The notes under the pieces are model-generated. The model worked only from the letters and a program-made list of their open reading frames with translations. It searched no databases and was not told the DNA's origin. Shown piece by piece: positions 1 through 64,000 of a stretch of DNA of 64,000 nt (position 1 is its first letter; every line of letters begins with the position of its first letter). A program made the translations under genes and the position numbers. Source of the stretch: Gemmatimonadota bacterium (GTDB lineage: Bacteria; Gemmatimonadota; Gemmatimonadetes; Gemmatimonadales; Gemmatimonadaceae); assembly GCA_028287235.1 (NCBI GenBank), contig JAQBQB010000009.1:1-64000 (forward strand). The letters run 5' to 3'.

Positions 1-429
1 GCGCGCCAGCTCCGGCCTCAAGCCCGGAGGTGAGCCCCACGCCTGAGCAGACCGAGTGCGGGAATTTGCCTGTTCACAGACCGCGGGAACTTGGGTGTAC
101 TTGCACACCGCGCTCGATTCGGTGCGACAACGGGCCGGAACTCACCTCGCTCGCACTCACGGCCTGGTGCGAGACCCGTCGGATCACCTGGCGCTATATC
201 CAACCGAGCAAGCCCTCGCAGAACGCCTTCATCGAACGCTTCAACCGAACGTACCGCACCGAGATCCTGGATGCGTACGTCTTCGCCTCAGTGACCGAAG
301 TGCGTGAGCTGACATCCGACTGGCTCGACCGCTACAACACCCGGCGTCCGCACGATAGTCGGTCACGTGCCGCCGCTCACCTACCGATCGGGATCCACTG
401 CACTCCCGGCGTCTATTCTTAAACCGTAA
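1..429 (+). pseudogene. IS3-family transposase (OrfB) C-terminal remnant, frameshifted
   Basis: Frame 30-422 encodes the end of a DDE integrase core from about base 111. CDNGPE carries the second catalytic Asp and NAFIERFNRTYR carries the catalytic Glu, followed by the WLDRYNTRRPHDS tail typical of IS3-group OrfB. The frame then shifts: after HDS (base 359) a two-base loss turns the usual GHVPPLTY tail into unrelated residues. Reading from 361 in the next frame restores GHVPPLTYRSG and ends at TAA 427-429. Upstream of base 111 no frame resembles a transposase, so the 5' part is lost or degraded, and the left window edge also limits the view. No partner IS end was identified. It marks past transposition beside the accessory island. 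Confidence 0.85.
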
Positions 430-623
430 ACTTGACGGGGGAGCTTACCCAGTGACCGAGGCGAAGATATACGCGTCGACAATCTCGGTGCAGTGACGGA
501 GGTTCTGCCCGGATTGACATCGAAATGCCATTTGTTCATGCCCTGAAGCTTCGGTCAATCAACGTGACAGAGCGGTCGGCGCTCGAGCTCCAGTATGGCG
601 TGAAGTTTCGCGAAGATTTCCGT
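430..623. other. Intergenic, no gene seen
   Basis: Sequence between the transposase remnant and the end of the SLATT gene. It may contain the old IS right end just after base 430, but no matching left end is in view, so no inverted repeat can be assigned. Confidence 0.4.
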
Positions 624-1550
624 TCAAATGCGGCTCAGTCGGGGAAGGTGGTCGCGGCGCGCGGACCAGAGCGTGTGTTCGCGTGATATGGCGTTCTCGG
701 TGTCGGATACGAACCGCGAAAGCTGATCGTCGGTTGAAATGTGACGACCGGATTCCACAGCGAGCGCGAGTTCCTGCGCTGTCAACGTGTATACCTGCGA
801 CAGCTCCTGATATTGTTTTGCCTGCATCCAGACGAGAAAACTCGCGGCCGCAATTGCAAGGACTCCCGTTGCATTGAATGGTATACTGGGAACCGCCACG
901 AGGGTCACGCTGTACCCCACTGCGAGAAACTGGCTCAGAAGAACGAACACAAAAAACTTCCGCCCGTTCTTGGCATTGAACCGCGCGCGGTCTTGATACC
1001 AGCTGCGCTGGTTCCCGATTCTATCTCTGGAATACACATCGCGGCGCGCTTGAACGCTCTGCGAACGGAGGACCCGCATGACCGGCGTGATTTGTTGCCG
1101 AGTCGTATCCGCCGTCTCGTCTTCGATTGAAAGTGTATCGCGCTGTCGTAGCACAGACTCCAGCGCCGCGATGAACTGCTGATCTACGAGTGCAGGGTCG
1201 GCACCTTCGAATGGTTCCGCGCGCACAGCGTATTTCCAGGCAAGAGTCTTTACGCTCTCTGCGGCGGCGCGCCCCCCGTACCATTTGCGATCGAAATTCT
1301 TCACCAAGAGAACGAGCGTGAGAATAAAACCTGTGACGAACAGCACGGCGGCTAGCGCGTAGTTAAGGCGGGCGATCTTCTCTGGAAGACTCGAGACCGC
1401 ACCCAGTGCGGTGCCGGCAACCAATACCGCCAAATCAGCCCGAAGCGTAAGCAAATAGTGTCGCTGACCGGAAAGAGAAGCCTGATTCGCGACCTTGTAT
1501 AGGTACGGGAGGTCGTCGGCTGCGAACTTCAACTCGTGAGCGCCGTTCAT
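624..1550 (-). CDS. Tandem SLATT / DUF4231 membrane protein, putative effector
   Basis: 308-aa predicted inner-membrane protein. There are two transmembrane pairs, about residues 39-54 with 65-84 and 199-220 with 225-242. The first pair is followed by WYGGRAAAESVKTLAWKY and a PFEG segment, a hallmark of DUF4231/SLATT_3. The second pair, preceded by an Arg-rich helix (RSWYQDRARFNAKNGRK), looks like SLATT_1. SLATT domains are predicted (Burroughs, Iyer and Aravind) to be membrane effectors of nucleotide-signal conflict systems. The ATG directly follows the TIR gene's stop codon (TAAATG), so the two are very likely translationally coupled. Inference: a membrane-disrupting effector switched on by the TIR product. 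No SLOG, macro or SIR2 sensor domain is visible in the chain. Confidence 0.8.
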   Translation of the reverse strand: MNGAHELKFAADDLPYLYKVANQASLSGQRHYLLTLRADLAVLVAGTALGAVSSLPEKIARLNYALAAVLFVTGFILTLVLLVKNFDRKWYGGRAAAESVKTLAWKYAVRAEPFEGADPALVDQQFIAALESVLRQRDTLSIEDETADTTRQQITPVMRVLRSQSVQARRDVYSRDRIGNQRSWYQDRARFNAKNGRKFFVFVLLSQFLAVGYSVTLVAVPSIPFNATGVLAIAAASFLVWMQAKQYQELSQVYTLTAQELALAVESGRHISTDDQLSRFVSDTENAISREHTLWSARRDHLPRLSRI

Positions 1551-1961
1551 TTACAGTGCGTGCCGCCTGATTGCATCAGCGACGCTCGAGCCATTCCAGC
1601 CCACCATTTCGGCCGCTAAATCATCGACAGCCTTTGGCGCGCGCTGACTTCCCCACGGATACACGCCAATTACCGGTTTTTGGCATTCGCGCGCGTAGTC
1701 CATCTCAAAGGCGACCCAGTCGCTGTGATTCACGTACATCCCTGCAAGGATTACGATAATTTGGGCAGGACCCATCTGATGTTTGAGCGCCTGACCCAGA
1801 CGCGTGGCGCTCTTTGCATCGACAGGATCCGCCTTGGGAACGGAGTAGTTCGACCAAGAAAAATTCGGCACTGCCTGCAGCAGTTTCACCATCCGATCGT
1901 ATTCCTCGGTGTAACTCCATGCGTGGCTGATGAACACACGATATGTGCGCAAGGATGGCAT
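1551..1961 (-). CDS. ThsB-like TIR-domain protein
   Basis: 136-aa soluble single-domain protein. The N-terminal strand RVFISHAWS, the middle strand IIVILAGMYV and the following SDWVAFEMDYA and KPVIGVYPWG are the pattern of the TIR-like family of Thoeris ThsB (PF08937, formerly DUF1863). Glu86 in FEMDYA sits where TIR enzymes keep their catalytic Glu. It is shorter than typical ThsB (about 190 aa). Known ThsB proteins make an NAD-derived signal during phage infection; that activity is inferred here. A good Shine-Dalgarno (CGAGGG) lies about 5 bases before the ATG. The downstream gene begins immediately after its stop codon and encodes the membrane partner. A plain TIR-like nucleotide hydrolase with another role is the alternative. 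Confidence 0.82.
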   Translation of the reverse strand: MPSLRTYRVFISHAWSYTEEYDRMVKLLQAVPNFSWSNYSVPKADPVDAKSATRLGQALKHQMGPAQIIVILAGMYVNHSDWVAFEMDYARECQKPVIGVYPWGSQRAPKAVDDLAAEMVGWNGSSVADAIRRHAL

Positions 1962-2237
1962 CGTACCCTCGAAAAGAATTATCGGTTCAGTGCCCGATCG
2001 AGCAGATCATTACTTCTCAGGCGATACAACGTAGAGCGCGCGTTGGAGAAAGCCGCTCAATCAGTGCGCGCAATCCGACAATCGCACATCCAGGTTGCCG
2101 CCGACTAGTGAGATCGGACTGCGTCACTCATAGACGACGCATGCTTTCGAGGAGATGAGAGTGACGACCTTCGCCGATGTTCTTTCGTTCCTTACCCTGG
2201 TATCGCCCTTTGGAATCGTGTGCAGCATTTGTGTGCG
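1962..2237. other. Intergenic, promoter region of the TIR-SLATT pair
   Basis: 276 bases between the XRE-ImmA/IrrE gene and the TIR gene, both on the minus strand. It holds the ribosome binding site of the TIR gene and room for a separate promoter. No convincing ORF or repeat was seen. Confidence 0.4.
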
Positions 2238-3347
2238 TCAGCTTCCGGCTACGCGACGAAGATGCGGTTCGATTGACAGTACTCCGTCCATCGTCTGTTT
2301 CGGAAGCACAATACCGGTGACTTTGTTGAACAACGTTGGAGTCCAGCGAAGTTCATCTACGAGATCCAGCAGCGATCTCTTGGTCGCCTTGCGCCATTCG
2401 ACAAGCGTGTCAGACAGAAGCTGCGGATTGACCGGCTCGGGTTCGTCAGGCTCCGCCTTCCTCCACGCCCGTCGAGATAGATCGCGCCATCGATTACGGT
2501 ACGTAACGACGTCGATCAATTGGAGTTGGAATGCGCGAAAAATGATCGACGCGAGACTAACGCCCCAACGCGCTTTCAATTCCAAGAGATAGCTCCAATC
2601 AGTTCTGCTTTCGTACGAGAATTCTTCCGAAAACGCGGTCGCCGGCAACAGCAGTGCGCTCGCAAATCTGTGTGCCTCTTCCTCCTTACGATCGAAAGGC
2701 GTCTGGCAGTCGCGATGCATGATGCCGTGAGCGAGCTCGTGCGCAGCATCGAAGGTCGTCCTAGTAACGCTTCCTTTTTCCGAGTTCAGTACCACGAGGT
2801 TGATGTCCCCGTAGCTTGAGAATGCGTCGATCTTTTCCGCAGTCTCACAGTCGATCGACATCGGGACAACGCCAGCGCGCTCAATCAGCCGCATCACCAT
2901 CGTGCCGAGCGGCGCGTCAGGGTCGAGTCCCCAGTGCCGACGCGCATCGGCCGCGACTCGCTCCACATCGTCAAGTGAGCGCGGTCTGATAATGGGAACG
3001 TCGAATGCCGGGAATACCGGAACCATCGGACGCACATGCCGTAACAGGGTCGCGAACAACGAGGCGCGCGCGAGCACTTGCTTCTTCAATCGTTCGCTTG
3101 CGCTGATGCGACTACGAAAATTTGAGTGCTCCTCGCGCAACTCAACCAGGTCATCCTCGAAAAAAAACTCGGGTTCGACCTCCAGTACGAGGGCGAGTGC
3201 ATCTAGCGCGCTTCCGCGAGGCTCCCGAGTTCCACTCTCGATTTCTCCCACGACGCTGGCTGCAACAGAAATTCGATCGGCCAACTCGCGTTGAGTAAGC
3301 CCGACCAACGCGCGACCGACCTTCACGCGAGATCGATTGAAGGTCAC
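2238..3347 (-). CDS. XRE helix-turn-helix / ImmA-IrrE metallopeptidase fusion regulator
   Basis: 369 aa. Residues 8-62 form an XRE/Cro-type HTH (LTQRELADRISVAASVVGEIESG). A COG2856 zinc-peptidase domain follows, with HELAH at 203-207 and the downstream Glu-rich helix EEEAHRFASALLLP. In this family the peptidase cleaves a repressor, or the fused protein is itself a regulator. The family is common beside mobile and defence genes; CapH/CapP in CBASS is the two-gene analogue. The ATG overlaps the stop of the 210-aa gene by four bases (ATGA). The TIR-SLATT pair lies 276 bases downstream on the same strand, so control of that pair is plausible but unproven. Confidence 0.88.
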   Translation of the reverse strand: MTFNRSRVKVGRALVGLTQRELADRISVAASVVGEIESGTREPRGSALDALALVLEVEPEFFFEDDLVELREEHSNFRSRISASERLKKQVLARASLFATLLRHVRPMVPVFPAFDVPIIRPRSLDDVERVAADARRHWGLDPDAPLGTMVMRLIERAGVVPMSIDCETAEKIDAFSSYGDINLVVLNSEKGSVTRTTFDAAHELAHGIMHRDCQTPFDRKEEEAHRFASALLLPATAFSEEFSYESRTDWSYLLELKARWGVSLASIIFRAFQLQLIDVVTYRNRWRDLSRRAWRKAEPDEPEPVNPQLLSDTLVEWRKATKRSLLDLVDELRWTPTLFNKVTGIVLPKQTMDGVLSIEPHLRRVAGS

Positions 3348-3976
3348 GAGCTTTTCTCCTTGGCTTGCGCCGCGGTTGCGATAGGAATAACCTGCGGCCG
3401 CTCGGCGACGGCACTGACCTTCGCGGCTGGAAGCTGAATCGGTGCTTTGCGACTGACCGTTGCACTTGCCGCGATTCGAATCGGAATCTCAAACACGTTC
3501 GAGCGGGCGCGCGCCGAATCGATCTGTGCGAGCGAGACGATGGTCGGCATTCCGAGCGAATCGGTTATTACCTCGAGCCTGAACACGTGGTCAGGCGTTG
3601 GCGTGTCGATGAGGTCGAATGCCGTCTGCAGCGCGGCCCTCTCGCTGGCGCACGCCTCCGCATAGCGCATCGGCGCAAGTTCTTCATCGACGGCACGATA
3701 AAACCGAAGGGGCACGCCGCCGATCTTGACGACGAAATGTCCCTCCTTCCGATCGACGGCGAGCCATTCGCGATGCGGCCCAGCTGCAGCCTGCGTAAGC
3801 GCGAAACACGTCCGCTCGAACGAACTGCACCCCGCGCCCCAGAGTGTGTCCCCCTTCTTTGTCTCAATTCGGAGAGCGACCTGCCGCCGTACGCGCCACA
3901 GGATTTCGCCCACAACGAGCAGTCGCTCGAGGGTTAGTGACGGGTGGATTTCCCACGGCTTAAGGACGACCGGCAT
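3344..3976 (-). CDS. Unknown 210-aa partner of the XRE-ImmA/IrrE regulator
   Basis: No family recognised. It looks soluble: no signal peptide or membrane segment. Residues 1-160 have mixed alpha/beta character with basic and aromatic residues; residues 165-210 are an Ala/Pro/Lys-rich tail that is probably disordered. It is first in a two-gene unit and overlaps the XRE-ImmA/IrrE start by ATGA, so the two are almost certainly co-translated and may interact, for example as substrate, antitoxin-like partner or sensor (inference). An ATG at 3976 has AGGAG about 5 bases upstream. A four-fold direct repeat lies 50-115 bases upstream. Confidence 0.65.
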   Translation of the reverse strand: MPVVLKPWEIHPSLTLERLLVVGEILWRVRRQVALRIETKKGDTLWGAGCSSFERTCFALTQAAAGPHREWLAVDRKEGHFVVKIGGVPLRFYRAVDEELAPMRYAEACASERAALQTAFDLIDTPTPDHVFRLEVITDSLGMPTIVSLAQIDSARARSNVFEIPIRIAASATVSRKAPIQLPAAKVSAVAERPQVIPIATAAQAKEKSS

Positions 3977-4024
3977 CGGCGATTTCTCCTATGAGCTAAT
4001 TGCGGACTCGGGCAATATGCGGAA

Positions 4025-4090
4025 TTTGCTCGCAATACACAAGCTGCTCACGATCCCGTGTTTTGCTCACCATCTCGAAATTTGCTCGCA
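4025..4090. promoter_or_regulatory. Four phased direct repeats, possible operator
   Basis: The core TGCTC(G/A)C occurs at 4027, 4045, 4064 and 4083, i.e. at 18, 19 and 19 base steps, all in the same orientation. The first and last copies share the longer AATTTGCTCGCA. It sits upstream of the 210-aa/XRE-ImmA operon, where autoregulation by the XRE protein would act. Iteron-like spacing near two helical turns fits cooperative protein binding; function is inferred. Confidence 0.45.
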
Positions 4091-4199
4091 CGGGAGTCGC
4101 GCGGACACGACGGTCCGGTGGCGAACTTCTGAGCACCAATCCCTATTGACCGGGAGGGCTAGGCCGGAAGGCAGTCGCGGTGGACTCGTCGACAGACCA

Positions 4200-4228
4200 A
4201 AATGACGGCGCCGCAGGCGCCGTCATTT
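4200..4228 (-). terminator. Perfect 13-bp hairpin after nrdJ
   Basis: AAATGACGGCGCC, loop GCA, then the exact complement. On the minus strand the stem is followed by TTTT, as in a Rho-independent terminator. It sits about 30 bases beyond the nrdJ stop and probably ends that transcript; it may also insulate the accessory island. Confidence 0.8.
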
Positions 4229-4259
4229 GTCACCGCCACACACACGACGAGACGCTACT

Positions 4260-6815
4260 TCACCCACACTCACTAAACCCACACACATGGCACTTCACGC
4301 AGCCTTCCGCATTCTCCATCTGCGATCCGCAATCCGGACACGTGCCAATGTAGGCTTCACTGGCATGATGAAACCCAAATTGTAGTTCCATCTCCGCCGC
4401 CGCATTGCCTTGTGGTCTCAAAGCGGCCGGCACCTGATGCGTCATCGACGTCATCATCTCCGATCCGCCCGACCCCTGCCCCGCCCCTTCCACATCCGGC
4501 ATCAACTCCTGCTGGACGCCAATCACCCGATCTCTGTTCCACTCCTCGATCGCGATACCAATCGCATCCGGCAGCGAGAGCACCTTGTTGGGCCCAAGCC
4601 CAACCGCCCGATCCGACGAGATCCCGCGCAGCTGCTTGTGCACCGACGACAGCGGAATGCCCGACCGCAGCGCGAGCGAGATCAACCGCCCCATCGCCTC
4701 CGCGTCCGCCATCGCCGAGCCACCCGCCTTGCCGAGCGTCAAGAATACCTCGAACGGCTGCCCCTTCTCGTCTTCCGTGATGTTCACGAACATCACGCCG
4801 AGCGGCGTTTCCTTTCGGATCGTGGTGCCGCGCAGCTTGTTCGGACGCGACCGCTTCGCGCGACGCTGCAGATTCTCGGCTTCCACTTCATATAGTTGCT
4901 TCTTGAGACGCTCGATCTCCGCGTCCTTCTCCGCGAGGTCGCTCCGCAGGTCGGCAAGCGCTGCACGTTCCGCCGACGCCTCGCTGGCGCTCAGCACGAC
5001 ATTCTTTCCTTCGCGCACTTCCTTGGCCTTGTCCGTCGCGCCGGTGGACAGCACCTGGTTGTCGCGCGAGCCGTCGCGATACACCGTGACGCCCTTGCAG
5101 TCCATGTCGTACGCCATCTCGTAGATCTTCCGCACGTCTTCGGCCGTGGCCGTGTACGCGAAATTCGTCGTCTTGCTGATGGCCGAGTCGCAGTGCTGCT
5201 GGAAGGCCGCCTGCATCTTGATGTGCCACTCGGGCGCGATCTGGTTCGCGGTCACGAACACCTTCTGCCACTGGAGCGGCACTTCAGGGTGCTGCACGTG
5301 GCCGGTCTTCGCGATGCGCTCGATCAGCTCCTCGCTGTACCAACCCTCCTCCTTCGAGATGCGGAGGAAGTCCTCGTTCACGTCGGGCATCATCACGCCG
5401 GCCTGGTTCCGCATGAACGCAACGGCGAACAGCGGCTCGAGGCCACTCGAGCATCCGGCAATGATGGAAATGGTGCCGGTGGGGGCGACGGTGGTGACGT
5501 TGCAGTTGCGCAGCAGCGTCATCGGACGGACGCGCTCGCCCTTTTCGTCGCGCGCGGCGGTGTCGTCCGGTCCCCAGATGCTCTTCGCCCACTCGGTGAA
5601 CGGTCCGCGCTCGGCGGCGAGACGGCTCGATTCCTTTTTGCCTTCGACGTCGAGGAACTCCATCACCTTCTTGCCGAACGCCACGCCTTCCGGCGTGTCG
5701 TAGGCGATGCCGAGACGCACGAGGGCATCGGCGAAGCCCATGACGCCGAGTCCAATGCGGCGGATGCGCTTCGAGAGATCGTTGATCTCGGGCAGCGGGT
5801 ACTTGTTGACGTCGATGATGTTGTAGAGGAAGTGCGTGCTGAGCTGGATGTCGTTCCTGAACGAGTCCCAATCCATCTTGCCGCCGTTCACGTACAACCC
5901 AACGTTGATGCTGCCCAGATTGCAGACGTCGTACGGAAGCAGCGGCTGCTCGCCGCACGGGTTCGTGGCTTCGTACGCGCCCAGGTGCGGCACGGGGTTG
6001 TACTTGTTGGCTTCGTCGACGAAGAAGACGCCGGGCTCGCCGGTGCGCCACGCGCCCAAGATCATCTTGTCCCAGACCATCCGGGCGTCGAGACGCCCGG
6101 ATGCCTTCTTGTTCGACGGATCGATCAGGTCGTACTCGCTTCCCGCCTTCACCGCTTCCATGAACTTCCGCGTGATGGCCACGCTGATGTTGAAGTTCGT
6201 CACCTGCGTGAGGTCTTCCTTGCAGGTGATGAAGTCCATGATGTCCGGGTGATCGACCCGGAGAATGCCCATGTTCGCGCCGCGCCGGGTGCCTCCCTGC
6301 TTCACCGCGTCGGTGGAGGCGTCATAGAGCTTCATGAAAGAGATCGGGCCGCTCGCGACCCCGGTGGTCGACCGGACCATCGATCCCTTCCCGCGCAGGC
6401 GCGAGAACGAGAACCCCGTTCCGCCGCCGCTCTGATGGATGAGCGCCATGGCGCTCAACGTGTCGTAGATGCCGTTCTTGCCGTTGGCGAGGGCATCCTC
6501 GACCGGCAACACGAAACAGGCGCTGAGCTGCCCGAGGGGACGGCCGGCGTTCATGAGCGTGGGCGAGTTCGGCTCGAACCGGCGCTGGGTCATGAGGAAG
6601 TAGAACTCTTCCGCCACCGCCGCCACCGCCCCGTCGCTCGCCCCATACCGTCGATCAGCCTCGGCGACCACCGTCGCCACACGCCAAAAAAGATCCTCAG
6701 GCTGCTCGACCGGCTTGCCCTTGTCATTCTTCACCAAGTAGCGCTTTTCGAGCACCGTGCGCGCGTTGGACGAGAGCGTGACAGGACCAGCAGGCGGGTT
6801 TACGGGAAGGTTCAT
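4260..6815 (-). CDS. nrdJ: Adenosylcobalamin-dependent class II ribonucleotide reductase
   Basis: 851 aa; reduces ribonucleotides to deoxyribonucleotides in the cytoplasm using a B12-derived radical, independent of oxygen. Visible motifs: NPTLMNAGR, the redox Cys in SACFVLPVED, the active-site NPCGEQPLLPYDVCNLGS, and APTGTISIIAGCSSGLEP. A coiled coil (about 600-645) is followed by a TSCPD-type region (LRGTTIRKETPLG onward). The C-terminus is Cys-rich (CPDCG...CHVCGFSECG), as expected for the reductant-regenerating and zinc-binding tail. Length is normal for bacterial NrdJ. The ATG is preceded by TAGGAGTACTG. No NrdR gene or activating partner lies nearby, and none is needed for class II enzymes. 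Confidence 0.96.
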   Translation of the reverse strand: MNLPVNPPAGPVTLSSNARTVLEKRYLVKNDKGKPVEQPEDLFWRVATVVAEADRRYGASDGAVAAVAEEFYFLMTQRRFEPNSPTLMNAGRPLGQLSACFVLPVEDALANGKNGIYDTLSAMALIHQSGGGTGFSFSRLRGKGSMVRSTTGVASGPISFMKLYDASTDAVKQGGTRRGANMGILRVDHPDIMDFITCKEDLTQVTNFNISVAITRKFMEAVKAGSEYDLIDPSNKKASGRLDARMVWDKMILGAWRTGEPGVFFVDEANKYNPVPHLGAYEATNPCGEQPLLPYDVCNLGSINVGLYVNGGKMDWDSFRNDIQLSTHFLYNIIDVNKYPLPEINDLSKRIRRIGLGVMGFADALVRLGIAYDTPEGVAFGKKVMEFLDVEGKKESSRLAAERGPFTEWAKSIWGPDDTAARDEKGERVRPMTLLRNCNVTTVAPTGTISIIAGCSSGLEPLFAVAFMRNQAGVMMPDVNEDFLRISKEEGWYSEELIERIAKTGHVQHPEVPLQWQKVFVTANQIAPEWHIKMQAAFQQHCDSAISKTTNFAYTATAEDVRKIYEMAYDMDCKGVTVYRDGSRDNQVLSTGATDKAKEVREGKNVVLSASEASAERAALADLRSDLAEKDAEIERLKKQLYEVEAENLQRRAKRSRPNKLRGTTIRKETPLGVMFVNITEDEKGQPFEVFLTLGKAGGSAMADAEAMGRLISLALRSGIPLSSVHKQLRGISSDRAVGLGPNKVLSLPDAIGIAIEEWNRDRVIGVQQELMPDVEGAGQGSGGSEMMTSMTHQVPAALRPQGNAAAEMELQFGFHHASEAYIGTCPDCGSQMENAEGCVKCHVCGFSECG

Positions 6816-7291
6816 GGGGACAGTACTCCTAGCGGTAATTCGGTTGTGTCTGGGCGACTACGGGCGGGAAACGAGGGCGCGTGCTGCGACAGAAGCGCAG
6901 GGGGCGCATTGTACCGAGGTTCGTGTTTCCACGCCAGTAGTAAGATAACTACCGGTGGAATAGGGAGTTACGATATCAACATCACGAACCTGCATGCGTG
7001 CGTCCGCTTGCGTTGAAAACAGGCCCGGTCGTGTCGACAACTGGCCTTGCCTCACCTGGCGAGCGGAATTTTTCTGTGAGCACTGCATGCGCAACTCCTT
7101 TACTGCTGACGACTTGAATGACTCAACCGTGGCTTGGCCGACCGAGCGAATGCACAGCTCGGCGGAGGCGAGCGAACGGGGGTTTGGCGATGCGAGCGAG
7201 CCGGACTTGCTTGGAAACTCGTGCATTTCTAGGACCAGAATTGTGTGATCTGGGGTGGCATGCTGGAGCGAAGGAGGGGCGCGGTGGGGGA
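6816..7291. other. Long intergenic, nrdJ upstream region
   Basis: About 475 bases upstream of nrdJ without a convincing gene; short open frames here lack family resemblance. I looked for a cobalamin riboswitch (B12 box) and for paired NrdR boxes and could not recognise either by eye. Confidence 0.4.
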
Positions 7292-7485
7292 CGGAGATCC
7301 TTCGCTGCGCTCAGGATGACAACCGGCCCTACTCAGGACGACAACGGGCTGCGCTCAGGATGACAACTGGCTGTGCTCAGGATGACAACGGGCCCTACTC
7401 AGGATGACAACGGGCTGCGCTCAGAATGACAACGGGCCTACTCAGGACGCCAACGGACTCTGCTCAGGACGACGGATGTTGCTCA
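7292..7485. repeat. 22-bp imperfect tandem repeat (half-palindrome type)
   Basis: About eight copies of a unit like AACGGGCTGCGCTCAGGATG plus AC, 21-22 bases long, some with GGACGAC in place of GGATGAC. The first copy carries the fuller GGAGATCCTTCGCTGCGCTC form, showing kinship with the repeats near 8.2, 34.4, 43.2 and 45.8 kb. The last degenerate copy (GCTCAGG) supplies the TGA stop of the gamma-carbonic-anhydrase-like gene on the minus strand. Confidence 0.9.
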
Positions 7486-7956
7486 GGCGGACGTGGGGCG
7501 CGGAAGCTCCAGGTAGGCCTGCACCGTTCGTCGGATCCGTTCGCGGTCGTCGACCGTCGTTTCGCGCGTCACGCGGCCAGGGACGCCGAGCACCAGCGAA
7601 TTGGGCGGGATGCGCATGCCTTCGCGACAGACCGCGCCCGCGCCGACGATCGAGCCGGTGCCGACGTGGACGTGGTTGAGCAGGATCGCGCCCATGCCGA
7701 TGAGACAGTCGTCCTCGATCGTGGCGCCGTGGACGATGGCGCGATGGCCGATCGCCACGCGTTTACCGATCGTCGTGGGCACGCCGTAGTCCACGTGGAC
7801 GATGGTGCCGTCCTGCACGTTGGAGTCGTCGCCGATCTCGATGCGATCGGTGTCGCCCCGGATCACGGCAGTCGGCCAGACCGAGACGCGCGCGCCGAGC
7901 GAGACGTCGCCGATGACGACCGCGGTGGGATGGATGTAGGCCGTCGCGTGGATCAC
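7483..7956 (-). CDS. Gamma-carbonic-anhydrase-like hexapeptide-repeat protein
   Basis: 157 aa from GTG 7956; a longer TTG start at 8049 would give 188 aa with an unconserved N-terminus. A left-handed beta-helix of hexapeptide turns (HPTAVVIGDVSLGARVSVW, IEIGDDSNVQDGTIVHVD) forms the YrdA/PaaY/CaiE branch of gamma carbonic anhydrases. The likely metal-binding His residues are visible in VHVDYG, IGHRAIVHG and LNHVHVG. The family comprises trimeric cytoplasmic zinc or iron enzymes or structural homologues; true carbonic anhydrase activity is not assured. It stands alone, with its 3' end running into a tandem repeat. Confidence 0.9.
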   Translation of the reverse strand: MIHATAYIHPTAVVIGDVSLGARVSVWPTAVIRGDTDRIEIGDDSNVQDGTIVHVDYGVPTTIGKRVAIGHRAIVHGATIEDDCLIGMGAILLNHVHVGTGSIVGAGAVCREGMRIPPNSLVLGVPGRVTRETTVDDRERIRRTVQAYLELPRPTSA

Positions 7957-8037
7957 GGAGACGAAGTTAGTGCGCTTCTCGGCGCGCGCTATTCCTTGAC
8001 AGGAAGTCGGGGGAGCGTCGGGAAAAGTGCGGGAAAT

Positions 8038-8054
8038 AACTGTTGACAACAGTT
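8038..8054. promoter_or_regulatory. 17-bp palindrome, operator-like
   Basis: AACTGTTG, one central A, then CAACAGTT: perfect 8-base arms. It lies about 80 bases upstream of the chosen start of the gamma-carbonic-anhydrase-like gene, where a dimeric repressor could act. A TTGACA -35-like hexamer is embedded in it on the plus strand. Function is inferred from symmetry and position only. Confidence 0.4.
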
Positions 8055-8173
8055 GTTGTTCGCGAGGCGAGACTAATTGGGTTTTCGGTCAGTTAGAGAT
8101 TGCTCATAGAGCAGAAACAGCGTGGGACGCGGGCGAGCGCGGGCCCTGCGCGGGCTCGGCGCGGACGACAACA

Positions 8174-8430
8174 CTGTCATCCTGAGAAGCGGTACGCTTG
8201 TCATCCTGAGGAGCGGAGCGCTTGTCATCCTGAGGAGCGGAGCGACGAAGGATCTCGTGTGTGGGTCGTGGGACTGTCCATGAGCACGTTCGAGTAGATC
8301 CCTCGCATACGCTCGGGATGACAACGAGGCTCGGGACGACAACGCGACTCAGGACGACAACGAGACTCAGGATGACAACGAGGCTCAGGACGACAACGAG
8401 GTTCGGGACGACAACGGGTTCGGGATGACA
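8174..8430. repeat. Tandem repeats: GTCATCCTGAG units, then an 18-bp unit
   Basis: The first part (8174-8250) has three copies of a unit like CTTGTCATCCTGAGGAGCGG. From about 8311 there are six copies of an 18-base unit like AGGATGACAACGAGGCTC. The two halves are reverse-complement related (CATCCTGAG against CTCAGGATG). Non-coding. Confidence 0.88.
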
Positions 8431-8439
8431 CGAAGCGGT

Positions 8440-8592
8440 TGGTTGGGCCCCCTTTTCCCTTCCCTCGTTCCTCGTTCCTCGTGCCTGATTCCTCGTCCCC
8501 CGTTTCTCGTCCCCCGTTTCTTGTCTCCCCGTCCCTCGTTCCTCGTTCCTCGTTCCCCCTCCCGCTTCCAGCTCCCCTCTTCCCCCCTCCCC
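8440..8592 (+). repeat. Polypyrimidine tract with CTCGTTC-type repeats
   Basis: About 150 bases, nearly all C and T on the plus strand, built from CTCGTTC, CTCGTCCCCCGTTT and similar units. It ends some 35 bases before the start of the hybrid kinase gene. Strand-asymmetric mirror-like tracts can form triplex DNA, but nothing here shows that they do. Confidence 0.85.
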
Positions 8593-8627
8593 CGAAAGCA
8601 GTATGATGGTTCGCAACGCACTCACCC

Positions 8628-10889
8628 GTGCCAGAGCCGCTGAACCGAAGGTCCTCATCCGGCGACGTCGCCGGGCCTGAGCAGTCGCCATTCGCTCATT
8701 TCGTCTCGATCCTCGAGCGAATCAGCGACGGATTTTTTGCGCTCGATCTCGACTGGCGATTCACGTATGTGAATGCCGCTGGTGCGGCGCTCGTCGGCAT
8801 GCCGCGCGACGCGCTCGTGGGGCGCGTGTGCTGGGAGGTTTTTCCCGAGAGCGCGGGCACCACGTTCGAGCGCGAGTTTCGCCGGGCGATGAGCACCGGC
8901 GTCGCCGTGCAGCTCGAGGAGTACTACCCGCCGGCCGACGCGTGGCTCAACATCAGCGTGTGCCCCGTGCCCGACGGACTCACGCTGTACGCGCGCAGCG
9001 CGACGCGCCGGCGCCGCACCGGAGAGCTGCTGCGCTTCCAGGCGACGCTGCTCAACGCGGTGGGACAGTCGGTGATCGCGGTGGACGCGGAGGGCGTGAT
9101 CGACTTCTGGAACGCGGCGGCGGAAGCGCTCTACGGGTGGACGGCGGCCGAAGCGATCGGCCGCAAGCTCGTGGACACGACGTACTCCGCGCGGGCGCGC
9201 GGCGAGATGCCGGTGCGCATGGCGGCGCTGGCGCGCGGCGAGAGCTGGACGGGCGAGACCGAGCGGCGCGACAAGAGCGGCCGCGAGTTCTACGTCTCCG
9301 TCACGTTGACGCCGACGTTCGACGACGCGGGGCAATTTCGCGGCGTGGTCGGCGTGTCGCACGACGTCTCCGAGCGGCGGAAGGCCGAGGCTGAGCTGCG
9401 GCGGCAGGCGCTGGTGTTCGGGACGATCAGCGACGCCGTGGTGGCAATCGACCTCGAGGGCGCCGTGGTCGACTGGAACCCGGCGGCCGAGCGGCTATTT
9501 GGATACTCGAAAGAGGAAATGCTCGGACGGCAGATGGCGGAGATCCACGATCCGCCGGTGCACGGAGAGCTCGACCGCTCGATCCGGATCGCGCTGACGC
9601 GCGACGGGAAGTGGTCGGGCGAGATTCCCTTCCGCCGCAAGGACGGTTCGGCGGGGATCTCCGAGGTGGAGATCGTGGCGCACCACGACGCGGCGGGAGC
9701 GCCCGTGGGGTACATCGGCGTGAACCGCGACGTCACCGACCGCCGCCGGTTGGAGGAGCAACTCCGGCAGTCGCAGAAGATGGACGCGGTGGGACAGCTC
9801 GCCGGCGGCGTCGCGCACGACTTCAACAACATCCTCACGATCATCAAGACGTACACCGAGTTCCTGCTCGAGGACGTCGACGAGGCGAGCCCGCTGCGCG
9901 CCGACGTGCTGGAGATCCAGACCGCGGGGCGCCGCGCGGCGGCACTCACGCAACAGTTGCTCGCCTTCAGCCGGCACCAGCTCCTGCAACCGCGCGTGCT
10001 CGACCTGAACGACGTGGTCGCCGGCATCGAGCCCATGCTGCGGCGCGTGATCGGCGAGGACATTCGCATCGTGCTGCAGCCGGCGGCGGAGCTCTGGCCG
10101 GTGCTCGCCGATCCCGGGCAGCTCGAGCAGGTGCTCGTGAACCTCGCCGTGAACGCGCGCGACGCGATGGCCAAGGGCGGCACGCTGACGATCGCGACGG
10201 CGAACGTCAGCGTGGGAGAGGAGGCCGACCCCGACCTGCTCGACGCGGGCGATTGGGTGCGGCTCGACGTGACCGACACGGGCATCGGCATGGACGACGC
10301 GACCAAGGCGCGCGCGTTCGAGCCGTTTTTCACGACCAAGCCGCCCGGCAAGGGCACGGGGCTCGGGCTCTCGACGGTGTACGGCATCGTGAAGCAGTCG
10401 AGCGGCACGATTCGCATCGAGACCGCACGCAACCGCAGCACCACGTTCACGATCCACCTGCCGCGCGCCGAGCCGCAGGAGCTGCGGCGCGCGACGCCGC
10501 AGGGCAGCGCGGCGGTGGCGGGCGCCGAGGTGGTGCTGCTCGTGGAGGACGAAGATGCCGTGCGCGCGCTCGCGCGGCGGGTGCTCGAGCGGCAGGGCTA
10601 CACGGTGCTCGAGGCGTCGAACGGAAGAGAGGGAATCGGCGTGGCCGAGAGTTACGCGGGTCAGATCGACCTGCTCGTCACCGACATGGTGATGCCCGAG
10701 CTCGGGGGCGCGGAGCTCTTTCGCGCGCTGCATCCCGTGCGGCCGGCGATGAGAGTGCTCTATATGTCCGGATATACCGAGGACGACATCATTCGGCGGG
10801 GGATGTTCGACCCGGGGACGGCGTCGTTGCGGAAGCCCTTTACGCCAGTGGAGCTGGCACGAGAAGTCAGGCGTGTCTTGGACGAGTGA
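8628..10889 (+). CDS. Hybrid sensor histidine kinase, three PAS domains plus receiver
   Basis: 753 aa, no membrane segment, so a cytoplasmic sensor. Three PAS domains begin at about residues 25 (ISDGFFALDLDWRFTYVN), 142 (VGQSVIAVDAEGVIDFWNAA) and 264 (ISDAVVAIDLEGAVVDWNPA). Next comes a dimerisation/phosphoacceptor helix with GQLAGGVAHDFNN (conserved His) and an HATPase domain (NLAVNARDAM, DTGIGMDD, GTGLGLSTVYGI). A C-terminal receiver carries VEDED and the phospho-acceptor Asp in LLVTDMVMPELGG. The HDFNN form is typical of hybrid kinases lacking classical HisKA. GTG start; an in-frame stop at 8604 rules out longer forms. No output regulator adjoins it. Ligand unknown. Confidence 0.95.
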   Translation: MPEPLNRRSSSGDVAGPEQSPFAHFVSILERISDGFFALDLDWRFTYVNAAGAALVGMPRDALVGRVCWEVFPESAGTTFEREFRRAMSTGVAVQLEEYYPPADAWLNISVCPVPDGLTLYARSATRRRRTGELLRFQATLLNAVGQSVIAVDAEGVIDFWNAAAEALYGWTAAEAIGRKLVDTTYSARARGEMPVRMAALARGESWTGETERRDKSGREFYVSVTLTPTFDDAGQFRGVVGVSHDVSERRKAEAELRRQALVFGTISDAVVAIDLEGAVVDWNPAAERLFGYSKEEMLGRQMAEIHDPPVHGELDRSIRIALTRDGKWSGEIPFRRKDGSAGISEVEIVAHHDAAGAPVGYIGVNRDVTDRRRLEEQLRQSQKMDAVGQLAGGVAHDFNNILTIIKTYTEFLLEDVDEASPLRADVLEIQTAGRRAAALTQQLLAFSRHQLLQPRVLDLNDVVAGIEPMLRRVIGEDIRIVLQPAAELWPVLADPGQLEQVLVNLAVNARDAMAKGGTLTIATANVSVGEEADPDLLDAGDWVRLDVTDTGIGMDDATKARAFEPFFTTKPPGKGTGLGLSTVYGIVKQSSGTIRIETARNRSTTFTIHLPRAEPQELRRATPQGSAAVAGAEVVLLVEDEDAVRALARRVLERQGYTVLEASNGREGIGVAESYAGQIDLLVTDMVMPELGGAELFRALHPVRPAMRVLYMSGYTEDDIIRRGMFDPGTASLRKPFTPVELAREVRRVLDE

Positions 10890-10927
10890 CGACCTCACTG
10901 CTGATATCTCGAACCTGATCCCTCGAG

Positions 10928-10964
10928 CCTGGACTCGTTCAGCGACGTCGAATACGAGTCCAGG
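10928..10964. terminator. Hairpin between convergent genes
   Basis: CCTGGACTCGT and its exact complement ACGAGTCCAGG (11 bp) enclose a 15-base loop. It lies between the ends of the hybrid kinase gene and the SusD gene, so it probably serves as a bidirectional terminator, though no strong T-run follows. Short GGTTCAAG direct repeats continue to the right. Confidence 0.6.
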
Positions 10965-11024
10965 TTCAAGGTTCAAGGAGCGAGGTTCGAGACGTGAGGT
11001 TGTCCCTCCGACCTCCCAGCCTGG

Positions 11025-12407
11025 TTATGCCTTGCGATCGATGCACCCCTTGAACAACGGGTTCGTGATCTCATTGTCGGTCACCGGAAAGTTCACGTCG
11101 TTGCCGTACACCGCGCCCGGGGTCTTGAAGCTGAACGATCCCGCGGGGAACACCTTGTCCTGCGCCTTGCCGTACAGGCGTACTTCACGACGCAGATCGG
11201 GCAACCGCTCACCGCGGCCGAAGGTCCAGAAGCCTCGCTCGCGGAAGAGAATCGCCACCGCCGCGTCCTTCGTCGTTGGAACGGTGGTGAGCGCCGCCTG
11301 CGCGGGGATGGCCTTCGTGCCGATCGTCTGCGCCGTGGTGCGGAGCGCATTCAGAATCGTCATCATGCCCGCGTAATCGGCGGCATTGAGCTTGGCTTCG
11401 GCTTCGATCAATCGCGCGTCGATGCCGGAGGCGAGCGGAACGGGATCGTTGCGATTGGCCCAGAGCGTTTGGATGAAGAGCGGCGTGGTGCCGTCGACCG
11501 GCTTCACGCTGGGGCTCTTGATGACCGGCACGCGCGGATCGTTGGCCGACGCAAACGGCAGCGCGTTGGCCAGGACCCCGCCGGCGTCGACGCTGTCGCT
11601 GACCGAATAGCGGCCAATGCTGTTGTTGAGGCTCCAGATGTTGTTGTCGCCGCTCGTCTGATCGAACGTGAGCAGATACTGGAAGCTCGTGGGCACGGCA
11701 CTCACCGGCACGAGCGCGGCCGCCTGCGCGAACTGCCCCATGTCGACGAGCACGCGGGCGCGGGCGACGAGCGCCGCCTGCCGAACCGCCGTGGCGATCG
11801 CGTCGGCCCCGCGGGCGAAGGAGACCGCGCTGTCGAGATGGAACGACGCGAGCTTGTAGATGGAATCGGTCGTCAGCTGCGGTCCGTAGACGTAGATGCC
11901 GCCGTTCGTGTACGTCAGCGGCACGCCGTTGCAGAAGGTCTGCGCGATGGTCATCTCGGCGAAGCCGAGCGACATGTACATCTGGCCGATGTTTCGCGTC
12001 GAGTCGGGCGTGTACTGGTTGAGCAGGTCGATCGCCGTCTTGATGTAGCCGCGCGACTGCTGGAGGCTCGCGTAGGCGGTGACGATGTTGCCGTTGTTCG
12101 TCTGCACGCTGCGCTGGTCGGTCTCGTTGCGCTGCGTGAACGTGTCGCTCGACTTCCACTCGTCGGTGAGCAGGCCGCCGTACAGCCACATGGATTCGCC
12201 GCCGGCCGTGGCCACCTTGAGCCGGCCGAACGCGCCGATGCGGAGCGCGTCGGCGGCAGCGGGCGTCGTGACGGCCGACGGATCGATGACCGCCGGATTC
12301 TGCGGATCGAGCAGCTCCTTCTTGACGTCGCACGCGCCGGTGAGCATCGGCAGGGCGATCGCTGCGTGGGCAGCGGCCCATCGAGCGCGATTTCTGAGAT
12401 TCAGCAT
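11025..12407 (-). CDS. SusD/RagB-type outer-membrane lipoprotein
   Basis: 460 aa from ATG 12407. The signal peptide ends in the lipobox LTGAC, with lipid-modified Cys about residue 27. The body has the helical TPR-like fold expected for SusD: FGRLKVATAGGESMWLYGG near the N-terminus, QSRGYIKTAIDLL, ARARVLVDMGQFAQAA, IDARLIEAEAKLNAADYAG and LFRERGFWTFGRGERLPDLRR near the C-terminus. SusD partners cap SusC transporters at the cell surface and bind the substrate. The gene follows its SusC partner with 23 bases between. No glycoside hydrolase is adjacent, so the substrate may not be a glycan. Confidence 0.93.
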   Translation of the reverse strand: MLNLRNRARWAAAHAAIALPMLTGACDVKKELLDPQNPAVIDPSAVTTPAAADALRIGAFGRLKVATAGGESMWLYGGLLTDEWKSSDTFTQRNETDQRSVQTNNGNIVTAYASLQQSRGYIKTAIDLLNQYTPDSTRNIGQMYMSLGFAEMTIAQTFCNGVPLTYTNGGIYVYGPQLTTDSIYKLASFHLDSAVSFARGADAIATAVRQAALVARARVLVDMGQFAQAAALVPVSAVPTSFQYLLTFDQTSGDNNIWSLNNSIGRYSVSDSVDAGGVLANALPFASANDPRVPVIKSPSVKPVDGTTPLFIQTLWANRNDPVPLASGIDARLIEAEAKLNAADYAGMMTILNALRTTAQTIGTKAIPAQAALTTVPTTKDAAVAILFRERGFWTFGRGERLPDLRREVRLYGKAQDKVFPAGSFSFKTPGAVYGNDVNFPVTDNEITNPLFKGCIDRKA

Positions 12408-12430
12408 ATGTGAGATCGTCCTCGAGTGGA

Positions 12431-15400
12431 CTAGTAGTGAAGATTGAGACGGAAGGTGAAGTACGTGCGCGGCGCCGTCGTGAGGAAATAGCTCTGGGTG
12501 TCGCCGGTACCGTAGGCACCCTCGGGGTCCACACCGGTGTAGTTCGACCACACGTGGAGGTTTCGCGCGCCGATGGTGAGATTCGCGTCGCGAGCGCGCA
12601 GACCGGCGGCGACACGCTGCGGCGCCTGGATCGTTGCCGACACTTCACGCAGCCGCCAGAACTGGCCGCTCTCGTAATATCCCGACGTCGACGTGTACTT
12701 CGTTCCGTTGATCGTGCTGCCGTAGTTGTTCGCCACGGCGCGAGCCTGGCGCCAGAGCGGCATCGACTTGTCCTGCGTCTCGACGCACGACTGCGGCGCC
12801 TGGCCGCAGATGAACGAGCCGTCGTTGTTGAGAACGTTGAAGCCGCCCTTGTAGTCCATCATCACGTTCAGGCGAAGCTTGCGGCCGAACAGGTCGAAGC
12901 CGTTCTGCACGGAGAAGAGGTCGCGCGGCGAGGAGTAGCCGCGGTACACCACGCCGGTATCGACTTGGACTTCGCTCGTCTGGATGATGCCGTCGCCGTT
13001 CGCGTCGGCGTACTTGTACGGACGCACGAACAGCGCGTTGACCGGGAAGCCCACCGAGTCGCGGCTCGCGCCGGTGCCGATGGTCTTGTTCGGCGCGCCC
13101 GACGGATCGACGCCGAGCGACAGCACGGTGTTGGTGTTGTGCGAGCCGCTGAGCACCACGTTCCAACCGAAGCGGCGCGAATCGATCAATTGCGCCGTGA
13201 TCTGGGTTTCGAGTCCGGAGTTGCGAATGCCGCCCAGGTTCGTGCGAACGGTCGTCGCCGACGGGGCGGCGGACGGCGCGATGGGCAGGCTGATGAGCGC
13301 GTCCTTCGTCTGCTTCCGATAGTAGGTGAACTCGACGTTCACCTTGTTGTCCCACACACGCGAATCGAATCCGCCCTCGAACTCGGCCGACGTCTCCGGC
13401 TTGAGGAACGGATTGCCCAGCGCGTTCTCGAGCAAGCCGGCGGTGTTCACGCCCTGGAAGTTCACCGTGGAGGCGGTGAAGCGGCGCAGCGCGTCGATCG
13501 ATCCCGGCTGCACGCCCGACTGTCCGTACGCGGAGCGCAGGCGGAAGGAATTCATGAGCGGAACGCGCGGGAACCACGCCTCGTCCGACATGATCCACGA
13601 CAGACTGGCCTTGGGATAGAACACACGCTGGAACTGAGTACCGAACGCGCTGTTCTGGTCGGAGCGAACGGCCACGGTGAGGAATAGGCGATCGCGAATG
13701 CCGGCTTGCTCCTGCACGTAGAGGCCGAGCGTCTTCGAGGCCGACGCGAGGCTGTCCGACGCGGTCTTCGTCGCGCCGGCGGCCACGGTCTGCGCGCCGG
13801 GCGGCAAGCCCTGCCCTCCCGACTTGCTGAAGTCGGCTTCGGTGTTGATGTAGTCCGCACCAAACGTCGTGACGAGGTTCAGCCACGTTCTCGGATTGTA
13901 CTTGGAGTTGCTGACCACCTTCGCCGAGAAGTTGCGGTTGTTGATATGGTCGTTCTCGACGAACCCGAGGCGGTTGGTGCCGAGCACCGGGCATTCGGCG
14001 AAATGACAGATCTGGAAGAAGGTCTGGTCGGAAAGGTCGATGCCGACCGTTCCCTGATTGGACATCCAGCTGAACGGACGCCACTGGGCGTCGGCGCTGC
14101 CGGTGATGCGCTGGTTGCCCTGCTCCGTGATCTCCTGGAAGATCGTGGCCGGCGTGTACCGCGCGTAGCCGTGCAGATTCTCGCCGAGCGCACCGACCGG
14201 GTTGTAGTCGAGGCCCGCGTGGTTGGTGCCGTACGTCAGGTACATCGCGCCGCCGAGGCCATTGATGTTGTTGTCCTCCTGCGGCAGGCGCTGGTCGACC
14301 TTGGAGAAGCCGGCGTTGACGGAGATGTCGAGCTTGGGGTTGATGGCGGCGGTGAGGTTCGTGCGGAAGTTCTGCCGCTGGAACGCCTCGGGATGGATCC
14401 ACTCGTCGCGGAGTGCCGTGCGCATCGTATCGACGAGGTAGAACTGCGCGAACGCCGGCATCTTGAGCGGTCCGGTCTCGTTGAAGATGTCCGCGCTCAT
14501 GAAGTACCGGACCTGGTCGGAGCCGCCGCTGACCTGTCCGCCGTAGTTCATGTTGTTGCCCTTGGCGAGCGGCGACACGCTGGGGTCCATGGCGATGTTG
14601 AGCGACGTGAGGCTGTCGGGCAAGCACACCGAAGGGCCCATCGTCGCGAGCTGGCACCGCTGGAGCTTGTTCGTCGTGGGGTTATGGCCCCAGAGCGCGT
14701 ACGTCGTCTGGTACTTGTTGTGATCGTCGATGATGCCCGGCTCGACGAACCAGGACCAGCGCGCCGCGCCGGACTTTCCCTTCTTGGTCGTGATCACGAT
14801 GACGCCGTTCGCCGCGTCGGTACCGTACAGCGTGGCCGCCGACGGACCCTTGACGATCTCGACGTCCTCGATCTCGTCGGGGCTGATGCTGTTCATCATG
14901 CTGATGTTCGTTCCGCCAACGGCGCCGCTGACCGCGCTCGAGGCGAAGCGCACGCCGTCGACGATCATGATCGGGGCGTTGGACAGGCTCAGCGAGTTGA
15001 GTCCGCGAATGCGGATCACCGGCGCGCCGCCGGTCATGTTCGGCGAATTGATGATGACGCCGGGAGATTTACCGACCAGCAGGTCGGAGATGTTCGAGAT
15101 GGGTGTCTCTTCCACGCGCTTGGGCGCGTTGATCACCGAGAGGGCGTTGCCCAGCTCCACCTTGCGCTGTTCGCCGGTGGCGGTGGTGACGATCTCCTGC
15201 AGTTGAACGACCGCCTGCTTCATGTCGAAATCGAGCGTCACCGTGGCGCCCGGCGCGACGGCGACGGTCTTCTTCTGCTCGGCGAAGCCGACGCGGAGGA
15301 CGCGCACCTCGACGTTGCCGGCCGGCACGGCGCGAAGGACGAACCGGCCGTCCGTGCCTGTGGTCGTGGCGAGGCTCGTGCCGACGATCATGACCCGGCC

Positions 15401-15565
15401 GTCGGCCAGGGGTTCACCGCTGTTCACGGCCGTCACTCGGCCGCTGATGGTTGCTTGCTGCGCCTGCGCTTGCTGCGTCTGCGCAATCGCGGATCCGCCG
15501 ATCAGGCCGACGGAAACCAGTGCGGACCGGAGACACGCTCCGCTCCACGCTCGTGTCAATCTCAT
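12431..15565 (-). CDS. SusC/RagA-type TonB-dependent outer-membrane transporter
   Basis: 1044 aa. The signal peptide ends near residue 35. A carboxypeptidase-like N-terminal domain (ATISGRVTAVNSGEPLADG...VGTSLATTTGTDGRFVLRAVPAG) precedes the plug, which holds IVTTATGEQRKVELGN, ISDLLVGKSPGVII, IRGLNSLSLSNAPIMIVDGV and EDVEIVKGPSAATLYGTDAANGVIVI. The rest is a 22-strand-type barrel ending in FRLNLHY (aromatic terminus, as outer-membrane proteins prefer). It forms a transporter with the SusD protein encoded just downstream. The ATG is preceded by a GGGGGGCG run acting as ribosome binding site. Substrate not deducible. Confidence 0.96.
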   Translation of the reverse strand: MRLTRAWSGACLRSALVSVGLIGGSAIAQTQQAQAQQATISGRVTAVNSGEPLADGRVMIVGTSLATTTGTDGRFVLRAVPAGNVEVRVLRVGFAEQKKTVAVAPGATVTLDFDMKQAVVQLQEIVTTATGEQRKVELGNALSVINAPKRVEETPISNISDLLVGKSPGVIINSPNMTGGAPVIRIRGLNSLSLSNAPIMIVDGVRFASSAVSGAVGGTNISMMNSISPDEIEDVEIVKGPSAATLYGTDAANGVIVITTKKGKSGAARWSWFVEPGIIDDHNKYQTTYALWGHNPTTNKLQRCQLATMGPSVCLPDSLTSLNIAMDPSVSPLAKGNNMNYGGQVSGGSDQVRYFMSADIFNETGPLKMPAFAQFYLVDTMRTALRDEWIHPEAFQRQNFRTNLTAAINPKLDISVNAGFSKVDQRLPQEDNNINGLGGAMYLTYGTNHAGLDYNPVGALGENLHGYARYTPATIFQEITEQGNQRITGSADAQWRPFSWMSNQGTVGIDLSDQTFFQICHFAECPVLGTNRLGFVENDHINNRNFSAKVVSNSKYNPRTWLNLVTTFGADYINTEADFSKSGGQGLPPGAQTVAAGATKTASDSLASASKTLGLYVQEQAGIRDRLFLTVAVRSDQNSAFGTQFQRVFYPKASLSWIMSDEAWFPRVPLMNSFRLRSAYGQSGVQPGSIDALRRFTASTVNFQGVNTAGLLENALGNPFLKPETSAEFEGGFDSRVWDNKVNVEFTYYRKQTKDALISLPIAPSAAPSATTVRTNLGGIRNSGLETQITAQLIDSRRFGWNVVLSGSHNTNTVLSLGVDPSGAPNKTIGTGASRDSVGFPVNALFVRPYKYADANGDGIIQTSEVQVDTGVVYRGYSSPRDLFSVQNGFDLFGRKLRLNVMMDYKGGFNVLNNDGSFICGQAPQSCVETQDKSMPLWRQARAVANNYGSTINGTKYTSTSGYYESGQFWRLREVSATIQAPQRVAAGLRARDANLTIGARNLHVWSNYTGVDPEGAYGTGDTQSYFLTTAPRTYFTFRLNLHY

Positions 15566-15971
15566 TGTGTACGCCCCCCATGGGATGTAGGACTGCTGAT
15601 GCAGGTGCTTGGTGCGTCGTGCTTGGTGCTTGGCGGGCCCGGCGCCGGCAGGATCCGGGGGACTACGAGTGTCGCTCGGCGATCACCGGGTGGAGCGGCG
15701 AAAGCAGCGACGGGTGGGATCGATCGCGCGCCGGGTGACTTGACGCCACACCGCTGCCGACCCGGCCAACATGGCAGGCAGAGACGCGAAACCGCAACCA
15801 TTGCGAGCTGCCGTTTTCCGTTGTGTGTTTTCCGTTTGGAGCTGCCCGGGATTTGATGGACTCGGACGGCTCCCTGCTGACGCCTCCCGGTAGAGTGGTG
15901 TCCCGACGCGGCCCGGCTCTCACCACTCAAAACGGAAAACTGAAAACGGAAAACGGCAGCCTGCAAAAGCC
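15566..15971. repeat. Intergenic with long imperfect inverted repeat
   Basis: 406 bases with no gene. It contains an inverted repeat: 15807-15837 (GCTGCCGTTTTCCGTTGTG onward) pairs with 15929-15960 (AAAACGGAAAAC...ACGGCAGC), arms of about 31 bases. TGCTTGGTGC-type short direct repeats occur near 15605-15630. It may act as a terminator for the gene ending at 15972 or be a relic of a small non-autonomous element; the susC promoter should lie at its left end. Confidence 0.65.
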
Positions 15972-17243
15972 TTACTTATAACTGATCCGCCAGATTCTCC
16001 CGCCTTTGTCGTCGCTCAGGTAGAGCGCGCCGTCGGGACCCTGCGCGAGTCCGACGGGGCGGTGCGCGGCGCCTTCGGGGCTCGACATGCCGCCGGCGAA
16101 TCCGCTGGCGAACACGGTGTAGTCGGCGGCGAGACCGTCCTTGAACGTCAGGAAGACGACCTGGTAGCCCTCCTGCGGCAGCGGCGCGCGGAAGGCGGAG
16201 CCGTGGAAGGCGATGAACGCGCCGGTCTGGTACTGCGCGGGGAACATCTTGCCCGTGTAGAAGAGCAGCGACATGGGCGACCAGTGCGCCGGAAAGGCGA
16301 TGAGCGGTTGGATCAGCCGGTCGCAGCGGCCCGTTTGCACCTTGTCGCCGCCGTACTCCGGAGCGACGACGCGCTCGCCCTTGAGATAATCGTAATAACA
16401 GTACGGCCAGCCGTAGTCCGGACGCGTCGACGCAACGCGAATCATCTCCTCGGCGGGGAGTGTCGCGCTCTCGTCGTTGCTGTACAGCTCGGGCCAGAGG
16501 TCGTGCAGGCCGTCGCGGTCGTGCGAGACGGCGTACACCATGGTGTCGCGCGGATTGACGGCGAGGGCCACGGCGTTGTGCAGGCCCGTCGCGATGCGCG
16601 TGCCGTCCTTCAACTGCTGGTTCGTCTTGTCGGTGCGGAAGGTCCAGATGCCGCCGGTGGTCTCGAGCTCGGGGCAGGGATCGCGCCCCGGCGCGCGCGG
16701 CGCTTCCTTCGCCTGACAGCCGTTCGACAGCGCGCCGATGTTGACGACGAGATTGCCGCGCATGTCGATCGCCAAGGTGTGCGACGGCACTGCCCGCGCC
16801 GGCAGTCCGGCAACGATCGTATCGACTTTCTTTTTCGGCGTGAGCGAATCGGTGAGCCGGTAGCGCAGGATCGCGGTGGCGGTGGAGACGTAGAGCGACG
16901 AGTCGCTCCCGAGCACCACGCCGTGCACGCCGGCATCGCCGAACCGTTCCTCGAGATCGGCGTGGCCGTCATGATTCGTGTCGCGCAGCACGAGCACTCC
17001 GCCCGTCTGCCGGCGCTGGTCGAGCACTCCGGCGATGACGTCGCCGTTCTTGCGCACTACGAGGTGGCGCGCCGGACCGGCGCTCTCGGAGAACACCGTG
17101 GCGCAAAATCCCTGCGGAAGCTTGATCGACGCGTCGCACCCGCCCGTGGCCGAGGTGGCGAGGGATTTCTTTTGGTTGCAGGCGGTGGTCAGGCCGACGG
17201 CCGCGGCGAGGAGCAGGAGCGCGAGTCTTGGCGAGCGGGGCAT
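15972..17243 (-). CDS. Glucose/sorbosone-dehydrogenase-like beta-propeller lipoprotein
   Basis: 423 aa from ATG 17243. The signal peptide carries lipobox LTTAC (Cys about 21), placing it in a membrane facing the periplasm or the cell surface. The body is a six-bladed propeller of the PQQ-dependent sugar dehydrogenase (GDH-like) family: LPQGFCATVFSE, RHLVVRKNGDVIAG, GLHNAVALAVNPRD, RPDYGWPYCYYD and the closing HRPVGLAQGPDGALYLSDD with GGRIWRISY. Paired Cys residues (for example GWPYCYYD and TGRCDRL) suggest disulfides. The family uses PQQ to oxidise sugars, but many members are uncharacterised and no PQQ synthesis gene is near. It follows the metallopeptidase-barrel gene on the same strand. 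Confidence 0.88.
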   Translation of the reverse strand: MPRSPRLALLLLAAAVGLTTACNQKKSLATSATGGCDASIKLPQGFCATVFSESAGPARHLVVRKNGDVIAGVLDQRRQTGGVLVLRDTNHDGHADLEERFGDAGVHGVVLGSDSSLYVSTATAILRYRLTDSLTPKKKVDTIVAGLPARAVPSHTLAIDMRGNLVVNIGALSNGCQAKEAPRAPGRDPCPELETTGGIWTFRTDKTNQQLKDGTRIATGLHNAVALAVNPRDTMVYAVSHDRDGLHDLWPELYSNDESATLPAEEMIRVASTRPDYGWPYCYYDYLKGERVVAPEYGGDKVQTGRCDRLIQPLIAFPAHWSPMSLLFYTGKMFPAQYQTGAFIAFHGSAFRAPLPQEGYQVVFLTFKDGLAADYTVFASGFAGGMSSPEGAAHRPVGLAQGPDGALYLSDDKGGRIWRISYK

Positions 17244-17308
17244 TTGGTGGCGAGTGTGCAGGATCTGTGCTTGAGAACGCAGCCAACGCGGCCACGATTG
17301 CCGCAGTG

Positions 17309-20300
17309 CTAGAACGAAACCCCAGCCACCAAATACATCTGCACGCGCTTCTGCCCGAAGAACTGCCCATTCTGCGTGGGCTCCACGACTCCGAGCCTGA
17401 ACCGATAGGGACTGTCCCACGACAGCACGCCGAGGTTGAGGTTGAGCTCCGCGCCCACCGACGCGATGTCGTAGCGAGCGAGCTGGCCGGCGCGGTTGCA
17501 CACCTCGCGGTCGCGGACGACGTTCGGACACCAAGCGGTGCCGAAGTCGCCGAAGAAGGCGAGCGAGCTGCGGTCGAGGAAAAAGGGCAGCGCGCCCGGC
17601 GAGCGGCCGGTGAGCAGCAGCGGCACGCGATACTCGGCGGACCCTGTCAGCGCGCGCGTGCCAATGAGCGTGCCCGCGGGGAACCCGCGCACGGGGAAAG
17701 TCTTTCGACCCTCGCCGATCACGTAGCCGGGGATAACCTCGAACGAGCTGCCGTTGACGCCGCCCACCGAGTAGTAGCCGGCCGCGCGATCGTCGGCGAC
17801 GCCGGCGGAGCCGCGCAGCGCGAGCACGTGGTGCGCGAAGCCGGGAAGGTCGAGCGACTTGAAGAGCGACGCGGCGGCGACGGTGCTGAAGCTCTGGCTG
17901 CCGGTGCCGGCGGCGCCGCTTCGCGTGCGGTCGCGCACCGTGACGCTCATCTGAATGCCGTCCTCGGGCGAGATGGCGAAGGGCGGGAACTGCGTGTTCG
18001 TGAAGCTCGCGCCGCCGGTGAGCGTGGGATACGTGGGGCTGCCGAGCGCGCCCGCCGAATCGATGAGCGCGAGCACGTTGCTCGGCGTGGTGACGTGGGT
18101 GCGATGCTCGAGGCCCACTCCGCCGGTGAGCGCGAACGCGGTGCGCACGCGCTGCCGCAACCACGTGGCAAAGAGGTTGGCGGTGCGCGTGCGCCGAAAG
18201 ACTTCGCCGATGAGCTGCGCCTTGGCGTCGCGCGAGAAGGCCCCGCCGAGGCTCTGCCAATCTTGCGAGACGTCGGCCTGGAGGATGGGTAGCCCGAAGC
18301 CGCGGTAGGAGTACGCGACGTCGCCGACTATGCCGCCGCGATCGTTGGTCGGGATGGAGAGCGACGCGGTCATCGAGTGGCGGCCGATGACGTCGAAGCC
18401 GCTCGTCATACCGCCGATGCGCTCGCCGCCGTCGATGCCGGGATCGATCGTCGGCAGCCAGTAGCGCGGCAGGAAGGTATGCCACGCGCTGTACGACTTG
18501 ACCGGGCCGCTGTCGACGAGGACCGGCGCGAGGTCGCGGCGCGCGAGCGTATCGATGTAGGGCGGTGCGGCGATGGCGCCGACGTTTGGCGCGCCGACGC
18601 CCAAGTGATAGCCGTCGGACTTGAAGACCACCGACGCCAAGCGGTCGCTTCGCGGCGCGACGTTCGGCTCGAACAGCCCGGTGGCCGCGTTGCTCAACAC
18701 GAACGTATGAGCATTCGTGAATACGCGCGGCGCGGTGAACTGCTCCATGTACACTTCCGTCCTGCCCGTGCGGTCGGAGCTGTACAGGATGCCGCTGTCG
18801 TCGTGCAGCCAGCTCGGCGTCGCTTCGATCGACGTGCCGCTCGACGCCGTGTGCACGATGCGCCCAACGGTGTCGATGACGACGATCTGCGAGATGTTGC
18901 CGCGCACCCACCGCGACGCGGCGATGAAGCGTCCGTCGTGCGACCAGCGCGGCTCGGTCCACTGCTCGTCGTAGCTGCCGGTCGTGATCGGCGTGATGCG
19001 CTTGCCGTCGCTCGAGACGCGCACGAGCCGCGTGGCGCCGGTGATGATCTGCGCGGCGACGATCTCGCCGTCGGCGCGGGCGTCGGGGCTGTTGAGCCGC
19101 TGGCCGAAGGTGAGCTGATGCTCGCGGCCGCCGCGCTGCACCCACAGATCCGAACGCGCGACGTATGGATTGACGAAGTCGAGCTGCGAGTAGAGCAGAC
19201 CGCCGCCGGACACGGGCACGTTGGCCGAGCGGCTGTTGCGCCGCCCGAGGCGGCGGCGATTGCCGGCGAGATCCACGCGGAACGCGCCGAAGGTCTCTCG
19301 CCCCGGCGTGCCGCTGTACACGATCGACGAATCGCTCAGCCAGCGCGGCGCAAAGACGAACACGCCGTCGTGGGTGAGCTCGCGCCACTCGGGCAGCGGC
19401 GGCCCCGGCACGACGTCGATGGTCCGCACGATCGAGTCGTTGAAGCGCTTCCACGCGCGGCTGAAGCTGATGCCGAAGCCCTGCCGCGCGGGTACGTCGA
19501 CGAGATAGGGAATGATGTTGGCCGCCGACTTGTCGACGAAGTCGCGTACCCTCGACTCGCCCTGCGTTTTCGCGATGTAGTCGATGAACAACGACCCGAA
19601 GGAATACGCCGTCTCGCCGAAGGGAAAATACCCCTGCGCGAGACTGAGCCCGCCGAGTGTGGGAAAGGCGTGGTCGATCGCGGCGGCGCGGGCGATCATG
19701 CGATGCTCCGAGCCTTCGATGCGTCCGGCGCCCGCGACTTTCGACTCCTCGTAGACGGCCAGCCCTTCGGTGAGCCAGGAGGGCGAGTAGAGATTCGGAA
19801 AGAGCAACGGCGCGCGCCCGAACACTTTCTGGCCGATGGCCCAGATGCCGCGCGTGCGGTCGAGATGGAAGATGTGCGTGAGCTCGTGCGTGATGACGAG
19901 CTGGCCCCAGTCGTTGGTGTAGCGCAGCGCCGATTCGGAGACGGGCGGATTGGCGTAGATGACGATGCGATTCGTCGGAGCCGGCGTGGCGGAGCCGTTC
20001 GATTGATCGATGTCGTCGGTGACGACGATGTCGATGGTGCCGCGGGGCGGGTGGAGATCCTTCGACAACTGCGTATACGCGCGCTCGGCGTCGGCGGCGA
20101 TGCGCCGGGCGAGGGGTTCTGTGGTGCGGGTGAAATTGACCCGGAAATGTGTTGTTTCGAGCGTCAGCCAGTGGTGGCTGGGGTCTATCTGGGACTGCGA
20201 TTCTGTCGGGACGAGAAAGAGCAGCGCGGCTAGAACGGCCGCGATTATCGGACGAATCCGCGGACGAATTCTTTTCTTGGAACCGACGCTCGGGACGCTA

Positions 20301-20335
20301 CTGGTGGCGTCCCGAGCGTCTGTCAGTAAAAACAT
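17309..20335 (-). CDS. Outer-membrane fusion: HEXXH peptidase, PD40 propeller, BamA-like barrel
   Basis: About 1008 aa. After an export signal (RPIIAAVLAALLFLVPTESQ) a gluzincin-type peptidase domain follows: HELTH with WLTEGLAVYEE supplying the third ligand. Next are repeated PD40/TolB-like propeller blades (FAPRWLSDSSIVYSG, EPRWSHDGRFIAASR, TPSWLHDDSGILYSSDRTG). The C-terminal half is a surface-antigen/BamA-like barrel that closes with Phe (LVAGVSF). Inference: a peptidase displayed through its own barrel. The start is uncertain: ATG 20335 begins inside a hairpin repeat so that about 22 N-terminal residues are repeat-encoded, and no ATG lies closer to the signal. No strong ribosome binding site is seen. 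Confidence 0.85.
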   Translation of the reverse strand: MFLLTDARDATSSVPSVGSKKRIRPRIRPIIAAVLAALLFLVPTESQSQIDPSHHWLTLETTHFRVNFTRTTEPLARRIAADAERAYTQLSKDLHPPRGTIDIVVTDDIDQSNGSATPAPTNRIVIYANPPVSESALRYTNDWGQLVITHELTHIFHLDRTRGIWAIGQKVFGRAPLLFPNLYSPSWLTEGLAVYEESKVAGAGRIEGSEHRMIARAAAIDHAFPTLGGLSLAQGYFPFGETAYSFGSLFIDYIAKTQGESRVRDFVDKSAANIIPYLVDVPARQGFGISFSRAWKRFNDSIVRTIDVVPGPPLPEWRELTHDGVFVFAPRWLSDSSIVYSGTPGRETFGAFRVDLAGNRRRLGRRNSRSANVPVSGGGLLYSQLDFVNPYVARSDLWVQRGGREHQLTFGQRLNSPDARADGEIVAAQIITGATRLVRVSSDGKRITPITTGSYDEQWTEPRWSHDGRFIAASRWVRGNISQIVVIDTVGRIVHTASSGTSIEATPSWLHDDSGILYSSDRTGRTEVYMEQFTAPRVFTNAHTFVLSNAATGLFEPNVAPRSDRLASVVFKSDGYHLGVGAPNVGAIAAPPYIDTLARRDLAPVLVDSGPVKSYSAWHTFLPRYWLPTIDPGIDGGERIGGMTSGFDVIGRHSMTASLSIPTNDRGGIVGDVAYSYRGFGLPILQADVSQDWQSLGGAFSRDAKAQLIGEVFRRTRTANLFATWLRQRVRTAFALTGGVGLEHRTHVTTPSNVLALIDSAGALGSPTYPTLTGGASFTNTQFPPFAISPEDGIQMSVTVRDRTRSGAAGTGSQSFSTVAAASLFKSLDLPGFAHHVLALRGSAGVADDRAAGYYSVGGVNGSSFEVIPGYVIGEGRKTFPVRGFPAGTLIGTRALTGSAEYRVPLLLTGRSPGALPFFLDRSSLAFFGDFGTAWCPNVVRDREVCNRAGQLARYDIASVGAELNLNLGVLSWDSPYRFRLGVVEPTQNGQFFGQKRVQMYLVAGVSF
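20285..20320. repeat. Perfect 14-bp-arm hairpin repeat at a gene start
   Basis: GACGCTCGGGACGC and its exact complement with an 8-base loop. It lies within the first codons of the metallopeptidase-barrel gene, where it would fold in the mRNA near the start. A related unit (CAGACGCTCGGGATGCCACT) occurs at about 56242-56262, and both translate to LTDARDATS / GTDARDATS in the same frame phase. Confidence 0.75.
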
Positions 20336-20462
20336 TCCCGGCTCGTTGCGAGAGGAGACTTCAATGCCCTGAGGACGATCCGGTCTTTTCAGCGTCATCC
20401 GCGTCATCCGTGTGAGAATGACGGAGTCGTCCGAGAAACAGCGCCGGTCGAAGCGCGACGTC

Positions 20463-22331
20463 CTACCGCGGAGCGAACGTTCGAAAGTACGCCTCGACAC
20501 CGTCCGCCACACCCCGCGCATACCGTTCCTGGAAAGTCTCGTCCCGAACGGCGTTTTCCTGCTCGGGAACCATCAAGAACGCCCCTTCACAGATCAGCGC
20601 CGGCATCCAGGTGGTGCGTCCGATCGCGATGTTCTGGTAGTGAATTCCGAGATCCCGCAAACCCATCTCGCGCATCATCCCGGCCTGGACGAGTCGCGCC
20701 ATGGGCTCGGTCTGTTGCAGGTAGAACAGCGTGCTGGTTCCGACGTTCGGAAAGGGGTTGATGCCGTCGCCGAAGGCATTCAAGTGAATCGAGATCAGCG
20801 CGTTGGAGTTCGTGCGGCGGGCGATGACGCTTCGCAGATGGAGGTCGACGGCGTCCATCGTGGTGCGCGTCATGACGACGCGTGCGCCGCGCTGCTCCAG
20901 CAACTGCCGGAGCTTCTGCGCGATCGGGAGAACCGCCTGCGCTTCGGTCAGCGACGTGGGGCCGATCGCGCCGCCGGGCGGGTGGCCCGGATCGACGGTG
21001 ATCGTGAGCCCCTCCAGCGGGCGCGCCAGCGACGTGCGCGGCGGACGGCGCAGGCGAAGCACGAGTCCGCGCGAGTCGAACAACATGAGATAGCCGTACG
21101 GCGGCTGCGACAGCTCCATCGAGATGCGCACGCGGTCCGACGCCTCGGGAATCCAATTGAGCACGCGGACGAGCGAATCGTTCTGTAAGAATTTTATGAT
21201 GTCCGGCGTGGCCTGGCTGCCGTACAGCGTCAACGTGATGTGATCGAGATCCTGCTCGAGCAGAAAGGGCGGCGGCGAGGAGACGGGCATCACGACGTCG
21301 ACCCAACCCGGCGAGGGAACGAGCGCCATAGCCCCGATGACGCGCCGCGGCGACGGCGACCCGGCCGGCAGCGCGTGCACGAAGGGCGCGTCGACCCACG
21401 CCTCGAGCTGCGAGTCGAGACGCACGCGCACGTTGTCTCCGTTGCGTCCCGTCTCCTGCACGATCGTGCCGGGCACGAACATCCACCGGTACGTGCCGTT
21501 CGGCGTGGAGCGGCCGATGATCGCGGCGTCGGTGTCGGCCTGCTGCGCGACGTCGCCCAACATCACCCAGCGCGTGGAGTCGGCGGCGGCGATACGCGCC
21601 AGCGTGAGCTTCACCGTGTCGGCGCCGCGCGCGACGTACAACGTACCGCCGGTGCGCAGTTGGCGCGCGGCGACATCGGTCGCGAAGCTGTTGCCGCCGG
21701 TGTTCACCAGCGGTTGCGTGGCTCCGTTCGCGACGACCCATGCGTTGGCGTTCTGCGGCGCGCGCACGCTCACGCGCACCGGCTCGTTGTCGCGCAGCGT
21801 GAGCGACGCGCCGCGCGGCGAAGCGCTGCCGGTGTCGACCACGAGGCGGCCGGTCGTCGACAGATCGATGCGCGGCGGGAGAACGCGAACCGGCACGACG
21901 AAGCGCGTGCTGTCGGCACCGGCGCGCGCCACGAGCTCGTAGCGCGGCGCAGTGGGCGGCGGAACGGGGAGAAATGCCAGGAAGGTTCCGTTCGGCGCCA
22001 CGGTCACCGGCGCGCCGTTGATCGTGAGCGTCGCGTTACCGTTGCCGACCGACCCGAAGATGAAGTTCGAGTCGCGAACGGGAATGGCCTGGTTGGCTTC
22101 GGGAAACACGACCTTGGGCGTCAGCGGGCCCACCACCAACGGCACCGCGGGCAGCGGCGGCGCCACGCGCGGCGTGATCCCGCGCTCGAACGACCCGATG
22201 GTGGGGGGCGAGACGGGCGCCGTGGGACGCGAAGCGGGTGCGGTGCTGGGGGCGGGTGGAGACGGCGGGGGCGCGGGTGTCGATTGACAGCCCGCGACGA
22301 GGGCGACGAGCGCCAGACGTGAGATCCGCAT
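20463..22331 (-). CDS. N-acetylmuramoyl-L-alanine amidase (Amidase_3) lipoprotein
   Basis: 622 aa. The signal peptide has lipobox LVAGC (Cys 15), followed by a Pro-rich linker to about residue 75. A long N-terminal region has Ig-like and SH3-like segments (TLTINGAPVTVAPNGTFLAF; GRNGDNVRVRLDSQLEAWVD) and an AMIN-like stretch. From about residue 440 the Amidase_3 domain shows zinc ligands in TVDPGHPPGG, SLTEAQA and SIHLNAFGDG and the catalytic Glu in ALICEGAFLMVPEQE. It would cut the amide bond between MurNAc and the stem peptide in the periplasm. VDPGHPPGG replaces the usual VDPGHGG, a mild variation. Ribosome binding site and ATG are ordinary. Confidence 0.93.
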   Translation of the reverse strand: MRISRLALVALVAGCQSTPAPPPSPPAPSTAPASRPTAPVSPPTIGSFERGITPRVAPPLPAVPLVVGPLTPKVVFPEANQAIPVRDSNFIFGSVGNGNATLTINGAPVTVAPNGTFLAFLPVPPPTAPRYELVARAGADSTRFVVPVRVLPPRIDLSTTGRLVVDTGSASPRGASLTLRDNEPVRVSVRAPQNANAWVVANGATQPLVNTGGNSFATDVAARQLRTGGTLYVARGADTVKLTLARIAAADSTRWVMLGDVAQQADTDAAIIGRSTPNGTYRWMFVPGTIVQETGRNGDNVRVRLDSQLEAWVDAPFVHALPAGSPSPRRVIGAMALVPSPGWVDVVMPVSSPPPFLLEQDLDHITLTLYGSQATPDIIKFLQNDSLVRVLNWIPEASDRVRISMELSQPPYGYLMLFDSRGLVLRLRRPPRTSLARPLEGLTITVDPGHPPGGAIGPTSLTEAQAVLPIAQKLRQLLEQRGARVVMTRTTMDAVDLHLRSVIARRTNSNALISIHLNAFGDGINPFPNVGTSTLFYLQQTEPMARLVQAGMMREMGLRDLGIHYQNIAIGRTTWMPALICEGAFLMVPEQENAVRDETFQERYARGVADGVEAYFRTFAPR

Positions 22332-22385
22332 GCAGGAAGGAATGTAGGACCGAGTGGGGCCGATGCGTTAGCGGGAGGTGAAACC

Positions 22386-22422
22386 GGTGAATCCGGGTGA
22401 ATCAGGGTGAATCAGGGTGAAA
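22386..22422. repeat. 11-bp tandem repeat GGTGAATCAGG
   Basis: Three and a half copies of GGTGAATCAGG (first copy GGTGAATCCGG). Between the divergent amidase and FHA genes. It could touch either promoter; no function assigned. Confidence 0.8.
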
Positions 22423-22509
22423 GCATGGCGGGGTGCAATTCATTGACCACCCCCTCCCTCTCGGTCTATATTCGCGCCCCATGGATGTTTACCCGCCGGA
22501 GGACACCGC

Positions 22510-23565
22510 GTGACGTCATGCGCCTTCTGCGGACGGGAGAATGATGCCGAGTCGCGCTTCTGCATCGACTGTGGCAAGCCGATGAACCCGTCCGCCGCGC
22601 GTGTCGGACCCGCCTACGCCCCCACTCCCTCCGGGAGCCACGCACAGCCCGTGAGCATACCGCAAACGCGCGCGTCCGACGGTCTCACGCCGTGCCTGCG
22701 GTGCGGAAAAGGCGTGACCCCCGGACTGCCGTTCTGCGGTCACTGCGGCACGCGCGTCAGCACGCAGGCCGAACCGGGAAGCTGTGGGCAGTGCGGCGCC
22801 ACGTACACGAAGGGCGTGGACATGTTCTGCGCCCGCTGCGGCACGCGGGTGGGCGAGCGGGTGTCGGTCGACGTCGCCTCCGCCGGCGGAACCAAAGTGC
22901 TCGCCGCCGGCCGGCTCGCGGCGGCGCCCAAGCTGTCGCTGCTCGGAGACTCCGCCGAAGCGGTGCAAACTTATACGCTCGAGCGCGGCGAAGCGGTGAT
23001 AGGGCGCGGCGACGCCGACATCAGATTCGAGCACGATCACTTCATGTCGCCGCTGCACGTGCGTCTCGATCTGCGCGAGGGGCAGCTCTGCCTGCGCGAC
23101 CTGGGATCGCGCAACGGCACGTGGGTATTCATCGATCACCCGGCCAAGCTCACCGACTGCGACCTCATTCTCGTGGGCTCGCAACTGCTGCGCTTCCGCC
23201 GGCTGGGCTACCCTGGACCACATCCGCCGGAGGCGGACTCCACGCGTCGCATGGGCTCGGCGGTTCCAACGGTGGACATCGCGGTGTTGGAGCAGTTGCG
23301 CGCCGACGGGAGCGTGCGCGACAGCTACCATCTCTCGCCCGGGCGCTCCGTCTCGATCGGACGCGAGCAGGGCGATTGGATCTTTCCCTACGACGCCACG
23401 ATGAGCGGACGTCACGCCGAAATCCGGTCGGAGGACAGCGAGTTCTTCGTGCACGACGCGAGCAGCCGCAACGGTGTCGCGATGGCGGCGCGCGGCGAGC
23501 GCTCGATCAAGCAGGGGCAGCGCCTGCTCGTGGGCGACCAGATCCTGCGCGTGGAGAGCGTGTGA
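22510..23565 (+). CDS. Zinc-ribbon protein with two FHA domains
   Basis: 351 aa, cytoplasmic. It starts with three CxxC-type zinc ribbons (CAFCGRENDAESRFCIDCG at 4-22; CLRCG...FCGHCG; CGQCG...FCARCG). Two FHA domains follow: about 150-235 (GEAVIGRGDADIRFEHDHFM, SRNGTWVFI) and 262-350 (GRSVSIGREQGDWIFPYD, SGRHAEIR, SSRNGVAM). FHA domains bind phosphothreonine, so this is likely a scaffold or substrate of the kinase encoded next, whose GTG overlaps this stop codon (GTGA). The GTG start has a strong GGAGGA 8 bases upstream. First gene of a five-gene operon. Confidence 0.93.
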   Translation: MTSCAFCGRENDAESRFCIDCGKPMNPSAARVGPAYAPTPSGSHAQPVSIPQTRASDGLTPCLRCGKGVTPGLPFCGHCGTRVSTQAEPGSCGQCGATYTKGVDMFCARCGTRVGERVSVDVASAGGTKVLAAGRLAAAPKLSLLGDSAEAVQTYTLERGEAVIGRGDADIRFEHDHFMSPLHVRLDLREGQLCLRDLGSRNGTWVFIDHPAKLTDCDLILVGSQLLRFRRLGYPGPHPPEADSTRRMGSAVPTVDIAVLEQLRADGSVRDSYHLSPGRSVSIGREQGDWIFPYDATMSGRHAEIRSEDSEFFVHDASSRNGVAMAARGERSIKQGQRLLVGDQILRVESV

Positions 23566-25052
23566 ACGCGGCACTGAAAGTGTGCCCGCAGTGCGGGACC
23601 GAGTACCCGGCGAACGCGCGCTTCTGTGAGATCGATGGGACTGCCCTCCGCTCCGCGGCGGGCAGCGAGGATCTCATCGGCTCCATCATCGCCGACCGCT
23701 ACTGCGTGCTGAAAAAGCTCGGCGAAGGCGGCATGGGGCAGGTGTATCTCGTCGAGCACGTGAAGATGGGCCGCAAGAGCGCGCTCAAGGTGATGCACCC
23801 CGGCATGGTGAAGGACGTGGACGCGATCAGCCGCTTCAATCGCGAAGCGGCGAACGCGAGCCGGATCAGCCACCCGAACGTGGCGTCGGTCTACGACTTC
23901 GGCGAGACGGCGGACGGCATCATCTATCTCGCGATGGAGTTCGTGGACGGGCCGCCGCTGACGAGCGTGATCGAGCAGCAGGGCGCACTGCCTGCCAAGC
24001 GCGCCGCCGAGATCGTGCGGCAGACCGCCGAGGCGCTGGCGGTGGCGTGCGACATGGGGATCGTGCATCGCGATCTCAAGCCCGACAACATCATGATCGC
24101 TCGCACGCGCGACGGGGCCGACCTGGTGAAGGTCGTGGACTTCGGCATCGCGAAGGCGGCGGGCATCGACGCGCAAAAGGTGACGAAGACGGGCCTCGTG
24201 GTCGGCACGCCCGACTACATGAGCCCCGAGCAGCTCGCCGGCGACAAGCTCGATGGGCGCAGCGACATCTATTCGTTGGGGCTCGTCGCTTTCAACATGC
24301 TCACCGGCGTGCTGCCCTTCCCGAGCGATTCGGCGCAGGAGTCGATGATCATGCGACTCACCGACAAGCCGAAGGCGCTGGCCGAGATGCGGCCCGACGT
24401 GTCGTGGCCGGCGGACGTGCAGGCGGTGATGGACAAGGCGCTCGAGCGCGACGCCTCGCTGCGGTACCAGCACGCGACGGAGTTCGGGCTCGCGCTGTTC
24501 CAAGCGGTCGACCGGATGCCGTCGACGGTCGCGTCGGAGATCGGGACGCAGGTGATGGCCGCGCCGGCCGTGCCCCCGACGCGCGTTGGACCGGCCGTTG
24601 CGACGCCGGCCGCGGCGACACAGGCGAGCGCTCCTGTGACCCAGGCCGCTGCGCCGCCGAAAAAGAGAAGTATGGTTCCCGTGATCGGTGGAATCGCCGC
24701 GGTGCTGGTCCTCGGCGCTGCCGCGTTCAAGATGATGGGCAAGCCGGCTGTCGCGGCTGACACGACACAAATGAAGGTCGCCGCGCCCGCCGACGCCAAG
24801 ATCGACTTCGACCAGCTCGAGGAGATGGCGAAGGACTCCGTGACGGCGGCGAAGGCGCTGGAGCGGATTGCCGGCGTCAAGACACCGACCGACGAAGACA
24901 AGGTCCGCGTGGCCTACGTGCGATATCTTGCCCACCTGAGTCTCGGCCAGGCGAACGCGTGTACCGAGCTGAAAGCCATTCGCACCATCGCGCCGAAGAC
25001 GTCGAAGGCCGCGGTGGTAAGACGGAACCTCACAGAAACCTGCGCCGACTAG
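23562..25052 (+). CDS. Membrane-anchored Ser/Thr protein kinase with zinc ribbon
   Basis: 496 aa from GTG 23562, overlapping the FHA gene by four bases. An N-terminal zinc-ribbon-like segment (CPQCGTEYPANARFC) precedes a Hanks-type kinase: LGEGGMGQVY glycine loop, catalytic HRDLKPDN, VVDFGIAK for the DFG motif, GTPDYMSPEQL and DGRSDIYSLG. A Pro/Ala-rich linker (about 325-365) leads to one membrane span (VPVIGGIAAVLVLGAAAF) and a roughly 110-residue C-terminal domain outside. No PASTA repeats, so it does not look like a PknB-type muropeptide sensor. Partners are the flanking FHA protein and PP2C phosphatase. Input signal unknown. Confidence 0.95.
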   Translation: MNAALKVCPQCGTEYPANARFCEIDGTALRSAAGSEDLIGSIIADRYCVLKKLGEGGMGQVYLVEHVKMGRKSALKVMHPGMVKDVDAISRFNREAANASRISHPNVASVYDFGETADGIIYLAMEFVDGPPLTSVIEQQGALPAKRAAEIVRQTAEALAVACDMGIVHRDLKPDNIMIARTRDGADLVKVVDFGIAKAAGIDAQKVTKTGLVVGTPDYMSPEQLAGDKLDGRSDIYSLGLVAFNMLTGVLPFPSDSAQESMIMRLTDKPKALAEMRPDVSWPADVQAVMDKALERDASLRYQHATEFGLALFQAVDRMPSTVASEIGTQVMAAPAVPPTRVGPAVATPAAATQASAPVTQAAAPPKKRSMVPVIGGIAAVLVLGAAAFKMMGKPAVAADTTQMKVAAPADAKIDFDQLEEMAKDSVTAAKALERIAGVKTPTDEDKVRVAYVRYLAHLSLGQANACTELKAIRTIAPKTSKAAVVRRNLTETCAD

Positions 25053-25062
25053 CCGATCGCAC

Positions 25063-26274
25063 GTGCCAGCCACCAACCCGTCGTCAATGAGCTCCATTCC
25101 CAACGCGCCGAGCGGCGAGGTGATCGTCCACGTTTTCGGACGCACCGACGTGGGCCGCACGCGCGAGCACAACGAGGACGCGTTCGTCGTCGCCGACCTG
25201 ACGACCGACAACGCGACGCTCCAGCCGGAAGTACGGACGCACCACATTGGCCCCAAGGGCTCGCTCTTCATGGTGGCCGACGGCATGGGCGGCGCCGCGG
25301 CGGGCGAGATCGCGAGCGCCATGGCGGTGGACATCGTGCTCGGGGAGATGCGCACGAGCTGGATCGCGCAGAAAGAGGTGAGCTCGGAGGCGTTCGTCCG
25401 CGCCATCAAGCAGGCGACGAAGACGGCGAACGAGCGCATCAACTCCTACGCGGGCGCGCATCCGGAATTCCGCGGCATGGGGACCACGGCGACGGTGGCG
25501 GGAATCTTCGGCGACACGCTCTATCTCGCGCAGGTGGGCGACAGCCGCGCGTACGTCGTGCGCGACGGGGTGGCGCGGCAGATCACGAAGGATCAGTCGC
25601 TCATGCAGAAGCTGATCGAAGCGGGCGAGCTCACCGAGGAAGAAGCCGAGCACAGCGAGCGCCGCAACATCATTCTGCAGGCGCTCGGCCCCGAGCCGAC
25701 GATCAAGGTGGACCTCACCCACCAGACCGTGCGCCGCGGCGATACGCTGGTCCTGTGCAGCGACGGCCTGTCGGGCCAGGTGAGCAAGGACGAGATCGCG
25801 GCGATCGTGACGGAGCACAGCGATCTCACGACGGCGTGCAAGGCCTTGATCGACCGCGCCAACGAAGCGGGCGGGCCGGACAACATCACGGTGATCGTCG
25901 CGCGCTTCGACGGAGCCGGCCTTCGACCGGCCGGTAATGAAGACGAAGTGGGACACCGCGTCTTTCAACTTCCCGAGACGGGCCAGACGCCGGCCATGGG
26001 GATCGACCGCATCGTCGACATGAACTCGCCCACGCAGCCGATGCCCGTGGTTCCGCGCGCGACCCGGCCGATTGCCGCGCCTTCGGTCGAGCGGGCGAGT
26101 GACGCCGGAGCGCCACCTCAGCCGCGGCCCGAAGTTTCGCCCGCGCGCCGCAGCGCCGGAAGCGTGATCGCCATCGTGTTGCTCGTGTTGCTCGTCGCCG
26201 CCGGCGCGTGGTTCGTGTATAGTCACCTACCCGCCGCGACCAGTTCCACCACGACGAGTACACCGAGGGGCTGA
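25063..26274 (+). CDS. PP2C-family Ser/Thr phosphatase, C-terminally anchored
   Basis: 403 aa. The PP2C motifs are complete: GRTREHNEDAF, VADGMGGAAAGE, GMGTTATVAG, GDSRAYVVRDG and GGPDNITVIVARF, with the metal-binding Asp residues present. A Pro/Arg-rich linker leads to a C-terminal membrane span (GSVIAIVLLVLLVAAGAWFV), so the catalytic domain is cytoplasmic. It reverses phosphorylation by the kinase encoded 10 bases upstream, as PstP/Stp does for PknB-type kinases (known in other phyla; inferred here). GTG 25063 is used; ATG 25087 is an alternative. Its stop overlaps the next ATG (TGATG). Confidence 0.95.
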   Translation: MPATNPSSMSSIPNAPSGEVIVHVFGRTDVGRTREHNEDAFVVADLTTDNATLQPEVRTHHIGPKGSLFMVADGMGGAAAGEIASAMAVDIVLGEMRTSWIAQKEVSSEAFVRAIKQATKTANERINSYAGAHPEFRGMGTTATVAGIFGDTLYLAQVGDSRAYVVRDGVARQITKDQSLMQKLIEAGELTEEEAEHSERRNIILQALGPEPTIKVDLTHQTVRRGDTLVLCSDGLSGQVSKDEIAAIVTEHSDLTTACKALIDRANEAGGPDNITVIVARFDGAGLRPAGNEDEVGHRVFQLPETGQTPAMGIDRIVDMNSPTQPMPVVPRATRPIAAPSVERASDAGAPPQPRPEVSPARRSAGSVIAIVLLVLLVAAGAWFVYSHLPAATSSTTTSTPRG

Positions 26275-27635
26275 TGTCCATCGAGCTGCGCATCCTCAGC
26301 GGGGTGCGCGCCGGTCAGAGTGAGTCGTTCGAGAAGCCGGTCGTCACCGTGGGCCGGAATCCGGCGAACGACCTTCGCTTCGACGCCACCGGCGACCTCG
26401 ACGTGTCGACGAACCACGGCGAGATTCGCGGCGCGGACGGCCGGTACACGGTCCACGACAACCAAAGCACGAACGGCACGTTCGTGAACGGCCAGCGCGT
26501 GGCGCCGGGCGGTGCGCAAGAGCTGCGCGACGGCGACGTGGTGGGATTCGGCGCGCACGGGCCCACCGTGTCGGTGCGCATCGCCGGCGGACGCACCACT
26601 CCGGTGGGCGAGCGCATCACCAGCCGCATCGACAACCCAATCGGTCCAGTTGGCGCGCGGCGTCCGACGACCGAGCGAGTGGCGATCGCCGTGAAGCAAC
26701 AGACGCGCGGCCTGCGCATCATCGCGGCCGGCTCGGCGATCGTGCTCGGCGCGCTGGCGGTGGGCGCGTACATGATGGGGCATCGCGAAGCCGCGGCGCG
26801 CGACACGCAGATCCAGCAGTTGATCGCCGCGAACGAGGCGGCGACGCGGGAATTTCAAGCGCGGCTGCAAGGCATCAACGACACCGCGCTCACGAACAGC
26901 CTGCGCCGGCGCAGCGACAGCCTGCTCGCCGCGGTTCGAGAGGCGCGGGGCGGCCAGCAGGTGGCGCTGGCACAGCTCGAGCTGCAGCGTAGCCACGACC
27001 TGCAGCGCAAGTTCAACGACATGGACCTGCCGGCGGTGCACGACGCGAACGACCCGGCGATCGTGCTCATCACCACCCTGCTTGGCGGCAAGGCGTTCGA
27101 GGCGACGGGCTTCTCGGTAAACGCGGCGGGGCTGATCGTGACGAACAGACACGTCGTGATCGACAGCGGCACGCGTGCGGCGCGGATCTCGGTGAAGTTC
27201 GCGAACACGAAGAGCTGGATCCGCGCCCACATCGTGAAGCTCGCCCCGAGCGCCGACGTCGACTTGGCGCTCATCCAGCCGGACGACGCGGCAACGTACC
27301 CCGCGGTGCACACCATCGCCGGCACGGTGGACACGCCCGTCGGTGGCACGATCGCGACGCTCGGCTTTCCGCTCGGCACCGACGTACAGATGGAAGGCAG
27401 CGGCAACGATCTCGTCGCCAAGACGTCGCTCACCATGGGCACGGTGAGCAAGAGTCTGACAGACCTGCTGCAGATCGATTCGTTCGCCTCGCACGGCTCG
27501 AGCGGCAGCCCGGTGTTCGACGCCCACGGGCACGTGATCGGCGTGGTGTGGGGCGGACCGCGCGACGCAGCCGGCCGGATCGTCTACGCGGTGCCGGCCC
27601 CGCGGATCGCCGAGCTGGTGCGAGGTGCGAAGTGA
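26274..27635 (+). CDS. FHA domain fused through a membrane span to a trypsin-like protease
   Basis: 453 aa. Residues 1-100 form a cytoplasmic FHA domain (VVTVGRNPANDLRFD, STNHGEIR, NQSTNGTFVNG). A membrane span follows at about 143-167 (LRIIAAGSAIVLGALAVGAY), then a coiled coil (about 170-245). The outer part is a trypsin/HtrA-like protease: His in VTNRHVV, Asp in DVDLALIQ and Ser in SHGSSGSPVFDA. No PDZ domain. The layout suggests that a phosphothreonine signal inside governs proteolysis outside (inference). It overlaps both neighbours: TGATG at its start, GTGA at its end. Confidence 0.92.
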   Translation: MSIELRILSGVRAGQSESFEKPVVTVGRNPANDLRFDATGDLDVSTNHGEIRGADGRYTVHDNQSTNGTFVNGQRVAPGGAQELRDGDVVGFGAHGPTVSVRIAGGRTTPVGERITSRIDNPIGPVGARRPTTERVAIAVKQQTRGLRIIAAGSAIVLGALAVGAYMMGHREAAARDTQIQQLIAANEAATREFQARLQGINDTALTNSLRRRSDSLLAAVREARGGQQVALAQLELQRSHDLQRKFNDMDLPAVHDANDPAIVLITTLLGGKAFEATGFSVNAAGLIVTNRHVVIDSGTRAARISVKFANTKSWIRAHIVKLAPSADVDLALIQPDDAATYPAVHTIAGTVDTPVGGTIATLGFPLGTDVQMEGSGNDLVAKTSLTMGTVSKSLTDLLQIDSFASHGSSGSPVFDAHGHVIGVVWGGPRDAAGRIVYAVPAPRIAELVRGAK

Positions 27636-28960
27636 CGTTCGAGCAGCGCTCCATGGACGACATCTCGTTCAGCGACAGCCCGCCGCTCGGCGACGACGAG
27701 CTGAACGCGCTGTTCGACCGGTCGTGGCCCGCGCATTCGCGCACCAGCTACCAGTCGGTCCTCGCGCACAGCCTGGCGTACATCGTTGCGCGGCAGGGCG
27801 AGCAGCTCGTTGGCTTCGTGAACCTCGCGACCGACGGAGGCATCCACGCGTTCCTGCTCGACACCACGGTACTGCCGGAGTTTAGAGATCGTGGAATCGG
27901 CACGGCGCTGATTCAGCGCGCCATCGCCGCCGCGGAGCAGCGCGGCATGCAATGGGTGCACGTCGACTTCGATGAAAAGCACGACATCTTGTACCGGCGC
28001 GCCGGGTTTCAGGCCACGCTCGCCGGGCTGGTGAAGCTGGCGCCGCGCGTTTCCCCGCCCGCCGTGCAGCGCGCCCCAGCGCCCGCTGCATTCTCTACGC
28101 CGGTGGACCTGCCTGCGTCGCCCTTCGAGCGGCTGCGCGCCACGAGCCTGCTCTTCCAGTGCTTCCTCGGGGCGGTGGCCGTGATGGGGTTGTCGCGGCT
28201 CGTCCTGGGAGGAACCACTCCGCCGACCGCGGACTCGGGCATGTTCGCGCTGTTCTACCTCGGCATCGGCATCGTGATCCTGATGCGGGCGCGCGGGGCG
28301 GGGCTGAGCGCGGAGCGGTTGTTTGGTCCCGCGCCGAACGCAGCGACCCTGCGGTTGACGATCGTCGCCATACCGCTCGGCATGCTGGCGATCGCCGGAT
28401 TCTGGCTGCTCTTTCTTCCGCTGTCGTTCATCGCGCCCGACTTCGTGCGAAGCTGGGCGCTCGCCAACGCCAACCGCATGCCGGTGCACTCGCTGCCCGT
28501 GTGGGCGGGACAGTTCTGCGTCGCGGTATTGATCGCACCGGTGGTGGAAGAGGTGCTCTTTCGCGGAATTCTCATGCAGCGCTGGGCGCGCAAGTGGGGC
28601 ACGCTCACGGGCGTGATCGTCAGCTCGGCGCTGTTCGCCTTGGGGCACGTGGAGCTGCTGGGACACTTCGTGTTCGGCGTGGCCATGTGTGCGCTGTACC
28701 TGCGAACGCGGAGCTTGTGGGTGCCGATCGCGACGCACGCGTTGAACAATTTTCTGGCGTCAATGGTGCAGTTGGCGGGAGTGATCAGTCCGGAGAAGGA
28801 AGGGCCGGAGATGAGCTTGATGATGCTGAGGTCGCAGTGGTGGATAGGGCTGTTGTTGCTCGCCGGCTCATTGGCGTTGCTCGAGTTGTACCGCAGGCGG
28901 TTCTGGTCCGGCATTGATTTGCGCGTGCTGTTGAAGGGGCCGGTGCCGTACGAGTCGTAG
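27632..28960 (+). CDS. GNAT acetyltransferase fused to CPBP/CAAX-type membrane protease
   Basis: 442 aa from GTG 27632, which overlaps the preceding stop; ATG 27653 is possible. Residues 1-140 form a GNAT domain (HAFLLDTTVLPEFRDRGIG for acetyl-CoA binding, LYRRAGFQ). A linker leads to about seven membrane spans with the CPBP motifs: EE in VVEEVLFRGIL, His in FALGHVELLG and His/Asn in HALNNFLASM. CPBP proteases cut or modify membrane proteins; the acetyl target is unknown. The fusion and the overlap place both activities at the end of the phosphosignalling operon. The C-terminal tail is basic and cytoplasmic or periplasmic, topology not settled. Confidence 0.9.
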   Translation: MTFEQRSMDDISFSDSPPLGDDELNALFDRSWPAHSRTSYQSVLAHSLAYIVARQGEQLVGFVNLATDGGIHAFLLDTTVLPEFRDRGIGTALIQRAIAAAEQRGMQWVHVDFDEKHDILYRRAGFQATLAGLVKLAPRVSPPAVQRAPAPAAFSTPVDLPASPFERLRATSLLFQCFLGAVAVMGLSRLVLGGTTPPTADSGMFALFYLGIGIVILMRARGAGLSAERLFGPAPNAATLRLTIVAIPLGMLAIAGFWLLFLPLSFIAPDFVRSWALANANRMPVHSLPVWAGQFCVAVLIAPVVEEVLFRGILMQRWARKWGTLTGVIVSSALFALGHVELLGHFVFGVAMCALYLRTRSLWVPIATHALNNFLASMVQLAGVISPEKEGPEMSLMMLRSQWWIGLLLLAGSLALLELYRRRFWSGIDLRVLLKGPVPYES

Positions 28961-28994
28961 AGTTTTCTCGATGCGCGCCTATTCTTGAAACGAC

Positions 28995-31772
28995 ATGGCT
29001 CTCGACGCCCCGCGCCCCGAAGACCTCCCGCTCCACGACGACGTCCGCTGGCTCGCGGCGTCGCTCGGACGCGTCATCGGCCGGCTCGAGGGCGACGCGG
29101 CCTTTCAAACCATTGAATCGCTGCGCCGCGCCTGCCGCGCGCGGCGTCATGGCGACGCGGGCGCTCCGTCGCTCGACGAGCTGCTCGCGCAGGTCGAAGC
29201 GCTTCCGCTCGAGCGCAGCGCGGTCACGGCGCGCGCGTTCACGCTCTTCTTTCTGCTGATCAACACCGCCGAGCAGGTGCATCGCGTTCGCCGCGCGCGT
29301 GCGTATCGCACGATCGACAACGCCGAGCCGCAGCCCGGTTCCGCTCGCTGGGTGATGCGTGCGCTGCACGCCGCCGGACGCAGCGCGCCGGAGGTCGAGC
29401 GCGCGATGCTCGGCCTCGACGTCAGACCCGTGCTCACGGCACACCCGACGGAATCCACGCGGCGCACGCTGCTCTCGCTGCAGGCGCGCGTGGCCGAGCT
29501 GCTGCTCGCGCGCGAGGGAACGCCGCTCGCCGAGCGGCGCGTGATCGAGGAAGCGCTCGACGGCGAGGTGGAGCTGCTCTGGATCACCGCCGAGGTGCGG
29601 CACGATCGCCCGTCGGTGAAAGACGAAGTGAGCACCGTGCTCTGGTACCTCGAGACGCGACTGCTCGACGCCGGCGCCCGTGCGCGCGACGCGTTGATCC
29701 GCGCGTTCGAGGAGGAGTTCGGCACCACGTCGGACGCGGTGCAGCAGCTCGTGCCGCTGCGCACGGGCAACTGGGTCGGCGGCGATCGCGACGGCAATCC
29801 GTTCGTCACGCCGGAGGTGACCGTCGCCACCGCGCGGCGCGCGAGCTACGCGATCCTCGGACGCTATGCCGAGGCGATCGCCGGTCTGGTGGAGCGGCTG
29901 TCGGTGTCGGCCGCGATCGCTCCGCCCACCGCGGAGCTGCGCGCGTCGATCGAGTCGGACGCCGCGCTACTGCCCGAGGTGTACGAGGCCAATCGCCGCC
30001 GCAACGCCGACGAGCCGCTGCGGCTCAAGCTGTCGCTCATGGCGGCGCGCGTCGAAGCAGCGCGCCGGCTCACTGCCGCGCGCGACGCGGGGCGAGTCGC
30101 CGACGAACCGGCCGCGTACGGCGAGGCCGCGCAGCTCGAGCGCGACCTGCTGCTCATGCGGGAGAACGTGATGCGCGCCGGCGCCGCGCACGTCTGCCGG
30201 ACCACGATCGATCCGCTGCTCGCCGTCGTACGAGCGCATGGACTGTACGGGTATCTGATGGACATCCGCGATCACGCCGACGTTCACCGTGCCGCGCTCG
30301 ACGACATTGCCGCGCAGCTGGGCGCGTCGCCGCTCGCGGGCGATGTGCTTCGCGCCGAGCTCGCGGGGCGGCGGCCGCTCGTCAACGCGCACCTGCCGTT
30401 GGCGGCAGAGACGACGCGCGTGCTCGACACTTTTCGCGCGGTGCGCACCATTCAGACGGAGCTGGGCGAGCGCGCCGCGAGCACGTACATCGTGTCGATG
30501 ACGACGGAGCCCGACGACCTGCTGCGCGTGCTGCTCTTTGCGCGCGAGACCGGGTTAGCGGATCTCGCGGCCGACCCGCCGGAGTCGCACCTCGACGTGG
30601 TGCCGCTGTTCGAGACGCTCGACGATCTCGAGCGCGCGCCCGCCGTGATGCGCGCGCTGCTCGACGACCCGGTGTATCGCCGCCAGCTCGCGGCGCGCGG
30701 CAACCGGCAGGAGGTGATGATCGGCTATTCGGATTCGGGCAAGGACGCCGGCATCCTCGCGTCGTCGTGGGCGCTCTATCAGGGACAGGAGGCGCTCGCC
30801 GCGCTCTTCCGCGACGCCGGAGTGGAGCTGCGCCTCTTTCATGGGCGCGGCGGCAGCGTGGGACGCGGAGGCGGCTCGCCCGTCGCGCGCGCGTTGGCCG
30901 CGCTGCCGCCCGGCACGGTGAACGGGCGCATCAAGATCACGGAGCAGGGCGAGATCATCTCGCAGCAATTCGGGCTGCTGCCCGTGGCGGAGCGCACCCT
31001 CGAGGTGACGCTCGCCGGTGCGCTGTCGCAGGAGTTCAACGAGTGGCCGAAGACGAACTCCGCCGAGGAGATGAGCGCGTTCCGCGCCGCGATGACCGAC
31101 CTGTCGGCTCGCGGGCTCGCGGTGTACCGCGATCTCGTGCACGAGCACGACGCGCTGTTCACGCTCTTTCGCACGGCGACGCCGATCGACGAGCTGGCCG
31201 ACGCACGCTTCGGCTCGCGGCCCGCGTACCGCCCCGGCGCCGGCGCCGGGATCGCCGGCATCCGCGCGATACCGTGGGGATTCGGTTGGACGCAGATCCG
31301 CCTCATGCTCACCGGCTGGCTCGGCGCGGGCACCGCGCTGGCGCACTATGCGTCGACGCCCGAGGGACTCGACGTTCTCCGCCGCATGGCGGCGAGCTGG
31401 CCCTTCTTCGACGATCTGCTCGGGAAGATCGAGATGGTCTGCGCCAAGACCGACGTGGAGATCGCGCGGGCGTACGTGCGGAACCTGGGCGGCGACGTCG
31501 CGCTGTTGTCGCGGCTCGAGCAGGAGTTTGCGAGCACGGTCGACGCGGTGCTGCGCATTCGGAACAGCCCGGTGCTGCTGCGCGAGAACGCGGTGCTCCG
31601 CTCGGCGATCGCGCTGCGGAATCCGTACGTCGATCCATTGTCGCTGCTGCAGATCGCGCTGCTGCGGAAGAAGCGAGGGCTCGCGGAGAACGATCCGGAG
31701 CGTGGCGCGGTGAATGCCGTGCTGGCGACGACGTTGAGTGGAATTGCGCAGGGGCTCAGGAATACCGGGTAG
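28995..31772 (+). CDS. ppc: Phosphoenolpyruvate carboxylase
   Basis: 925 aa; adds bicarbonate to PEP to give oxaloacetate, refilling the TCA cycle in the cytoplasm. All signature regions are present: LTAHPTESTRRTLL with the catalytic His, NWVGGDRDGNPFV, MIGYSDSGKDAG, FHGRGGSVGRGGG and the final GLRNTG (usually QNTG). Length matches the bacterial family. It starts at ATG 28995, 34 bases after the GNAT-CPBP gene, with no close ribosome binding site seen. Convergent with anmK, 30 bases apart. Confidence 0.97.
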   Translation: MALDAPRPEDLPLHDDVRWLAASLGRVIGRLEGDAAFQTIESLRRACRARRHGDAGAPSLDELLAQVEALPLERSAVTARAFTLFFLLINTAEQVHRVRRARAYRTIDNAEPQPGSARWVMRALHAAGRSAPEVERAMLGLDVRPVLTAHPTESTRRTLLSLQARVAELLLAREGTPLAERRVIEEALDGEVELLWITAEVRHDRPSVKDEVSTVLWYLETRLLDAGARARDALIRAFEEEFGTTSDAVQQLVPLRTGNWVGGDRDGNPFVTPEVTVATARRASYAILGRYAEAIAGLVERLSVSAAIAPPTAELRASIESDAALLPEVYEANRRRNADEPLRLKLSLMAARVEAARRLTAARDAGRVADEPAAYGEAAQLERDLLLMRENVMRAGAAHVCRTTIDPLLAVVRAHGLYGYLMDIRDHADVHRAALDDIAAQLGASPLAGDVLRAELAGRRPLVNAHLPLAAETTRVLDTFRAVRTIQTELGERAASTYIVSMTTEPDDLLRVLLFARETGLADLAADPPESHLDVVPLFETLDDLERAPAVMRALLDDPVYRRQLAARGNRQEVMIGYSDSGKDAGILASSWALYQGQEALAALFRDAGVELRLFHGRGGSVGRGGGSPVARALAALPPGTVNGRIKITEQGEIISQQFGLLPVAERTLEVTLAGALSQEFNEWPKTNSAEEMSAFRAAMTDLSARGLAVYRDLVHEHDALFTLFRTATPIDELADARFGSRPAYRPGAGAGIAGIRAIPWGFGWTQIRLMLTGWLGAGTALAHYASTPEGLDVLRRMAASWPFFDDLLGKIEMVCAKTDVEIARAYVRNLGGDVALLSRLEQEFASTVDAVLRIRNSPVLLRENAVLRSAIALRNPYVDPLSLLQIALLRKKRGLAENDPERGAVNAVLATTLSGIAQGLRNTG

Positions 31773-31802
31773 CGACGCGCGGCACGACGCCTCCTCGCGC
31801 AC

Positions 31803-32927
31803 CTAGGCGGGCGTCAGCTTCCCCAACACGCGTGGACCTTTCGCCCCAGTCGCCCGCGGCACGTTCCCCGGCTCTCCGGAGACGTGCAGGTAGGCCAGCA
31901 GCGCGAACGCCACGGCCTCTTTCGCCTCGCCGTCGAAGTACCGGTCCGCGAACGCACGCACGCGCACCGGTCCGATCGACTGTGCGATCATTCCCACGAG
32001 CGTCGGGTTCTTCGCGCCGCCGCCGGAGAGCAGCACCTCTTCCACCGGCTCGGGCATGAACCGGCGGTACGCGTCGGCGATGGACGCGGCCGTGAGCTGC
32101 GTCGCGGTCGCTACTATGTCTTCGCTGGAGCAGCGGGGCGCAATCTCGCGGCAGCGCACGACGAGCCGTTCGACGTACGCCGCGTCGAACAGCTCACGTC
32201 CCGTGGACTTGGGCGGAGGCGCCGAGAAATACGGATGTGCCAGTAGCTCGCGCACGACCTCAGCGATCGGTTGGCCCGCAGCCGCCAGCCGCCCATCCTC
32301 GTCGTATGACAATTCCGGAAAGAGCGTTCTCGTAACCGCGTCGATCACGGCTACCCCTGGTCCGGTGTCGAACGCCCGCACACCGTCGAGCTGCCCGTTC
32401 GGCGGAACGATCGTCACGTTCCCGATGCCTCCGATGTTCTGCAGCGCCCGCCACTCGTCGTTGGCGAACAGCATGGCGTCGGCGATCGGCACCAGCGGCG
32501 CGCCCTGCCCGCCCGCCGCCACGTCGCGCACCCGGAAGTCGCTCACCACCGCGATGCCCGTCCGCTCGGCGATCACCGCCGCCTCGCCGATCTGCCAGGT
32601 GGAATGCGGCGCTTCGTGCCACAGCGTCTGGCCGTGCGAGCCGATCGCCCGCACCTCCGAACGCTGCACACCCGCTTCGGCCAGCACGGCGACCGCCGCG
32701 TCGGCGAGCCACGTGCCGAGGTCGAAGCCCAAGCGGCAGTACTCCTGCGCGGTGCCGGCGATGAGCGCGCGGCGAAGCTGGTCGCGCTGCGGTGGAGTGT
32801 AATGCGTGCCGATGAACGCGAGGAGCTGCGCCTCGATCTTCCCCGTGTCGTCGCGGCCGAAGCGCACGGCGGCGGCGGAGATGCCGTCGAGCGACGTTCC
32901 CGACATCAAGCCGACGTAGACGCTCAC
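31803..32927 (-). CDS. anmK: Anhydro-N-acetylmuramic acid kinase
   Basis: 374 aa; phosphorylates and opens 1,6-anhydro-MurNAc to MurNAc-6-phosphate during peptidoglycan recycling. The N-terminal GLMSGTSLDGIS loop, AIGSHGQTLWHEAP, NIGGIGNVT, FDTGPGVAVIDA and LLSGGGAKNPTLVG are the family's ATP- and sugar-binding motifs. It starts with GTG 32927, overlapping the murQ stop by four bases (GTGA), so the two successive pathway enzymes are co-translated. Confidence 0.97.
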   Translation of the reverse strand: MSVYVGLMSGTSLDGISAAAVRFGRDDTGKIEAQLLAFIGTHYTPPQRDQLRRALIAGTAQEYCRLGFDLGTWLADAAVAVLAEAGVQRSEVRAIGSHGQTLWHEAPHSTWQIGEAAVIAERTGIAVVSDFRVRDVAAGGQGAPLVPIADAMLFANDEWRALQNIGGIGNVTIVPPNGQLDGVRAFDTGPGVAVIDAVTRTLFPELSYDEDGRLAAAGQPIAEVVRELLAHPYFSAPPPKSTGRELFDAAYVERLVVRCREIAPRCSSEDIVATATQLTAASIADAYRRFMPEPVEEVLLSGGGAKNPTLVGMIAQSIGPVRVRAFADRYFDGEAKEAVAFALLAYLHVSGEPGNVPRATGAKGPRVLGKLTPA

Positions 32928-33847
32928 GCCGAGCGCACCGGCGGCGGCGGGCGATCGATGACACGCCGAATCACACCGCCCGCGGCGCCGAGCGCGCGCT
33001 CGGCCTCCTCGCGCGACACGCCGAGGAAGTGCATGACGATCGCCGCCTTCACCCTGCCGCCGCTCTCATCGAGCAGCTGGCGCGCCTCGGTGCGATCGAC
33101 GTCGCAGACCTCCATGAGAATTCTCTCAGTGCGGTCCTCGAGCTTGACGTTCGTCGCCCGCAGGTCGACCATGATGTTGCCGAACGTCTTGCCAAGGCGG
33201 ATCATGGCGCCGGTCGTGATCATGTTGAGCACGAGCTTGGTCGCCGTTCCGGCTTTCATGCGCGTGGAACCGGTGACGACCTCGGGACCGGTGAGCGGGA
33301 GAATCAGAATCTCGGCGGCGTCGCGCACGTTGGCGGGCGGAGGCGAGCACGCGACGAGCGCCGTGGCCGCGCCGATGCTCCGCGCGTGCATCAGGGCGCG
33401 GTGCACGTACGGTGTCGTTCCGGAGGCGGCGATTCCGACGACGAAATCGCCGGCCCGCACCCCGTGCGTCTCGAGATCTTCGACGGCCCCCTCGAGCCGG
33501 TCTTCCGCGCCCTCCTGCGCACGCGTGAGCGCCGGAAGTCCGCCGGCAATGATCCCCTGTACCATCTCGGGATCGGTGCCGAAGGTGGGCGGACATTCCG
33601 AGGCGTCGAGCACACCGAGGCGTCCGGACGTACCGGCGCCGACGTAGAAGAGGCGGCCGCCGCTGCGGAACGTGCGCTCCGCCTGCTCGATCGCGCGCGC
33701 GATCTCCGTGCGCTGCGAGGCGACGGCGTCGGGAACGGTTCGGTCTTCGGCGTTTATGAGATCGACGATCTCGATGGGCGACGCGAGATCGATCTCGGCG
33801 GTGCGCGGGTTTCGGCGCTCGGTCAGCCGGGGGTCGATGAACGTCAT
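32924..33847 (-). CDS. murQ: N-acetylmuramic acid 6-phosphate etherase
   Basis: 307 aa from ATG 33847. It removes lactate from MurNAc-6-phosphate to give GlcNAc-6-phosphate, the step after AnmK. SIS-domain motifs: FYVGAGTSGRLGVLDASECP, GIAASGTTPYV, the acidic EGAEDR region and TGSTRMKAGTATKLVLNM. The C-terminus has the usual UBA-like helices (SREEAERALGAAGG). The start codon faces the opposite-strand ATG at 33846 across the CATG sequence. No MurNAc transporter or regulator (MurR) is adjacent. Confidence 0.96.
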   Translation of the reverse strand: MTFIDPRLTERRNPRTAEIDLASPIEIVDLINAEDRTVPDAVASQRTEIARAIEQAERTFRSGGRLFYVGAGTSGRLGVLDASECPPTFGTDPEMVQGIIAGGLPALTRAQEGAEDRLEGAVEDLETHGVRAGDFVVGIAASGTTPYVHRALMHARSIGAATALVACSPPPANVRDAAEILILPLTGPEVVTGSTRMKAGTATKLVLNMITTGAMIRLGKTFGNIMVDLRATNVKLEDRTERILMEVCDVDRTEARQLLDESGGRVKAAIVMHFLGVSREEAERALGAAGGVIRRVIDRPPPPVRSA

Positions 33848-34217
33848 GTCGCCGGATAACTTACGCGGAGTCGAGCGCGACCCGCAACACAGCAGAGAGA
33901 GTCCGACTCGCGGAACGACCGTGGGCATCGCCGCGGGGTTCGCCAACGCGCCGCTCACCTACACGTGGGGCTCGCAGTTCGGCGGCGGCTCGTTCGACGG
34001 CTGCGGCGGGCAGTGCCGCGCCGAGGCGGACATCACGCAGGATACCATCTTCATCCGGGGCGGTGGATACGGTAACTTCGCGGGGTTCCACGGCGTGTAC
34101 GTGGCCGAGGTGGTCGATTTCGTGTTGCATCATCAGGGCTCGGCCGTCGTGGCGCAGACCGCGCCGCGTTTCTTTACTCTCCGCGCGGGGTTTCGTGTGG
34201 GGTTTGAGGGGTATTGA
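33846..34217 (+). pseudogene. Possible outer-membrane barrel fragment
   Basis: An open frame of 123 codons. The last 80 residues (GFANAPLTYTWGSQFGG onward, ending TLRAGFRVGFEGY) resemble the final strands of an outer-membrane beta-barrel: alternating residues, Gly/aromatic rich, aromatic C-terminus. No signal peptide or upstream barrel is present, so it may be the surviving 3' end of a decayed gene. Chance translation is the alternative. Confidence 0.35.
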
Positions 34218-34258
34218 ATGAGAAAAGTGGCAAGGGTCAGCCCCAGCGACATGACAGG

Positions 34259-34571
34259 TGTGATCCTGAGCGAACCCACGGGTGTCATCCTGAGCGAAGG
34301 GCCAGGTGTCATCCTGAGCGAAGCGAAGGATCGGCTTGCACGTCGGCGGAAGCCGAGATCTTTTCGGCGCACGGAGATCCTTCGGTCGCTTCGCTCCCTC
34401 AGGATGACAGGGCTGCGCTCCCTCGCGATGACAGCGCTGCGCTCCCTCGCGATGACAGGGTTGCGCTCCCTCGCGATGACAGGGCTGCGCTCCCTCAGGA
34501 TGACAGGGCTTCGCTCCCTCGCGATGACAGAACTGCGCACCCTCGCGATGACAACGCTGCGTTCCGTCACG
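34259..34571 (+). repeat. 24-bp in-frame tandem repeat upstream of ggt
   Basis: It begins with three TCATCCTGAGCGAA units, then an inverted GGATCGG/GGAGATCCTTCGG part. From about 34388 there are eight copies of a 24-base unit like GCTGCGCTCCCTCGCGATGA plus CAGG. As 24 is a multiple of three, the frame leading into ggt stays open for 118 codons and reads (G)LRSLAMT repeats. The last copy's ATGAC holds the ggt start codon used here. Confidence 0.9.
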
Positions 34572-36359
34572 ATGACAACACCACGCCTCGTCGCGCTGAC
34601 AGCAGTCCTGCTCCTCGCCGCCTGCCACCGCCAGCCAGTCTTCACCCCCGGCGCCACCGACATCGGCTTTCCGTCGTCGAGCGCCACCGGCACGGCAACG
34701 TACAGCGGCGACCGGCGCGCGCCGGTATTCCCGGCGGCGTGGCCGCATCAACCCGGACGCGCGGCGGTATTCGGCTCGCACGCCATGGTCGCCAGCGACG
34801 CGCCGCTCGCCAGCCAAGCCGGCGTGGAGATCCTCAAGCGCGGCGGCAACGCCGTCGATGCGGCCGTCGCGGTTGGCTTCGCGATGGCCGTCGTCTTTCC
34901 CGAGGCCGGCAACATCGGCGGCGGCGGGTACATGGTCATTCGCATGGCCGACGGCCGCAGTGCCGCGCTCGACTACCGCGAGATCGCGCCGCTCGCCGCG
35001 ACGCGCGACATGTACCTCGACGACAAGGGCAACCTCACCAACAAGAGCGTCGTGGGGCCGCTGGCCAGCGGCGTGCCGGGCGCGGTCGCCGGCCTCACCG
35101 CCGCGCTGGCGAAGTACGGCACGCTGTCGCTCGCCGACGTCATGGCGCCGGCGATCCGCTACGCCGAGCAAGGGTTCGTCGTGGACAGCGCGCAGGCGCG
35201 GTCGTACAACGGCAACGCGCGGCTCCTCCGCCAGTTCGGCGGCGCCGACGTCTTCCTTCCGAACGGCAAGCCGCTCGCCGTCGGCACGCGCCTCGTGCAG
35301 GCCGATCTCGCGCGCACGCTGCATCGCATCGCCGACCAGGGCGCCGCGGGCTTCTATGCGGGTGAGACGGCCAAGCTCATCGCAACCGAGATGCAGCAAG
35401 ACGGCGGCATCCTCACCGAGCAGGATCTCTCGCGCTACAAGCCCGTCTGGCGCGACGCGGTCAAGTCCACGTATCGCGGCTACACGCTGCTCACCATGCC
35501 GCCGTCGTCGTCGGGCGGCGTGGTCGTGACGGAAACGCTCAACATCCTCGAGGGCTTCCCCGCCATGCCGCCGTTCGGCAGCGCGGAGTACGCACATGTT
35601 CTCGGCTCGGCGTATCAGCGCGCGTTCATCGACCGGAACGAGAAGCTCGCCGACCCGGCATTCGCGCAGGTGCCGCTGCAACAGCTCACCGACAAGGCGT
35701 ACGCGGCCAAGCTGCGCGCGACGATCGGCCGCGACCGCGCCACGCCGACGTCGGTGCAGGCGAAGACGATGCGCGAAGGAATGGAAACGACGCACTACTC
35801 CGTGGCCGACGCGAACGGCAACGCCGTGGCCACCACGACGACGCTCAATGCGCTGTACGGCTCCGGCGTCTACGTGCGCGGCGGAGGCTTCTTCCTCAAC
35901 GACGAGATGGACGACTTCGCCGCCGCGCCCGGCAAGCCGAACATGTTCGGGCTGGTGCAGGGCGAGGCGAACGCGATTCAGCCCGGCAAGCGCATGCTCA
36001 GCGCGATGTCCCCAACGATCGTGCTCGATCGCGACGGGTCATTGCTGCTCGTCGTGGGCAGCCGCGGCGGCCCGCGCATCATCACGAGCACGTCCCAGGT
36101 GATCCTCAACGTGCTCGACCAGCACATGATCCTCTCCGACGCCGTGAGCGCGCCGCGCATCCATCACCAGGCGCTGCCCGATTCGCTGCAGTACGAACGG
36201 AATGGCTTGTCGGCCGCGGTGGTGGACTCGCTGCGGCAGATGGGCTACGGCGTGGCGCCGAGCGGCGGAGTGGGACTCATCAACGCGATCATGCGCGTGC
36301 GCGGAGGCTTCGAGGGGATGAGCGATCCGCGGTCGAGTGGAAGGCCGGTGGGCTACTAA
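34572..36359 (+). CDS. ggt: Gamma-glutamyltransferase, lipoprotein type
   Basis: 595 aa from ATG 34572. The signal peptide MTTPRLVALTAVLLLAAC has lipobox LLAAC. The enzyme is exported and cleaves gamma-glutamyl bonds of glutathione and related peptides. Conserved parts: AVDAAVAVGFAMAVVFPEAGNIGGGG, GVPGAVAGL, PPSSSGGVVVTE, the autocleavage site NAVATTTTLNALYGSG (nucleophilic Thr at the small-subunit start), AMSPTIV and GSRGGPRIIT. The start lies in the last unit of a tandem repeat; longer forms would read the repeat as a basic, Leu-rich N-terminus that cannot be excluded. No ribosome binding site stands out. Confidence 0.93.
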   Translation: MTTPRLVALTAVLLLAACHRQPVFTPGATDIGFPSSSATGTATYSGDRRAPVFPAAWPHQPGRAAVFGSHAMVASDAPLASQAGVEILKRGGNAVDAAVAVGFAMAVVFPEAGNIGGGGYMVIRMADGRSAALDYREIAPLAATRDMYLDDKGNLTNKSVVGPLASGVPGAVAGLTAALAKYGTLSLADVMAPAIRYAEQGFVVDSAQARSYNGNARLLRQFGGADVFLPNGKPLAVGTRLVQADLARTLHRIADQGAAGFYAGETAKLIATEMQQDGGILTEQDLSRYKPVWRDAVKSTYRGYTLLTMPPSSSGGVVVTETLNILEGFPAMPPFGSAEYAHVLGSAYQRAFIDRNEKLADPAFAQVPLQQLTDKAYAAKLRATIGRDRATPTSVQAKTMREGMETTHYSVADANGNAVATTTTLNALYGSGVYVRGGGFFLNDEMDDFAAAPGKPNMFGLVQGEANAIQPGKRMLSAMSPTIVLDRDGSLLLVVGSRGGPRIITSTSQVILNVLDQHMILSDAVSAPRIHHQALPDSLQYERNGLSAAVVDSLRQMGYGVAPSGGVGLINAIMRVRGGFEGMSDPRSSGRPVGY

Positions 36360-36385
36360 ACGGCACCAAGGCCGACACGGAAACG

Positions 36386-36434
36386 ACAAACGCGGACCCG
36401 GCGCGAAAGTACTCGCACCGTGGTCCGCGTTTGT
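36386..36434. terminator. Bidirectional hairpin between ggt and the glycine-zipper gene
   Basis: ACAAACGCGGACC pairs exactly with GGTCCGCGTTTGT (13 bp) across a 23-base loop. It lies between convergent genes. The surrounding wording (GTCCGCGTTAGTGCGG) resembles part of the inverted element at 56.1-56.4 kb, so it may derive from a dispersed repeat. Confidence 0.7.
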
Positions 36435-36460
36435 GCACGTGTCGTCCGCGTTAGTGCGGT

Positions 36461-37387
36461 CTAGGCTTTGACGGTCGCCGGCGAATTCAGCCGCACGACG
36501 ATGCTCGAGCCCTGGTCGATGCACCCCTGAAAGTTCGCCGTCGCCGAGGCGGCCGCGGCACCACCGGCTGCGCCGACCGCGCCGCCGATCACCGTGCCCT
36601 TCGTGCTCTTGCCGAGGATTCTGCCGGCGATCGCGCCGATCACCGCGCCGGTGGCCACCTTCTGAATGTCCTTGGCCTGTGACTCGTCGCGCACGCGCGT
36701 CACCGACGCCGACTGCACGCTCGCGTCGATCGGATACGTCTTGCCGCCGAACGACACGGAGTTCACCGCGAACTCCATGATGATTTTGTCATTCGCGTTC
36801 TCACTCCGCTTGAGCTGCGTCACCGTCATGTTGACCGTGGCGCCCGCGGGGATCACGGCACCGTTCGAGCCGGTCACGGTGTTCTCGACCGTCGCCGAGA
36901 CGTGGTCGCCCACGGCGTTGGTGTTCGTGCAGATCTTCGAGCCCGCCGTGGCGTTCAGCGTCGAGCCGGCCGCGATCGTACCGACCGCGCCGCCGCCCGT
37001 GGCGCCGGGATTGCTCGACGCACCGGGGTTCGTGGTGCGCGTGTTGCCACTCGGCGTCGTCACCGGTACGGGTGCGGGCGCCGGCGCGGGCGTCGTCGGA
37101 CGCGGAGTGGGCGTGCGCGGTGCCGGCCGCGGCGTGCGGGCTGCCGGACGCGACGTCGTCGGGGCGGATGTCGCGGCAGGCGTCACCGGCTGATTCGCCG
37201 GAACGTCCTTCAACTGCGGCTGGGCGGTGGAGTCGCGATTTGCGAGAGCAAGGTCGCGATTCAACGTACTGTCTGCGCCGAGCGCCGCGCTGTCGGGAGC
37301 CTTTTTGTCGGCGCTGCTGCACGCACCGAGCAAGGTGACAAACGCGACCAAAACCGGCGCCCCAAGACGGCGGGTATATTTCTGCAT
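36461..37387 (-). CDS. Glycine-zipper lipoprotein
   Basis: 308 aa from ATG 37387 with a strong GGAGGA ribosome binding site. The signal peptide ends in lipobox LLGAC (Cys about 23). A Pro/Thr/Ala-rich linker spans residues 60-130. A central beta domain (GSTLNATAGSKICTN ... GAVIPAGATVNMTVTQLK) resembles envelope-stress or secretin-linked domains. The C-terminal part holds a glycine zipper (GAVIGAIAGRILGKSTKG, GGAVGAAGGAAAA), as in SlyB/Pcp-type proteins. It is probably an outer-membrane lipoprotein with a structural role. No operon partner; divergent from the ABC exporter. Confidence 0.82.
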   Translation of the reverse strand: MQKYTRRLGAPVLVAFVTLLGACSSADKKAPDSAALGADSTLNRDLALANRDSTAQPQLKDVPANQPVTPAATSAPTTSRPAARTPRPAPRTPTPRPTTPAPAPAPVPVTTPSGNTRTTNPGASSNPGATGGGAVGTIAAGSTLNATAGSKICTNTNAVGDHVSATVENTVTGSNGAVIPAGATVNMTVTQLKRSENANDKIIMEFAVNSVSFGGKTYPIDASVQSASVTRVRDESQAKDIQKVATGAVIGAIAGRILGKSTKGTVIGGAVGAAGGAAAASATANFQGCIDQGSSIVVRLNSPATVKA

Positions 37388-37428
37388 GGGAAGTCCTCCT
37401 GGAGTATGCTGAGCGAGTCGCAAGCCAT

Positions 37429-39237
37429 ATGCCAACGATGAGCTCCCTTCGACGATTGCTACCTTATTACCTCCCGTACAGGCGGGATGTTGCAATAGGG
37501 TTGGTGCTCGTGGTCGCTTCCGCAGCCTTCTCGAGCGTGGTGCCATGGTTCCTGCGCCGCGCGCTCGACGGAATTCGAGCCGGCGCGCCGCTGCGCTCCA
37601 TCTGGCTGCTCGGTGGCGCGATGGTTCTCGTCTCGGTCATCGGCGGATTCGGGCGTTTCTGGATGCGCCAACTCCTCAACGGCGTCAGCCGCTGGATCGA
37701 ATACGATCTGCGCAACGACCTCTTCAAGCGCCTCGAGCTCGCCGATCCCACGTACTACTCGAGCATCCGCACCGGCGACATCATGGCGCGGCTAACGAAC
37801 GACTTGAGCGCGGTGCGCCAGGCGTCGGGCCCGGCGATCATGTACCTGATGAACACCATCGCCGGCGGCGCCTTCGCGCTGGCGTTCATGGTGCGCATCT
37901 CTCCGCGTCTCACGCTCGTGGCCGCGCTGCCGCTCGCGCTCCTGCCGGTGCTCGGCATTCTCATGGGGCGGCGCATCCACTCGCGCTTCGAGGCGGTGCA
38001 GGCGCACTTCAGCGATCTCACCACGCTCGCGCAGGAAAATCTCGCCGGCGTGCGGATCGTGCGCGCCTTCCGTCAGGAGACCGCCGAGGTCGATCGCTTC
38101 GCCGCGCTGAACGAGGGCTACCTGCAGAAGAACATGAAGCTCGCGAAGCTGTACGGCATCATGCAGCCGGGCTTCTCGATCTTCGCGGGGCTCGGCATGG
38201 TGGCCGTGCTCTGGCTCGGCGGGGGACTCGTGCTCGACGGCACGATCACCGTGGGCAGCTTCGTGGCGTTCGGCATGTATCTCGGCATGCTCACCTGGCC
38301 GCTCATCGCGTTGGGGTGGGTGATCAATCTCTTTCAGCGCGGCGCCGCGTCGATGTCGCGGCTGCTCGACATCCTCGACGCGCGATCGCTGCTCGCCGAG
38401 CCGGCGACACCGCGCGTTCTGCCCCCAGCGGCGGCGGGCCGGTCGCTCGAGTTTCGGAACGTGGGCTTCCACTATCCCACCGAGGCGGGCGGCGAGGCGC
38501 GCTGGGTGCTGCGCCACATCTCGTTCACCGCACCGGCCGGCGCGACGATCGGCGTGGTGGGCGCAACGGCCAGCGGCAAGAGCGCGCTGATGGATCTCGT
38601 GCCGCGGCTGTACGATCCGCAGGAAGGAGAGATCCTGCTCGACGGCGTACCGATTCGTGACGTCGATCTCGCCGCGTTGCGACGCGAGATCGGCTACGTA
38701 CCGCAGGAGAGCTTTCTGTTCAGCGACACCATTGGCGCGAACCTGGTCTACGGAGCGAACGACGAGCAGGCGGGAGCGTGGGCCGCCGACATCGCGCAGC
38801 TCTCCAGCACGATCCAGAATTTTCCCGGCGGCTACGACACCCTGCTCGGCGAGCGGGGCATCAACCTGTCGGGCGGACAAAAGCAGCGCGCGGCGCTCGC
38901 ACGGGCGCTGGCGCGGAGGCCGAGCGTCGTGCTGCTCGACGACGCGCTCTCGGCGGTCGACACGCACACCGAGGCGGAAATTCTTCGGTCGCTGCGCGAC
39001 GCACTCTCCGGACGTACCGCGCTCATCGCGTCGCACCGCGTGAGCGCGATTCGGGACGCAACGTGGATCATCGTGCTGGACGAAGGGAAGATCGTGGAGC
39101 AGGGGCGTCACGGCGATCTGCTGGCGCGCGGCGGGCGCTACTGGGCGCTCCTCAGCCGTCAACAGCTCGAGGAGTCGATCGAAGCCGACGAAGACGAGTT
39201 GGCAGAGTCAGCAACAGAGGGTACAATAAGCGGATGA
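37429..39237 (+). CDS. ABC exporter, fused membrane and ATPase domains (MsbA/multidrug type)
   Basis: 602 aa half-transporter that dimerises in the inner membrane. Residues 1-310 hold six membrane spans (first at about 20-40). The nucleotide-binding domain has Walker A in GATASGKSALMD, the signature LSGGQKQR, Walker B in VVLLDDALSAVD and the switch His in IASHRVS. The family exports lipids, drugs or peptides; the substrate cannot be told. The C-terminal tail is acidic. Its stop overlaps the start of the following kinase gene (ATGA), linking export to two-component signalling. Confidence 0.95.
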   Translation: MPTMSSLRRLLPYYLPYRRDVAIGLVLVVASAAFSSVVPWFLRRALDGIRAGAPLRSIWLLGGAMVLVSVIGGFGRFWMRQLLNGVSRWIEYDLRNDLFKRLELADPTYYSSIRTGDIMARLTNDLSAVRQASGPAIMYLMNTIAGGAFALAFMVRISPRLTLVAALPLALLPVLGILMGRRIHSRFEAVQAHFSDLTTLAQENLAGVRIVRAFRQETAEVDRFAALNEGYLQKNMKLAKLYGIMQPGFSIFAGLGMVAVLWLGGGLVLDGTITVGSFVAFGMYLGMLTWPLIALGWVINLFQRGAASMSRLLDILDARSLLAEPATPRVLPPAAAGRSLEFRNVGFHYPTEAGGEARWVLRHISFTAPAGATIGVVGATASGKSALMDLVPRLYDPQEGEILLDGVPIRDVDLAALRREIGYVPQESFLFSDTIGANLVYGANDEQAGAWAADIAQLSSTIQNFPGGYDTLLGERGINLSGGQKQRAALARALARRPSVVLLDDALSAVDTHTEAEILRSLRDALSGRTALIASHRVSAIRDATWIIVLDEGKIVEQGRHGDLLARGGRYWALLSRQQLEESIEADEDELAESATEGTISG

Positions 39238-40070
39238 CCAGGGTCGAGCGCGCCACCGAATCGAAACCATTGGATCCCCACTCCGCCGACGGCGATCATC
39301 TCGCCTCGCTGGAGGCGCAGCTCAAGGAGGCGATCGTCGAGATCGCCGAGCTGCGCGCGCGCGACGCGCTGAAGACGCAGTTCCTCGCGAACATCTCCCA
39401 CGATCTGCGCACGCCGCTCACCGCGGTGATCACGCACGCCGAAATCCTGCGCGACGGCATCCTCGGCGACCTCGCGCCGCGGCAGATGGAGAGCGTGCGC
39501 GGCATCATCAGCGGTGGGCGCCAACTGCTCAACCAGGTCGGCGAGATCCTGACGTACGCGCGCGGCGCGGCGAATCAGCTCACGCTCGTCTGCACGGAGT
39601 TCGCGATTCGCGAAACCCTCGAGCAGGTGAGCACGCTGAACGAGTCGCTGCTCAAGAAGAAGAAGCTGCATCTCGCCGTGGACGTGGCCGCCGACGTTCC
39701 GCACATCGTCGCGGACCGCGAAAAGATCGCGCACGTGGTGGGCAACCTGCTCGGCAACGCCATCGAGTTCACGCCGACCGACGGCCACATCTGGCTGCGC
39801 GCCAGGCGCGGCGCGGGACACGACGCGGAGTGCGTCGTCGTCGAAGTGGCCGACTCGGGCGTCGGCATCTCGCCGGAGCATCACGATCTGATCTTCCGCG
39901 AGTTCGCCCAGGTGGACTCGACGCCGTCGCGCTCACACCATGGCACGGGCCTTGGCCTCACGATCGCGCGCAAGCTCGTGGAGCTGCACAACGGGCGCAT
40001 CTGGGTGGAGAGCGACCTCGGCGAAGGAAGTCGATTCTTCTTCACGGTTCCGTTCGACCAGCCCGAGTAG
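39234..40070 (+). CDS. Sensor histidine kinase, soluble, HisKA-HATPase
   Basis: 278 aa from ATG 39234, which overlaps the ABC gene stop. A short coiled coil (about 22-45) precedes HisKA with phospho-acceptor His56 in NISHDLRTPL. The HATPase part shows NLLGNAIEFT, DSGVGIS and GTGLGLTIA. There is no sensory or membrane domain, so the input may come through the exporter or an unlinked protein (inference). The receiver gene follows 9 bases later. Confidence 0.93.
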   Translation: MTRVERATESKPLDPHSADGDHLASLEAQLKEAIVEIAELRARDALKTQFLANISHDLRTPLTAVITHAEILRDGILGDLAPRQMESVRGIISGGRQLLNQVGEILTYARGAANQLTLVCTEFAIRETLEQVSTLNESLLKKKKLHLAVDVAADVPHIVADREKIAHVVGNLLGNAIEFTPTDGHIWLRARRGAGHDAECVVVEVADSGVGISPEHHDLIFREFAQVDSTPSRSHHGTGLGLTIARKLVELHNGRIWVESDLGEGSRFFFTVPFDQPE

Positions 40071-40079
40071 GGCGCGCCG

Positions 40080-40448
40080 GTGGCCAGCGAGCAGGCGCAC
40101 GTTCTCATCGTCGAGGACAACGAGCTGGTGACGTCGGCGATGGCCATCCTCTTCGAGAGCGCGGACCGGCGCGTGTCGACCGCGGGCACGATCGCCGAGG
40201 CGCTCGGCGTGGCGGCGCGCGATCCGGCGAAGCTGGTGCTGCTCGATCTCACGCTGCCCGATGGGGACGGGCTGGCGCTCGTGGGGCCGCTGTTGGCGTC
40301 CGGGTGCGGGGCGGTGGTGGCGTTGACGGGCAGGGACGATCCGGAGACGCGGGCGAGGTGTCTGGAGGCGGGATGCGTGGAGGTGTTGGTCAAGCCGGTG
40401 CCGGCGAGAGAGCTCGTGTCGCGGAGCGCGGTGTGGCTCGACGGCTAG
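40080..40448 (+). CDS. Single-domain response regulator
   Basis: 122 aa, a receiver domain only: acidic pocket VEDNE, phospho-acceptor Asp in LLDLTLPDGDG, Thr in ALTGRDD and Lys in VLVKPV. It lacks an output domain, so it would act through protein contact or phosphorelay. GTG start. It belongs to the exporter-kinase operon as the likely partner of the preceding kinase. Confidence 0.92.
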   Translation: MASEQAHVLIVEDNELVTSAMAILFESADRRVSTAGTIAEALGVAARDPAKLVLLDLTLPDGDGLALVGPLLASGCGAVVALTGRDDPETRARCLEAGCVEVLVKPVPARELVSRSAVWLDG

Positions 40449-40594
40449 GCGGCGCTTTATGCGCTGTGAGTTTAGAGTCTCGCGCTGTCCGTCGTTAGGT
40501 CGCGCCCGTCCCGACAGAGGGCCGTCGCAGTCCATCTGTCACTTGGCGACGAGTGGCGCACAACGCCGAACTCGTAGCGCGTAAAGAGCCCAGC
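40449..40594. repeat. Intergenic with dispersed ATGCGCTGTGAG motif
   Basis: Between convergent genes. It contains ATGCGCTGTGAGTTTAGAG from 40459, related to 47090 (ATGCGCTATGAGTTCACGG) and 49037 (ATGCGCTGTGAGCTCACG). All three lie at gene ends. No gene seen. Confidence 0.6.
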
Positions 40595-41317
40595 TTACAA
40601 GACGTTTCTCAGAAAGTCGGGCGTCCATCCTTGCATCGCGTTCGTGATCACGACCAAGTAATTCGTGATCATCAACAACGCGACGACGACCAACACGGCC
40701 CCGGACAGCCGGTTCACCCAGACCATTCGGCTCTTCAACACGGAGAACGCCGAGAGAAAGCGCTCCATCGCCACCGCCGCGAGCACGAACGGAATCGCCA
40801 GCCCGAGCGAATAGGCGCCGAGCAGCACCACGCCGCGCGACAAGTCCCCTTGCGATGCCGCGTAGGTGAGGATGCTGCCCAAGATCGGCCCGATACACGG
40901 CGTCCATCCCGCGCCGAACGCGATGCCCACGACGAGCGTCCCTAGGTAGCCCAACGGCTTGTCGGTGACGTGAAACCGGCGCTCCCGCGAGAAAGCCCCT
41001 AGGTTGAAGACACCGAGCAGGTAGAGCCCGAACGCCAGAACCAGCACGCCGCCCACTCGGCTGATCCACACCCGATACGTCACCAGCAGCCGGCCGAGGA
41101 GCGTGGCGGATGCGCCGAGTGCGAGGAAGATGAGCGAGAAGCCGAGCACGAAGAGCAGCGCGTGCACGAGCGCCACGCGGCGCGACCGCTGCACGTCGTC
41201 CAGCGTCATCCCCGTGATGAAGGTGATGTAGCTGGGGATGAGCGGAAGCACACAGGGCGAGAGGAAGCTGGCCAAACCAGCTCCGAACGCGATGGGAACG
41301 GCGACGTCTGCAGACAA
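40595..41317 (-). CDS. ccdA: CcdA-type cytochrome c biogenesis / thiol-disulfide membrane protein
   Basis: About 240 aa, six membrane spans. The two redox Cys lie in FLSPCVLPLIPSY and GAGWTPCIGPILGS, as in CcdA and the DsbD membrane core. It carries electrons from cytoplasmic thioredoxin across the membrane to periplasmic thiols, for haem attachment or disulfide reduction. The first conserved residues follow TTG 41317; a longer ATG form (41413) would add an Arg-rich stretch not expected in the family. No thioredoxin-like partner is adjacent. Its 5' end overlaps that of the opposite-strand AlkP-type gene. Confidence 0.92.
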   Translation of the reverse strand: MSADVAVPIAFGAGLASFLSPCVLPLIPSYITFITGMTLDDVQRSRRVALVHALLFVLGFSLIFLALGASATLLGRLLVTYRVWISRVGGVLVLAFGLYLLGVFNLGAFSRERRFHVTDKPLGYLGTLVVGIAFGAGWTPCIGPILGSILTYAASQGDLSRGVVLLGAYSLGLAIPFVLAAVAMERFLSAFSVLKSRMVWVNRLSGAVLVVVALLMITNYLVVITNAMQGWTPDFLRNVL

Positions 41318-43019
41318 AGGCGGGAGTCGTTTCCTTCGTTGGTACTTCGGTCTGAAATATCGCGTCTTTCGGCGCGAGCGGCGACCCGACGACGGACGCC
41401 GCGGACTCGTCATGCTGCAGATCGACGCGCTGTCCTACGTCGAGCTGCGCCGGGCGATCGAGCTCGGATACTGCCCCACCATCTCGCAGATGGTGCGCGA
41501 AGAAGGATACACCCTTCGCCGCTGGTTTTGCGGGTTGCCGTCGGCCACGCCGTACTGCCAGGCGGGCATCTTTCACGGCGAGAACGAGTGCATCCCGGCG
41601 TTTCGCTTCTACGACAAGAAGGAACGTCGGGTCGTCACCTGCAATACGCCGTCGGGCGTACAGTACATCCGCGACCGCATCCACTCGCCGGGCGCGCTGG
41701 CCGGCGGGTCGAGCTACGTGAACCTGCTCGACGGCGACGCACAGACGGTGGCGCTGACCGTGGCGACGCGCGAGAAGATGTCGGTGTTCCGGCGGCTGGG
41801 CGGGTGGCGCATGGCGCTGCTCATCGCGATCCATCCCATTCGCGTGATGCGCATGGTGCTGCAGTCGGTGCTGGAGTGGCTGCGCGAAGAGTACGAGCGC
41901 GCCGCCGGGGAGCTGGCGCGCAAGCGCACGCACAGCGAGGGCCTCTTTCCCTTCGTGCGCGTGTTGAGCAACGTCATCGTGCGCGAGTTGCAAACCATGG
42001 CGATCGTGCTCGACGTCTACCTCGGCGTGCCGATCATTTATAGCACGTACATGCAATACGACGAGCTCGGACATCACTTCGGCCCGTCGAGCTTTCAGGC
42101 GTTACGCGATCTTCGCCGGACCGACGCGCGCATTCGCGAGATTCGGCGCATGATCCACGCCGCCGGCGGCCGTGAGTACGATCTCGTGTTGCTCTCCGAC
42201 CACGGCATGACGCCGTCGGCGAGCTATCGCGTGCTCTTCGGCGAGACGCTGGGCAAGACGGTGGAGCGCATTCTTCAGGGCGACGCCGCGCGACGTGGAC
42301 AGGCGCCGCTCAAATCGCACGAGAGCTTCTCGGACATGTCCGAGTACGCCGACATGGGGCCGCAGGTGCTCGAGGCCGCGGTGCAGGTGACGCCCGAATC
42401 GCAGCCGATGTTCCGCCGCGGACTCGGACGCGCGCGCGACTGGCTGCGCAGCAAGTACGGTATCCGCGAGCTCATTCTCCCGGAGAAGTATCGCATCGAC
42501 GAGGAGAACGAGGTCGTGGTGACCTACAGCTCCTGTCTCGCACTGCTCTACTTTGCCGACGCGGAGGCGCCGCTGAGCCTCACCGACATCGCGCGCGACT
42601 CGCGGCGGGCGAATCTCTATCTCGAGCTGCTGCGCCATCCCGGCGTGGGTTTGCTCGGAACTCGGAACGGACCTTCCGTACATCTGGAGAGTACCGCCGG
42701 ACGCGCGATCATCGTCGACGGAGCGCTCGAGGTGCTCGAGGGCACGAATCCCCTCGAGCGCTACGAGTCGACGGCTTCGGTCGTCCGCGCGGTGGAGCAT
42801 CTCGTCTCGCAGTCCAATGGCGGCGACGTCACCATTTTCGGAGCGTACGACGGATACGAGATCGTGTCGTTCGACGACCAGATCGGCGCCCACGGCGCGG
42901 CCGGCGGCAATCAGCTCCATCCCTTCCTGATCGGCCCCGCGCATCTCGAGCTCGAGACGGCGCGGCTCCAGGATGCGCGGGACATCAATGGTGCCGTGTT
43001 GCGGAAGTATGCGCGCTGA
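41292..43019 (+). CDS. Alkaline-phosphatase-superfamily phosphodiesterase, cytoplasmic-looking
   Basis: About 575 aa from ATG 41292. Metal and catalytic regions of the nucleotide pyrophosphatase/phosphodiesterase group: VMLQIDALS, Thr nucleophile region GLPSATPYCQAGIFHG, MQYDELGHHFGP, LLSDHGMTPS and a distal AHGAAGGNQLHPF. No signal peptide was found; the N-terminus is basic (RWYFGLKYRVFRRERR). A helical insertion (about 165-230) is unusual. Substrate unknown; phosphodiester or phosphonate head groups are possible. Start uncertain: it overlaps the opposite-strand ccdA start by about 26 bases. Confidence 0.82.
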   Translation: MGTATSADKGGSRFLRWYFGLKYRVFRRERRPDDGRRGLVMLQIDALSYVELRRAIELGYCPTISQMVREEGYTLRRWFCGLPSATPYCQAGIFHGENECIPAFRFYDKKERRVVTCNTPSGVQYIRDRIHSPGALAGGSSYVNLLDGDAQTVALTVATREKMSVFRRLGGWRMALLIAIHPIRVMRMVLQSVLEWLREEYERAAGELARKRTHSEGLFPFVRVLSNVIVRELQTMAIVLDVYLGVPIIYSTYMQYDELGHHFGPSSFQALRDLRRTDARIREIRRMIHAAGGREYDLVLLSDHGMTPSASYRVLFGETLGKTVERILQGDAARRGQAPLKSHESFSDMSEYADMGPQVLEAAVQVTPESQPMFRRGLGRARDWLRSKYGIRELILPEKYRIDEENEVVVTYSSCLALLYFADAEAPLSLTDIARDSRRANLYLELLRHPGVGLLGTRNGPSVHLESTAGRAIIVDGALEVLEGTNPLERYESTASVVRAVEHLVSQSNGGDVTIFGAYDGYEIVSFDDQIGAHGAAGGNQLHPFLIGPAHLELETARLQDARDINGAVLRKYAR

Positions 43020-43062
43020 GCGTGTCCAGGCGTCTGGCATCTTGAGGGAGCGACGTGACTCT

Positions 43063-43442
43063 GTCATCCTGAGGGAGCGACGCGACCCCGTCATCCTGAG
43101 GGAGCGAAGCGACCCTGTCATCCTGAGGGAGCGAAGCGACCGAAGGATCGTCGAGGCGCGAAAGCGATCCTTCGCGTTGCTCAGGATGACATACGACGCT
43201 GTCATCCTGAGGGAGCGAAGCGACCGAAGGATCGTTCAGCCGCGAAAGCGATCCTTCGCGTTGCTCAGGATGACATGCGACGCTGTCATCCTGAGGGAGC
43301 GAAGCGACCGAAGGATCGCTCCGCCGCGAAAGCGATCCTTCGCGTTGCTCAGGATGACATGTGACTTTGTCATCCTGAGGGAGCGAAGCGACCGAAGGAT
43401 CGTCGAGGCGCGAAAGCGATCCTTCGCGTTGCTCAGGATGAC
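43063..43442. repeat. Palindromic repeat array, four units at exact 84-bp steps
   Basis: Three half-units GTCATCCTGAGGGAGCG at 43063, 43090 and 43117 (27-bp steps) lead into four full 74-base palindromic units starting at 43117, 43201, 43285 and 43369. Each has nested arms: GTCATCCTGAG with CTCAGGATGAC outside, CGAAGGATCG with CGATCCTTCG inside. 84 is divisible by three, so one frame stays open from the previous gene's end into the TonB receptor. The final ATGAC carries the receptor's probable start codon. Confidence 0.95.
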
Positions 43443-45747
43443 ATGCGTCCTGTTGGCGGTCGCGTTCCCCGCCGCCGCGCAAACCGCCGCCCAGACCGGC
43501 GTCATCGCCGGCCGAACGCTCGACGCATCGACCGGCGAACCGCGTCCTGGTGTGGGCGTGGCCATCGTCGGAACGACGCGCGGCGCGATCGCGGACCTCG
43601 ACGGCCGCTTCATCATTCCCGGCGTTCCCGCCGGCGACGTCTCGCTCCGCGCGCGGCTGCTCGGATTCAAGACACTCGAGCGGCGCGTCATCGTGCGCGC
43701 CGGCGACACGGCGCGCGTCGAGCTCCGCCTCGAGACCGAGGCCACCGTGCTCGGCGCCGTGAAGACCGAGGCCAAGCTCGCCGAGCGCGACGTGTACGAG
43801 TCGAGGCCGAGCGTGGGGACGGTGCAGATCACGGCGCGCGCCGCCGAGGGCGTGCCGAAGTTCGGCGAGCCGGACATCATTCGCATCGTGCAACTATTGC
43901 CCGGCGTGGAAGCGCGCAACGATTTCTCGACGGGCCTCAACGTGCGCGGCGGCGAGTCGGATCAGAATCTCATCCTGCTCGACGGCTACCCCATCTACAA
44001 CCCGTTTCACTTGGGCGGGTTGTTCAGCACGTTCATCGATCCCACCGTGCGCGACGTCACGCTGATGACCGGCGGCTTCCCTGCGCGCTACGGCGGCCGG
44101 TTGTCGGCGGTGCTCGACGTCCGCTCGGCCGAAGAGGTGCGCCCTGGCATTCACGGCACGGCCGAGCTCTCGGTGCTGTCGTCGACGGGTGAGTTGGCGA
44201 GCACGTTCGCCGGCGGCAAGGGTACGTGGATGGTCGCCGGCCGGCGCACTTACGCCGACAAATTCGTGGCCTTGATCAGCAGCAACGAGCTGCCGTATCA
44301 CTTTCGCGACGAGCAGGCGCACGTCACCTACGCCTTCACGCCCACGACCAAGCTCGCGCTCACGATGTACGACGGACGCGACGCGCTCGACGCGAACATC
44401 GCGTCGTTCGGCGATTCCACGAGCGCCAAAGCGAGCGGCGGAACGTTTCAGTTCGGCTGGGGCAACACGGTGCTCGGCGGCACGCTCACGAAGACGCTCG
44501 CATCGCGCGAGCGCCGCGGCCTTGGGCACTTTTTTCTCGGCGACAGCACCACGCTCGAGCAGCGCGGCTCGCTCTCCACTTTTTCGACACTGCTCGATCT
44601 CGGTGCCGGCTCGCTGACGCTCAACAACAGGGTGAGTGACCGCCGGCTCGAAGGAAGCCTCACGGCGCACACCGACCGCCACGACCGCACCTGGGGCTAC
44701 GAAGTCGCGTCGTACGGCATCAGCTACGTCGCCGCATCGTCGCAAGCGGAGACGCAGTTGTACAACTTGCGCCAGCATCCCACCTCGGGCGCCGCGTACT
44801 TCGACGATCTCTGGCGCTTCTCACCGAAGCTGCTGCTCGAGACGGGCGTTCGCGCCGAAGGGCTGACGGGCCGGCGCTGGCTCGCGGTGTCGCCGCGCGT
44901 CTCGGCGAAATTTTTCGTGACGAAGGACTTCGCGCTCACCGCCGCGGTCGGCCGCTTCTCGCAGTGGACGCACTCGCTCAATCGCGAAGACATCCCGGTT
45001 CGCCTGTTCGACTTCTGGCTGGCGAGCGACGCGACCACGCCGGTGTCGAACGCCTGGCATTACATCCTCGGCACGGAGCGGTGGCTGAGCCCCACGCGGT
45101 ACGCGCGCGTGGAAGGCTTCTACAAGCGTTACGGGAGGCTGCTCGAATCGAACCCGCAGGAAGACCCCAACGTGCGCGGCGACGAGTTCTTTCCCGTGGA
45201 CGGCGATTCGTATGGAGCGGACCTGCTGCTCCGCCAGTTCGAGAGCGGTCCGTTCAGCGGGTGGGTCTCCTATACGTATGCCGTCGCGACGCGGCAGGCG
45301 AACGGCGTGCGCTACTTTCCGGGTCACGACCGGCGGCACGACGTGAACGTCGTGGCGAGCTGGCGGCTCAAGAAGTATCTGCTCGGCATGCGCTTCGGCT
45401 ACGCGACGGGCACGCCGTACACCGACATCGTGGGGCAGATCGTGCGGCGCTTCTACGATCCCGGCCTCAACGCGTACGGAACGCGCGGCAGCGGCAACCA
45501 AGTGGAGTTCATCGGCGGCGACCGCAACGGCGCGCGCCTGCCCACCACGCAGCGCCTCGACCTCGACGTGACGCGCACCTTTCGTGTGCGCGGCATGGCC
45601 GTGGCGCCGTACTTGAGCGTCGTGAACGCGTACGACGCGAAGAACGTGTTCCTCTACATCTTCGACTATTCCAAGAGCCCGCCGACCCGTCAGGCGATCT
45701 CGCAGTTTCCTCTGCTCCCGTCGGCCGGTGTCACGATTCATTTCTGA
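43438..45747 (+). CDS. TonB-dependent receptor with carboxypeptidase-like N-terminal domain
   Basis: 769 aa from ATG 43438, inside the last palindromic repeat unit; TTG 43429 would add a basic residue to the signal peptide. Short hydrophobic signal VLLAVAFPAAAQ, then a carboxypeptidase-regulatory-like domain (GVIAGRTLDASTGEPRPGVG). The plug has VGTVQITARAAEGVPKFGEP, IIRIVQLLPGVEARNDFSTG, LNVRGGESDQNLILLDGYPI and GGFPARYGGRLSAVLDVRS. The barrel ends in AGVTIHF (Phe). It imports an unknown ligand using TonB energy. The lipoprotein gene beginning at about 45901 resembles the DUF4249 partners that accompany such receptors in Bacteroidota. Confidence 0.93.
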   Translation: MTCVLLAVAFPAAAQTAAQTGVIAGRTLDASTGEPRPGVGVAIVGTTRGAIADLDGRFIIPGVPAGDVSLRARLLGFKTLERRVIVRAGDTARVELRLETEATVLGAVKTEAKLAERDVYESRPSVGTVQITARAAEGVPKFGEPDIIRIVQLLPGVEARNDFSTGLNVRGGESDQNLILLDGYPIYNPFHLGGLFSTFIDPTVRDVTLMTGGFPARYGGRLSAVLDVRSAEEVRPGIHGTAELSVLSSTGELASTFAGGKGTWMVAGRRTYADKFVALISSNELPYHFRDEQAHVTYAFTPTTKLALTMYDGRDALDANIASFGDSTSAKASGGTFQFGWGNTVLGGTLTKTLASRERRGLGHFFLGDSTTLEQRGSLSTFSTLLDLGAGSLTLNNRVSDRRLEGSLTAHTDRHDRTWGYEVASYGISYVAASSQAETQLYNLRQHPTSGAAYFDDLWRFSPKLLLETGVRAEGLTGRRWLAVSPRVSAKFFVTKDFALTAAVGRFSQWTHSLNREDIPVRLFDFWLASDATTPVSNAWHYILGTERWLSPTRYARVEGFYKRYGRLLESNPQEDPNVRGDEFFPVDGDSYGADLLLRQFESGPFSGWVSYTYAVATRQANGVRYFPGHDRRHDVNVVASWRLKKYLLGMRFGYATGTPYTDIVGQIVRRFYDPGLNAYGTRGSGNQVEFIGGDRNGARLPTTQRLDLDVTRTFRVRGMAVAPYLSVVNAYDAKNVFLYIFDYSKSPPTRQAISQFPLLPSAGVTIHF

Positions 45748-45794
45748 GCTTGGCTTCGTGAGGGGGGCGGGAGACGCATCGCTGCGAATGGAAA

Positions 45795-45912
45795 GCGATC
45801 CTTCGCTGCGCTCAGGATGACACCGCTGCCGGTAAGGCGATCCTTCGCTGCGCTCAGGATGACACGGGTGCCGGTAAGACGATCCTTCGCTGCGCTCAGG
45901 ATGACACAGGTG
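45795..45912. repeat. 42-bp in-frame repeat supplying alternative start codons
   Basis: Two and a half copies of a 42-base unit (GATCCTTCGCTGCGCTCAGG, then ATGACACCGCTGCCGGTAAG). ATGs fall at 45817, 45859 and 45901, all in the frame of the DUF4249-type gene. Its core is the half-palindrome of the 43-kb array. Confidence 0.92.
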
Positions 45913-47058
45913 ACAATCGTCCTCGTCGCGCTCGTCACCGCTTGCGACCTCGGCACGATCACGGTTCCCAAGACTGCGCCGACCGTCGTCGTCCACGGCG
46001 TGCTCAACCCCAACAGCACCAGCCAGGTCGTGCTCGTCGAGCAAACACTCACGGGCACGATCACGATTCCCGACACGGGCTTCGACGCCGCCGATCCGAT
46101 CGTCAGCGCGGGCGGTGTGCCGGTGCGTGGAGCGCTGGTCGAGATCACCGATCCAGCCGGCAAGGTGACGCGCGCCATCGAGGACGCGACGGTGCCGGCC
46201 GCGAACGGCAAGGGAGCGGGCGTCTACCGGTTCCCCATGCCCGGGAACTCTCTCGTGCTCGGCGGGCGATATCAGTTGCACGTGCACACCTCCGCCGGCG
46301 ACGACGTCAGAGCGTCGACGCGCATCCCGCGCGCCACAGTCCGATCGGTCGGCGGGCTCACGCGCACGTTCAATCGCGATCACGACGTGCTCTCCACGTC
46401 GTGGAGCGGCGTGGACCTGCACCGCACGTACGCCGTGCGCATCGAGTCGCCCTTCGGACCGTTCTTTCTGTTCACCGACAGCACGCACTTCCGCACGACC
46501 GGCGAGCTGCGAAACCTCTTCTCGAATGAGCTCGAGCGGGTGTTCATCCCGGGCTTCCGTCAGGAGATGGTCGTCGCCGCTGTCGACTCGAACTTCTACG
46601 ACTATTACCGGACGAACAACGACCCCTTCACCGGCAGCGGCATCATCAGCCGCGTCACCGGCGGATTGGGCATGTTCGGATCGATCGTGGAGCTGAACAC
46701 CGGAACGATCAGCGTAGTCGCCGATCAGACCGAACCGATCGAATCCCGCTTCCGGCTGTTGACGGGCGACCCGTCGACCGCGACCTATGCGAGTCAGATC
46801 ACGCTGTACATCGAGTCGAAGGCGGCGCGCGACAACCTGCCCTCGGCGCTGAGCGGCCGGTACGCGACGCCGAATCCCAACTCGCGAACAGACGGCGTGG
46901 TGGGCGAGCTGCTCGGATCGAGCGTGACGTTGGCGCTGCTCGGCAACCAGCTCGCGGGAGACACGCTCGAGGTGTTCACGGGGCAGTTGCGAGGAGACAC
47001 GCTGGTGGGGAGTTACCGCACGCATCCCGGGGCGGCGGTGTTCCTGCGGTCGCCGTAA
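45901..47058 (+). CDS. DUF4249-like lipoprotein, partner of the TonB receptor
   Basis: 385 aa from ATG 45901; starts 42 or 84 bases earlier are in frame and would add repeat-encoded Arg-rich residues. The signal peptide is MTQVTIVLVALVTAC with lipobox LVTAC. The body is beta-rich with two Ig-like parts (VVVHGVLNPNSTSQVVLVEQ; VRGALVEITDPAGKVTRA; GGRYQLHVHTSAGDDVRAST). The N-terminal order matches DUF4249 proteins, which sit next to TonB receptors in Bacteroidota; assignment is by pattern and context. Probably surface or periplasmic and acting with the upstream receptor. Confidence 0.75.
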   Translation: MTQVTIVLVALVTACDLGTITVPKTAPTVVVHGVLNPNSTSQVVLVEQTLTGTITIPDTGFDAADPIVSAGGVPVRGALVEITDPAGKVTRAIEDATVPAANGKGAGVYRFPMPGNSLVLGGRYQLHVHTSAGDDVRASTRIPRATVRSVGGLTRTFNRDHDVLSTSWSGVDLHRTYAVRIESPFGPFFLFTDSTHFRTTGELRNLFSNELERVFIPGFRQEMVVAAVDSNFYDYYRTNNDPFTGSGIISRVTGGLGMFGSIVELNTGTISVVADQTEPIESRFRLLTGDPSTATYASQITLYIESKAARDNLPSALSGRYATPNPNSRTDGVVGELLGSSVTLALLGNQLAGDTLEVFTGQLRGDTLVGSYRTHPGAAVFLRSP

Positions 47059-47300
47059 GCGGCATCATCTCGAGGGGCAACCAACTTTCATGCGCTATGA
47101 GTTCACGGTCTCGAGCTCTCGGTTTCCGGTGACTGATGGACCCCGACAGTCCGTCCCGCCGACCGCGCGGCCACGGAGCTTTCGCTCACCTGGAGCTGTC
47201 GCCCACGCCGCGCGACTCACAGCGGAAAGCTCACAACCGTAAACCGACAGCGCATGGAGAGCTCGCGGTTTACCTCTACAACTCTTACGTCACGCGGCCG
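47059..47300. other. Intergenic with ATGCGCTATGAG motif
   Basis: Between convergent genes. It has the dispersed motif at 47090 and repeated short words around GGTTTCCGGTGAC and GCTCACAACCGTAAACCG. No gene or clear terminator hairpin recognised. Confidence 0.4.
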
Positions 47301-47837
47301 TCAGGCGGCCGGCGCGCGGCCGGCCGCAGCAGCTCTCGCGTCGACGAACGCGCGCACTTCGTCGCCCTCCATGCGCACGGCATCGTCGACGTCGCCCGAC
47401 CGGCGCTGCACGCCGCGCACGACCGCATCCACCGTGATCAGCGGCGCGTCAGCCTCGGCGAACACGCTCGTCTCCCACTTGCCGCGATCGATGCCCTTGA
47501 GCGTGAGACGATAGCGGGCCGTGTGAACGACGTAGCGAGGCGAAGGCGGAGCCGAGTCGGGAGCAGCGAGAGCGGGCTCGGATTCGTGGTCCATGACCGC
47601 CAACTCTTCCTGCACCACTTCCTGCACATCCTCCTGCATCGCGTCCGGCGCGATCGACTCGGACTCAGGAACGATCTCGGCATTCCCCTCGATTTCGCCT
47701 CTCTCGACGACCACCGCCACTCCACTCTCCACCCCGCCCTGCTTGATCGGCGAGAAGAAGTGGATCTCCGTCACGCGCTCGGCGGGCACTTGGGTGAGAA
47801 TGGCGAGCAGAAAGCGCTCGCGCGTTTCGGTGAGCAT
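47301..47837 (-). CDS. Unknown 178-aa protein downstream of the TIGR00300-type gene
   Basis: No family recognised. N-terminal 45 residues look folded (RERFLLAILTQVPAERVTEIHFFSP), then a strongly acidic low-complexity stretch (Glu/Asp/Val rich, about 46-95). A second folded part follows (YVVHTARYRLTLKGIDRGKW ... VDAVVRGVQRR) and an Ala/Arg tail. No export signal. Its ATG lies 2 bases after the upstream stop codon, so it is co-translated with that enzyme; a partner subunit is possible. Confidence 0.65.
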   Translation of the reverse strand: MLTETRERFLLAILTQVPAERVTEIHFFSPIKQGGVESGVAVVVERGEIEGNAEIVPESESIAPDAMQEDVQEVVQEELAVMDHESEPALAAPDSAPPSPRYVVHTARYRLTLKGIDRGKWETSVFAEADAPLITVDAVVRGVQRRSGDVDDAVRMEGDEVRAFVDARAAAAGRAPAA

Positions 47838-47839
47838 CG

Positions 47840-48964
47840 TCAGCGACCGGCCGTCTGCGGCGTTTCGCGCGTCACCGAGGCGCGCGCGTCGAGCTCACGC
47901 TCGACATAGAGCCGCAAGATGTGCATGAAGTCCTGTGCGTTGGTGACGACGCCGAACGCCTGATGCGTTCCGCGGTCCTTGAGCTTGCTCACGACGAACT
48001 CCGACGAGTCCACGCAGATCGTCGTCAGCTCGCGCATCTGTCCGTCGGGAAGCGAGACGAAGGCAGGCAGCATGTTGCCGGTCGCGATCGCGTGCAGCGC
48101 GGTGGCGACGAGAATCGCCATCGTCGCCTTGATGGCGTGGGCGCGCATGGCATCCTGTCCCGCCAGGGCGTCGGTGATCACGTCGGGAAGCGGACCGTCG
48201 TCGCGGATGGAGCCGGTGAGCACGAACGGCACGCCGTACTTCACGCACGAGTACATGATGCCGTCGGTGATGATTCCCTGCTCCACCGCCTTGGCGATCG
48301 AGCCCGAGGCGCGCACGCGATTGATCGCCCGCATGTGCAGGCCGTGGCCGCCCTGGGTGATCTCGCCGGTGTTCGTCATGCCGAGCGTGGTGCCGTAGAT
48401 CGACGCCTCGATGTCGTGCACCGCGACGGCGTTGCCGGCGAGCAGCGCGCCGACGTACCCGTTGGCGATGAACCAGCTCATGTCGGCGCGCGCGCGCGAA
48501 TGGACGAGCGCCGGTCCCGTCACCCAGACCGGATAGCCGCCGCGCTCCTTCTCCTCGATCAGCAGCCGCGCCATGTGCTGGTAGTCGATCGGCTTTTCGC
48601 GCGACACCTCGCTCGACATGAACGTGAAGGCGTCGTCGTGCGTGCCGCTCGGCACGAGCTGCGTCTGCACGAAGATTCCCTGCGAGCCGTCTTCCTTGTC
48701 ACCCACGGCGACGAGATCGCCGCGGTTGATGCGCCGCCCTTCGCGCACCCAGAGCACGCCGTCGCGATCGAGCACGAGGCCGGAGTCCATCCGCGGCTCG
48801 CGCGGGGGAATCCACTCGCCCTTCAGGCGAACGAACGTCGGCAGATTCGTCGTCGAGAAGAAGCCGTCGGGGAGCACGCCGTCCGCCGGCGCGGCCACGA
48901 ATTGCGCATCGGGGAAGCCGGCGAACTGGGGCTGGGTGAAGTCGGGCGGGGAGAAAGTCGTCAC
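47840..48964 (-). CDS. TIGR00300-family protein (LOR/SDH-like, archaeal-type ornithine cyclodeaminase relative)
   Basis: 374 aa from GTG 48964. Strong family motifs: FIANGYVGALLAGNAVAVHD, ASIYGTTLGM, GGHGLHMRAINRVRASGSIA, GIITDGIMYSCVKYGVPFVL and GSIRDDGPLPDVITDAL. In archaea and cyanobacteria this domain is an NAD-dependent ornithine cyclodeaminase (as the C-terminal half of AgrE/ArgZ) making proline from ornithine. Here it has no N-terminal arginine dihydrolase half. That it acts on ornithine is inference. It is followed at once by an unknown gene and preceded by priA on the same strand. Confidence 0.8.
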   Translation of the reverse strand: MTTFSPPDFTQPQFAGFPDAQFVAAPADGVLPDGFFSTTNLPTFVRLKGEWIPPREPRMDSGLVLDRDGVLWVREGRRINRGDLVAVGDKEDGSQGIFVQTQLVPSGTHDDAFTFMSSEVSREKPIDYQHMARLLIEEKERGGYPVWVTGPALVHSRARADMSWFIANGYVGALLAGNAVAVHDIEASIYGTTLGMTNTGEITQGGHGLHMRAINRVRASGSIAKAVEQGIITDGIMYSCVKYGVPFVLTGSIRDDGPLPDVITDALAGQDAMRAHAIKATMAILVATALHAIATGNMLPAFVSLPDGQMRELTTICVDSSEFVVSKLKDRGTHQAFGVVTNAQDFMHILRLYVERELDARASVTRETPQTAGR

Positions 48965-49049
48965 GCCATGAAATCTGGCTAGACGAGCGAACAGAAGGGA
49001 GAGGGGCGTAGCAGTTGCTTCGCGGGAAAAACCTCGATGCGCTGTGAGC

Positions 49050-49091
49050 TCACGCCCCACGCCCCACGCCCCACGCCCCACGCCCCACGCG
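49050..49091. repeat. 7-bp tandem repeat CGCCCCA
   Basis: About six copies of CGCCCCA between priA and the TIGR00300-type gene, just after the ATGCGCTGTGAG motif at 49037. Simple tandem array; no function assigned. Confidence 0.85.
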
Positions 49092-51359
49092 CTACAGCAG
49101 CGCCACCGGATCCCGATCCAGCGTCACCCTGAGCTCCGCGTCCTTCGGCACCTTGAACCGCTCGAGAAAATACCGCCCCAGCCGCGTCAGCTCCGCCGAA
49201 TTCTCGGCCTTCACCAGCAGGTGCCACCGCCAGCGGTTCTTGATGCGCTCCACCGGACAGGGCGCCGGCCCAACGATCGTGATCCCCGGCATCGGCCGCT
49301 GGCGCAGCAGGCGATGCAGCCAGGTCGTCGCGGCCGTTGCGAGGTCCGCGGTGCCGGCCTCCGTCGTCCCGCTGAACACGATGTTCGCCAGACGCACGTT
49401 CGGCGGATACGACGGCACGGTGCGCCCCTCGAACTCCTGGCGCACGAATCCCTCGTAGTCGTGCGCGACGGCGCAGCGCACGGCGTGATGGTCGGGCACC
49501 TTCGTCTGAATCAGCACGCGTCCGCCCTTCGGTCCCCGCCCGGCTCGGCCGGCCACCTGGCTCAGGAGCTGGAAGCAGCGCTCCGACGCGCGGAAGTCGG
49601 GCAGGTTGATGCCGACGTCGGCGTCGATCACGCCGACGAGGGTCACATTAGGAAAGTCTAATCCCTTGGCGATCATCTGGGTGCCGAGGAGGATGTCGAC
49701 TTCCCCGTTGCCCACGCGGTCGAGAATCTCGGCGTGCGCCCACTTGCCGCTCGTCGTGTCGACGTCCATGCGCGCGATGCGCGCCGCGGGGAAGCGGTCG
49801 GCGAGGAGACGCTCCACCTGCTGCGTCCCGAGCCCGCGCTGCCGCAGCACCAAGCCCTTGCAGCGCGGACACTGCGTGTGCAACGGCTCGGCGTGCTGGC
49901 AGTAATGACAGACCAACCGCTCCGGCGTGCGGTGGTACGTGAGGCTGATCGAGCAGTTCGGGCAGGTCGCCACCTCGCCGCACTCGGCGCACTGCACGAA
50001 GGCCGAATAGCCGCGGCGGTTGAGAAGCAGGATGCTCTGCTCCTGTTTTTTCAACCGGTCGCCGAGCGCGTCCTCGAGGTCTTCGCTGATGACGAGCCGC
50101 AGCCAATCGCCCGCATCGCGCTCGCCGCGCGCGGCCGCCCGCGTGGCTTCGCGCGGCTCGCGCCGGTCCACCACCTCGATTTTCGGCAGCCGCGCCTCGC
50201 CCACGCGCTCCGGTAGCCTGAGCAGCGTGTACTTGTCGCCCTTCGCGTTCACCCAGCTCTCGAGACTCGGCGTCGCGCTGCCGAGCACGACGAGGGCGCC
50301 CTCCTGGCGCGCGCGCACGATCGCGACCTCGCGCGCGTGGTAGCGCGGATTCTCCCCCTGCTTGTAGCTCGACTCGTGCTCTTCGTCCACGACGATGGCG
50401 CCGAGGTCGGCGAGCGGCGCGAAGATCGCCGAGCGCGCACCGACGGCGATGCGCTTACGCCCTTCGCGCAGCGCGAGCCACTCGTCGTATCGCTCGCCGT
50501 CGCTCAGCGCGCTGTGGAGGACCGCGATCTTGTCGCCGAACACGGCGCGGAACCGGTCGACCGTCTGCGGTGTGAGCGCGATCTCGGGCACGAGCACGAT
50601 CGCCGTCTTCCCTTCTTCGAGCACGACGCGCCGCAGCAGCTCGATGTAGACGAGCGTCTTGCCGCTCCCGGTCACGCCATGCAGCAGGAACACTTCGCCC
50701 GCCGCGCCGCGCGCCAGCGTGTCGATCGCCTCGCGCTGCGCCGCGGAGGGCGCGTGTCGGGCGGGGGCGTGCAGCGCGCGCCAGGCGAACGGGTCGCGCG
50801 CCACGACTTCTTCCTCGAGCGCGATCACGCCGCGCGTGACCAGCCCTTTCAGCACCGATGAGGAAATGCTCAATTTCTCCATGAGGTGCTCCACCGGCGC
50901 GCGTCCGCCGACCGACTCGAGCAGCTCGTACACCGCGCGCTGCTGCGGCGCGCGAGAGAAAATTTTGTCTCGCTGCGCGAGCGACTCGAGCTCCCGCTGC
51001 ACCACGGCCACCCGCCGCTTCTTCTGCGTCGGCGCCGGCGCCGCCTGCGACGACAGCGCCGCGGGGAGGGCCGTTCGGATCGCGATGCCGAGCGGCACGA
51101 TGTAGTACTCCGACATCCACCGGCAGAGCGCGAGCATGTCCGCGCTGAGCACCGGCTCCGTATCGGGCAACGCGTGGACGAGCTTCGGGACGACGCCGTC
51201 GGCCGGCTCGTCCACGCCCACGATCACGCCCATCTCGCGCCGGTTCCGAAACGGCACGACCGCGCGCATGCCCGGCCGCGCGCGCTGCGCCTCGGCGTCG
51301 GGAACTTCGTAGGTGAAGTTGCGGAAGAGCGGGAGCGGGAGGGCGACGGAGATCAGCAC
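49092..51359 (-). CDS. priA: Primosomal protein N' (PriA helicase)
   Basis: 755 aa; 3'-5' DNA helicase that restarts stalled replication forks. The N-terminal DNA-binding domain begins ISVALPLPLFRNFTYEVP. Walker A is GVTGSGKTLVY and Walker B/DEAH is VVDEEHESSYKQ. The zinc-binding Cys block has four CxxC pairs (CAECG...CPNC...CHYC...CPRC), followed by helicase motifs V-VI (GTQMIAKGLDFPNVTLVGV; SQVAGRAGRG). Length is typical. GTG start 51359. Confidence 0.97.
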   Translation of the reverse strand: MLISVALPLPLFRNFTYEVPDAEAQRARPGMRAVVPFRNRREMGVIVGVDEPADGVVPKLVHALPDTEPVLSADMLALCRWMSEYYIVPLGIAIRTALPAALSSQAAPAPTQKKRRVAVVQRELESLAQRDKIFSRAPQQRAVYELLESVGGRAPVEHLMEKLSISSSVLKGLVTRGVIALEEEVVARDPFAWRALHAPARHAPSAAQREAIDTLARGAAGEVFLLHGVTGSGKTLVYIELLRRVVLEEGKTAIVLVPEIALTPQTVDRFRAVFGDKIAVLHSALSDGERYDEWLALREGRKRIAVGARSAIFAPLADLGAIVVDEEHESSYKQGENPRYHAREVAIVRARQEGALVVLGSATPSLESWVNAKGDKYTLLRLPERVGEARLPKIEVVDRREPREATRAAARGERDAGDWLRLVISEDLEDALGDRLKKQEQSILLLNRRGYSAFVQCAECGEVATCPNCSISLTYHRTPERLVCHYCQHAEPLHTQCPRCKGLVLRQRGLGTQQVERLLADRFPAARIARMDVDTTSGKWAHAEILDRVGNGEVDILLGTQMIAKGLDFPNVTLVGVIDADVGINLPDFRASERCFQLLSQVAGRAGRGPKGGRVLIQTKVPDHHAVRCAVAHDYEGFVRQEFEGRTVPSYPPNVRLANIVFSGTTEAGTADLATAATTWLHRLLRQRPMPGITIVGPAPCPVERIKNRWRWHLLVKAENSAELTRLGRYFLERFKVPKDAELRVTLDRDPVALL

Positions 51360-51399
51360 TCGGATAAGTTAGCGTCGAGTGCTCACGTTTGACCGCCGG

Positions 51400-53589
51400 T
51401 CAAAGAGTCAGTCGCAGCGGCAATCTCACCGAGAACGTGGTTCCCTCTCCAAACACGCTCACCAACTCGATCTGTCCCCCCAGTTGGTGCGTCAACCGCC
51501 GCGTGATGCTCAGCCCCAGCCCCGTTCCCCCGAACGACCGCGTCCGCGACTGATCGAGCTGGCGGAAGTCTTCCCAGATCGCCTCGATCTCCTCCGGCTT
51601 GATTCCCACGCCCGTGTCGCTCACCTGCAGCAGCACGCCGTCGGGATCGCAATCGACCGACAGCCGCACGGAGCCGCGGTTCGTGAACTTCACGGCGTTC
51701 GACAACAAGTTGAGCAAGATCTGCTTGACCTTCGTCTTGTCCGTCTCGAGTTGCGGACAGTCGGGATTGACCAGCGCCTCGAAGACGAGGTGGCGCGACT
51801 CGACCATCGGCTCGACCTGCTGCGCCACTTCCTTGATCAGCTCCGGAAGCGAGACGTACTCGACGTACACCGGCATCTTGCCCGCTTCGATCTTCGCCAG
51901 GTCGAGTATGTCGTTGATGAGCGACAGCAGATGTTGCGCGGCCGCGCGGCTGCGCGAGACGTAGTCGCGCTGGCCGTCGGCCAACGGGCCGGGAATGCCG
52001 TCGAGCAAGAGCGCCGAGTAGCCGATCACCGCGTTGAGCGGCGTGCGGAGCTCGTGCGACATGCTCGCGAGGAAGTCGGACTTGAGCTTGTTCGCCTTCG
52101 CCAGCTCCTCCGACTGCCAGAGCAGCCGCTCGTTCTGCTGCGCGAGGTCGAGCGTCGCCGCCACGATGCGCCCTTCGAGCTCGCTGTTGAGCTGCTTGAG
52201 CGCCTCGTACAGCCGCTCGTTCTCCGCCTGCTGGGTGAGATCGTGCAACACCGACACGATCGCCATTGGCTCGCCGCGCTCGTTGCGGATCTTGCCCGAC
52301 ACCACTTCCACGGGGAGCGTTTCGCTCGTCGATGGATGGGTGAGCGTCATGCGCTCGCGCCGCGTACGCTCGTTGGTCAGCGCGAAGTCGGAGATGAACG
52401 ACGTGAACTTCGTGTCGTTCTGCCGCACCGCTTGCGACACGCGGCGACTGTGCGACGCACCGGCCGGCCCGTGAAACAGCTGCTCGGCCTCGTCGTTCAT
52501 GAGGATGATGTTCGCGAGGCTGTCCGTCACGAGAATCGGATCGGCCACGTTCTCGAGAATGAGGTTGAGGCGGTCGCGCTCCTCCGTCGCCTCGATCTCC
52601 GCCTGCCGGACGCGCAGCACCTGCCGCTCGAGCTCGCGCGACGCGCGCCGCAAGTCGGTGACGTCGCGCAGCACCGAGAGCACCGAGTCCTCGGGACCCA
52701 CGCGCTCGCCCAGCGGATGCGTCAGCACCTCGAACAACAGATCGTGTCCTTCGTCGGGATCCACGAGGTTCAGCTCTCGCGCGCCGCCCGACGGCGTGCC
52801 GGCGATGGTCGCGCGAGAGAGAAAGGAGCTGAAGAGCAGGTTGTTCACCTCGACCGCGCGCCGGCGTCCCGGCGAATCGTCTTCGGTGATGAACAGCAGA
52901 TGCTCGGCGCGCTTGTTCTGCACCACGACGTCGTTCGACGCGTCGGTGATCACGACGGGATCGGGCAGCGAGTCGACCATCTGCTGGAAGCGGCTGCGCT
53001 CCTGCGTCACGCGGTCGTACCCACGTTCGGCGTCGAGATGCGCCGCGACGCGGAAGAGCACCGGACCCGCGAACATCACGACCGACGCGACCTCCTGGAG
53101 CACTGCGTCGGGTACGACGGTGTCGACGATCACGACGCCGCCGGGCGCGGAGCTGAAGCGCCGCTCCTCGAGCGTCACGAGGCGGGCGCCGAGCGGCGCG
53201 ATGACTTCGGCGGCGTAGGCGTCGGCCCAGATCGCCGGCGCACCGCGATAATGCGGCCGCGGCATGGGCAACGCCGTCCACGCGTCGAACGGAATGCGCG
53301 CGCCGGGCCGCGCCGGCGTCTCGTTGATCACGGGCGAGAGCGCGAGCGTCGACACCATCCACGGATGGCTACGCTCGCCGATCGTGAACTCGACGGGCGG
53401 CGGATTGGCGAAGCCGGCGTGCGCCTCGAGCACGAGGCTCTCCTCGCCGGTGTCGAAGCGGAGCAGGCATGCGCGGCTCGCACCCGTCCACGCGAGGAGG
53501 TCGGTGAGGAGGAACGTTGCGGCGGCGGCGAGATCGGGGGCTTCTGCGAGGGCCGACAGCAGCGCGAGATGCCCGCGCTCGCCGCTCAA
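51400..53589 (-). CDS. Sensor histidine kinase, GAF plus two PAS domains
   Basis: 729 aa from TTG 53589, which overlaps the GvpL/F gene stop (TTGA) and has AAGG upstream; a start at 53640 would need a 55-base overlap. A GAF-like N-terminal part (ALAEAPDLAAAATFLL...WTGASRACLLRF) precedes two PAS domains (MVDSLPDPVVITDASNDVVV; ILENVADPILVTDSLANIIL), then a coiled coil. HisKA has SMSHELRTPLNAVIG and HATPase has NLLSNAVKFT, DTGVGIK and GTGLGLSITRRL. No membrane span, no receiver. It is co-translated with the GvpL/F protein, which may feed or receive its signal (inference). Confidence 0.93.
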   Translation of the reverse strand: MSGERGHLALLSALAEAPDLAAAATFLLTDLLAWTGASRACLLRFDTGEESLVLEAHAGFANPPPVEFTIGERSHPWMVSTLALSPVINETPARPGARIPFDAWTALPMPRPHYRGAPAIWADAYAAEVIAPLGARLVTLEERRFSSAPGGVVIVDTVVPDAVLQEVASVVMFAGPVLFRVAAHLDAERGYDRVTQERSRFQQMVDSLPDPVVITDASNDVVVQNKRAEHLLFITEDDSPGRRRAVEVNNLLFSSFLSRATIAGTPSGGARELNLVDPDEGHDLLFEVLTHPLGERVGPEDSVLSVLRDVTDLRRASRELERQVLRVRQAEIEATEERDRLNLILENVADPILVTDSLANIILMNDEAEQLFHGPAGASHSRRVSQAVRQNDTKFTSFISDFALTNERTRRERMTLTHPSTSETLPVEVVSGKIRNERGEPMAIVSVLHDLTQQAENERLYEALKQLNSELEGRIVAATLDLAQQNERLLWQSEELAKANKLKSDFLASMSHELRTPLNAVIGYSALLLDGIPGPLADGQRDYVSRSRAAAQHLLSLINDILDLAKIEAGKMPVYVEYVSLPELIKEVAQQVEPMVESRHLVFEALVNPDCPQLETDKTKVKQILLNLLSNAVKFTNRGSVRLSVDCDPDGVLLQVSDTGVGIKPEEIEAIWEDFRQLDQSRTRSFGGTGLGLSITRRLTHQLGGQIELVSVFGEGTTFSVRLPLRLTL

Positions 53590-54386
53590 TCCGCCTTTTC
53601 CAACTTCAGCTTGATGTTGACGAAGTTGTACGGTGGCCACGGTCCCGAGTACTTGAAGGAGAGTACGTCCTCGTACTTTCGACTCGTTTCCTTCACCCGC
53701 TCGTCGAAGGCTTGTTCCTGCGCGCGGTCGACGAGAAACGCGGCGTTCAGAATCATGCGGTCGCCGATCGGCTTGTTCGAGCGGCTGGCCACGGCGACCG
53801 GCTTGAGCGCATCGTGAATGTCGGCCACGTAGCGCGAGCTCAACTCTTCGAGGGCCGAGTCCATGAGCCGGCCCAATTGCATGCGCGCGAAGTAGGTCGA
53901 CGTGGTCGTGTGGCGGCTGATCTCGTCCTTCAAGCGGCGGATCTCGTCGTTCTCGCGCTCGAGGTTGGCGATGACTTTCTCGCGGTCCCAGAGCACCTTG
54001 AGTCCGAACTCGATCTTGTCCTGCATCTTGGCGAGCACGTCGCTGAACGCCTGATACGTCGAGCGCAGCAGCTCGGTGACGTCGTCCTCCGACCGGAACA
54101 CGGTGCCGAAGGACATGGGGATGACGGTGAACTCCTTCATGACCGTCTCGTTCACGAACTCATGCGCGAGGACGTTGTCGCGCGTGGGGTCGTAGATGAC
54201 GATCGGCGTGTCGCTCACGACCGCGGCCAGGTCTTGGAACGCCACGGTGAACACCTTCTGGCCGCCGCCGATGCCGATGGCGCCGAAGTCACGCTGCCGG
54301 TCGCTTCGGACGATGCAATAGACGTACTTTCCACCACCGTCGAGTCCAGACGGCAACGGCTGTTCGGTGGACTGAATCTCGGGCAT
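53586..54386 (-). CDS. GvpL/GvpF-family protein without gas-vesicle neighbours (copy 1)
   Basis: 266 aa from ATG 54386. GvpL/F marks: KYVYCIVRS at the N-terminus, FQDLAAVVSDTPIV, VNETVMKEFTVIPMSFGTVF, ILNAAFLVDRAQEQAFDE and the closing GPWPPYNFVNIKL. Residues 140-185 form a coiled coil (REKVIANLERENDEIRRLK). In gas-vesicle producers the family is a minor assembly component; no GvpA, GvpN or other vesicle gene lies in the window. The histidine kinase gene overlaps its stop, pointing to a regulatory role. Related in sequence to the protein at 61746-62393. Confidence 0.9.
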   Translation of the reverse strand: MPEIQSTEQPLPSGLDGGGKYVYCIVRSDRQRDFGAIGIGGGQKVFTVAFQDLAAVVSDTPIVIYDPTRDNVLAHEFVNETVMKEFTVIPMSFGTVFRSEDDVTELLRSTYQAFSDVLAKMQDKIEFGLKVLWDREKVIANLERENDEIRRLKDEISRHTTTSTYFARMQLGRLMDSALEELSSRYVADIHDALKPVAVASRSNKPIGDRMILNAAFLVDRAQEQAFDERVKETSRKYEDVLSFKYSGPWPPYNFVNIKLKLEKAD

Positions 54387-54521
54387 CGTTCGCCTCGCAA
54401 TGATCGTCGGTTTTTCCCGGCAATTGCTGGAAGCATCGCACGCAAACACCTGTCGCGCCAGCCTGCCATTTCGATTCTTTGTTCAGTCGAGCCCGCCACG
54501 CCGCAACTACGCTAAACCCCT

Positions 54522-56090
54522 ATGAATCAATCCACTCGACACGCTCTCAGCCGTTGGGTCCCGATCATTCTGACGATGGGGGCCGCACTACGAGCTGGCG
54601 CCCAGACCCCGGCCAACGACCTCCGGACCAAGGTTCGGAACTACGGCTCGGGCCACGACGTTGAAATCCTGAGGGAGCTCAGCGAATTCCTGGCCATCCC
54701 GAACCTCGCGTCCGACGGTCCAAACATCCGCCGGAACGCCGACCATCTGATGGGGATGATGCGGTCGCGCGGAATTACCACGCGGCTGCTGGAGTCGCCG
54801 AGCGGTGGCCCGCCCGCGGTGTACGGCGAGCTCGCGGCGCCGGGGGCGACGAAGACCGTCGTCTTCTACGCGCACTACGACGGCCAGCCGGTGGACACGA
54901 CGCAGTGGATGAATCCACCCTGGCGGCCCGTGCTGCGCGACAAGGACGCGACGGCGGGCGGGCAGGTCATTCCCTTCCCAACCACCGCCGGCTCGGTGCA
55001 GGGCGAATGGCGCCTCTACGCACGCTCGGCCAGCGACGACAAGGCGCCGATCGTCGCGATGCTCGCCGCGTTGGACGCGCTCAAGGCCGGCGGCGTGGCA
55101 CCGTCGGTCAACCTCAAGTTGTTCTTCGAGGGCGAGGAGGAAGCGGGCTCGGCACATCTGCGTGAGATCCTCGAGCAGAACAAGGCGCTGCTGCGCGCCG
55201 ACGCGTGGCTGTTCGGCGACGGCCCCATCCACCAGTCGCGCCGGCAGCAGATCGTCTTCGGCGTGCGCGGCGTGACCGGCATGGAGATGACCGTGTACGG
55301 TCCGTCGCACGGGCTGCACAGCGGACATTACGGCAACTGGGCGCCCAACCCTGTCACGCTGCTCGCCAATCTCGTGGCGAGCATGCGTAACGACGACGGC
55401 CGCATTCTCATCAAGCACTTCTACGACGACGTCGCGCCGATCACCGCCGCCGACCGCCAAGCGCTGGCGCGCATTCCGTCGATCGATTCGGCGATGCGCG
55501 CCGAGGTGCAGTTGGGCGCGACCGAGGCGGGCAACGCGCCGCTCGTCGAGCGCATCATGCTGCCCGCGCTGAACCTGCGCGGCATTCGCGGCGGCGGCGT
55601 TGGCGCAACGGCGTCGAACACCATTCCGGCGGAGGCCACGGCGTCGATCGACTTCCGGCTCGTGCCGCATCAGACACCGGAGCACATCAAGCAGCTCGTC
55701 GAGGCGCACGCGCGGGCGCAGGGCTTCTTCATCGTCGACCATACGCCGACCGCCGCCGAGCGCATGGGGCACGCGCGCATCGTGAAGATGACGTGGGAGG
55801 CGGGCTACCCGGCGGTGCGCGTTGCGACGGACGCCCCGCTCTCGCGCGCCGTGCTGCGCGCCACCGAGGAAGCCGTGGGCGCCCCGGTGGTGGGACTCCC
55901 GATTCTCGGAGGAAGCTTGCCGCTGTACGCCTTCGAGTCCGTGCTACACACGCCGTTGATCGTGCTGCCGATCGTCAATCACGACAATAATCAGCATGCG
56001 GCGAACGAGAATCTCAGGTTGCAGAATCTGTTCGATGGGATCGGCGTGTATGCCGGGGTGGTGGCGCGGTTGGGGCAGTACTGGAAATAG
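54522..56090 (+). CDS. Secreted M20-family metallopeptidase
   Basis: 522 aa with a signal peptide ending near residue 28 (ILTMGAALRAGAQ). M20 metal-binding and catalytic regions: VVFYAHYDGQPVD (His-Asp), ARSASDDKAP (bridging Asp), LFFEGEEEAGS (general-base Glu pair) and a distal NHDNNQHAANEN (His ligand). The dimerisation lid lies in the middle (GVRGVTGMEMTVYGPSHGLHSG). It probably acts on dipeptides or small peptides in the periplasm. ATG 54522; no strong ribosome binding site. Divergent from the GvpL/F gene. Confidence 0.94.
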   Translation: MNQSTRHALSRWVPIILTMGAALRAGAQTPANDLRTKVRNYGSGHDVEILRELSEFLAIPNLASDGPNIRRNADHLMGMMRSRGITTRLLESPSGGPPAVYGELAAPGATKTVVFYAHYDGQPVDTTQWMNPPWRPVLRDKDATAGGQVIPFPTTAGSVQGEWRLYARSASDDKAPIVAMLAALDALKAGGVAPSVNLKLFFEGEEEAGSAHLREILEQNKALLRADAWLFGDGPIHQSRRQQIVFGVRGVTGMEMTVYGPSHGLHSGHYGNWAPNPVTLLANLVASMRNDDGRILIKHFYDDVAPITAADRQALARIPSIDSAMRAEVQLGATEAGNAPLVERIMLPALNLRGIRGGGVGATASNTIPAEATASIDFRLVPHQTPEHIKQLVEAHARAQGFFIVDHTPTAAERMGHARIVKMTWEAGYPAVRVATDAPLSRAVLRATEEAVGAPVVGLPILGGSLPLYAFESVLHTPLIVLPIVNHDNNQHAANENLRLQNLFDGIGVYAGVVARLGQYWK

Positions 56091-56098
56091 CTCGTCGA

Positions 56099-56383
56099 GT
56101 GCCGCTACGGCTGGCCTTTTGCGGCGGGACGCATCCAGTCGATTTAGCGCGGACACACGCGGGCACGGCGCGGACAACACGCGGACTGGTTCAGTGTGCG
56201 AGGACAATGGGCGGCGCAACGAGCCGGGACTTTTTCTTTGGCACAGACGCTCGGGATGCCACTAGTCGCTTTCCGAGCGGCGCTGCGAGGAACGAGTCCG
56301 CGTGTTGTCCGCGCCGTGCCCGCGTTAGTCCGCGCTAGAACGACTCGATGCGTCCCGACGCACAGCGCCAGCCGTAGCGACAC
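56099..56383. repeat. Large inverted repeat between convergent genes
   Basis: Arms of about 95 bases, imperfect: 56099-56195 (GTGCCGCTACGGCTGGC, later GCGGGCACGGCGCGGACAAC) against the complement of 56289-56383. The centre includes CAGACGCTCGGGATGCCACT, akin to the hairpin at 20285. It fills the gap between the M20 peptidase and the AlkP-type gene exactly, so it may work as a terminator while being a mobile-repeat relic. Confidence 0.85.
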
Positions 56384-57979
56384 TTATTTGATCGCTTCCT
56401 TCAACACATGCCCATCGAGCTTCTCGAGCGGCTTCACACCGATGAGCGCAGCGAGAGTGGGCGCCATGTCCACGACGCGCACGAAATCGGTGTACTTGCC
56501 GGGCTGCACGCCTTCGCCGTAGAAGAGCACCGGCACGTGCGCGTCGTCGTTGTGCGGTGAGCCGTGAGTGGGCTGGTTCCCGGGCGCCCAATAGCTATAC
56601 GGCGTGAGCGTGATGATCATGCGCACCACGCTGTTCGGAGGAACCATGTGCAGCCACCGGCGCGCGATGTAGTCGTGCACGGTGTCGGCCTTCGCGAGCG
56701 CCGACATCATGTCGGCGCGCAGCACGCCGGGAATCTGCATGGCATCGGCGCCGAAGCTGGCGATGGCCGAGTCGGCGTTCATGTGCACTTTGTCGAACGC
56801 GCTGGGCTTCACGAGGACGACCATCGCCTCGTCCATCGCCACCGCGTCGGAGTCGACGCCGGCCGCCGTCAGCCGATGCCGAAACGCCCGGAACGCCGGC
56901 GCGATGGAGACGATCTTCGCGTCGTGGTTCGGGTACAGCGTCGACTTGATGGCCGGCAGCGGCGACATGCCGTGGTCGGCCGTGAGCGCGACGACGATGC
57001 GGCGCTGGTCGCGCATCTTGAACAGCGAATCGAAGAAGACACCGAGGTAGCGGTCGAGACGCAGGATCTGGTCGTGCATCTCGCGCGAATCCGGACCGTA
57101 CGCGTGTCCGATGGCGTCGGTCGTCGAGAGCGACACGGCGAGCACGTCGGTGCGGTCGCCCGCGCTGCCCAACCCGAGCTGCTGCACGCCCTCGAGCGCC
57201 AGCGCGAGCGTCATCTCGTCCATCCACGGATAGGCGGGGGCGGAGCGAGCGGCGATGGTCGAGTCGTCGGAGACCTGATGCGGAAACATGAAGTTCTTGC
57301 CGCGATTCTCCGCGGGCACGCTGTCGGGCTCGGGATACGCGCTTTCAGGCAGCAGCAGGTTCCACTCGGTGCCGGCGTGCTGCTGTCCCATATGCCGCGC
57401 ATTGAAACGATCGACCCACGCGGGGAGCGCGTCGGCGTAGTAGCGGCTCGTCGTGAACGTCGCGGTCGACGGCGCCCACCAGTAGATGTCGCCCCTGCTG
57501 CGTCCAATTGGGAGAATGGCGCCGCGATCCTTGCGCGACACCGAGAGAAAGCGCGTGCGCGAGTTCGCGGCCTTGAGCCAGTCGGTGAGCGTCGTGCCCT
57601 GAAAGCGAATCGGCGACGCACCGGGATCGGCGGGCGCACCGATCAACTCGGCGTTCGGCACGTCGTTCACACCCTGGCTGTTCATCACGATGCCGGTGTG
57701 AATCGGAAAGCGCCCCGACATCGTGACCGAGTGTCCGGGCGCCGTTTCGGTGATACCGTGATCCTGGTAGCCCTCGGAGAAGAAGGCGCCGCCGTCGTAA
57801 AGGCGCCGCAATCCGCCGGTGAACTGCTTGTCGAAGCGCTGGAAGTAGTCCGACCGCATCTGATCGACGGTCACGAACACCACGAGCGTGGGTTTCGGAT
57901 TCGGAGCAGATTGAGCGGAGGCGCGGGCGGTGGCAGTGGCGGCGAGCAGAACGGCGGCGGAAAGCCAGAAGCGACGCAT
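56384..57979 (-). CDS. Secreted alkaline phosphatase, PafA-like (AlkP superfamily)
   Basis: 531 aa. Signal peptide MRRFWLSAAVLLAATATARA. Metal sites: FVTVDQMRSDY, nucleophilic Thr in TETAPGHSVTMSG, LSTTDAIGHAYGP, ALTADHGMSPLP and a distal HGSPHNDDAHVPV. NSQG and SRKDRGA regions match the phosphate-irrepressible PafA type rather than classical PhoA. It hydrolyses phosphomonoesters or diesters in the periplasm. Stand-alone gene; its stop abuts the large inverted repeat. Confidence 0.94.
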   Translation of the reverse strand: MRRFWLSAAVLLAATATARASAQSAPNPKPTLVVFVTVDQMRSDYFQRFDKQFTGGLRRLYDGGAFFSEGYQDHGITETAPGHSVTMSGRFPIHTGIVMNSQGVNDVPNAELIGAPADPGASPIRFQGTTLTDWLKAANSRTRFLSVSRKDRGAILPIGRSRGDIYWWAPSTATFTTSRYYADALPAWVDRFNARHMGQQHAGTEWNLLLPESAYPEPDSVPAENRGKNFMFPHQVSDDSTIAARSAPAYPWMDEMTLALALEGVQQLGLGSAGDRTDVLAVSLSTTDAIGHAYGPDSREMHDQILRLDRYLGVFFDSLFKMRDQRRIVVALTADHGMSPLPAIKSTLYPNHDAKIVSIAPAFRAFRHRLTAAGVDSDAVAMDEAMVVLVKPSAFDKVHMNADSAIASFGADAMQIPGVLRADMMSALAKADTVHDYIARRWLHMVPPNSVVRMIITLTPYSYWAPGNQPTHGSPHNDDAHVPVLFYGEGVQPGKYTDFVRVVDMAPTLAALIGVKPLEKLDGHVLKEAIK

Positions 57980-58076
57980 TGAGTCGGAAGCGGAGTGGGC
58001 GAGAAATTCTAATGATTCCGTACCCTAATTCTCCGCGATTGCTCCGGCCCTGGCTAGGGCCCGACCAGGGCCGTCG

Positions 58077-58400
58077 TCAGCCGATGCTCACGTCGAGATT
58101 GATCACTCCGGCGTATCCGTCCGCCGTCTTCGTGGTGCCGGCGTAGATGCGGAGCTTGAAGTGAATGTGCACGGCACGGCCGGAATACCAGCCGGGATAG
58201 ATCGTCGTGAAGTTCACGGAGCCGTTGGCGTCGGTGATCTGATGGCCGCGCAGAAACTACGCGCCGGTGAGCGGCGTGCACGCGGCGCTCGCGACGCGCG
58301 ACACGTTGAACGCCAGCGTGAGCGGCACGCCGGCCGAGATGGCGCCCGCGCCCGGATCGGCGCGAATGAGGAGATTGCGTCGCGTAATGGGTGTCCTCAT
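58077..58400 (-). pseudogene. Decayed intradiol ring-cleavage dioxygenase
   Basis: One frame reads NLLIRADPGAGAISAGVPLT ... ACTPLTGA, then a TAG stop, then FLRGHQITDANGSVNFTTIY and PGWYSGRAVHIHFKLR, ending VINLDVSIG. These are family hallmarks, including the iron-binding HIHFK region. The N-terminal third and the stretch between CTPL and FLRG (which normally holds the iron ligand Tyr/His and a DVWHCDA-like motif) are missing, and TAG stands where AAG (Lys) is usual. Deletions plus a stop make it non-functional. Confidence 0.85.
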
Positions 58401-58413
58401 GCCATGAGGACAC
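58391..58413. promoter_or_regulatory. 23-bp near-perfect palindrome
   Basis: GTGTCCTCATG, one central C, CATGAGGACAC: 11-base perfect arms. It sits at the 5' end of the dead dioxygenase frame and about 40 bases past the ankyrin gene's stop. It could be an old operator or a product of the deletions; undecided. Confidence 0.4.
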
Positions 58414-58451
58414 GTGAATAGCGCGAAACCCTTACTGAGCTACTTACGTCG

Positions 58452-59654
58452 CTACTTCGCCCGCACCGACAGGATGTCCATGACCGCGGCGTAGTCGGCG
58501 AGCGGCCGCGCAGCGCCAAACTGTGAACCATGTACGGCCCAGCCGAGCGGTGTGGCGCCATACATGACGTCCTTCACGTCCACCGGCGCACCGCGCTGCA
58601 CGAGCGCGCGCACCATCTCCGCGTTGCCGTTGTGCGCCGCCCAGTGGAGCGCGGTGACGCCGTCGTTCCGCAAGACATCGGCGGGCCAACCAACCTCGAG
58701 CATCAAACGCACGGCCCGCATATCGTCGCGCTCGGCGGCCGAGACGATCGTGCGCCGTGCATCGTCGCCCAACGCCGACAGGAGATCCGGAGTCGCCGCG
58801 AGCAACGCACCGGCCGCGGCCTCGTCGCCGAGCTCGCACGCCACGGCGAGCCGGAGAGACTCCGGCGTGTGGTCCATGAGAAATCCGAGAATACCCTCGT
58901 GGCCGAATTCGTGCGCGACGACGTGCGGCCCTTTGTTCGCGCCGAGGGTCCAGATGTAGATCGTGCCGCCTGCGTTCGGATTCCGCATCGGGAAGTCGCG
59001 CGCCGACACGGTGACGCGAACGCTCTCCGGATCCTCGCGCACGAACGCCTGAACGCGCCCGAGATCGCCGACCGCCGACGCCAGAAGAATGTCGGCACGC
59101 GCGCCGCGCAACAGCAGATAGCGCACGACGTCAGGATGTTCGCGCACGAGATACTGCGCCGGCGTGGATTCGTGATCGACGTCGAGCGCGTCGATCGCGG
59201 CGCCGCCATCGAGTAACGCGCGCGCGATGTCGACGGTGGCGGCGCGATGCAACGCGGTCTGTCCGTCGCCGGCGCGCGCGTGGACAGCGGCCGGGTCGTC
59301 GCGGAGGATCCGCTCGACGTCATCGAGCCTGCCGTGGCGCGCGGCGGCCTGGATGTTCATCACCGCGCCACGCTCGAGCAGGAAGGGCACGATGCCGGGG
59401 TCGGCCGTCTCGAGCACATGAAATCCACCCGCCCACCAGTGCGACGTCTGGTTGATGTCGGCGCCGGCGCCGAGCAGGAGCTCGATCATCGCGCGGTGTT
59501 GGCGTTCCACGGCGGCGTGTATGGCCGTCGCTCCGAACGCGCCGCCTGGCATCGGCCCGTTGAGCCTGGCGCGGACCTCGGGCTCGGCGAGCAGTCGCGC
59601 CAATTCTTCGAGGTCGTTCCGCCGTACCGCATCACCGAGCGAATCGAAGCTCAT
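58452..59654 (-). CDS. Ankyrin-repeat protein
   Basis: 400 aa, no signal peptide. About eight ankyrin repeats, e.g. FGATAIHAAVERQHRAMIEL, DGQTALHRAATVDIARALLD, RNDGVTALHWAAHNGNAEMV and GATPLGWAVHGSQFGAARPL. It is a protein-binding scaffold; target unknown. A middle part (about 195-245) departs from the repeat pattern. ATG 59654; its gene follows the epimerase with 2 bases between (its stop side faces the dead dioxygenase), so it may be the last gene of the corA-epimerase run only if transcripts read through. Confidence 0.92.
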   Translation of the reverse strand: MSFDSLGDAVRRNDLEELARLLAEPEVRARLNGPMPGGAFGATAIHAAVERQHRAMIELLLGAGADINQTSHWWAGGFHVLETADPGIVPFLLERGAVMNIQAAARHGRLDDVERILRDDPAAVHARAGDGQTALHRAATVDIARALLDGGAAIDALDVDHESTPAQYLVREHPDVVRYLLLRGARADILLASAVGDLGRVQAFVREDPESVRVTVSARDFPMRNPNAGGTIYIWTLGANKGPHVVAHEFGHEGILGFLMDHTPESLRLAVACELGDEAAAGALLAATPDLLSALGDDARRTIVSAAERDDMRAVRLMLEVGWPADVLRNDGVTALHWAAHNGNAEMVRALVQRGAPVDVKDVMYGATPLGWAVHGSQFGAARPLADYAAVMDILSVRAK

Positions 59655-59656
59655 GG

Positions 59657-60733
59657 CTAGAGCGGGCTATCGGTCTTTGTCCGTGCGTGTCCGTGCCCAC
59701 GCTGTTGCTCTTTCCGCACACTGACGCCGAGCCCCGGAGCGTCGGGAATGACAATCTTTCCACCCTCGATCGTCGCGCCCGTGTACGGATCATCGGCGAG
59801 CAACGCGGCGCCGTCGAAGTCGGCATAGTCGAGCAGCGGCGCGAAGTGGGCGGCGGCGGTGATGCCGAGGCTCGTCTCGATCATGCAGCCGGCCATGACG
59901 AGCATGCCGTGCGAGCGCGCGGTCGCGATCATCTTGAGCGCTTCGCGCAGGCCGCCGCACTTCGAGAGCTTGATGTTGATGCCGTCGACCACGCCGACCA
60001 GGTTCGCGATGTCGGTGGCGACGACGCACGATTCGTCGGCGATCACCGGCAGCACCGAGCGCTCGCGCACGAAGCGGAGACCCTCGAGATCGTGCGGCGG
60101 CAGCGGCTGCTCGAGATATTCCACGCCGCATTCGACGAGCACGTCGACCATGAGCAGCGCCTGCTTCGCGGACCACGCGGCGTTGGCGTCGACCCGGAGG
60201 ATCTTGTCCGGTGCGGCGGCGCGGACGGTCCGAATGATTTGCGCGTCGTGATCGGTGCCGAGCTTCACCTTGAGCACCGGATACGACGACGCCTGTGCCA
60301 CGCGCTGGCGCAGCTCGTCGTCGCTCGCGGCGATGCCGATCGTGAAGCTCGACAGCGGCGCCTTCGCGCGGTCGAGTCCCCACATCTTGTAAAGCGGCAC
60401 GCCGAGGCGCTTGCCTGCCAGGTCGTGCAGCGCGGCGCTGATCGCCGACTTCATCGAGCCGTTGAAGCGGATCGCCCGGTTCATCTCCTGCTCCACGTCC
60501 TCGATCGCCCAGGGGTCGCACGCGGCGACGATCGGGGCGAGGCGGTCGAGCGCCGCGAGCGCCGTGTCGGCCGTCTCGCCGTAGAAGCGGTTGGGCGCCG
60601 CTTCGCCCCAACCTTCGATGCCGTCGTCGTCGATGATCCGCACGCGAATCAGCCGGTGCTCGGACGCGCCGCCGCGGGCGATGACGAACGGATGCGTCGT
60701 GTGGACGACGGAGATGTCGTGCTGAAGCTTCAT
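59657..60733 (-). CDS. Dipeptide epimerase (L-Ala-D/L-Glu type, enolase superfamily)
   Basis: 358 aa from ATG 60733. Enolase-superfamily muconate-lactonising subgroup: VLKVKLGTDHD holds the KxK-like catalytic Lys, LRVDANAAWS the first metal Asp, EYLEQPLPPHD the Glu, IADESCVV the Asp, and INIKLSKCGGL the second Lys. It would interconvert L-Ala-L-Glu and L-Ala-D-Glu from cell-wall peptides in the cytoplasm; exact dipeptide preference is not certain. The start overlaps the upstream kinase stop (ATGA). Confidence 0.93.
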   Translation of the reverse strand: MKLQHDISVVHTTHPFVIARGGASEHRLIRVRIIDDDGIEGWGEAAPNRFYGETADTALAALDRLAPIVAACDPWAIEDVEQEMNRAIRFNGSMKSAISAALHDLAGKRLGVPLYKMWGLDRAKAPLSSFTIGIAASDDELRQRVAQASSYPVLKVKLGTDHDAQIIRTVRAAAPDKILRVDANAAWSAKQALLMVDVLVECGVEYLEQPLPPHDLEGLRFVRERSVLPVIADESCVVATDIANLVGVVDGINIKLSKCGGLREALKMIATARSHGMLVMAGCMIETSLGITAAAHFAPLLDYADFDGAALLADDPYTGATIEGGKIVIPDAPGLGVSVRKEQQRGHGHARTKTDSPL

Positions 60734-61740
60734 GGACGGGGCGAGAGGTTGGCGGAGCGGCGCGCCGTGGAGGCGCTCCGAATAGCGGGCGCCGCGTCGG
60801 GCATGCCCTTGAGGAACGCGATGAGCGCGTCGGCCAGGTCGTAGCCGCGCGCGTAGCGTGCGTCCGGCGCCTTGGAGAGGCAGCGCATGACGATCTCGGA
60901 GAGGGCCGCGGGAATGCGCGCGCTCACCTCGGCCGGCGCCGCCGGCGCTTCGTGCACCTGCTTGTAGCTCACCGAGAAGGCGTCGGCGCCGTCGAACGGC
61001 GGAAAGCCGACGAGCGATTCGTAAAGTAGAATACCAATTGCATAAATATCGCTGCGGCCGTCGACGAGCTTGCCCATCGCCTGCTCGGGAGACATGTAGT
61101 GCGGCGTCCCCATGGCGCGGCCGCTCGCCGTCAACCGGCCGTGGAAGCGCGCCGTCGCGATGCCGAAGTCGGTGAGCGCGGCGTTGCCGTCCTCGTCGAA
61201 CAGCACGTTGTCGGGCTTCACGTCGCGGTGGATGACGCCACGCCGGTGCGCGTAGTCGAGCGCGCACGCCACCTGCGACGCCACCGCGGCCGAGCGCACC
61301 GGGTCGACGAATCGCGCCCTCTGAATCATGTCGGCGAGCGAGCCGCCCTCGAGAAAGGGCATGACGGTGAAGACGACGTCCTGCGTGGCGCCGTAGTCGA
61401 GGATCGCGCAGATGTGCGGGTGCACGAGCTTGGCCGCCGCCTCCGCTTCGCGCCGAAAGCGCTCGGCTACTTCCGGATCGCGCGCGAGATGGGGGTGCAG
61501 CACCTTGATGACGACGCGCCGCGCGAGATGCATCTGCTCGGCGAGATACACGTCGGCCATGCCGCCGCCGCCCAGCCGGCGGATCACGCGGTAACGGTTC
61601 CCGGTGGCGCGGCGCAGGCGGGTCAGCTCTTCATCGGGGCGCTCGAACGGCGTGCGCTCGAGCTCGGGGAGCGTATCGGTGCAGCGCACGCATACGGCGG
61701 ACGACGCGCGGTTCCACGTGCCGCACTGCGGGCAGAACAC
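60730..61740 (-). CDS. Soluble Ser/Thr protein kinase with zinc ribbon
   Basis: 336 aa from GTG 61740. The N-terminal zinc ribbon is CPQCGTWN...CVRC. The kinase domain shows LGGGGMADVYLAEQM, VVIKVLHPHL, catalytic HRDVKPDN, LTDFGIATARFH, GTPHYMSPEQAM and DGRSDIYAIGILLYESL. No membrane span follows, unlike the kinase at 23562. It starts 5 bases after the GvpL/F stop and overlaps the epimerase start, placing it in a coupled run of corA, gvpL/F-like, kinase and epimerase. Confidence 0.94.
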   Translation of the reverse strand: MFCPQCGTWNRASSAVCVRCTDTLPELERTPFERPDEELTRLRRATGNRYRVIRRLGGGGMADVYLAEQMHLARRVVIKVLHPHLARDPEVAERFRREAEAAAKLVHPHICAILDYGATQDVVFTVMPFLEGGSLADMIQRARFVDPVRSAAVASQVACALDYAHRRGVIHRDVKPDNVLFDEDGNAALTDFGIATARFHGRLTASGRAMGTPHYMSPEQAMGKLVDGRSDIYAIGILLYESLVGFPPFDGADAFSVSYKQVHEAPAAPAEVSARIPAALSEIVMRCLSKAPDARYARGYDLADALIAFLKGMPDAAPAIRSASTARRSANLSPRP

Positions 61741-61745
61741 TGGGC

Positions 61746-62393
61746 CTAGCCCTCGAACTGCATGCGCACGAAATCGTACGGCGCCCAGGGGCCGGTCACG
61801 TCGAATCGCATGAGATGATGCGCGTCGGACTGTTCCGCGATGCCGACCAGAAACTCCTTCCATAGATCGCGCTCGACGAGAAACGCGGCGCTCAGCACGA
61901 GCCCCGTGATCTCCTCCAGGCGCAGCGGCACCGCGGCGGCGGCCCGGCGGCGGAGCGCGCGAAAGGACTCCGCGGCCGCGGCCGCGAGGTCGGAGCCCGC
62001 TTCCGCGTCCTCCGGTTTTCCATCGGCGCGAACGATGTGCACTCGCGCCACCGCGCGATCGTCCACGAATTCCAGCGCACCGGTCAACGACACGTAGTGC
62101 AGCTCCATCCAGCGTGTCAGCACGTCCGGCGCCTTGAACACGACACCGAGCGGCGCGGGCAGCACCGCCGCACGCCTGAAGATTCCGTCGACGATGGCCT
62201 GGTGAGCGGTGATCTGCTCGGGCGACGGCTCCTCGAGGGCAAAGGTCTTCTGCTCAGAGACGATTGCGCAGAGATCGCGAAACGGAATCCTGGTCGTCGG
62301 ATAGACGATCGCGTGTTCCGCCGTCAGGGTGGAAGCGGGCTCCCCGTGCGGAATTTCAGCGACCGTGATTGCGTGGAGGCGAAGCGCCGTCAA
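61746..62393 (-). CDS. GvpL/GvpF-family protein without gas-vesicle neighbours (copy 2)
   Basis: 215 aa from TTG 62393, whose TTGA overlaps the corA stop. Family marks: FRDLCAIVSEQKTFALEEP, ITAHQAIVDGIFRRAAVLP with APLGVVFK, LVLSAAFLVERDLWKEF and the closing VTGPWAPYDFVRMQF. It is shorter than copy 1 and lacks its coiled coil; an Ala/Arg-rich helix (about 136-156) replaces it. The adjacent Ser/Thr kinase suggests a signalling link, mirroring copy 1 and its histidine kinase. No vesicle shell gene is present. Confidence 0.87.
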   Translation of the reverse strand: MTALRLHAITVAEIPHGEPASTLTAEHAIVYPTTRIPFRDLCAIVSEQKTFALEEPSPEQITAHQAIVDGIFRRAAVLPAPLGVVFKAPDVLTRWMELHYVSLTGALEFVDDRAVARVHIVRADGKPEDAEAGSDLAAAAAESFRALRRRAAAAVPLRLEEITGLVLSAAFLVERDLWKEFLVGIAEQSDAHHLMRFDVTGPWAPYDFVRMQFEG

Positions 62394-63394
62394 AGGAGTT
62401 TCCGGAAGCGGAGGATGGCCAGGAGCAGGACGCCGAGGCTCAGCTGGAGCACCAGCATCCACCAAAATGCATGCGGATAGGCGGCGAGCGGAATGTGCTG
62501 GACGTTCATTCCCCACATTCCACTGATCACGACAAAGGGAATACTAAGCGTCGCGACCACCGAGAGGCCCTTGGTAATGCGCCCGAGGCGGTTCGAGACC
62601 TGCGTGAGGTAGCTGTCGAGGACACTGCTCAACAGGTCGCGGTAGGTGTCGATCGAGTCGTTGATGCGCAGGACGTGATCGTAGATGTCGCGAAAATAGA
62701 TCTGCGATTCCGGCGACAGCAGCGCGCTCGGTCGGTTCGTGAGGACGTTGAAGACCTCGCGCTCGGGCGCGATGTGCCGGCGGAGCGACAGCACGAGCCG
62801 TTTGACCGCGAAGATGTCCTTGAGCGCGTTCTGGTCGAACTCGACGATGACGCGCTGCTCGAGGGTGTCGACAAACTCGTCGATCTTGTCGAGCAAGGGG
62901 AAGTACGCGTCCACGACGCCGTCCATGATCGCGTGTGTGAGCCGGTCCATGCCCCGCTTCAGCAGGTCGGGATTTTTCTCGATGCGCTTTCCCACTTCGT
63001 CGATCGACGCCGACCGGCCCTCGTGCACCGTGATGAGAAAGGTGGCGCCGAGGAAGAAGCAGAGGTCGAAGGTCTCGAGGTCGTAGGGGTCGGGCGTGCC
63101 CTCGAAGAAGCGCACGCCGATGATGATCATGAACAGGTAGTCGTCGTACTCCTCGAGCTTCGGCCGGCTGTTGACGCACAGCGCGTCTTCGACGGCGAGA
63201 GGGTGCAGGCCCTTGATCTGTTTCAGGAGCTCCGCCTGCGCTGGATCAGCGATGTCGAGGTCGAGCCAGAGGCTACCGGTCCTACCGGCGATGGCGGCGT
63301 TGATCTCGTCGAGGGACAAACCCTTTCGGGCCTGTCCTTGCGGGTCGAGGAGGATGCTGCGCGGGGGCGTCGATGTGGCGGGAGGAGTGGTCAC
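62390..63394 (-). CDS. corA: CorA-family magnesium/divalent cation channel
   Basis: 334 aa from GTG 63394 (longer frames add an unlikely Cys-rich N-terminus). The N-terminal cytoplasmic domain (LWLDLDIADPAQAELLKQI, HPLAVEDAL) and long stalk helix precede two C-terminal membrane spans. The selectivity motif is GMWGMN (classically YGMN; Trp for Tyr). A pentamer conducts Mg2+ inward. First gene of the coupled run that continues with the second GvpL/F protein. Confidence 0.94.
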   Translation of the reverse strand: MTTPPATSTPPRSILLDPQGQARKGLSLDEINAAIAGRTGSLWLDLDIADPAQAELLKQIKGLHPLAVEDALCVNSRPKLEEYDDYLFMIIIGVRFFEGTPDPYDLETFDLCFFLGATFLITVHEGRSASIDEVGKRIEKNPDLLKRGMDRLTHAIMDGVVDAYFPLLDKIDEFVDTLEQRVIVEFDQNALKDIFAVKRLVLSLRRHIAPEREVFNVLTNRPSALLSPESQIYFRDIYDHVLRINDSIDTYRDLLSSVLDSYLTQVSNRLGRITKGLSVVATLSIPFVVISGMWGMNVQHIPLAAYPHAFWWMLVLQLSLGVLLLAILRFRKLL

Positions 63395-63527
63395 GGGTTG
63401 TCCGAGTGAAAGCTCCGTGCCAATGGCTGAGACGGCAACGCGGCGGAGGGCTTTGTACTTCTGGACACAGAATCGTATACAAAATACATGAGCGCAGGGT
63501 GCCCCTCCAGGAGTGTCGTGCTCACAA

Positions 63528-63724
63528 GGACAGTTGGAACAATTGAAACGCGAAGAACTGCAAATTGACTGCACATTGACTCCATGCGCAGGCGACCATC
63601 GCGGCACAGAGCAACGAACTAATTATTTGTTGTTGTTATTCCGGTGCGACGCTGCGTTGCTGCCGGTGGGAACCAATTGCAGTCAATTTGCAGTTCTCCG
63701 CGTTTCCACTTGTTCCCATTGTCC
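63528..63724. repeat. Inverted repeat, 46-47-bp arms
   Basis: 63528-63573 (GGACAGTTGGAACAATTGAA onward, through GAACTGCAAATTGACTGCA) is matched by the complement of 63678-63724 with few mismatches, around a 104-base centre. It occupies most of the gap between the corA upstream side and the deacetylase-family stop. Looks like a small non-autonomous mobile or REP-like element, or a large terminator. Confidence 0.85.
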
Positions 63725-63735
63725 CCCGCGCGCCT

Positions 63736-63999
63736 TCACTCAAGCGCCAACATGTGCTGCACGCACGCGGCAGCCAGCCGCTCGGGTGCGTAGCCGCCCT
63801 CCAATGCGCTCACCACTCGCCCGCCACACCACTGCTCGGCACGGTCGACGAGAAAGCGTGTGAGCTGTCGCACGTGCTCATATTGGAGCGTGAACGCGCC
63901 GAGCGGATCGCCGGCGAGCGAATCGAAGCCGGCGGAGATGAGCACGAGATCCGGCGTCCAGCCGGCGGTCGCCGCGTCCACGGCCGACTGCAGCGCCCC
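63736..63999 (-). CDS. Histone-deacetylase-superfamily protein, C-terminal part
   Basis: The gene enters from the right edge; about 87 codons are visible. PDLVLISAGFDSLAGDPLG contains the zinc-binding Asp region of the arginase/deacetylase fold (AcuC/HDAC class). EGGYAPERLAAACVQHMLAL is the usual C-terminal helix. Bacterial relatives deacetylate small polyamines, acetoin-related substrates or proteins; the substrate cannot be told from this part. Confidence 0.92.
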   Translation of the reverse strand, partial: GALQSAVDAATAGWTPDLVLISAGFDSLAGDPLGAFTLQYEHVRQLTRFLVDRAEQWCGGRVVSALEGGYAPERLAAACVQHMLALE

Positions 64000-64000
64000 G

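Follow-up and report, generated by a model that had tools for sequence, protein, structure and literature searches.

A tandem palindromic repeat, probably translated as part of the signal peptide of a TonB-dependent receptor and of other exported proteins in a Gemmatimonadaceae genome

Palindromic repeats lying in frame inside proteins have already been described for Rickettsia and, as isolated cases, elsewhere. The Rickettsia palindromic elements (RPEs), about 150 bp long, are found in unrelated metabolic genes (Ogata et al. 2000, 2002; PMC10969869). As far as the accessible parts of that literature describe them, they share with the repeat reported here the properties of being short, palindromic, multi-copy, inserted in frame in coding genes and translatable; they differ from it in that our repeat has a 74-bp unit, forms tandem arrays, is mostly intergenic and has its coding copies mainly in signal peptides. 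Like the RPEs, it is inserted in frame in otherwise intact coding genes; the likeness is one of architecture, and we do not file the repeat as an RPE. The enterobacterial RU-1/2/3 elements are likewise small mobile repeats with an open frame (Delihas 2007; PMC2759123), but they are of another size than our repeat and, in the excerpts of that work available, appear as single N-terminal fusions, with neither tandem arrays nor a frame constraint (PMC2759123). A third system, the REP/BIME sequences with their RAYT transposases, comprises high-copy palindromes of alternating orientation, with an extragenic bias and a tendency to form arrays (PMC2817692, PMC3733652), and in the portions of these sources available to us all of these traits are shared with our repeat, which consists of many short, mainly extragenic palindromes (356 exact arms; 99 of 119 clusters non-coding). 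It departs from the REP/BIME pattern by its coding insertions, by the lack of a Y1 transposase (PF01797) match in the genome that carries it, a search whose control was positive in 5 of 14 genomes, and by the lack of any GTAG/CGTC tag noticeable by eye. A RAYT-driven REP is thus not supported, the Y1 transposase being absent from this genome. As in a MITE, the 74-bp palindromic unit carries terminal inverted repeats and encodes no transposase. In the open literature that we searched, no paper naming the repeat DNA or its peptides was found, which is not proof of absence.

The window, that is, the whole stretch of 64,000 nucleotides that was analysed, contains 33 repeat arms with at most one mismatch against 1.13 expected from shuffled sequences. 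In the array preceding the TonB-dependent receptor gene the left arm (L) is GTCATCCTGAG and the right arm (R) is CTCAGGATGAC; L arms lie at 43063, 43090 and 43117, R/L pairs follow at 43180/43201, 43264/43285 and 43348/43369, and a terminal R lies at 43432, with direct-repeat spacings of 27, 27, 84, 84 and 84. These coordinates confirm what an initial annotation of the sequence had described, namely four palindromes at an exact 84-bp period preceded by half-units at 27-bp spacing. Each palindrome measures 74 bp, and a further degenerate half-unit from about 43036 can be added. The same annotation had the frame open across all units into the receptor, and from 42973 onwards the plus-strand frame is indeed uninterrupted until the stop codon of the receptor (45747). 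The features discussed below are as follows.

34218..34560, plus strand: third array, lying within the N-terminal part of a gamma-glutamyltranspeptidase lipoprotein and in its frame (arm scan, translation)
41238..43019, plus strand: upstream gene, type I phosphodiesterase family (PF01663, E 5.5e-11)
43009..43011, plus strand: likeliest native receptor start ATG, in frame, 429 nt before 43438; ATGCGCGC also in the relative G003
43036..43116, plus strand: half-units (left arms) 27 bp apart, of which the first is degenerate (direct-repeat family D2)
43117..43190, no strand: palindromic unit 1 (palindrome and direct repeats)
43201..43274, no strand: palindromic unit 2 (palindrome and direct repeats; DNA hairpin z -5.1)
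43285..43358, no strand: palindromic unit 3 (palindrome and direct repeats)
43369..43442, no strand: palindromic unit 4, ending in the right arm, with an ATG at 43438 (repeats; DNA hairpin z -5.6)
43438..45747, plus strand: TonB-dependent receptor with carboxypeptidase-regulatory and plug domains (PF13620, E 5e-14; PF07715, E 6.9e-7)
43438..43485, plus strand: signal-peptide hydrophobic core and cleavage region, MTCVLLAVAFPAAAQ (translation, compared with relatives)
45811..45905, plus strand: second array, made of three right arms 42 bp apart that share the frame of a lipoprotein signal peptide (arm scan, translation)
45817..47058, plus strand: lipoprotein gene with the repeat-encoded N-terminus MTPLPVRRSFAALRMTRVPVRRSFAALRMTQVTIVLVALVTAC (weak DUF4249 match)

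Both units that were folded as single strands (units 2 and 4) form DNA hairpins well beyond those of shuffled sequences. The units are themselves palindromic and the linkers between them measure only about 10 bp, which rules out a CRISPR or other spacer array. The 84-bp period can be written as 63 + 21, and since the distance from a left to a right arm is, genome-wide, most often 63, the unit itself partly accounts for the multiple of three. In the third array the arm spacings are 24, 24, 90 and 96; the gene that holds it (34218-36359) matches PF01019 with E 6e-165. The DUF4249 match (PF14054) of the lipoprotein gene at 45817, with E 2.4e-6 and 27.8 bits, falls just below the curated cut-off of 28.5.

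The initial annotation took the last ATGAC of the repeat as the most plausible start of the receptor signal peptide, a proposal that is not supported for this gene. At 43009 there is an in-frame ATG, in overlap with the stop codon that closes the upstream phosphodiesterase gene (TGA, 43017-43019). It is common to G003: there too it stands where this upstream gene ends, and the peptide that would begin at it, MRATRRRALSLGMTKLLLLAASALRAQ, holds one arm-like stretch. From the sequence, the receptor start probably lies upstream of the array, most likely at this ATG. As for the comparison with orthologues lacking the repeat, which the initial annotation had suggested, the relatives G004 and G005 have no array; in both, a single frame runs on from the upstream gene into the signal peptide of the receptor. 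The gap between the upstream gene and the aligned receptor measures 59-90 nt in same-genus relatives versus about 480 nt here, a difference of about the size of the array. Protein identity among the fused orthologues compared is about 60-91%, a divergence too great for the exact ends of the insertion, or a target duplication, to be read from them. As a separate observation, phosphodiesterase and receptor form one continuous reading frame in these array-free genomes (L121, L126, L132), and in the window (41238-45747) they are separate, overlapping genes.

The right arm CTCAGGATGAC occurs in 356 exact copies in this 5.73-Mb Gemmatimonadaceae MAG (G000) versus 2 for a reversed control. Its copy number within the genus is patchy and ranges from 1 to 356, two genomes having 163 and 108 copies and three others 1 to 4. 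Clusters were analysed in a sample of 1.02 Mb around the copies, holding 352 of the 356 exact arms, in which genes were called with a codon model trained on that same sample. Non-coding DNA makes up 9.7% of the sample, yet it holds the midpoints of 99 of the 119 clusters obtained; in 24 clusters the last right arm is in frame with a called gene. In 11 of these 24, a signal-peptide hydrophobic core follows directly after the array or after further degenerate arms. The fused set includes TonB receptors (that of the window and, by reading of its sequence, L036), the gamma-glutamyltranspeptidase and the DUF4249-like lipoprotein, together with genes that we take, by reading of their sequences, to encode an HtrA-like protease (L087), a VPS10-like protein (L098), an M28-like peptidase (L104) and an amidohydrolase-like protein (L061), and three further signal-peptide fusions (L054, L058, L065). 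Ten of the 11 signal-peptide genes have an in-frame ATG or GTG shortly before the array, as in MKLAAFVIL-array-TMLLAGC and MNIMTRVIPSAAL-array-LLAFAIGC. The very short hydrophobic core left after the array in L065 means that some insertions may damage the signal peptide. Coding arrays outside signal peptides occupy tolerant places: a NuoE-NuoF linker (L078), a loop of a membrane protein (L048) and a C-terminal extension (L050). The linker of the NuoE-NuoF fusion protein is repeat-derived and in frame in two species (L078 in G000, L143 in G003), and in L048 the in-frame repeat lies at about 4782-4924 between hydrophobic segments of the protein, presumably of PAP2 type by reading of its sequence.

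A first hint of translation through the repeat comes from the frame of the fused arrays. These were selected only by the frame downstream of the last arm, a choice that favours no particular spacing, and all spacings are divisible by three in 10 of 11 rule-selected fused arrays versus 24 of 86 others (p=8.6e-5), L033 being the one that breaks the rule of three. A first version of the test, on a hand-picked set, had given 8/8 versus 29/93; pooling with G003 and G014, of which the latter contributes three fused arrays and the former none, gave 13 of 14 fused versus 46 of 129 others (p=4e-5). Openness behaves in the same way, since 10 of 11 multi-arm signal-peptide clusters are stop-free throughout versus 44 of 143 unfused ones; this signal-peptide set was partly picked by eye, and the rule-based test agrees with it (12/16 fused versus 39/130 others, p=7e-4). 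The array L099 has a stop inside. The charge of the predicted peptides points in the same direction. Read from the last ATG, none of 10 fused genes has a lysine or arginine before the h-region, as compared with 74 of 89 ordinary signal peptides (the count excludes w34499, where degenerate arms follow), and read-through of the repeat would supply ...RSLRMT or a similar stretch before the core. Gene and signal-peptide calls were made with home-made heuristics rather than a trained predictor, and the genome is probably a metagenome assembly, in which tandem arrays may be assembled wrongly. Because the spacings of fused arrays are multiples of three and nearly all of these arrays are stop-free, the repeat is probably translated as an n-region in the receptor and in about ten other genes, and we infer that selection on translation causes the frame bias. 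Of the initial idea that a mobile repeat was co-opted as a start or as an n-region, the n-region part is thereby strengthened by frame bias and openness, and the start part is not supported for the receptor and may hold for the neighbouring gene at 45817.

It therefore seems to us likely, judging from these sequence patterns, that a translated, protein-coding palindromic element has been inserted in the n-region of the receptor, the start of which would lie upstream. A non-autonomous, hairpin-forming palindromic element, present in about 120 clusters in the genome and expanding in tandem, would have inserted one copy in frame into the 5' end of this gene, downstream of the start codon and a short n-region and upstream of the hydrophobic core; translation from ATG 43009 through the array would yield a long, arginine-rich n-region, which would be made and would still work, and the array would then have been enlarged in frame-preserving steps. 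The same process may have operated in about ten other exported genes, the sites being occupied because an n-region would tolerate extra basic residues, and not because the element seeks exported genes.

We regard as unlikely the alternative that survives best, according to which the last repeat ATG (43438) is the receptor start, the repeat having replaced the original one and the open frame upstream being incidental. A codon-based gene caller does place the start there, and the h-region begins right after MT. Further, the gene at 45817 has no in-frame ATG, GTG or TTG between the preceding stop and its array, its first start being the repeat ATG itself, so that the repeat may supply the true start codon in this lipoprotein gene, and two genes of G014, which we take from their sequences to be trehalose-synthase-like and DinB-like, begin at such an ATG. 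Such a start, however, leaves the multiples-of-three spacing of fused arrays unexplained, gives an n-region devoid of positive charge in all 10 genes counted, disregards the upstream start common to G003 and, as the sequence reads, has AGG abutting the ATG, which leaves no room for a usable Shine-Dalgarno spacing.

Insertion into the n-region followed by translation from upstream remains the preferred reading, and one may go further and speculate that n-regions are recurrent sites of landing and growth, where array changes by whole codons would tune the export or initiation of surface proteins and where sister species would have received repeated, independent insertions; we hold this extension to be quite improbable. 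That the array is an ordinary intergenic repeat ending beside a gene, with a long frame due only to a stop-poor, high-G+C repeat, we find more doubtful still: the predominance of clusters centred in non-coding DNA (99/119) speaks for it, but frame bias and openness are specific to fused arrays: most other arrays do not keep the frame, and each arm carries a TGA in one of its three frames.

The placement data, which fit such an intergenic repeat, also bear on any preference for exported genes. If clusters were placed uniformly, 0.8 signal-peptide joins would be expected, and the rule finds 9 (p=1e-7); with insertion restricted to non-coding DNA and the starts of signal peptides, the expectation is 7.2 against the 9 observed (p=0.29), and another version of this test with non-coding and target space gave p 0.05. 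The same placement rule finds no case in G003 and two in G014. Tested in three ways, a preference for exported genes showed no excess beyond non-coding and target space; 9 joins against 7.2 do not make a good case for such a preference, and tolerance of signal-peptide starts explains the placement of the repeat. The initial annotation had proposed such a genome-wide check, and outside coding DNA placement comes out as near random. Recruitment of the repeat as a beneficial, adjustable n-region or regulator, whose expansion and contraction tune export or translation, is the weakest reading and very improbable, since tolerance alone accounts for the pattern without an excess at exported genes over the tolerated space, even with the tandem growth in steps of three and the different repeat-derived N-termini of the amidohydrolase-like gene in G000, G001 and G003 and of the M28-like peptidase in G000 and G003.

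To what has been described for in-frame palindromic repeats, this Gemmatimonadaceae genome adds signal peptides with about eleven coding insertions and arrays that differ clearly in frame according to whether they are coding or non-coding. With both kinds of array in a single genome, it offers a natural experiment on how long an n-region can become, and it is a warning for annotation that taking the last ATG as the start hides the inserted residues. Repeat-derived N-termini also occur in relatives, for example L144, L145 and L152 (G001, G003); the repeat variants at these loci differ from those in the signal peptides of the same genes in G000 and could be separate insertions or diverged old copies. 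In G000, clusters recur every few kb, far more densely than elsewhere, on contig C3 between 18 and 55 kb and on contig C9 between 140 and 280 kb. Finally, within the window, ARAGORN calls an unusually long tRNA-Arg (ccg) of 102 nt at 31964-32065, which may be a false call or an odd gene.
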